DNA of 21,259 nt, taken from positions 1 through 21,259 of the IMG/VR virus record IMGVR_UViG_3300033273_000379, one strand, 5' to 3'. Of this stretch, positions 1 through 21,259 are shown in pieces. How positions within the stretch are numbered: the stretch's first letter is position 1; each line of letters opens with the position of its first letter. This DNA is from a virus. The notes below the pieces were generated by a model. That model did no database searches. It was given only the letters and a program-made list of their open reading frames with translations, and was not told the origin of the DNA. A program made the translations under genes and the position numbers.

Positions 1-842
1 ACTGGCCATGCTGCGAGGAAGAAGTGCAGTGAACGGGAGTTGTTGAAGGAAGCGTATTGGAAGATTAGACGACCAAAATAACCGTGTGCGGCGACAATGT
101 TGTAGGTCTCTTCTTCTTGACCAAACTTGTAACCGTAGTTCTGGGACTCGTTCTCAGTGGTTTCACGAACCAAGGAGGAAGTAACCAGCGAACCGTGCAT
201 TGCACTGAACAGAGAACCACCGAACACACCTGCTACGCCGAGCATGTGGAAGGGGTGCATGAGAATGTTGTGCTCTGCTTGGAAAACAAGCATGTAGTTG
301 AAAGTACCAGAGATACCGAGAGGCATAGCGTCAGAGAAAGAACCCTGACCGAAAGGATAGACAAGGAAAACTGCGGATGCTGCTGCGACAGGAGCAGAGT
401 AAGCAACGCAAATCCAGGGACGCATACCCAGGCGGTAAGAAAGTTCCCACTCACGACCCATGTAAGCATAGATGCCAATCAGGAAGTGGAAGATAACGAG
501 TTGGAAAGGACCACCGTTATAGAGCCACTCATCGAGAGATGCTGCTTCCCAGATGGGATAGAAGTGAAGTCCGATTGCATTAGAACTAGGGACAACAGCA
601 CCAGAGATGATGTTGTTTCCATACATTAAAGAACCAGCAACAGGTTCACGAATGCCGTCGATATCGACAGGAGGAGCAGCGATGAAGGCGACGATGAAGC
701 AAATAGTTGCTGCAAGCAGCGTAGGAATCATCAGGACGCCGAACCAACCGACATAAAGACGGTTGTTTGTGGACGTAACCCAGGAACAAAACTGTTCCCA
801 GTTGGACTCGCTCTGTTGGCGAGTAAGAATAGATTGAGCCAT
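1..842 (-). CDS. psbA: Photosystem II reaction centre protein D1, 3' end cut by window edge
   Basis: Phage-borne D1 protein, which replaces the rapidly damaged host D1 in photosystem II during infection. The ATG lies at 842-840 and the frame is open to base 1, giving about 280 of the usual ~359 residues; the C-terminus, including any processing tail, lies outside. Visible landmarks are the TM helix A region [10 protein letters not shown] (31-40), the loop [18 protein letters not shown] (74-91), [10 protein letters not shown] (127-136), tyrosine Z at Y162 in [11 protein letters not shown], the Mn-ligand aspartate D171, and H191 (the D1 His190 equivalent); numbering runs +1 against the standard. 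The regulatory loop [20 protein letters not shown] is intact. Glutamate at 131 matches the E130, high-light D1 type. No intron interrupts the visible part. No good Shine-Dalgarno precedes the ATG. Two sigma70-type promoters lie upstream. Identification is essentially certain; the state of the 3' end is unknown. Confidence 0.98.
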
Positions 843-1018
843 TGTAATCGAAAAAGGGTAGGTAAAAGTGCGGGGAACACTAGTAGTATTATTCCTGCGA
901 CACCCTCCGCCACAGGTATGAGAGGCGTATTTTACTTGGATAGCCTCGGTAAGGTGGTTAGACCCGTTTCTCCAAGTTTACAAGAGATTAAAAAACGTTA
1001 CATTTCTTAACTCGTTGA
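843..1018 (-). promoter_or_regulatory. psbA 5' leader with a possible hairpin
   Basis: If transcription starts about 7 nt after the -10 box at 1026-1031, psbA has a leader of roughly 175 nt without any convincing ORF. It can fold around GAGGC/GCCTC (922-926 with 943-947) and an outer CCAC/GTGG (910-913 with 954-957), separated by an internal loop. PhotoRC RNA motifs are known upstream of psbA in cyanobacteria and cyanophages; whether this is one cannot be told by eye. The helix is short, so the structure is tentative. Confidence 0.4.
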
Positions 1019-1025
1019 TGTATTT

Positions 1026-1054
1026 AGTATACTTCGGTTTCCCGTATCTGTCAA
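1026..1054 (-). promoter_or_regulatory. Proximal psbA promoter, sigma70-type
   Basis: On the minus strand TTGACA (1054-1049) is followed after exactly 17 bp by TATACT (1031-1026). This is a perfect -35 with a 5/6 -10, about 180 bp before the psbA ATG and after the terminator of the preceding gene. It should be read by host RNA polymerase and allow psbA to be expressed independently of the upstream virion gene. Confidence 0.8.
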
Positions 1055-1096
1055 CCCCTCGTTTGGATTGAAGTGGTGTGTCCCGAAGACCCCTGT

Positions 1097-1124
1097 ATTA
1101 TAGCATAAAAAGGGAGGGTGTGAA
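1097..1124 (-). promoter_or_regulatory. Distal psbA promoter nested in terminator hairpin
   Basis: Minus-strand TTCACA (1124-1119, 5/6 match to TTGACA) is followed after 16 bp by a perfect TATAAT (1102-1097). The -35 coincides with the loop and closing base pair of the terminator at 1107-1130, and the 3' arm plus T-tract form the spacer. It would give a second, longer psbA transcript. Confidence 0.55.
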
Positions 1125-1130
1125 CCCTCC
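1107..1130 (-). terminator. Rho-independent terminator of the tail-fibre-like gene
   Basis: A 7-bp stem GGAGGGT/ACCCTCC (1124-1130 with 1113-1119) with a four-base loop is followed on the minus strand by CTTTTT (1112-1107). It lies 6 nt beyond the stop of the 500-residue structural gene and separates it from psbA. Confidence 0.85.
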
Positions 1131-1135
1131 AAAAA

Positions 1136-2638
1136 TCAAACTGCTGTTGTGGTTATATTTCCTGAATCATCAACCACTATTCGATATGCTGTTCCATTAG
1201 GTGATGTGAGAACAACTCCTCTTGTATTTCCAATACCAACATAAAGATCTGAGTCCCGAACATCAAGACCATATTTTTGTGCTGGATGCGATTTTCTGGG
1301 AGAATATGTGTCGAGTCCAATATTAAACCCAGATATTTTCATTGTCGTGGCATATCCGGCAGATGCAATTCCACTATAACCAGTAAGGTCAAATGGTCTG
1401 CTAAATGATGCAATTATTGATGAACTAAAACCAGCACCAGCATATCCAGGACCAGACTGATATGCGTAAAGATCAAGAAACTGTCTTCCTTCAGCTTTCA
1501 TCACAATATCTCCACCACCAATTGCACCAGATGAAGATCGCTTATCACCATCTAAGGTAAAAGTATTCCAAATGGTAAAGTGGGTTGGATTGGTAGTTCC
1601 TAAACCAAGGTCACCTTCATTTGTGAAAACAAATTTATTGCAGGTATCAATACCAACACCACTGGCAGCGGTTCCTGATCCAGAAACAGTAAGAGGATTA
1701 TATCCAGGAAGACCAGGACCAGACTTAGAAATAACATTAGTATTAATTGCAACATTAATGTTGGTATAAATGCCAACTCTTATATCTGATTCAAAACTAT
1801 CAACCCAAGGTCCATTACTGATAAATTCAAACTTACCAAGACCATGATTATATCTTAAAAACTTACCATCATATGCAGCAGCATTGGTAGCAATTCCAAC
1901 AACATCATCAAGATATTTCAGGTTGACTTCACCACCACCACCGAGTGTAGAGAGTTGTTCTTCAATACGATTGAGGAACAGGCGATAGTGATCTTTTAAT
2001 TGGTCTGGAGTAACGAACTCAGTATTACTGATAGCATCTGGAGTAACTGGTTCATTCAGCAGACCTTCATTCAAATTCTCACTGAGATGTTGATATGATT
2101 CTGCAACTAAATCAATTTTGCTTTCAATCCTATCAATAGCAACTGGTCGCTTTTGCAACTCCTCATTAATCTGTTTTCTCAGTTCAACAATTTTATTAGA
2201 GTGAGTTGCAATATATTTTTCTACTAACTGAATATCGCTCGATAATTTTTTAATTTGACGTATCTCAGTCTGATACATCTCTTGGATTGTTTGTTGAGCA
2301 CGAACAATGTGCTCATCAATTCTTTCATACAGTTCTTTCTTGAGGACACTAACTCTACCCTCAATCTTTAACTGTGAGGTATTGACAAGTTTCTTACACT
2401 TTGCAAGTTCTTCATAGACACCTTGAATATCTGTCTCATGCTTCTTTTCAATTCTTGCTTGGAGATTCTTAAAAATCTCATCAATCATTGATGCAGAAAA
2501 AGAAACTGAGAAGTTTCCACCAGGAGTTCCACCAGTTAACTCATGAGTTTCCTGAAGTGTTTCGAATCTATCGATTTCTTCTACAATCTGGGATACTTTC
2601 TGTACACCAAATAAATCTGTCGGTTTCTTAAGTGCCAC
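1136..2638 (-). CDS. Tail-fibre-like virion structural protein
   Basis: A 500-residue protein with the architecture of a phage fibre. There is a short N-terminal segment (1-45), then a long Glu/Lys/Gln-rich helical stretch with heptad-like spacing (about 50-190) that should form a coiled coil. A Gly-rich hinge GGGGEV (233-238) follows, then a Gly/Ser/Thr/Asn-rich, beta-type C-terminal half with motifs such as LDDVVGIATNAAAYDGKFL and GPWVDSFESDIRVGIYTNIN, typical of cyanomyovirus fibre or whisker-like structural proteins. The start codon is GTG (2638-2636) with no clear Shine-Dalgarno; no ATG occurs before about residue 51. A T4-type late -10 element lies about 28 nt upstream and a terminator follows the stop. 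It probably trimerises and takes part in host contact, but which virion structure it belongs to cannot be decided from sequence alone. Confidence 0.8.
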   Translation of the reverse strand: MALKKPTDLFGVQKVSQIVEEIDRFETLQETHELTGGTPGGNFSVSFSASMIDEIFKNLQARIEKKHETDIQGVYEELAKCKKLVNTSQLKIEGRVSVLKKELYERIDEHIVRAQQTIQEMYQTEIRQIKKLSSDIQLVEKYIATHSNKIVELRKQINEELQKRPVAIDRIESKIDLVAESYQHLSENLNEGLLNEPVTPDAISNTEFVTPDQLKDHYRLFLNRIEEQLSTLGGGGEVNLKYLDDVVGIATNAAAYDGKFLRYNHGLGKFEFISNGPWVDSFESDIRVGIYTNINVAINTNVISKSGPGLPGYNPLTVSGSGTAASGVGIDTCNKFVFTNEGDLGLGTTNPTHFTIWNTFTLDGDKRSSSGAIGGGDIVMKAEGRQFLDLYAYQSGPGYAGAGFSSSIIASFSRPFDLTGYSGIASAGYATTMKISGFNIGLDTYSPRKSHPAQKYGLDVRDSDLYVGIGNTRGVVLTSPNGTAYRIVVDDSGNITTTAV

Positions 2639-2665
2639 TACTTATAACTATTATTTGATATCAAG

Positions 2666-2673
2666 TATTTATT
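2666..2673 (-). promoter_or_regulatory. Candidate T4-like late promoter element
   Basis: The minus strand reads AATAAATA, matching the NATAAATA/TATAAATA late -10 element of T4-like phages. It overlaps the stop of the preceding small gene and lies 28 bp before the GTG of the structural gene, the expected place for a late promoter. It is the only such octamer I noticed on the minus strand in an intergenic position. Confidence 0.5.
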
Positions 2674-2827
2674 ATACCCTGTATTCTTCTATTTTGTCCA
2701 GCACTCTATTGAGATATTTCTGTGCTATCGCTTTTTCTCCAGGATATCCTTCATCAGAATCAACCTGATGCTTTAACTTAAGAATGTAACACTTCAACTC
2801 ATCCTTATTCAATTGACCGCGTGGCAT
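2672..2827 (-). CDS. Small basic/charged protein, 51 residues, unknown function
   Basis: ATG at 2827-2825, stop TAA at 2674-2672. The product begins MPRGQLNKDELKCYILKLK and continues as a Lys/Glu-rich, probably two-helix protein ending DKIEEYRV; no Cys pair, signal or TM segment is visible. It sits directly after a terminator (2834-2865) and 33 nt before the structural gene, so it probably shares a late transcript with it. The steady charged-helix composition and tight packing support a real gene. I recognise no named family; it resembles the small conserved hypothetical proteins found near virion genes in cyanomyoviruses. Confidence 0.7.
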   Translation of the reverse strand: MPRGQLNKDELKCYILKLKHQVDSDEGYPGEKAIAQKYLNRVLDKIEEYRV

Positions 2828-2833
2828 AATACT

Positions 2834-2865
2834 AAAAAACTCCGCCCCTTATATAGAGCGGAGTT
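2834..2865 (-). terminator. Rho-independent terminator of the ferredoxin-hli operon
   Basis: An 8-bp stem AACTCCGC/GCGGAGTT (2865-2858 with 2845-2838) with a 12-nt loop is followed on the minus strand by a run of six T (2839-2834). It lies 6 nt after the stop of the 42-residue membrane protein and ends the operon starting at 4135. Confidence 0.85.
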
Positions 2866-2871
2866 CAAAAG

Positions 2872-3000
2872 TTATACTGGGTTATATGAGGGAATCATCA
2901 TACCTCCACCATAGTCATCATCGTCGTCAGCACCATCACTAAGGGCGCTGATGAATATCCACATCCCTAGCATCATGGTTGCCAACAACAACATCACCAT
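2872..3000 (-). CDS. Small membrane protein with acidic tail, 42 residues
   Basis: The frame is open up to 3072, but the likely start is the ATG at 3000-2998, which overlaps the TGA of the upstream hli as ATGGTGA. The longer form would run entirely inside the hli gene. The 42-residue product starts MVMLLLATMMLGMWIFISAL, a single TM helix, and continues into a run of five aspartates (about 25-29) and a Gly/Met-Pro tail ending SYNPV. Translational coupling to the Hli protein suggests a thylakoid-membrane partner or accessory peptide. Function unknown; membrane location is inferred from hydrophobicity. Confidence 0.75.
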   Translation of the reverse strand: MVMLLLATMMLGMWIFISALSDGADDDDDYGGGMMIPSYNPV

Positions 3001-3101
3001 ACTCCGGGAATAATTTGCCCCGTGGTGAAGTAGGCACCGAAGGCGGCGACAATACCAAGCATTGCTGCCCAACCATTAATACGTTCTGCTTTTTCGTTCA
3101 T
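2994..3101 (-). CDS. hli: High-light-inducible protein, minimal 35-residue form
   Basis: A single-helix chlorophyll a/b-binding-like protein that binds pigment and protects photosystem II. ATG at 3101-3099 with an excellent GAGGAG ribosome site 6 nt upstream, stop TGA at 2996-2994. Nearly the whole 35-residue protein is the Hli helix: AERINGWAAMLG at residues 5-16, then the C-terminal TGQIIPGVW (27-35), which resembles the signature of the multicopy, phage-associated hli class of Prochlorococcus. The usual ExxNGR reads ExxNGW here, so Arg is replaced by Trp. It overlaps the upstream 57-residue gene by 26 nt and the downstream membrane gene by 7 nt. It is short, but the motif is unambiguous. 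Confidence 0.88.
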   Translation of the reverse strand: MNEKAERINGWAAMLGIVAAFGAYFTTGQIIPGVW

Positions 3102-3249
3102 TGTTTTTCTCCTCTAGGGTTTTGTTTGTAATGATAATTTTTTCACCATCGTGGGTGAACTGTAACTCATCATCGGGATGCCACATTAACTCTTCGTACA
3201 TGTCGTCAAGTTTTTGGATATCCTCCCATAGTGCGTTTGGATTAGGCAT
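3076..3249 (-). CDS. Hypothetical protein, 57 residues
   Basis: The frame extends up to 3297, but the natural start is the ATG at 3249-3247, which overlaps the thioredoxin stop by 8 nt (ATGCCTAA); a longer start would lie deep inside thioredoxin. The product begins MPNPNALWEDIQKLDDMYEE and contains HPDDELQFTHDGEKIIITNK, an acidic helix followed by a beta hairpin. No catalytic motif or TM segment is visible. Its 3' end carries the ribosome-binding site of the following hli. It is co-transcribed with ferredoxin, thioredoxin and Hli, so a redox or photosynthesis-linked role is possible but unproven. Confidence 0.75.
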   Translation of the reverse strand: MPNPNALWEDIQKLDDMYEELMWHPDDELQFTHDGEKIIITNKTLEEKNNERKSRTY

Positions 3250-3532
3250 ACTGATTAAACATCTTACGAATATTTTGGGTGATTCCCATACCACCAATGA
3301 ACTCTTCTAGTTTATTTCCTTCTTCATCAGTAATGATGAGAACAGGAGTTGCGGTTACACCGTAACGCTTGGCAAGGTCAAGGTTCTCTTGTGGAATGGG
3401 GACATCACTTACATCTTCAAGGTCAACCTTTTCAAGAAGACTGGTACGATTATCTTTGATGGAACGCATATACTTGTCCACTAACATACATGGACCGCAG
3501 GATTCTTTTGAGAAAAGATAAAACTTTGCCAT
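3242..3532 (-). CDS. Thioredoxin-like protein
   Basis: A 96-residue thioredoxin-fold protein, a small dithiol-disulphide oxidoreductase. The active site SCGPC is at residues 11-15, near the N-terminus after a short beta strand (MAKFYLFSK). The cis-proline loop TATPVLII has Pro63, followed by the expected strands and a C-terminal helix. The start at 3532-3530 overlaps the ferredoxin stop as TGATG; upstream codons in frame would lie within petF. It is slightly shorter than the ~105-residue bacterial thioredoxins. Its position directly after ferredoxin is suggestive of a light-driven redox relay, with electrons passing from photosystem I via ferredoxin to thiol targets, but a ferredoxin-thioredoxin reductase would have to come from the host. 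Alternative: a glutaredoxin-like member, less likely given CGPC. Confidence 0.9.
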   Translation of the reverse strand: MAKFYLFSKESCGPCMLVDKYMRSIKDNRTSLLEKVDLEDVSDVPIPQENLDLAKRYGVTATPVLIITDEEGNKLEEFIGGMGITQNIRKMFNQYA

Positions 3533-3822
3533 CAGTAAAGGTTTTCCTCTTGATCGGTTTGAATCACACAATCAGAAGTAGGATATGCAACACAAGTCAG
3601 AACGAATCCTTCATCAATTTGGTCATCATCCAAGAAAGATTGGTCGGACTGATCAACAGTACCAGAGAGAATTTTGCCAGCACAAGATGAACAAGCACCT
3701 GCACGGCAAGAATAATTCAAATCAATTCCTTGCTCCTCTGCGGCGTCCAGGATGTACTGGTCGTCTTCGCAAGTGATGGTTTGTTCTCCATCAGGAGTTT
3801 GGAGAGTGATGTTATAAGCCAT
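3532..3822 (-). CDS. petF: Plant-type [2Fe-2S] ferredoxin
   Basis: A 96-residue soluble ferredoxin, the usual length. Cluster ligands are C39, C44, C47 and C77 in [13 protein letters not shown] and LTCVAYP. The sequence is acidic throughout, as needed for docking to photosystem I and ferredoxin-dependent enzymes. The typical N-terminal ubiquitin-like beta-grasp [14 protein letters not shown] is present and the end is EENLY. It starts 5 nt after a 28-residue membrane ORF and its stop overlaps the thioredoxin ATG. Phage ferredoxins are thought to supply electrons to phage-encoded enzymes such as bilin reductases or to host reductases; none of these is in the window. Confidence 0.96.
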
Positions 3823-3827
3823 TGTTT

Positions 3828-3914
3828 TTAGTAAGTTTCAGATAATTGTTCAACAGAGTACGCCAACAAAACGAAGAAGGCGATACTAGTGATTGTAAAG
3901 CAAATCTGTACCAT
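3828..3914 (-). CDS. Tiny single-span membrane peptide, 28 residues
   Basis: ATG at 3914-3912, 2 nt after the TGA of the upstream hli; stop TAA at 3830-3828, 5 nt before the ferredoxin ATG. It fills the gap between two certain genes almost perfectly. The peptide begins [19 protein letters not shown], one hydrophobic helix, and ends in a short polar tail with QLSETY. The size and topology resemble the small single-helix subunits of photosystems and cytochrome b6f, but I do not recognise a specific one. Evidence is the exact packing and the TM character; a non-coding spacer is the alternative. Confidence 0.5.
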
Positions 3915-3916
3915 TG

Positions 3917-4135
3917 TCAAATGCCAAAGGCACCGAAGAAGAACAGACTGCCAGTGGTTGCATACGAAATGACTGCAGCAGCAAACCCAAGCATAGCAAC
4001 ACGACCATTCAGTTTTTCGGCACGCTCATTGTGTGACTCAAAACCATAGCGTTCACGATCTTCATCAGTCATATACATTGCAGGCTCGGTAGCAAACATA
4101 TTCATTTGCCCGAACTCGTTTTTTGTTACAGTCAT
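3917..4135 (-). CDS. hli: High-light-inducible protein, 72 residues
   Basis: Hli/Scp family single-helix thylakoid protein binding chlorophyll and carotenoid near photosystem II. A 36-residue polar N-terminal extension (MTVTKNEFGQMNMFATEP...) precedes the canonical motif ERAEKLNGRVAMLGF (37-51), with the chlorophyll-ligand pattern ExxNGR intact (E40, N43, R45), and then the remaining helix AAAVISYATTG. The C-terminus SLFFFGAFGI lacks the TGQIIPG ending seen in the second hli of this operon, so the two belong to different subclasses. It is the first gene of its operon: a consensus promoter lies 28-56 bp upstream, giving a leader of about 20 nt with no clear Shine-Dalgarno. Confidence 0.95.
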   Translation of the reverse strand: MTVTKNEFGQMNMFATEPAMYMTDEDRERYGFESHNERAEKLNGRVAMLGFAAAVISYATTGSLFFFGAFGI

Positions 4136-4162
4136 TTTACATTGTGTTGTAAATCTTTACAT

Positions 4163-4191
4163 ATTATATAGCAAAAAGAAAGGGGAGTCAA
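4163..4191 (-). promoter_or_regulatory. Promoter of the hli-petF operon nested in terminator hairpin
   Basis: Minus-strand TTGACT (4191-4186) and TATAAT (4168-4163) are separated by exactly 17 bp. The -35 lies in the loop and first stem bases of the terminator at 4173-4200; the 3' arm and T-tract form the spacer. The predicted start at about 4156 leaves a leader of some 20 nt before the hli ATG. Confidence 0.8.
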
Positions 4192-4200
4192 TCTCCCCTT
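4173..4200 (-). terminator. Rho-independent terminator of the sugar operon
   Basis: An 8-bp stem AAGGGGAG/CTCCCCTT (4200-4193 with 4187-4180), loop of five, followed on the minus strand by TCTTTTT. It lies 14 nt after the stop of the last glycosyltransferase gene and closes the 11.6-kb glycan operon. Confidence 0.85.
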
Positions 4201-4214
4201 GTAGTAGTTTATAC

Positions 4215-5006
4215 TTATTTGCCCTCAAATCCAGGAGGAAGTCTTCCAAGATAAGGATTATAATCAAAAAATTGATTCCAGTCATCAATATTTTTGGATT
4301 CATATCTCCAAAATTGCCACAGTCCATCATGACTACTCTTATGAAATACATCCACATGAATGTCATGGATGTCCGATCCTAACTCAATCTTATACAGAAA
4401 AAGTGGAATAGCAAATGTATTTCCAGAGTTGTAAATTAAATCATCAGCAACTGCACGAGGTTTCATCCCCTGGTCAAGTTTGTACTTATCTCCCCGACAG
4501 TGAAGGTCCACCAACTTTTGTGCATGGCGTCTGGTGATTAAGTAACAAGCAGTAGAAAAATCATTGACAAAGCGTTTATGAATCTGCACAGTAATCTGAG
4601 CAGGATTAATGATTGCAAGTTGAACTACGTCATAATCATAAGGAATCTTAGAATAAAAATCTTTCCAAGTAAATCCCCAGTGAGATACAGTTAACAAATC
4701 ACAATCATCTTCCATCATCAAAGCACAAGGTGCATCTGTTTCCAGAAACATCTTCATTGCTTTAAGGTGTGAAGTAACACACCCAACTTCACCAGATGTC
4801 ATCTGGTCTGGGTACTTTCCCCTGAGAATCTCACTTAAATCATTATCACCTCTGCCATCATATGCAGAGACGCGTTGATAGTTTTCTATTTCCCAGTACT
4901 TATACTGGTCCTCCATAGATTTCCATCTATCAGGTTTTTCATCAAGATTGATACAATAAACTGGAGGAAGACCCTTCAGTTTATATACAGCTTTGTTTTT
5001 ATCCAT
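4215..5006 (-). CDS. Glycosyltransferase family 25-like (LPS-type) protein
   Basis: A 263-residue GT-A fold sugar transferase. Family 25 landmarks: YCINLDEKPDRW (17-28), corresponding to the INLdrr.dR opening motif; GEVGCVTSH (72-80), corresponding to GEIGCxxSH; and the metal-binding LMMEDDC with E99-D100-D101. Members of this family add galactose or glucose to bacterial lipo-oligosaccharide. The ATG at 5006-5004 overlaps the epimerase stop by 8 nt (ATGGATAA); the in-frame ATG at 5054 would lie within that gene. It is the last gene of the sugar operon, followed by a terminator. The acceptor and donor sugar cannot be inferred. Confidence 0.85.
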   Translation of the reverse strand: MDKNKAVYKLKGLPPVYCINLDEKPDRWKSMEDQYKYWEIENYQRVSAYDGRGDNDLSEILRGKYPDQMTSGEVGCVTSHLKAMKMFLETDAPCALMMEDDCDLLTVSHWGFTWKDFYSKIPYDYDVVQLAIINPAQITVQIHKRFVNDFSTACYLITRRHAQKLVDLHCRGDKYKLDQGMKPRAVADDLIYNSGNTFAIPLFLYKIELGSDIHDIHVDVFHKSSHDGLWQFWRYESKNIDDWNQFFDYNPYLGRLPPGFEGK

Positions 5007-5883
5007 CAATCCACTCTTCAAGTTTAATTCTGGGTTTCCATCCAAAAGCACCATAAATTTTATCGCAATTTGCTAGGGTCACACGACACTCACCAGGACG
5101 TGCAGGAATATTAGTTGTGTTATCAGAAATCATAGCAGCAATTTGATTTACTGAATAGTTGGTTCCACTACCAACGTTATACACTTGTCCATAGTATTCA
5201 TCATCTTGAATAGCGATTGCTGCCATAATATTAGCATTTACTACATCACTTACATGAACAAAATCTCTACGCTGCTCACCATCACCCACAATAGTTAGGG
5301 GTTCACCAGCATCACGCTGGCGGGTAAAGATACCCATCACAGGAGCATATTGCCCACTGGTAGGTTGCCCTGGACCATATACATTGAAGTAACGAAGAAT
5401 CACCGTCTTCAATCCATACAAATCAGTATAGGTCTTACACCACTTCTCTCCATTTACCTTAGATACAGAATATGGATTCAAACAATCATCAGGTTGAGTT
5501 TCTACATTAGGAAACTCATTGTTTCCATATGCAGCAGAAGTTGATGAATAAACAAATCTTTTTACACCACACTCTCTTGCTGCCTGTAAAAGAGTGCAGG
5601 TTCCAAGTTCATTCGTGCTTGCTGCTTGAATAGGATTATCAATACAAGTTCCAATCTTAGACTCTGCTGCAAGATGGAATACAAAATCCACACCTTCCAT
5701 CAGAGTTTTCATTAACTCATAATCCCTAATATCACCTTTGACTCTGTTTACAGAATCGACGTGATGAAAATCATCAGGTGCATTTGTATTATCTACAGAT
5801 ACAACCGAATGTCCAAGTTTTTTTAATTGCTCTACAAGATTAGAACCAATAAATCCCCTACCACCAGTAACTAAAGACTTCAT
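4999..5883 (-). CDS. NAD-dependent nucleotide-sugar epimerase/dehydratase (extended SDR)
   Basis: A 294-residue cytoplasmic extended short-chain dehydrogenase. The Rossmann motif TGGRGFIGS is at 6-14, the catalytic region YSSTSAAYG at 112-120, and the catalytic YxxxK is Y138-SVS-K142. Substrate-side motifs are YFNVYGPGQ and RRDFVHVSDV. The pattern is closest to UDP-glucose/UDP-GlcNAc 4-epimerases (GalE/WbpP type), which would supply UDP-Gal or UDP-GalNAc to the transferases around it and UDP-Gal to glf. It is a little shorter than GalE (~338), the C-terminus ending where the next gene begins. The start overlaps the upstream methyltransferase stop as ATGA. Exact substrate uncertain; dehydratase is the alternative. 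Confidence 0.88.
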   Translation of the reverse strand: MKSLVTGGRGFIGSNLVEQLKKLGHSVVSVDNTNAPDDFHHVDSVNRVKGDIRDYELMKTLMEGVDFVFHLAAESKIGTCIDNPIQAASTNELGTCTLLQAARECGVKRFVYSSTSAAYGNNEFPNVETQPDDCLNPYSVSKVNGEKWCKTYTDLYGLKTVILRYFNVYGPGQPTSGQYAPVMGIFTRQRDAGEPLTIVGDGEQRRDFVHVSDVVNANIMAAIAIQDDEYYGQVYNVGSGTNYSVNQIAAMISDNTTNIPARPGECRVTLANCDKIYGAFGWKPRIKLEEWIDG

Positions 5884-6584
5884 ACAACCTTCTGCATAAG
5901 AACTTGATATTCATCCATTATAATTTCAAATCCATTTTTCTGCAAGTATGGGATAGAATACTTTGCTTTACCATACTCATTATCATTCTGCTTCATTGAT
6001 TGTGGATTTCTAACATCATCAATCAAAACAATTCCATCTTCAGAAATCAAATTATTTTCAACAAGAATCTTAGATTCTCTAAGATGTAATTGTGCAGTTG
6101 GTTCAATGGGTGTCACATCACCAGTGTCCATATAGAGAAAGTCAATTTGACCTTCACCAGATTCTAGAAACTCTTCAGAAGACATAACAAAGTGTTCAAT
6201 ATTAGACAAACCTTCTGTCATAACTTTAGAACGAGTAATATGATTTGGCATCAAGTCAATTGATATCATTTCAATATCAGTTCCTTGAATCAGTTCTCCA
6301 AACACACGGGTAAAGCACCCAGCAGACCAATCCCATACTTCTGGATTATCTGGTTGCCAGTAAGATGAATCATCATCATTACAACCAGGAAACTGCCCAT
6401 CAACAAAACTACGGGATGTTCCAAGTTCAACAATCGTCTTTAACTTTTTCTTCTTTACCCAATCCCAACAATACTTAAATGTATCATATCGAAACTTGGG
6501 AACACGACCATAGTTCTCAGTGAAGACTTCATCAGAATAGTATGGAGCAAAAGCACCATCCATAAACTTTTTATACTTCTTCAT
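5880..6584 (-). CDS. Class I SAM-dependent methyltransferase-like protein (first of two)
   Basis: A 234-residue protein with a Rossmann-type methyltransferase core: motif I IVELGTSRS at 51-59, the motif II strand MISIDLMPN ending in an acidic residue (D110), and a later DFLYMDTGD acidic strand. The N-terminal 45 residues are helical and rich in Lys/Tyr. There is an unusual Asp/Ser/Trp-rich insert after motif I (GCNDDDSSYWQPDNP). Proteins of this type in glycan clusters methylate sugars or terminal groups, but motif I is loose, so this is a fold-level call. Both ends overlap neighbours by ATGA. It pairs with the next methyltransferase-like gene upstream. Confidence 0.65.
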   Translation of the reverse strand: MKKYKKFMDGAFAPYYSDEVFTENYGRVPKFRYDTFKYCWDWVKKKKLKTIVELGTSRSFVDGQFPGCNDDDSSYWQPDNPEVWDWSAGCFTRVFGELIQGTDIEMISIDLMPNHITRSKVMTEGLSNIEHFVMSSEEFLESGEGQIDFLYMDTGDVTPIEPTAQLHLRESKILVENNLISEDGIVLIDDVRNPQSMKQNDNEYGKAKYSIPYLQKNGFEIIMDEYQVLMQKVV

Positions 6585-7213
6585 GCTTTTCTCAGAACAT
6601 CAATAATAACATCAGAACCATCAAGAGTGGAATCAACCCAAAAAGTAGTGCCACAATAACTTTCTTCTTTGTGAATTTCAATATAATTTTCTGGAGGAGT
6701 TACAATATTATATCCGTAGATATTCTTAATAACTCTACCAGTTCTATCACTATCATGGCAAGCAATGATAGGAGCATGACCAAATGCAAAGTTGACAATA
6801 TCTCCTCTATTATGAATTCCTGCGTCAACAAAAATCACATCGTGCTCTTTACCTTCCATAAAAGGATTTACTATATCACCTAAAACTGAAAGATAAGAAA
6901 CATCCTGAAGAGGATACTGATTATCAATAGCATCTTGATTTGATTTTACAATCTCATCAGGCACTTGTATATAATTCAACTCCCAGTTCTTATAGTCTTT
7001 CAGAGTTTCCTTAGTTTGATTAGTCCACTCTAGATTATAATCACCAAGCGAAAGTTCTACCGAAGTAACTTGCTTTGCATTATCACAAATAAATTCTGTC
7101 CCAACACCAAGACCAAACTCCAAAAAAGAATTAACTTCTATGGTATCAAAAAGACTTTTGAAATAAGGAACCCAATCTTGAGCGATTGTTAGATTGTATT
7201 GTTTTTCAGTCAT
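6581..7213 (-). CDS. Class I SAM-methyltransferase-like protein (second of two)
   Basis: A 210-residue protein starting MTEKQYN; the ATG at 7213-7211 overlaps the stop of the upstream glycosyltransferase by 8 nt (ATGACTGA), so the longer reading from 7261 is unlikely. Glycine-rich motif I LEFGLGVGT (31-39), acidic strand end SVELS (51-55), and HDVIFVDAG (124-132) follow the class I methyltransferase order. The C-terminal half (HAPIIACHDSDR, then NIYGYN and a Cys/Gly strand) resembles sugar-cluster methyltransferases acting on small molecules. Substrate unknown. It lies in the centre of the sugar operon. Confidence 0.65.
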   Translation of the reverse strand: MTEKQYNLTIAQDWVPYFKSLFDTIEVNSFLEFGLGVGTEFICDNAKQVTSVELSLGDYNLEWTNQTKETLKDYKNWELNYIQVPDEIVKSNQDAIDNQYPLQDVSYLSVLGDIVNPFMEGKEHDVIFVDAGIHNRGDIVNFAFGHAPIIACHDSDRTGRVIKNIYGYNIVTPPENYIEIHKEESYCGTTFWVDSTLDGSDVIIDVLRKA

Positions 7214-8219
7214 AAACTTTTTTCCATTGATTAAGAGTTTTTTCTTTATGAGATTGAGCACATTCGGACATTATATCACGAATATCTTCTTTGTTATCTT
7301 TCACCATTTGAACAGCATCACCAATACCATCTAAATCTTCAAAGTAAACGGCAAACTTTTCATAGTCTTCATTATACCATTCACAATATTTTACTGTTTC
7401 TTCAGAAACACCTGTGCTAAAAAAATAGTTAGGTTGTCTGGAAAGTTCTAACAAAAGTCCTTCCGTTGGAAGAATGACTGGCATCTGCATTTGCATTAGT
7501 TCAAATGTAGTGAACTTTGAATATGCATCAGGAAACATTAGAAAGCATTCATAACTCTTAGAAAGTGTTTTGAGTTCTTCTGCACCACGATACTTTGCAT
7601 GTCTAGCAACTAAACCAAAAGACTCACACAACCCCTTTGAATTTTGAAAATTGTTATCATTGTGATATCTTGATACTAAAACATCACCAGCAGAGTCATC
7701 GAACTTGTAATCACCATCAAATCCTACAGAGTAATCTTCGTCCTCACATAGAGGATCTGAGATAGTTAGACCGATAGGTTTGATAGTTTCATATTGAGTA
7801 TCAATCCCATATCTGTTCAACCACAACTTTTCAAAATCAGTATAAGGAATTAGTTTTACTCTTTCATGATTTGAATAATTTTTTATCAATCTATGATAGG
7901 AAACATCACTCTCCATATTATAGTTGAATCTGTTTGAAATCCAAATATTTAATTTTCCCTCAAACTTGTCAATGTTTTGAAGAAAGATTCTTGAAAGAGG
8001 TGCAGTATCTGATGTAGTAATATAGTCAAATGATTGGAAATATTTTTCATTCTTATTCCAAATATCATTTGCCAGTTCTTCAGTCATATTAAAACATCCC
8101 TTTGGAAGAACTGTATTCCAAAGGGAAAAAATACTATCAAGTTTTAATCCAAGTTCTTTACAGATGTATTGATGGTCTTTAAGACATCCATAATGATGTG
8201 ATAGATGTAATACTTTCAT
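7206..8219 (-). CDS. Probable GT-B glycosyltransferase
   Basis: A 337-residue protein beginning MKVLHLSHHYGCLKDHQYIC, a typical first strand and loop of GT-B enzymes. The C-terminal domain has the donor-site pattern LMFPDAYSKFTTFELMQMQMPVILP (about 227-251; an F-x-x-x-E motif and a Met-rich helix preceding a P-V-I strand), where family 4-type enzymes bind the nucleotide sugar. It ends in a long Lys-rich helix. The classic EX7E motif is not complete, so it is a divergent member. The start overlaps the upstream gene as ATGA and the stop overlaps the downstream methyltransferase by 8 nt. Donor and acceptor are not deducible. Confidence 0.6.
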   Translation of the reverse strand: MKVLHLSHHYGCLKDHQYICKELGLKLDSIFSLWNTVLPKGCFNMTEELANDIWNKNEKYFQSFDYITTSDTAPLSRIFLQNIDKFEGKLNIWISNRFNYNMESDVSYHRLIKNYSNHERVKLIPYTDFEKLWLNRYGIDTQYETIKPIGLTISDPLCEDEDYSVGFDGDYKFDDSAGDVLVSRYHNDNNFQNSKGLCESFGLVARHAKYRGAEELKTLSKSYECFLMFPDAYSKFTTFELMQMQMPVILPTEGLLLELSRQPNYFFSTGVSEETVKYCEWYNEDYEKFAVYFEDLDGIGDAVQMVKDNKEDIRDIMSECAQSHKEKTLNQWKKVYD

Positions 8220-8974
8220 AAAATTTTTGTGGGCAAAAACATCCCTGGAATTCCACTAACATCTCTTCTCATGAGCATCTTCTTCACTGGAGATCTAAAG
8301 TCGGTATTACCTATTCTATAATAACTTTCATCATCTGTCAAAATTTCATTATAAAAACTATCGGAATCTTTTTTACTAAAAGAATTTTCACTAATCTTTC
8401 CTGTCGTTACAGCACTCCATTCATACTGACGAAAGAGTGGCTCATCAAATGAGTAAACGTTGTAGAGTTTGTGTATCTCAGCAAATCCAATATCTAAATG
8501 ATTTTCAATTTCATATCCATGATGATATGCAACTCTACGACAAACATCAACATACTCTTTTGAAAAGTATCCAATGGCATGAGTAGCGAGCATATTATAA
8601 ACTCTTACAAAATCATCACTGATTTTCTTTATATGCACAAAAGGTCCAGAGTGATTCATATATCTACCCCAGTGAGAGATACCAAGATATAAACTATCAG
8701 TATCATCTGGAATTTCAATCTCGTCTACAAATTCTTTATTCAGAGCACAGTCATCTTCAAGAATAATAAATGGTGGTTCAATATCCATACTGAGGATGGC
8801 ATGATGTGAACGAGCACACCCAATAATACGACCTGCTTCATGTCGGATAGCATTGAATCGATAAACATACTTGAATCCTGCATTCTTCAGCATAGATTCA
8901 GTATGCTTTCTCTTCTCATCCTCACCTTCCAGATTCACATAGTAAACTGGAATATCAGTCAGTTTAATTTTCAT
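8216..8974 (-). CDS. Glycosyltransferase family 25-like protein (second copy)
   Basis: A 252-residue protein with the same landmarks as the transferase at 4215-5006: PVYYVNLEGEDEKR near the N-terminus (9-22), IGCARSHHAIL (51-61) and the metal-binding IILEDDC with E73-D74-D75. The second half is divergent and rich in Tyr and Asp. It is therefore a diverged paralogue in the same operon and may add a different residue to the same glycan. ATGA overlaps at both ends couple it to its neighbours. Family membership is well supported; linkage specificity is unknown. Confidence 0.8.
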   Translation of the reverse strand: MKIKLTDIPVYYVNLEGEDEKRKHTESMLKNAGFKYVYRFNAIRHEAGRIIGCARSHHAILSMDIEPPFIILEDDCALNKEFVDEIEIPDDTDSLYLGISHWGRYMNHSGPFVHIKKISDDFVRVYNMLATHAIGYFSKEYVDVCRRVAYHHGYEIENHLDIGFAEIHKLYNVYSFDEPLFRQYEWSAVTTGKISENSFSKKDSDSFYNEILTDDESYYRIGNTDFRSPVKKMLMRRDVSGIPGMFLPTKIL

Positions 8975-9855
8975 AATACAGACAATAAAGAGTTTACCCG
9001 ATTTACATATGTGTGATGTTTTCTAATGTAATCTTGATTATCACGAAGAACATCTTTGGTTGCTTTCTTAGAATCTTCTTCGGTCTTTAAGTAAAGTTCA
9101 GCAAGATCAGAACAAGCAGTAATTCTACCTTCAAAGAACTTGAGAATCTTTTCAGAGTTAGTTCCAGTCCAACAACCATAACTCATATTCTTAAAGATTC
9201 TACAAGGGACATAACCATTATTCAAATGGCATTCTGGTCGCAAATCAAAATTCAAATATGAATCTTTTACCAAACTAACAGATGTTTTACTGTCAATAAA
9301 TCCCCTTGAAGTAGGACTATATCCTCCACTAGCAATAAATCTCTTGCCATGAGAAGTTGCAACGGAAGATAACTTATAAAAATACTCAGTATTAAGAGAA
9401 CCAACATAGTTGATGTCTTCTCTATTAGCATCATATAGAACTGGATGCTTTTCTTCAATCTCACCAGGCAATAAATCAGTTGCCCACATAATCACAACAG
9501 TCTTAGTATCCTTATCATACCAAGACCAATCATCAATACACTGCCAGTCTACGCCCCAATTATAACCTTCATGATAAACAAGAAGGTTATGAATGTTATC
9601 ACCTTCATGTTTTTCAAAATCATCCGCAAGGTTATGAATGAAGTATTGAGATGATTCTTCTATAGGGAGATAGTTACGGCAACTATTCTCAGTCAGAACA
9701 ATACAATCTTTCACCTCATCAGCATAATCTGGATCATCATCACACCAGACTACATCATAATCCAAATAAGAAAACGCTTTAGCAAATCCTAGGTGAATAT
9801 ATGAATGTGTATGAGTATCTGGGGGATGTCCCCAGATAACAACTTTATTGGTCAT
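8971..9855 (-). CDS. Probable GT-B glycosyltransferase
   Basis: A 294-residue protein. N-terminal KVVIWGHPPDTHTHSYIHLGFAKAF suggests a GT-B acceptor domain with a His-rich loop. The linker strand INYVGSLN (148-155) and the donor-domain segment GYVPCRIFKNMSYG (214-227) follow the usual order of family 1/4-like sugar transferases, where the latter loop contacts the nucleotide. It ends in a helical region typical of the swap-back helix. The ATG lies 1 nt after the upstream stop, with GGAG as ribosome site. Fucosyl- or hexosyl-transfer is possible; the donor cannot be named. Confidence 0.65.
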   Translation of the reverse strand: MTNKVVIWGHPPDTHTHSYIHLGFAKAFSYLDYDVVWCDDDPDYADEVKDCIVLTENSCRNYLPIEESSQYFIHNLADDFEKHEGDNIHNLLVYHEGYNWGVDWQCIDDWSWYDKDTKTVVIMWATDLLPGEIEEKHPVLYDANREDINYVGSLNTEYFYKLSSVATSHGKRFIASGGYSPTSRGFIDSKTSVSLVKDSYLNFDLRPECHLNNGYVPCRIFKNMSYGCWTGTNSEKILKFFEGRITACSDLAELYLKTEEDSKKATKDVLRDNQDYIRKHHTYVNRVNSLLSVL

Positions 9856-9856
9856 A

Positions 9857-10561
9857 TCAACTCCGAACTGCAGCGTGATTCTTTTCTAACGCTACAATTT
9901 TAGCATCAAATGGAACATTCCATCCACCAGGATTGATACGTGCTGCTTCTGGATAACAATACGATGGAGTAAGTTCAATAGTGGGCGGATTATTAATCAG
10001 ATAACGATTCATGTGAGATTCATCATGCCAGACAGCAATTAATCCGTTCTCAAAATCCTTTTCAACATTATCTACAATAGTTTGAGACATCTTGAGGAAA
10101 TGCTCAGGTTTTCCTCCATTGAATCCACCAGCATAATACATGCTACCTTCACCTGCAGGAACAAATGCTGTTGATTCTGGACGACGCTCATAGGAGAACT
10201 GACCCTTATCTTTGAACCAAAACCCAGGATGTTGAGTGGCAACCAAATCACCAAGAATTTCATCACCAACTTTATCTTCAATTCGCATATCTACATCCAT
10301 GTAGAAGCAATAATCAAACTGAGAGATGTATTCCTTTTCCTTTACGAAATAATGATACCTTTTAAGAGTAGGAATTGGCCAAGGTTCATGCTCAATCTGA
10401 GAGATTTTGACGTTATCCGATACTTCTTCAATCTCGTGGTTGGTGAATACTAATGCTGAGATATCATGTCCATTCAAAAAGTTTTCTTCTACAGACTCAA
10501 GGAGTTGTTCAACAAATTGAATGTACTTATTTGTTGCGATGTTTAGAATACAAATTTTCAT
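9857..10561 (-). CDS. Family 6 glycosyltransferase (histo-blood-group ABO type)
   Basis: A 234-residue GT-A retaining transferase of the family that includes human ABO and alpha-1,3-galactosyltransferases. Motifs are EPWPIPTLKRYHYF (59-72), the metal motif FYMDVDMRI with D89-V-D91, MYYAGGFNGG (141-150), and the family hallmark WHDESHMNRYL (178-188), which carries the catalytic Glu. Many bacterial members replace DXD with NXN; this one keeps DXD, like the animal enzymes and like a member described in a cyanophage. Expected reaction: transfer of Gal or GalNAc in alpha-1,3 linkage, often to a fucosylated acceptor, which matches the fucose genes in this operon. It lacks the TM stem of animal enzymes. 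The start overlaps the glf stop as ATGA. Confidence 0.92.
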   Translation of the reverse strand: MKICILNIATNKYIQFVEQLLESVEENFLNGHDISALVFTNHEIEEVSDNVKISQIEHEPWPIPTLKRYHYFVKEKEYISQFDYCFYMDVDMRIEDKVGDEILGDLVATQHPGFWFKDKGQFSYERRPESTAFVPAGEGSMYYAGGFNGGKPEHFLKMSQTIVDNVEKDFENGLIAVWHDESHMNRYLINNPPTIELTPSYCYPEAARINPGGWNVPFDAKIVALEKNHAAVRS

Positions 10562-11637
10562 TTAGCTTTATTCATTGCAGATTCAATAACCACATGCATA
10601 TCCATGTACTTATATTCTGATAGTCTACCACCAAACAAAACATTGGTCAATGACTTTGCAGAATCTCCATACTTCTTATACAGAGTCTGATTTGCATCAT
10701 CATTTATAGGATAGTAAGGTGTCAATCCTCTCTCATAAGTTTGTGGATATTCTTTTGTAATTACTGTATGGTCAGTTTTGGCACCTTCAAAGTGCTTATG
10801 TTCTATGATACGAGTATATTTTCTACTCATGTCACAATAATTTATAACTGCATTCCCTTGGTGATTTTCCTCTTCCAATCTTTTTACATCAAATCTCAGA
10901 GAACGATAATCAAGTTCACCATACTGATAATCAAAGTATTCATCAATCTTTCCAGTATAGACAACAGTTTTTGCCAGTGAATTAAAATATTTTCTATCAG
11001 AGAAATAATCTGTATTCAATTTGACTTCTATACCATCCAACATATTTTCAAACATCTTAGTATATCCACCAATAGGAATACCTTGATACTTGTCATTAAA
11101 ATAGTTGTTATCGAATGTAAATCTCAATGGCAGACGTTTGATGATAAACGCAGGCAAATCAATTGCTCTACGACCCCACTGCTTTTCGGTATAATCTTTA
11201 ATTAGTGTATAGTAAATATCATTACCAACTAGCGATAGTGCTTGTTGCTCAAGATTAAAAACTGGACCCATATATCTTTGTTGGTCCAATATGAGTTGTG
11301 CAGAATCTGGAGTTTTTACTCCCCACAACTCATAAAAAGTATTCATATTGAATGGCAATGAATACAGTTTGCCATTCGAATATGCTTTGGGTGAATTTAT
11401 AAAATTATTAAACTCAGCAAATCTGTTTACAAATTCCCAAACTTTTTTATTACTTGTATGAAATATATGAGCACCATACTTGTGAACATTGATACCATCA
11501 ACATTCTCTGTATAGCAATTACCAGCAATATGATCTCTCTTGTCAATGATTAGGCATTTCTTTCCGGCATCAGTAACTAATCTGGCAAATGTAGTTCCAA
11601 ATAGTCCACATCCAACAATAAGATAATCATACTGCAT
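10558..11637 (-). CDS. glf: UDP-galactopyranose mutase
   Basis: A 359-residue FAD enzyme that interconverts UDP-galactopyranose and UDP-galactofuranose; reduced flavin is required. The N-terminal Rossmann motif is VGCGLFG (8-14), followed by IDKRDHIAGNCYT and KYGAHIFHT, a family signature at the isoalloxazine/substrate site. Further signatures are LPFNMNTF, YTEKQWGRR, FGGRLSEYKYMDM near the C-terminus (FAD-binding), and Tyr/Arg residues for the diphosphate. Length is normal (about 360-390). It overlaps the upstream gene by 11 nt and the GT6 gene by 4 nt. It implies that the glycan contains galactofuranose, a sugar of bacterial O-antigens. Confidence 0.96.
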   Translation of the reverse strand: MQYDYLIVGCGLFGTTFARLVTDAGKKCLIIDKRDHIAGNCYTENVDGINVHKYGAHIFHTSNKKVWEFVNRFAEFNNFINSPKAYSNGKLYSLPFNMNTFYELWGVKTPDSAQLILDQQRYMGPVFNLEQQALSLVGNDIYYTLIKDYTEKQWGRRAIDLPAFIIKRLPLRFTFDNNYFNDKYQGIPIGGYTKMFENMLDGIEVKLNTDYFSDRKYFNSLAKTVVYTGKIDEYFDYQYGELDYRSLRFDVKRLEEENHQGNAVINYCDMSRKYTRIIEHKHFEGAKTDHTVITKEYPQTYERGLTPYYPINDDANQTLYKKYGDSAKSLTNVLFGGRLSEYKYMDMHVVIESAMNKAK

Positions 11638-12286
11638 TAAAAATTAACCCCCACATTCTTTCAATTATATGACCTTCATATGGATTATATTTGAATACTC
11701 CATCGTAGTCAACTTGCTCTTCATATGTTAGAAACGTTATAAGTTTCTCATAGATTTCTTTTTTGTTATTCAAAATCAAATCTTTTGTTATGCAGAAAGA
11801 ACCATTTGATTTAAATGTAACTTCCTTAGGACATTTTTTCTCAAAAACCTCTTCATAGATTGTCTTCAGAGTTCTGTTAAAATCATTTGGGTGACCAGAA
11901 GCGATTGGATAGATTCCTGGAGCACCATTCTCATCGCAAGTTTTATACTGTTCACCATACCAATTAAAGTAGTTCTCAGCATCTTGCAACATCAAATCAT
12001 TATCAATATAATCAAAGAAAGATGGGATATTATCAAATGGCCATGCTTGTGTAAAAACAATTAGGTCAGAAAGATTATCATAATTTTCAACAATGTGATA
12101 TAAAAATGATTCAGATTCTCTACCAAGATTAGGTCTATTGATTACTTTTATATTCTTTGATTTTATGCCAGGACTTGTATTTCCTTTATTATAAATGTAG
12201 ATATCGATTCCCTCTTCATCAAAGTCAGATATCCATCCAACGTTTTCACTGTATCTACTAAGAACAATCGATTTTGTAAGAGACAT
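11627..12286 (-). CDS. DUF3431-like protein in glycan operon
   Basis: A 219-residue protein; the best start is the ATG at 12286-12284, 2 nt after the upstream stop (TGATAATG), rather than the TTG 6 nt earlier. N-terminal SIVLSRYSENVGWI and the motif NLGRESESFLYHIVENYDNL (53-72) followed by DLIVFTQAWP (74-83) match the pattern of DUF3431 proteins, which sit in sugar clusters and look like a GT-A-related fold without a classical DXD. Possibly a glycosyltransferase of an uncharacterised type. Its 3' end overlaps glf by 11 nt. Confidence 0.6.
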   Translation of the reverse strand: MSLTKSIVLSRYSENVGWISDFDEEGIDIYIYNKGNTSPGIKSKNIKVINRPNLGRESESFLYHIVENYDNLSDLIVFTQAWPFDNIPSFFDYIDNDLMLQDAENYFNWYGEQYKTCDENGAPGIYPIASGHPNDFNRTLKTIYEEVFEKKCPKEVTFKSNGSFCITKDLILNNKKEIYEKLITFLTYEEQVDYDGVFKYNPYEGHIIERMWGLIFNAV

Positions 12287-12288
12287 TA

Positions 12289-13116
12289 TCAATACCTATA
12301 TTGATGTAATTTGTGTGCAAAGAGAATTACTTTGTCCTTATAAAAATAATTTCCATCATCAAGAATCAATCTTGATGGAACACCACAGTTGTGAAGTGTA
12401 TCATAAGAATATGATTCATCTCCATTTCTAATAGAGTGGTGTGCATGAGAATGAAAACTATAGTCTAAAGGTATGTAATTAAAATACTTACCAATGATAA
12501 CATTAATCAAATATTGCTGATAACAAAAGTGATTGATGATTGATTGAAGTTCCTGATGAGTTTCTGCATACAACTCTGAAAGAGTTTTAAAGTCTTTCTT
12601 TCTACCAATTAGGACACCAGTATTCATCTCCTTATAGTTTTTTATTTCTCCTGGTTCAATATCATATCTACTTTTCAAGAAGTCACATATTCTACCAAAA
12701 GTTCCAGGGTCTTTGATGTCTTCAAGTGATGAATTTAATTTGTAATTAAAATTTGCAAGGAAAGTATTTTCTGGAAGACTTCTAATCATTTCAAGTTCTT
12801 TGTCAGAAAACTCTCTTTGAAGAATAATATCTCCATCGGTAAAGATGATAATATCTTCATCATCACACTCTGGAAAGAAATTTACAAACTCACCATGCTG
12901 TATGCATCTATTTGAATTTTTTGCTTTGATATCTTCCCAAGGAATATACTTTTTAGTGATGCCATAGGTGTTGACATCTACATCAATATCATCAACCAGA
13001 AAAACATATTTCTGAACTTTCTCAGTATTGCTAGAATAACTTTCTAGACAATCATTAAAAATTTTTGTTGAAAAATAATTTGTATCTGCGCCAGTGCATA
13101 AGAATATATTTTTCAT
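12289..13116 (-). CDS. Probable GT-A glycosyltransferase (DXD type)
   Basis: A 275-residue protein starting at ATG 13116-13114, which overlaps the upstream fucosyltransferase stop as ATGA; a start 12 nt earlier is less likely. IIIFTDGDIILQ at 90-101 provides a DXD-type motif (D94-G-D96) at the end of a hydrophobic strand. YKEMNTGVLIG (161-171) matches the MNxGvfi-type strand of GT8 and related enzymes, and a His-rich stretch YSFHSHAHH follows near the C-terminus, where GT8-like enzymes have a metal-binding His. This supports a retaining GT-A transferase. Donor and acceptor unknown. Confidence 0.7.
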   Translation of the reverse strand: MKNIFLCTGADTNYFSTKIFNDCLESYSSNTEKVQKYVFLVDDIDVDVNTYGITKKYIPWEDIKAKNSNRCIQHGEFVNFFPECDDEDIIIFTDGDIILQREFSDKELEMIRSLPENTFLANFNYKLNSSLEDIKDPGTFGRICDFLKSRYDIEPGEIKNYKEMNTGVLIGRKKDFKTLSELYAETHQELQSIINHFCYQQYLINVIIGKYFNYIPLDYSFHSHAHHSIRNGDESYSYDTLHNCGVPSRLILDDGNYFYKDKVILFAHKLHQYRY

Positions 13117-13898
13117 AATACTTCCCATCCTTCACAATACATGTCTTTAGTTTCTTTATTTACACACTCACCACCAAACCAATTCTTAGGTGCAATAACT
13201 TTATTACTATCTGATAACCAAGCACCCCACCAACTATAAGAACTATTGGCAATGATGTGATACTTACACAGAGTCATCAAACATAAATCACAATCAGTTG
13301 AGTTACCTTCAGCAATCATAAATCTATCACCAGAAAATAATTCTTGCTCTTTACACCATTCAGGATCATCAGAAAAAACAACTACAGGAAGTTCTGGAAG
13401 TCTAGAAAGTCCTTCCTCATAATATTCCATTGTTTGTGTAGGATGATTTGGATTGACTACATAATCACCTCTACGGATATGAAGTGAAATCATATCTTCA
13501 TTAATAAATCCCTGACAAAGTTCTAACAGATCTTGTTTGAAGGTAAAGTCTTCCCTAATTTCATCTTCAATATTCTTGAAATACTTTTCTGTTTGAAAGT
13601 ATCCAAGAAGATCTACATTATCAGGACATCGGTTATATAACCTCTCATCAAAGTGATGAATTTTCTCTTGAATCACTGGTTGCTGATAAACACCCAATTG
13701 ATTCTTTCTTTCTAATGCAAAAACATCATAGAGTATGATATCAGAGTCCTTTACATTTTTATCAACCTGCCCAAAAACTTCCCTTGGAGGAATTACAAAA
13801 TCATACCCACGATGCCTTGCAATTCCCTTCAAAGAAGCGTATTGAAACATTTGATTGGCAAGTCTACCAAGATTGCCAAGATTATTGAACGAAATCAT
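13113..13898 (-). CDS. Alpha-1,2-fucosyltransferase, family GT11
   Basis: A 261-residue enzyme transferring fucose from GDP-fucose, normally to galactose in alpha-1,2 linkage. The hallmark GT11 motifs are complete: an N-terminal variant of G-x-x-NQMFQYA (GRLANQMFQYA, 11-21), the GDP-fucose-binding LHIRRGDY (139-146), VVVFSDDPEWC (172-182), and the C-terminal NSSYSWWGAWL (218-228). The gene is directly downstream of gmd and fcl, which make its donor substrate, and overlaps fcl by 17 nt. Its product could be the fucosylated acceptor required by the GT6 enzyme further down the operon. Length is in the lower range of the family. Confidence 0.95.
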   Translation of the reverse strand: MISFNNLGNLGRLANQMFQYASLKGIARHRGYDFVIPPREVFGQVDKNVKDSDIILYDVFALERKNQLGVYQQPVIQEKIHHFDERLYNRCPDNVDLLGYFQTEKYFKNIEDEIREDFTFKQDLLELCQGFINEDMISLHIRRGDYVVNPNHPTQTMEYYEEGLSRLPELPVVVFSDDPEWCKEQELFSGDRFMIAEGNSTDCDLCLMTLCKYHIIANSSYSWWGAWLSDSNKVIAPKNWFGGECVNKETKDMYCEGWEVL

Positions 13899-14835
13899 TA
13901 TACCATTCGTAAGTTGATTTAATACCTTCCATCAAATCAATCTTTGGTTCCCACCCAAGCGATTTAATTTTATCTACATTCAGAACTTTGCGCGGAGTGC
14001 CATTTGGTTTTGATGTATCCCAATCAATACCACCAGTGAATCCAACAACACTAGAAATGATGCTTGCAAGTTCTTTGATGGTGACATCTTTGCCCGTCCC
14101 AACATTGATTGGTTCTGGTTCATCATACTTCAGCATGGCAACAAAACATGCCTCTGCTAGGTCATCAACATGAAGGAACTCCCGCATCGGAGAACCATCA
14201 CCCCATAGAGTTACTGGATACTGATAAGAACCACCAAGATCATGACCGATAACATTTTTGCCAGCATCAAGTTTACGAATCAATGCAGGAAGAACATGTG
14301 ATGTTTCAAGGTCAAAGTTATCATTAGGACCATACAAATTCGTAGGCATCAAAGAGATTGCATTGAATCCATACTGCTGACGATATGCCTGACACATCTT
14401 GATGCCTGCAATCTTAGCAATTGCATAGGCATCATTCGTTGGTTCTAGAGGACCTGTCATTAGATACTCTTCTTTGATTGGTTGCTCACACATCTTGGGA
14501 TAGATGCATGAAGAACCCAGGAAGAGAAGTTTCTTAACACCAAACTTCCTTGCAGCATGAATGATGTTTGACTGAATCATCAAGTTATCGTAGATGAAGT
14601 GTCCAGGATAACTTTTGTTAGCAACAATCCCACCTACCTTTGCTGCGGCAAGATAAACATATTCTGGTTCGTTACTTTTGAAAAACCTTTCAACATCATC
14701 TTGTCTTCGCAAGTCGAAATGACTTGAAGGTGTTGAAAGAATGTTCGTATATCCTTTTCGATGAAGCATACGAACAATTGCCGAACCCACAAGACCTGTG
14801 TTTCCAGCAACATAAACGCGACTCTCACTGTCCAT
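13882..14835 (-). CDS. fcl: GDP-L-fucose synthase
   Basis: A 317-residue extended SDR that performs the 3,5-epimerisation and 4-reduction of GDP-4-keto-6-deoxymannose using NADPH. The Rossmann motif [10 protein letters not shown] is at 9-18, LGSSCIYP at 106-113, and the catalytic YAIAK is Y137/K141. [17 protein letters not shown] is almost identical in pattern to E. coli WcaG. The ATG at 14835-14833 overlaps the gmd stop by 11 nt; the ATG at 14853 would add residues inside gmd. Full length. Together with gmd it forms the complete de novo route from GDP-mannose to GDP-fucose. Confidence 0.97.
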
Positions 14836-15832
14836 AAAGCACCATGTCCTCAACTAATTCTGTAAAAGAAATTTTGGGTTCCCAACCCAGTTTTTCCTTT
14901 GCCTTAGAGGCATCACCCAATAAAGATTCAACTTCAGCGGGTCGAAAATATTTAGGGTCTACCTTGATAACTGTTCTCTTAGTATTCCAATCATATCCGA
15001 CTTCATTAAGACCTTCACCCATCCATTCAATCTTCATACCGAAGTAAGGTGCTGCTGCTTCAACAAAGTCACGAACAGAATATTGAACGCCAGTAGCAAT
15101 CACATAATCATCTGGTTCATCTTGTTGAAGCATCAACCACATTGCTTCTACGAAGTCTTTTGCATGTCCCCAATCCCTTCTTGCATCAAGGTTTCCGAGA
15201 GATAATACGTCTTGTTCCCCAACTGAAATACGGGACAATCCTCTGGTAATTTTGCGGGTAACAAACGTCTCCCCTCGTCGGGGACTTTCATGATTGAAAA
15301 GTATTCCAGAACTTGCGTGTAGTCCATAGGATTCTCGGTAGTTTTTGACGATCCAGTATCCGTAGAGTTTAGCAACACCGTAAGGTGAGCGTGGATAGAA
15401 CGGAGTAGTTTCTCTTTGAGGAACTTCTTGAACCAAACCATATAACTCTGATGTAGATGCTTGATAGATACGAACCTTATCTTCCATCCCCAAGAGACGA
15501 ACTGCTTCCAGAATACGAAGAGTTCCGAGTCCATCAACATTACCAGTATACTCAGGAGTTTCAAAAGAAACTTTTACATGACTTTGAGCACCTAGATTAT
15601 ATATTTCATCAGGTTCTACCTTCTTGATAACACCAATGATATTGGTAGCATCAGTCAGATCACCATAGTGAAGTGTAAGATTAGGGTTCTCATAGATATG
15701 GTCAATACGATGAGTATTAATAAGAGATGAACGCCTTACAATACCATGCACTTCATATCCCTTTTCAAGAAGTAGTTCTGCCAGATACGAACCGTCTTGT
15801 CCAGTGATACCAGTAATTAAAGCAACTTTCAT
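14825..15832 (-). CDS. gmd: GDP-mannose 4,6-dehydratase
   Basis: A 335-residue NADP-dependent extended SDR making GDP-4-keto-6-deoxy-D-mannose, the first step to GDP-fucose. [20 protein letters not shown] (4-23) carries the nucleotide-binding GxxGxxG. The active site is STSELYG (126-132; Thr127 and Glu129 in the catalytic positions) with YGVAK (Y151/K155). [29 protein letters not shown] and [10 protein letters not shown]-like segments are typical of Gmd; length is slightly under the usual 345-370. It is the first gene of the glycan operon. Its promoter at 15853-15881 gives a leader of only about 14 nt, with no clear Shine-Dalgarno. Confidence 0.97.
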
Positions 15833-15852
15833 TAAACAGTTTATTTTTTACC

Positions 15853-15881
15853 ATTATACTAAAAAAGGACGGTTTATGCAA
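15853..15881 (-). promoter_or_regulatory. Promoter of the glycan operon nested in terminator hairpin
   Basis: A perfect TATAAT (15858-15853) on the minus strand lies 17 bp after TTGCAT (15881-15876, a weak -35 matching only TTG). As at 4163-4191, the -35 falls in the loop of a terminator hairpin. Transcription would start near 15846, just ahead of gmd. Confidence 0.6.
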
Positions 15882-15887
15882 CCGTCC
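15861..15887 (-). terminator. Rho-independent terminator ahead of gmd
   Basis: An 8-bp stem GGACGGTT/AACCGTCC (15887-15880 with 15874-15867), loop of five, followed on the minus strand by six T (15866-15861). It ends the transcript carrying the two hypothetical genes at 16083-16570 and the tandem hairpin element. Confidence 0.88.
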
Positions 15888-15904
15888 CATTAGGTCTTTT
15901 CATG

Positions 15905-16075
15905 CACGCCAAGTTATTTTTTAACTAGGTAATAACTAAATCCTAGGCAGGAGTTACCCCATCCGCACCACTTGCTTTTAGGAAGCAAGAAACCAAAGAG
16001 GGTCTAATGACTCCACCACCTAGTTTTACGAACTAGGAAACGCGAGGGTCTGTTGACCATCCCGACCAGGGCAGG
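15905..16075 (-). ncRNA. Tandem hairpin element, candidate structured RNA
   Basis: A ~170-nt gene-free stretch holding two near-identical modules (16014-16057 and 15966-16011). Read on the plus strand each has CACCAC, a 7-bp hairpin with a 5-nt loop (TTA plus two bases), GAAAC, 2-4 nt, GAGGGTCT, two variable bases and TGAC. The stems differ (CCTAGTT/AACTAGG versus CTTGCTT/AAGCAAG) but both pair perfectly, so base changes are compensated. A third, degenerate hairpin AGTTATT/AATAACT follows at 15912-15937, and GGCAGG occurs at both flanks (15946-15951, 16070-16075). It would be transcribed on the minus strand between the 91-residue gene and the terminator at 15861. wcaG and manA RNA motifs are known in cyanophages near sugar genes; I cannot confirm membership in either. 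The plus strand could also be the active one. Confidence 0.5.
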
Positions 16076-16082
16076 TTTTAAG

Positions 16083-16358
16083 TCACTCCGCGACTCGATA
16101 TGGAGATTCCACATCATCTTTTCTGTAGGCAGGAACACCATCAGGGTCCAACCAGCAAGTATAGTCATGATCTTCCATGGCAGTTAGCAACTGCATTTCA
16201 TTATCACAAAGATACATATCACGATATCGACCCGTATATGCATCTACTTTTTGAATGCGACAATCGGGCATACCATTGATTTCCAATTTGCCGACTTGAA
16301 TATAACGATAAGGAAACCGTTCAAGAAGAACGGTGGGTTTTTTCGCCACTTCCATCAT
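16083..16358 (-). CDS. Hypothetical protein, 91 residues
   Basis: Starts at ATG 16358-16356 (a second ATG follows immediately) overlapping the upstream stop as ATGA. The protein is a mixed alpha/beta soluble type: VLLERFPYRYIQVGKLEI, then CRIQKVDAYTGRYRDMYLC, an acidic region TAMEDHDYTCWLDPDG and the end ESPYRVAE. Three cysteines, no CxxC pair, no TM segment. No recognised family. It is second in a two-gene operon from the promoter at 16594-16622, and its stop is followed by the tandem hairpin element. Tight coupling and a normal composition argue that it is real. Confidence 0.75.
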   Translation of the reverse strand: MMEVAKKPTVLLERFPYRYIQVGKLEINGMPDCRIQKVDAYTGRYRDMYLCDNEMQLLTAMEDHDYTCWLDPDGVPAYRKDDVESPYRVAE

Positions 16359-16570
16359 GCAACCTCAATAGTTTCAAGATCAGCGTAAATCTGTTCCATC
16401 AACATTTCATAATCATCTAGCGGTTCACCTGAAAACACCACTCCATTGTTTTCGTAGAAGCGGCGCACCTTTTTAAAAAGTTTCGGATTCTTTACATCAA
16501 GGAAAATTTCGCCATTAGCAGCAGCACGGAGGGTGCTGATGTCTTTTTTGAATTTTTCAGTCAGTGCCAT
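16355..16570 (-). CDS. Hypothetical protein, 71 residues
   Basis: ATG at 16570-16568, about 24 nt after the -10 box of a consensus promoter, so the leader is short. The product begins MALTEKFKKDISTLRAA, continues with IFLDVKNPKLFKKVRRFYENNG and an acidic C-terminal helix YEMLMEQIYADLETIEVA. This is a basic-then-acidic helical pattern without TM segment or metal motif. Function unknown. First gene of the two-gene unit 16570-16083, directly downstream of tRNA-Pro. Confidence 0.75.
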   Translation of the reverse strand: MALTEKFKKDISTLRAAANGEIFLDVKNPKLFKKVRRFYENNGVVFSGEPLDDYEMLMEQIYADLETIEVA

Positions 16571-16593
16571 TGTTGTGTTTGGTTTACCCTTGT

Positions 16594-16622
16594 ATTATAA
16601 GGTTTTGACTTTATATAGTCAA
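16594..16622 (-). promoter_or_regulatory. Promoter of the two hypothetical genes
   Basis: Minus-strand TTGACT (16622-16617), 17 bp, TATAAT (16599-16594). The -35 is also the left arm of a perfect inverted repeat TTGACT/AGTCAA with a 6-bp AT centre (16605-16622). Predicted leader of about 17 nt before the ATG at 16570. Confidence 0.78.
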
Positions 16623-16624
16623 GG

Positions 16625-16644
16625 TGCCAGCAAGGAAACTGGCA
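16625..16644 (-). repeat. Small inverted repeat downstream of tRNA-Pro
   Basis: TGCCAG/CTGGCA (16644-16639 with 16630-16625), 6-bp stem, 8-nt loop, 2 nt past the mature 3' end of the tRNA. There is no T-tract, so it is more likely a processing or stabilising hairpin than an efficient terminator. Confidence 0.4.
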
Positions 16645-16646
16645 AG

Positions 16647-16720
16647 TCCGGATTGAGGGATTTGAACCCCCGACCCCTTCAGCCCAAGTGAAGTGCGCTA
16701 CCAAACTGCGCTAAATCCGG
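16647..16720 (-). tRNA. tRNA-Pro (anticodon UGG)
   Basis: All arms fold: acceptor CCGGATT/AATCCGG with discriminator A (16647), D stem GCGC/GCGC with GTTTGGTA in the loop, anticodon stem CTTCA/TGAAG with loop CTTGGGC giving UGG at 16686-16684, and T arm GGGGG-TTCAAAT-CCCTC. The C1-G72 pair is the proline identity feature seen in bacteria. CCA is not encoded. A UGG anticodon can read most or all proline codons by wobble, useful for an AT-rich phage in a host of different codon use. Confidence 0.95.
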
Positions 16721-16723
16721 AGA

Positions 16724-16808
16724 GGTAGGTTCCTCATCGCCGCCAGTTCTGAACCTACCAAAGGGAACTGCCGCAGTTGAGAGGTGGTGGATGGTGTTTT
16801 CCTCTCAA
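16724..16808 (-). ncRNA. Structured leader of the tRNA-Pro transcript, possible pseudoknot
   Basis: Between the promoter at 16817-16845 and the tRNA the minus strand can form TTGAGAGG/CCTCTCAA (16808-16801 with 16784-16777), 8 bp, starting right at the predicted transcript 5' end, then GGTAGGTTC/GAACCTACC (16759-16751 with 16732-16724), 9 bp, ending 4 nt before the tRNA. CAGTTC (16770-16765) can pair with GAACTG (16749-16744), which lies in the loop of the 9-bp stem; that geometry is a pseudoknot. This is more structure than a tRNA precursor needs, so a small RNA processed off by RNase P is possible. No known family recognised. Confidence 0.5.
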
Positions 16809-16816
16809 CAAAAATA

Positions 16817-16845
16817 ATTATACTACTTTTTATGCCCCCTGTCAA
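16817..16845 (-). promoter_or_regulatory. Perfect-consensus promoter for the tRNA-Pro transcript
   Basis: Minus-strand TTGACA (16845-16840), 17 bp, TATAAT (16822-16817): a full match to the bacterial sigma70 consensus. The -35 lies inside the last codons of the 42-residue membrane ORF and the -10 just beyond its stop. Predicted start near 16810. Confidence 0.88.
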
Positions 16846-16951
16846 ATGGTTCCCAGTGCTCCCAACCATAATGATGCACTGCCCACATCCCAAGAATAGG
16901 AACGAATACAAGGAGAAACCCCATGACACCTAGACACCATGGAGTTTGCAT
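16823..16951 (-). CDS. Small membrane protein, 42 residues
   Basis: ATG at 16951-16949, stop TAG at 16825-16823. AGG lies 6 nt before the ATG, 7 nt after the upstream stop. The peptide starts MQTPWCLGVMGFLLVFVPIL, one TM helix, followed by an aromatic/His-rich cytosolic or lumenal tail (MWAVHHYGWEHWEPF) ending DRGHKK. The distribution of positive charges at the end suggests the C-terminus faces the cytoplasm. No family recognised. It is the last gene of the zwf/gnd/PTOX transcript, and its 3' end holds the -35 of the tRNA promoter. Confidence 0.7.
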   Translation of the reverse strand: MQTPWCLGVMGFLLVFVPILGMWAVHHYGWEHWEPFDRGHKK

Positions 16952-16958
16952 CACAGAC

Positions 16959-17198
16959 CTAACGAACAGTTGAACGTGGTTCATCGAAGTATGCAGGTAA
17001 AGGACATCCTTTAAAATTTTCTATCTCTTTAACGGATAGAACGAACATAGTTACAAATCCAAGGCAAAAAGCAAAAAGCATTTGAGGAAAGTTGTAGTTC
17101 CCCATATAAGCAGTAGGATCAGGTTCATCATCGTGAGGATGAAGATGCTTTGATACTTCTTTTATTCTTTTTTGTCTTTCCTTTTCTTTGTCATCCAT
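16959..17198 (-). CDS. Membrane protein, 79 residues, unknown function
   Basis: The N-terminus is strongly charged (MDDKEKERQKRIKEVSKHLH) and is followed by HDDEPDPTAYMGNYNFP, one TM helix (about 38-55, QMLFAFCLGFVTMFVLSV) and a short tail with a cysteine and CPLPAYFDEP. The ATG at 17198-17196 is 1 nt after the stop of the 28-residue ORF, with GAGG seven nt upstream. Probably a single-span membrane protein with a cytoplasmic N-terminus. It lies in the same run as zwf and other small membrane ORFs; no family recognised. Confidence 0.75.
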   Translation of the reverse strand: MDDKEKERQKRIKEVSKHLHPHDDEPDPTAYMGNYNFPQMLFAFCLGFVTMFVLSVKEIENFKGCPLPAYFDEPRSTVR

Positions 17199-17199
17199 T

Positions 17200-17286
17200 T
17201 TAACCTCGGTATCTACCTGGCCATGTTAATTGCATTGCAGAAATTAGCAACGAAATAAAAGTGATTACAAAAATTAAAGATGTCAT
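17200..17286 (-). CDS. Tiny single-span membrane peptide, 28 residues
   Basis: The ATG at 17286-17284 overlaps the zwf stop as ATGA; the stop TAA at 17202-17200 is 1 nt before the next ATG. The peptide opens MTSLIFVITFISLLISA, a hydrophobic helix, and ends QLTWPGRYRG, basic. Position, coupling at both ends and membrane character support a real gene. Same size and shape as the ORF at 3828-3914 but unrelated by eye. It could be a photosystem or transporter-associated peptide; function unknown. Confidence 0.6.
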   Translation of the reverse strand: MTSLIFVITFISLLISAMQLTWPGRYRG

Positions 17287-18620
17287 GCTGGAAAATCCCA
17301 ATCAGTAATACGGTCTATTTTGTGATGTGGACCCCATCCGCCAGTGTAGATGTAAGGGACAGTGCGAATTGGGCAAGTATCACCAGTACACAGAAGGTCA
17401 TCTACAATTCTCCAACTTTCCATAACCTCATCTGCATGGACAAAGTTTGATTGATTGCCATTGATAGCGTCATATAAAAGTTTTTCATATCCATCAATCG
17501 CTCGTTCTTGGGGATAGGCATGTGTCAAAGTTGCGAGTTCTAGGTCATCATTTAGTCCAGGTGCTTTGATATCCATACGGATATCCAGATGAGGATTAGG
17601 CTGTAGACGCATAACGATACGATCATTTACTTCTCCCTCATATAATTTGAGTGGTGGTGCTTTGAGTTTAATTACTACCTCTACACATTGATAGGGCATC
17701 TTTTTACCAGTCAAGACGCGAAAAGGAACTCCCTCCCAACGCCAGTTATCACAGTATAGAGTACCAGCAACGAAGGTAGGAGTGTTACTGTTAGGACCAA
17801 CGCCCTCCTCAGATTTGTAACCGTGGTATTGTCCAAAGATCATGTCCTCCCCTAAACGAGTAGCAGCAAGTACTTTTGTTTTTTCACGGCGAACTTCTCT
17901 TGCATCCATTTTGCAAGGAGGTTCCATAGCAATCAATGCAAGAACCTGAAGAATGTGATTCTGTAGCATGTCCCGAACTGCACCAGCAGTTTCATAGTAT
18001 TGGGAGCGACCTTCACAACCAATAGTTTCAGTTGCAAAAATCTGAACCTCTTCTATGTACTGCCTGTTCCAAAGTGGTTCCAATAATATATTGCTAAAAC
18101 GAGTGGCAAGGATGTTATTAACAGTATCTTTGCCAAGATAATGGTCAATGCGATAAACTTGCTTCTCGCGTAGATGTCTAGCAACCAAAGTTGATAGATT
18201 ATCAGCAGATTTATAATCGTGGCCAAAGGGTTTCTCGATAACCACCCTAGTTTGTTCTGGGTCATCTAAACATCCTGCCTCCTTCAGATTTTGAATTGCA
18301 TCTACATATCTCTCTGGTGGAACAGAGAGGAAGTAAGTCATGTCATCAATATAATCTGGCAAATGTCTCAATGTTTCTGGCACTGACAAATCTACACACT
18401 GATAATCTAAATGATGTAAAAAATCATCAGGGTATTCCCCAAGAGATTCTTTCCATTCTCTAACAGTTGGTTGCCTTCTAGCGGCACCTAAAATCAAAAA
18501 GTTATCTGGCAAAAGTTCTTTCTGCCAGAGTTTGTATAGTGCAGGGATTAGTTTCTTCTTACAAAGGTCTCCCGTTGCTCCGAAGATAACAATCCCTCTA
18601 GTGAGCGGTGCCATTTCCAT
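17283..18620 (-). CDS. zwf: Glucose-6-phosphate 1-dehydrogenase
   Basis: First enzyme of the oxidative pentose phosphate pathway, making NADPH and 6-phosphogluconolactone. The coenzyme motif FGATGDL is at 13-19, VIEKPFGHD at 127-135, and the active site RIDHYLGK (157-164) carries the catalytic His and Lys. WEGVPFRVLTGKKMP (a substrate/dimer region) and the C-terminal DEVMESWRIVD are also typical. I chose ATG 18620-18618 (445 residues); the frame also reaches a GTG at 18719 overlapping gnd, but those 33 extra residues are coded over the 42-residue membrane ORF and do not look like a Zwf N-terminus. It is somewhat shorter than bacterial Zwf (~480-510). It follows gnd on the same transcript, reversing the pathway order. 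Confidence 0.95.
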   Translation of the reverse strand: MEMAPLTRGIVIFGATGDLCKKKLIPALYKLWQKELLPDNFLILGAARRQPTVREWKESLGEYPDDFLHHLDYQCVDLSVPETLRHLPDYIDDMTYFLSVPPERYVDAIQNLKEAGCLDDPEQTRVVIEKPFGHDYKSADNLSTLVARHLREKQVYRIDHYLGKDTVNNILATRFSNILLEPLWNRQYIEEVQIFATETIGCEGRSQYYETAGAVRDMLQNHILQVLALIAMEPPCKMDAREVRREKTKVLAATRLGEDMIFGQYHGYKSEEGVGPNSNTPTFVAGTLYCDNWRWEGVPFRVLTGKKMPYQCVEVVIKLKAPPLKLYEGEVNDRIVMRLQPNPHLDIRMDIKAPGLNDDLELATLTHAYPQERAIDGYEKLLYDAINGNQSNFVHADEVMESWRIVDDLLCTGDTCPIRTVPYIYTGGWGPHHKIDRITDWDFPA

Positions 18621-18726
18621 CGTATTTGTCTGTTTCGTAGTAGTTATTTTCACCCTTTCGTATCCCGAAATATACCGTGGCCAATACAAACGGTATTGAA
18701 ATCCATCTGAGTGCTTCACCTAACAT
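18598..18726 (-). CDS. Small membrane protein bridging gnd and zwf, 42 residues
   Basis: ATG at 18726-18724, inside the last codons of gnd, with a perfect GGAGG ribosome site 5 nt upstream; stop TAG at 18600-18598, inside the first codons of zwf. It overlaps gnd by 11 nt and zwf by 23 nt and uses the third frame. The peptide has one TM segment (MLGEALRWISIPFVLATVYF) followed by a polar tail rich in Asn, Tyr and Asp (KGENNYYETDKYDGNGTAH). The strong ribosome site and membrane profile support it. This ORF also argues against the long GTG start for zwf. Function unknown. Confidence 0.65.
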   Translation of the reverse strand: MLGEALRWISIPFVLATVYFGIRKGENNYYETDKYDGNGTAH

Positions 18727-19735
18727 CATGTCCTCCAAACATGGCACGCATTCCATTCAGAACCTTGGCTGTGAAAGCACCCAGACGGCGCGACTCAAAG
18801 CGTGCCCACAACGCACTGCTGATAACAGGAGCGGGTACGCCAAGGTCCACAGCAGCGTGAACAGTCCAACGACCCTCACCACTGTCTGATACTCCCCCAT
18901 CGAACTTGCTAAGCTCTCTATCGCGGCGTAATACAGTAGCGGTAAGATCGAGCAACCAACTACCAACCACGCTACCACGACGCCAAAGCTCAGCCACCTC
19001 AGCAACGTCAATATCATATTGATAATCTTTTGGATTCTCCATAGGAGCAACCTCAGCATCACCTGCCTTAACATACTTGCTCCCAGCATTAGCTTCATGT
19101 AGGATATTAAATCCTTCCGCGTATGCTTGCATGATTCCGTATTCGATTCCATTGTGTACCATCTTTACAAAATGACCTGCTCCAGGACCGCCACAACGTA
19201 ACCAACCTGATTCAGCAGGTGAGATCCAGCTTCCGTCATCGGTTCTAGGGGCAGCATCGATGCCTGGTGCGAGTGCGTCGAAGATAGGACGGCAGACGGA
19301 TACTGCAGTATCTGAACCACCAACCATAAGACAGTATCCACGCTCCAGACCGTAAACACCACCACTAGTGCCACAGTCAAGATATTGGATGCCCATTTTA
19401 GACAACCGTTCTGCCCTGCGTCTAGAGTCCTTAAAATTGGAATTGCCATGATCAATAATAATATCGCCTTCCACACAAAATTGTAGTAGCTCATTAAGGG
19501 TGTCCTCTACGGTTTCTGCTGGCACTACCATCATATAAACGCCAGGACCTTTGTCACCGACTACTTGAACAAGGCTTTTAATAGAAGTGGTATATCCACT
19601 GATATAACCCGCTTCATATTGTGCTTCAGCTTTTTGAACATTGTTTCTAAATCCATGTACTTCGTGACCAGCAGCAATGAGACGACGGGACATTCCCTCC
19701 CCCATTCTACCTAATCCAATCATTCCTACTTTCAT
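18716..19735 (-). CDS. gnd: 6-phosphogluconate dehydrogenase, short type
   Basis: Oxidative decarboxylation of 6-phosphogluconate to ribulose-5-phosphate. 339 residues, the short class (about 300-340) rather than the ~470-residue NADP enzyme usual in cyanobacteria. The coenzyme motif IGLGRMGEGMSRRL is at 6-19, IDHGNSNFKDS around 94-104, GTSGGVYGLERGYCLMVGG at 122-140, and the catalytic K191 and N195 are in FVKMVHNGIEYG (189-200). The strand 2 end reads HGFRNN, without an acidic residue, which leaves NADP use possible, although many short enzymes prefer NAD. It starts by ATGA overlap with a 55-residue gene. Together with zwf it supplies reductant and pentose for phage nucleotide synthesis. Confidence 0.96.
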   Translation of the reverse strand: MKVGMIGLGRMGEGMSRRLIAAGHEVHGFRNNVQKAEAQYEAGYISGYTTSIKSLVQVVGDKGPGVYMMVVPAETVEDTLNELLQFCVEGDIIIDHGNSNFKDSRRRAERLSKMGIQYLDCGTSGGVYGLERGYCLMVGGSDTAVSVCRPIFDALAPGIDAAPRTDDGSWISPAESGWLRCGGPGAGHFVKMVHNGIEYGIMQAYAEGFNILHEANAGSKYVKAGDAEVAPMENPKDYQYDIDVAEVAELWRRGSVVGSWLLDLTATVLRRDRELSKFDGGVSDSGEGRWTVHAAVDLGVPAPVISSALWARFESRRLGAFTAKVLNGMRAMFGGHDVR

Positions 19736-19899
19736 ACAACCCTCCCAGGTACATAATCCAAATCTTCAAGAATTTCATTTAGCATTTCACCATATTCGTT
19801 GAATTGCTTATCACCTGCAATAAAGCATCTTTGCCTGCGCCAGACTGCTTCAGCAAGTCTTCTTCTCTCTTCTTCTGTAAATTGAGTAAATCTGATCAT
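19732..19899 (-). CDS. Small charged protein, 55 residues
   Basis: ATG at 19899-19897 overlaps the PTOX stop (ATGA), and its own stop TGA at 19734-19732 overlaps the gnd ATG. The product begins MIRFTQFTEEERRRLAEAVW, an Arg/Glu-rich helix, then RRQRCFIAGDKQFNEYGEML and a final acidic helix ending DYVPGRVV. One cysteine, no TM segment, no recognised motif. It fills the PTOX-gnd gap exactly, so it is very likely translated. Unknown function. Confidence 0.75.
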   Translation of the reverse strand: MIRFTQFTEEERRRLAEAVWRRQRCFIAGDKQFNEYGEMLNEILEDLDYVPGRVV

Positions 19900-20399
19900 T
19901 TAATTAATTCCATTGCACTATGTAGTTCCCTAGAATGCTCCAGTTCATCGTTCAAAATCTCAAGGATTTTGTCATCATGACCGTTGAGTGCTAAGTATTT
20001 TGCATATGTTTCTGCCGCGTGAATTTCTACTTCATACGACAAATGGTATGCAGACTTAGGAGCCACCCAGTAATAAACCACATTGACCCAATAATAGATA
20101 AGGACGAGGTGTCTGGCAACAAAGCGATCAACAAAATAAGCACTACCGCCCCTACTCTCCATATACTCCAGATGTTCTGTTTCATTTACAGATTGCTCGA
20201 AGTGTTCTTTCATCAAATAAAGATGCTCTGGACCACGCAAACCCATACTTTCTCTAAAGTGTAAGACACTTAGAAAGGCAAAGTATGGTGCTCTTGCTAT
20301 CTCTTCTAGTACCCAAAACCTTGGATAGTCTCTTCCTTTATACAGGAAATCCAAGATAGCAACTGTTATGTTTAATGTAACCGTGTTGAATTTCTTCAT
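19896..20399 (-). CDS. Plastoquinol terminal oxidase (PTOX/AOX family)
   Basis: A 167-residue di-iron oxidase that passes electrons from plastoquinol to oxygen in the thylakoid membrane, a safety valve when photosystem I is limited. Iron-ligand motifs are in order: VLEEIARAPYFAF (30-42, Glu32), NETEHLEYME (72-81, Glu73 and His76), VEIHAAETYAKYL (124-136, Glu125) and DELEHSREL (151-159, Glu152 and His155). Pairs of hydrophobic helices (FAFLSVLHF and RHLVLIYYWVNVVYYW) provide membrane association. It is shorter than cyanobacterial PTOX, lacking most of the N-terminal extension. GGAGGAG lies 4 nt before the ATG, which overlaps the previous stop. Cyanophage PTOX genes are known near psbA and are thought to divert electrons while ATP synthesis continues. 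Confidence 0.95.
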   Translation of the reverse strand: MKKFNTVTLNITVAILDFLYKGRDYPRFWVLEEIARAPYFAFLSVLHFRESMGLRGPEHLYLMKEHFEQSVNETEHLEYMESRGGSAYFVDRFVARHLVLIYYWVNVVYYWVAPKSAYHLSYEVEIHAAETYAKYLALNGHDDKILEILNDELEHSRELHSAMELIK

Positions 20400-20512
20400 A
20401 AATCTCCTCCGTCTCTACGACCGATTAGATAACCAAGTAAAATTCCACTCAACCATGCAATATAAAGGTATAGGACACTAACAATAAACTCAATAAACTC
20501 AGTCCAACTCAT
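20396..20512 (-). CDS. Small membrane protein, 38 residues
   Basis: ATG at 20512-20510, stop TGA at 20398-20396 overlapping the PTOX ATG. It overlaps the upstream 41-residue gene by 14 nt. The peptide starts MSWTEFIEFIVSVLYLYIAW and continues SGILLGYLIG, making one long TM helix, then RRDGGDL, a positively charged end. Its last codons carry the PTOX ribosome-binding site. It could be a PTOX-associated membrane anchor or simply a coupled small gene. No family recognised. Confidence 0.65.
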   Translation of the reverse strand: MSWTEFIEFIVSVLYLYIAWLSGILLGYLIGRRDGGDL

Positions 20513-20624
20513 CTTCAAACTCCTCATATAAAGGATCATATAGAGGACAGGGTTCCTCAAATAATAATGCCGTTCTCAATTCTCTGACTTTTTCTTGCAA
20601 CTGTTCGTAGTCTTCTTCGGTCAT
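20499..20624 (-). CDS. Small acidic protein, 41 residues
   Basis: ATG at 20624-20622 overlaps the upstream stop as ATGA. The product begins MTEEDYEQLQEKVRELRTAL, an amphipathic helix, and ends in an extremely acidic tail with CPLYDPLYEEFEDELD. No TM segment or recognised motif. Such short acidic peptides can be DNA-mimic or protein-binding phage effectors, but nothing in the sequence proves that here. Confidence 0.65.
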   Translation of the reverse strand: MTEEDYEQLQEKVRELRTALLFEEPCPLYDPLYEEFEDELD

Positions 20625-20800
20625 TTTTTAAATAAATCTTCTACTTGTTTACGAGCATTAGACATTTTTTCTTTTTCACGTTCAGAATGTTTATATCCAT
20701 ACTTACCATGAAATATAAAATGACCTTGAATAATCATCGTCACACCAAATGAGAACAGGAGAATAACTCCTATCCAATCTATAATGTGATGTTGAGCCAT
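20621..20800 (-). CDS. Small membrane protein, 59 residues
   Basis: ATG at 20800-20798; its first 22 nt overlap the 3' end of the upstream gene and its stop overlaps the next ATG (ATGA). The first 20 residues start MAQHHIIDWIGVILLF and form one TM helix to about residue 24. A basic/polar C-terminal half follows (HGKYGYKHSEREKEKMSNARKQ) ending VEDLFKK, presumably cytoplasmic. No family recognised. Confidence 0.7.
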   Translation of the reverse strand: MAQHHIIDWIGVILLFSFGVTMIIQGHFIFHGKYGYKHSEREKEKMSNARKQVEDLFKK

Positions 20801-20982
20801 GGCAGTACAGGAGGTATCACTCCGATAAGTCGAAGAAGACCTTCAGCAAAAAGTGCAAGAACAACCCAACCAACACACATACTGATAATCGAAGCATTAC
20901 GATTATGACGGCGTATTGCAGCATCAATCATCTCCTGACACTCTTGCTGTGTCACTAATTTATCGGGTTTGATTTCACTCAT
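20779..20982 (-). CDS. Membrane protein, 67 residues
   Basis: I prefer the ATG at 20982-20980, which overlaps the upstream stop by 8 nt (ATGAGTGA), over the in-frame ATG at 20994. The soluble start SEIKPDKLVTQQECQEMIDAA is followed by RRHNRN, then a TM stretch (about 32-55, SIISMCVGWVVLALFAEGLL) and a Pro-rich hydrophobic end GVIPPVLPWLNITL. Basic residues before the TM segment suggest the N-terminus is cytoplasmic. Unknown family. Part of the run leading to PTOX. Confidence 0.7.
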   Translation of the reverse strand: MSEIKPDKLVTQQECQEMIDAAIRRHNRNASIISMCVGWVVLALFAEGLLRLIGVIPPVLPWLNITL

Positions 20983-21133
20983 CCTGTGACTCATCTCCCA
21001 AGAACTTTGCTGCTGGATCCTTTCTGTTTACAACAATTGAACAGGCTCTTTGATAGAACATATTATCAGTATTTCCAGAGTCTTCAAAAGTCTCCTTAAT
21101 CTTCACCCAATTGTTGTAGGTGTGGTCGTCCAT
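20975..21133 (-). CDS. Hypothetical protein, 52 residues
   Basis: ATG at 21133-21131, stop TGA at 20977-20975. Begins MDDHTYNNWVKIKETFEDSG, continues NTDNMFYQRACSIVVNRKDP and ends AAKFLGDESQDE. It is a soluble, mostly helical small protein with one cysteine. It is the first gene after the promoter candidate at 21161-21188, with a predicted leader of about 21 nt and no strong Shine-Dalgarno. Function unknown; it probably heads the operon that contains PTOX, gnd and zwf. Confidence 0.7.
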   Translation of the reverse strand: MDDHTYNNWVKIKETFEDSGNTDNMFYQRACSIVVNRKDPAAKFLGDESQDE

Positions 21134-21160
21134 TTTGCTAGGGTAAAATACACACTAGCT

Positions 21161-21188
21161 ATTATAGTAAGCACTTCAATACCTGCAA
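21161..21188 (-). promoter_or_regulatory. Promoter candidate for the PTOX-gnd-zwf operon
   Basis: A perfect TATAAT (21166-21161) on the minus strand with TTGCAG (21188-21183) 16 bp upstream, a weak -35. It begins 28 bp before the first ATG, the same short-leader layout as the gmd and hli operons. It overlaps the stem-forming repeats at 21169-21238. Confidence 0.6.
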
Positions 21189-21238
21189 CAATGTGTTGAT
21201 ATGAACAAAGTGCTTAAGAAAATATTAAATCTTAAGCA
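21169..21238 (-). repeat. Three-arm alternative inverted repeats before the first promoter
   Basis: Minus-strand arms: TGCTTAAG (21238-21231), CTTAAGCACTT (21218-21208) and AAGTGCTT (21176-21169). The middle arm can pair with either the first (8 bp, 12-nt loop) or the last (8 bp, 31-nt loop). The last arm touches the -10 box at 21161-21166. It may be a terminator for the gene beyond the window, a regulator site, or both. Confidence 0.45.
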
Positions 21239-21259
21239 AAACGGAGAGAACAGGAATCG

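Follow-up and report, generated by a model that had tools for sequence, protein, structure and literature searches.

As judged from its sequence, the tandem RNA in the window (the whole stretch of 21,259 nucleotides analysed here) is a longer, repeated form of wcaG RNA, which is known from marine cyanophages but uncharacterised. The wcaG family itself is known; its extended architecture and its suggested placement at a 3′ end are new. With moderate confidence, we favour the explanation that this wcaG RNA of a T4-like cyanophage, extended by two 5′ modules, constitutes the 3′ end of the upstream transcript and would be a stable RNA that either acts in trans or protects its transcript.

Identity and strand of the RNA

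Infernal search of the window against Rfam revealed wcaG RNA (RF01761) at 15997-15898 on the minus strand with 70.9 bits (E=1.1e-11), which is beyond chance and above the gathering cut-off of 42 bits. A second RF01761 match, at 16098-16005 on the minus strand, reached 38.4 bits and lies below the cut-off, showing that the second copy is not a full member of the family. The sequence-only reading had guessed a link to wcaG or manA RNA; the former was found, and manA (RF01745) had no match anywhere in the window in this Rfam search. The two modules with shared fixed sequences that were described there are present, and on the plus strand they read CACCAC-TTGCTTTTAGGAAGCAA-GAAAC...GAGGGTCTAATGAC and CACCAC-CTAGTTTTACGAACTAG-GAAAC...GAGGGTCTGTTGAC. 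Their 7-bp stems, CTTGCTT/AAGCAAG at 15989-15971 in the 3′ module and CCTAGTT/AACTAGG at 16037-16019 in the 5′ module (both minus strand), are fully paired and differ from each other at several pairs. By the positions of the Rfam matches, the 3′ module falls within the known wcaG core, and the 5′ module is an addition outside the Rfam model. The RNA is assigned to the minus strand, which is also the coding strand of the neighbouring genes, because its G-U pairs would read C-A on the opposite strand. The full array spans 16095-15905 and the terminator ends at 15861; it is thus larger than the region of 15905-16075 originally marked.

A tRNA-derived or protein-coding sequence had been named as what would speak against an RNA element, and neither fits the array. 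ARAGORN gives only a tRNA-Pro, at 16646-16720. Upstream genes share their last codons with the array, which beyond those gene ends is not coding, since loop lengths vary and stems covary. Elsewhere in the window, PhotoRC-II RNA (RF01717) matched at 989-881 on the minus strand with 43.9 bits against a cut-off of 39; psbA, at 842-3, comes shortly after it.

Architecture of the array

Read along the minus strand, the array is composed of a hairpin module, a pseudoknot-type module and the wcaG core. The hairpin module, or B module, contains the hairpin AGUC-GCGGAGU-GACU (16081-16095), whose 4-bp stem is supported by pairing in relatives, and is closed by the conserved hairpin segment CUGGUCGGGAUGGUC-AACA-GACCC (16046-16069), recognised from the module patterns in relatives. 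The extra upstream A-type module (16000-16045), delimited from the sequence and from relatives, consists of UUUC, the 7-bp stem at 16037-16019, GUGGUG and GAGUC..GACCC. The core (15898-15997) comprises three hairpins: hairpin A (15966-15997, stem 15989-15971), in which the 5′ flank UUUGG likely forms a pseudoknot with the loop CUAAA; a middle hairpin, CGGAUGGGGUAACUCCUGCC (15946-15965), taken from the Rfam alignment; and hairpin B (15907-15946, stem within 15937-15912), with the pseudoknot CUAGG:CCUAG, which covaries in relatives. All modules are small hairpins or pseudoknots that combine a fixed frame with a stem that varies freely yet stays paired. The tandem content of the window amounts to one complete core and partial modules, because the 5′ copy of 38.4 bits consists of two extra 5′ modules and has no full core of its own; two complete aptamers are not present.

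Several further features of the modules were observed. GGA is found in most of them, and a CsrB-like sponge role is only a thought that this motif may raise. In B-type modules of relatives, the second loop base (C/U) covaries with the base three before CUGG (G/A), which suggests one lone long-range pair. A third kind of upstream segment, UAGUCUUUGCCAAUAGACU.., lies ahead of wcaG-like arrays in S-RIM2, S-CAM8 and ACG-2014a.

Relatives and covariation

To collect relatives, the analysis used two module patterns besides an exact core pattern, and similarity to phage records as well. This yielded some 150 related loci of cyanophages, with 154 distinct cores carrying a U run ahead of both hairpins; these loci are mutually related and were retrieved by conserved sequence, so that the counts are not independent. 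Since retrieval by module patterns is biased towards modules, module frequency was taken from the core-pattern loci only (76 distinct), and 56 of these 76 carried one or two extra modules. This indicates that the tandem form, which the sequence-only reading had suspected to be different from wcaG, is the usual form of the family. Exactly one RF01761 match over the cut-off was found in each of the phages retrieved by similarity (14/14). Of eight cyanophages chosen by primase, a count that excludes S-PM2 and a Pelagibacter phage screened along with them, two had a match that passed the cut-off and another three a match that fell short of it, one match each. RF01761 scores are below the cut-off in S-CAM8 and ACG-2014a, and short arrays with a terminator were recognised there by inspection. 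The exact core pattern gave five matches in about 85,000 prokaryote genomes, none of them in a genome titled as a cyanobacterium (distant forms could escape this pattern), and only the match in the marine MAG TMED129 parsed as a full core.

The stems of the array and the pseudoknot of its last module covary strongly. In hairpin B (71 distinct sequences), 99.9% of cells are paired versus 82.7% in shuffles, and 144 double changes were counted versus 37 in shuffles. In the pseudoknot helix between its 5′ flank and its loop, 99.6% of cells pair, compensated changes occur at two of four pairs, and flank and loop are fully paired in 95% of 144 cores versus 43% when shuffled. The corresponding signal in hairpin A appears real but modest, as the mean flank-loop helix is 3.74 versus 3.40 and the maximum of 1000 shuffles is 3.65. 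In the paper on these families, the figure legend names two pseudoknots only, a questioned one in manA and another in epsC (PMC2864571). The A-type upstream modules (101 distinct, with 29 distinct stems) form all 7 pairs in 97% of cases versus 40% when 3′ strands are shuffled, and the 4-bp stem of the B-type modules (86 distinct) is paired in 96.5% versus 35%. Random substitutions in the stems of homologues, which would have argued against structure, were not what was found; pairing is kept and changes are compensated, and the structured RNA proposed from the sequence of the window alone was confirmed in this respect.

Covariation also bears on whether the element works as RNA at all. In many phages, the array borders a variable cargo region, and it could therefore be mainly a DNA-level recombination boundary of a variable sugar-gene island, in which RNA structure is incidental. 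The strong covariation of stems and pseudoknot, together with G-U pairs on one strand, argues against this, and we consider it very improbable.

Position between the upstream stop codon and the terminator

The array has a fixed place between an upstream stop codon and a terminator, and its neighbours are variable. A same-strand stop codon lies within 130 nt upstream of the core in 135 of the 142 cores with upstream sequence. Cores without an extra module have this stop between -12 and +3 relative to the core start (35/36); it is mostly about 20-65 nt from the core start with one extra module and mostly about 75-110 nt with two. Stop-to-core distance thus grows with module number, indicating that the upstream gene ends directly against the array or within it. 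In the window, two small genes precede the array on the minus strand. The first (16355-16570) is gp205-like in place, by synteny with gp205-annotated genes of S-RIM8 and S-IOM18, and the second (16083-16358) is a gp206-like gene, of the largest upstream family in relatives, whose stop codon is within the first RNA hairpin. Ahead of both genes is a promoter-like TTGACT-17-TATAAT (16594-16622, minus strand), a candidate by its 11/12 consensus matches. Upstream gene families are few, yet more than one; in named phages, gp205/gp206/gp207-like or other small genes lie 5′ of the RNA, and this holds with gmd, hli or a tRNA as the next gene. Two unrelated upstream proteins (loci L081 and L086) share the C-terminal SPGTT, probably because an RNA module overlaps their last codons. 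In S-PM2, about 1.5 kb upstream of the wcaG RNA is without an annotated gene (L358 1-1780).

The terminator noticed after the RNA was confirmed as an intrinsic one, with a 9-bp stem and a T run (15861-15888, minus strand), and its place is conserved in relatives. Of 149 distinct stretches downstream of the core, 125 have a terminator within 90 nt of it, versus 1.9% at random places, a control that leaves the relatedness of loci uncorrected, and 105 of those 125 begin 10-19 nt after the core. The terminator precedes the next ATG in 111 of 147 loci. A tRNA is next and no terminator was detected in 11/147, and in about 11/147 an ORF follows directly after the RNA without a terminator, most starting 2-27 nt after it; a role as 5′ leader is possible in those ORF-adjacent loci.

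In the window, a promoter-like TTGCAT-17-TATAAT (15853-15881, minus strand) overlaps the terminator; its TATAAT lies 20 nt before the gmd start. Its -35 sequence, TTGCAT, is a poor match to the sigma-70 consensus. Regular spacing is seen among relatives: in 81 of the 95 loci with a TATAAT-like hexamer, a TTG in the terminator hairpin is exactly 17 nt upstream, and other spacings occur 0-2 times. Together, the TTG of the hairpin and the TATAAT-like hexamer make a probable promoter for the next gene. Similar terminator-promoter pairs are also found elsewhere in these phages, so that such a pair probably marks the limits of transcription units in general. Both elements would be expected to function as they read.

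Downstream of this boundary in the window are gmd, encoding GDP-mannose 4,6-dehydratase (14825-15832), and the wcaG gene, encoding GDP-fucose synthase (13882-14853), both on the minus strand and in the order annotated in S-SKS1. Sugar genes are frequent neighbours of the RNA in relatives, as was also noted by the authors who defined the family (PMC2864571). The downstream gene varies freely while the RNA persists. Downstream families, named from sequence inspection and annotated phages rather than by profile searches, are many: epimerases (the largest), cytidylyltransferase-like proteins, cupin, oxygenases, glycosyltransferases, hli and tail-fibre-like genes, and some tRNA genes.

Because the upstream stop codon abuts the array, a terminator follows it, and few upstream families stand against diverse downstream ones, the position suggests the 3′ end of the upstream transcript more than a leader ahead of the fucose genes. 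Transcription of the two small genes would end with the RNA, which starts around the stop codon of the gp206-like gene and would run to the terminator at 15888-15861. The gmd-wcaG genes would most likely be transcribed from their own promoter, and their mRNA would mostly lack the RNA, since this promoter overlaps the terminator. Going one step further, we infer that the structured 3′ end may be a stable RNA whose function does not depend on the downstream gene: it would be released from the 3′UTR and act in trans, or shield its transcript from exonucleases.

A narrower possibility is a purely cis-acting role confined to the small upstream genes, in which the array would shield their mRNA at its 3′ end or stop an exonuclease. 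Compact pseudoknots right after a stop codon and before a terminator would suit such a role. On the other hand, the upstream genes also differ between phages, and a general stability element looks odd when most genomes searched carry only a single copy. We regard this as possible but tentative.

The riboswitch reading

The discoverers of wcaG RNA considered it probably cis-regulatory and probably a switch (PMC2864571, Weinberg et al. 2010). In line with this, the array could control downstream sugar or high-light genes in cis, perhaps as a riboswitch, with the terminator as its expression platform and cooperativity provided by the tandem modules. Many downstream genes do encode nucleotide-sugar enzymes, and the terminator does come after the RNA. 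If this were attenuation, a terminator arm should pair better with the RNA of its own locus than with that of other loci. The 5′ arm scored 14.86 with its own RNA versus 14.54 when swapped (shuffle fraction 0.05), and its own score exceeded the median in only 46%; the 3′ arm showed no own-locus pairing signal in the same swap test. Antiterminator pairing between the RNA and the terminator arms was therefore rejected as lacking a convincing signal, and no mutually exclusive pairing was found. Terminator stems vary freely and the core is constant. This test bears on attenuation, and translational or other control is outside its reach, as is regulation in those few loci where an ORF comes right after the RNA. 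Besides this, a promoter-like sequence overlaps the terminator, the gene next to the RNA can be a tRNA, hli, oxygenase or tail-fibre-like gene, and the second copy is under the Rfam cut-off without a full core. Anatomy thus does not support the cooperative riboswitch for GDP-fucose genes that the sequence-only reading had put forward, and regulation of the downstream genes by the array seems unlikely to us.

Comparison with known RNAs

The window array resembles wcaG RNA (RF01761; Weinberg et al. 2010, PMC2864571) in sequence and structure, in its cyanophage hosts and in the sugar genes nearby. It differs from it in having two further 5′ modules outside the Rfam model; as far as its position tells, it also forms the 3′ end of the transcript before it and is set apart from the next gene by a terminator.

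The manA RNA (RF01745) is likewise an orphan structured RNA of T4-like marine phages and is also located beside tRNA genes or in gaps of small-gene regions, although it belongs to a different model. In S-CREM1 (L132 3506-3720), it is flush between tRNA-Leu, which ends at 3504, and tRNA-Asn, which starts at 3720, and this does not look like the 5′UTR of a mannose gene. P-RSM6 has it in a gap that precedes transaldolase, and in a Pelagibacter phage it precedes a rubrerythrin gene (L368 1571-1756; L369 1365-1572).

Tandem glutamine (glnA) riboswitches of cyanobacteria are also repeated RNA modules and lie ahead of the gene that they control, whereas the window array is separated from the next gene by a terminator and a promoter-like sequence. 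Flaviviruses carry tandem exonuclease-resistant RNAs, which are repeated pseudoknot modules in the 3′UTR. The window array may be likened to these by analogy, as both would be repeated pseudoknots in a 3′UTR, but fold and viruses differ.

Implications

The wcaG RNA has been an orphan riboswitch candidate since 2010, with passing mentions only in the literature found. The 3′-end reading predicts simple results in RNA mapping, and the same check can be applied to manA. A bolder and rather doubtful proposal is that a 3′-end pseudoknot array with a variable number of modules resists host exonucleases and releases a stable, trans-acting noncoding RNA during infection; if this is true, wcaG was misread as a riboswitch. 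If the 3′-end placement is true, the object of the search would no longer be a sugar ligand but an autonomously working phage RNA.
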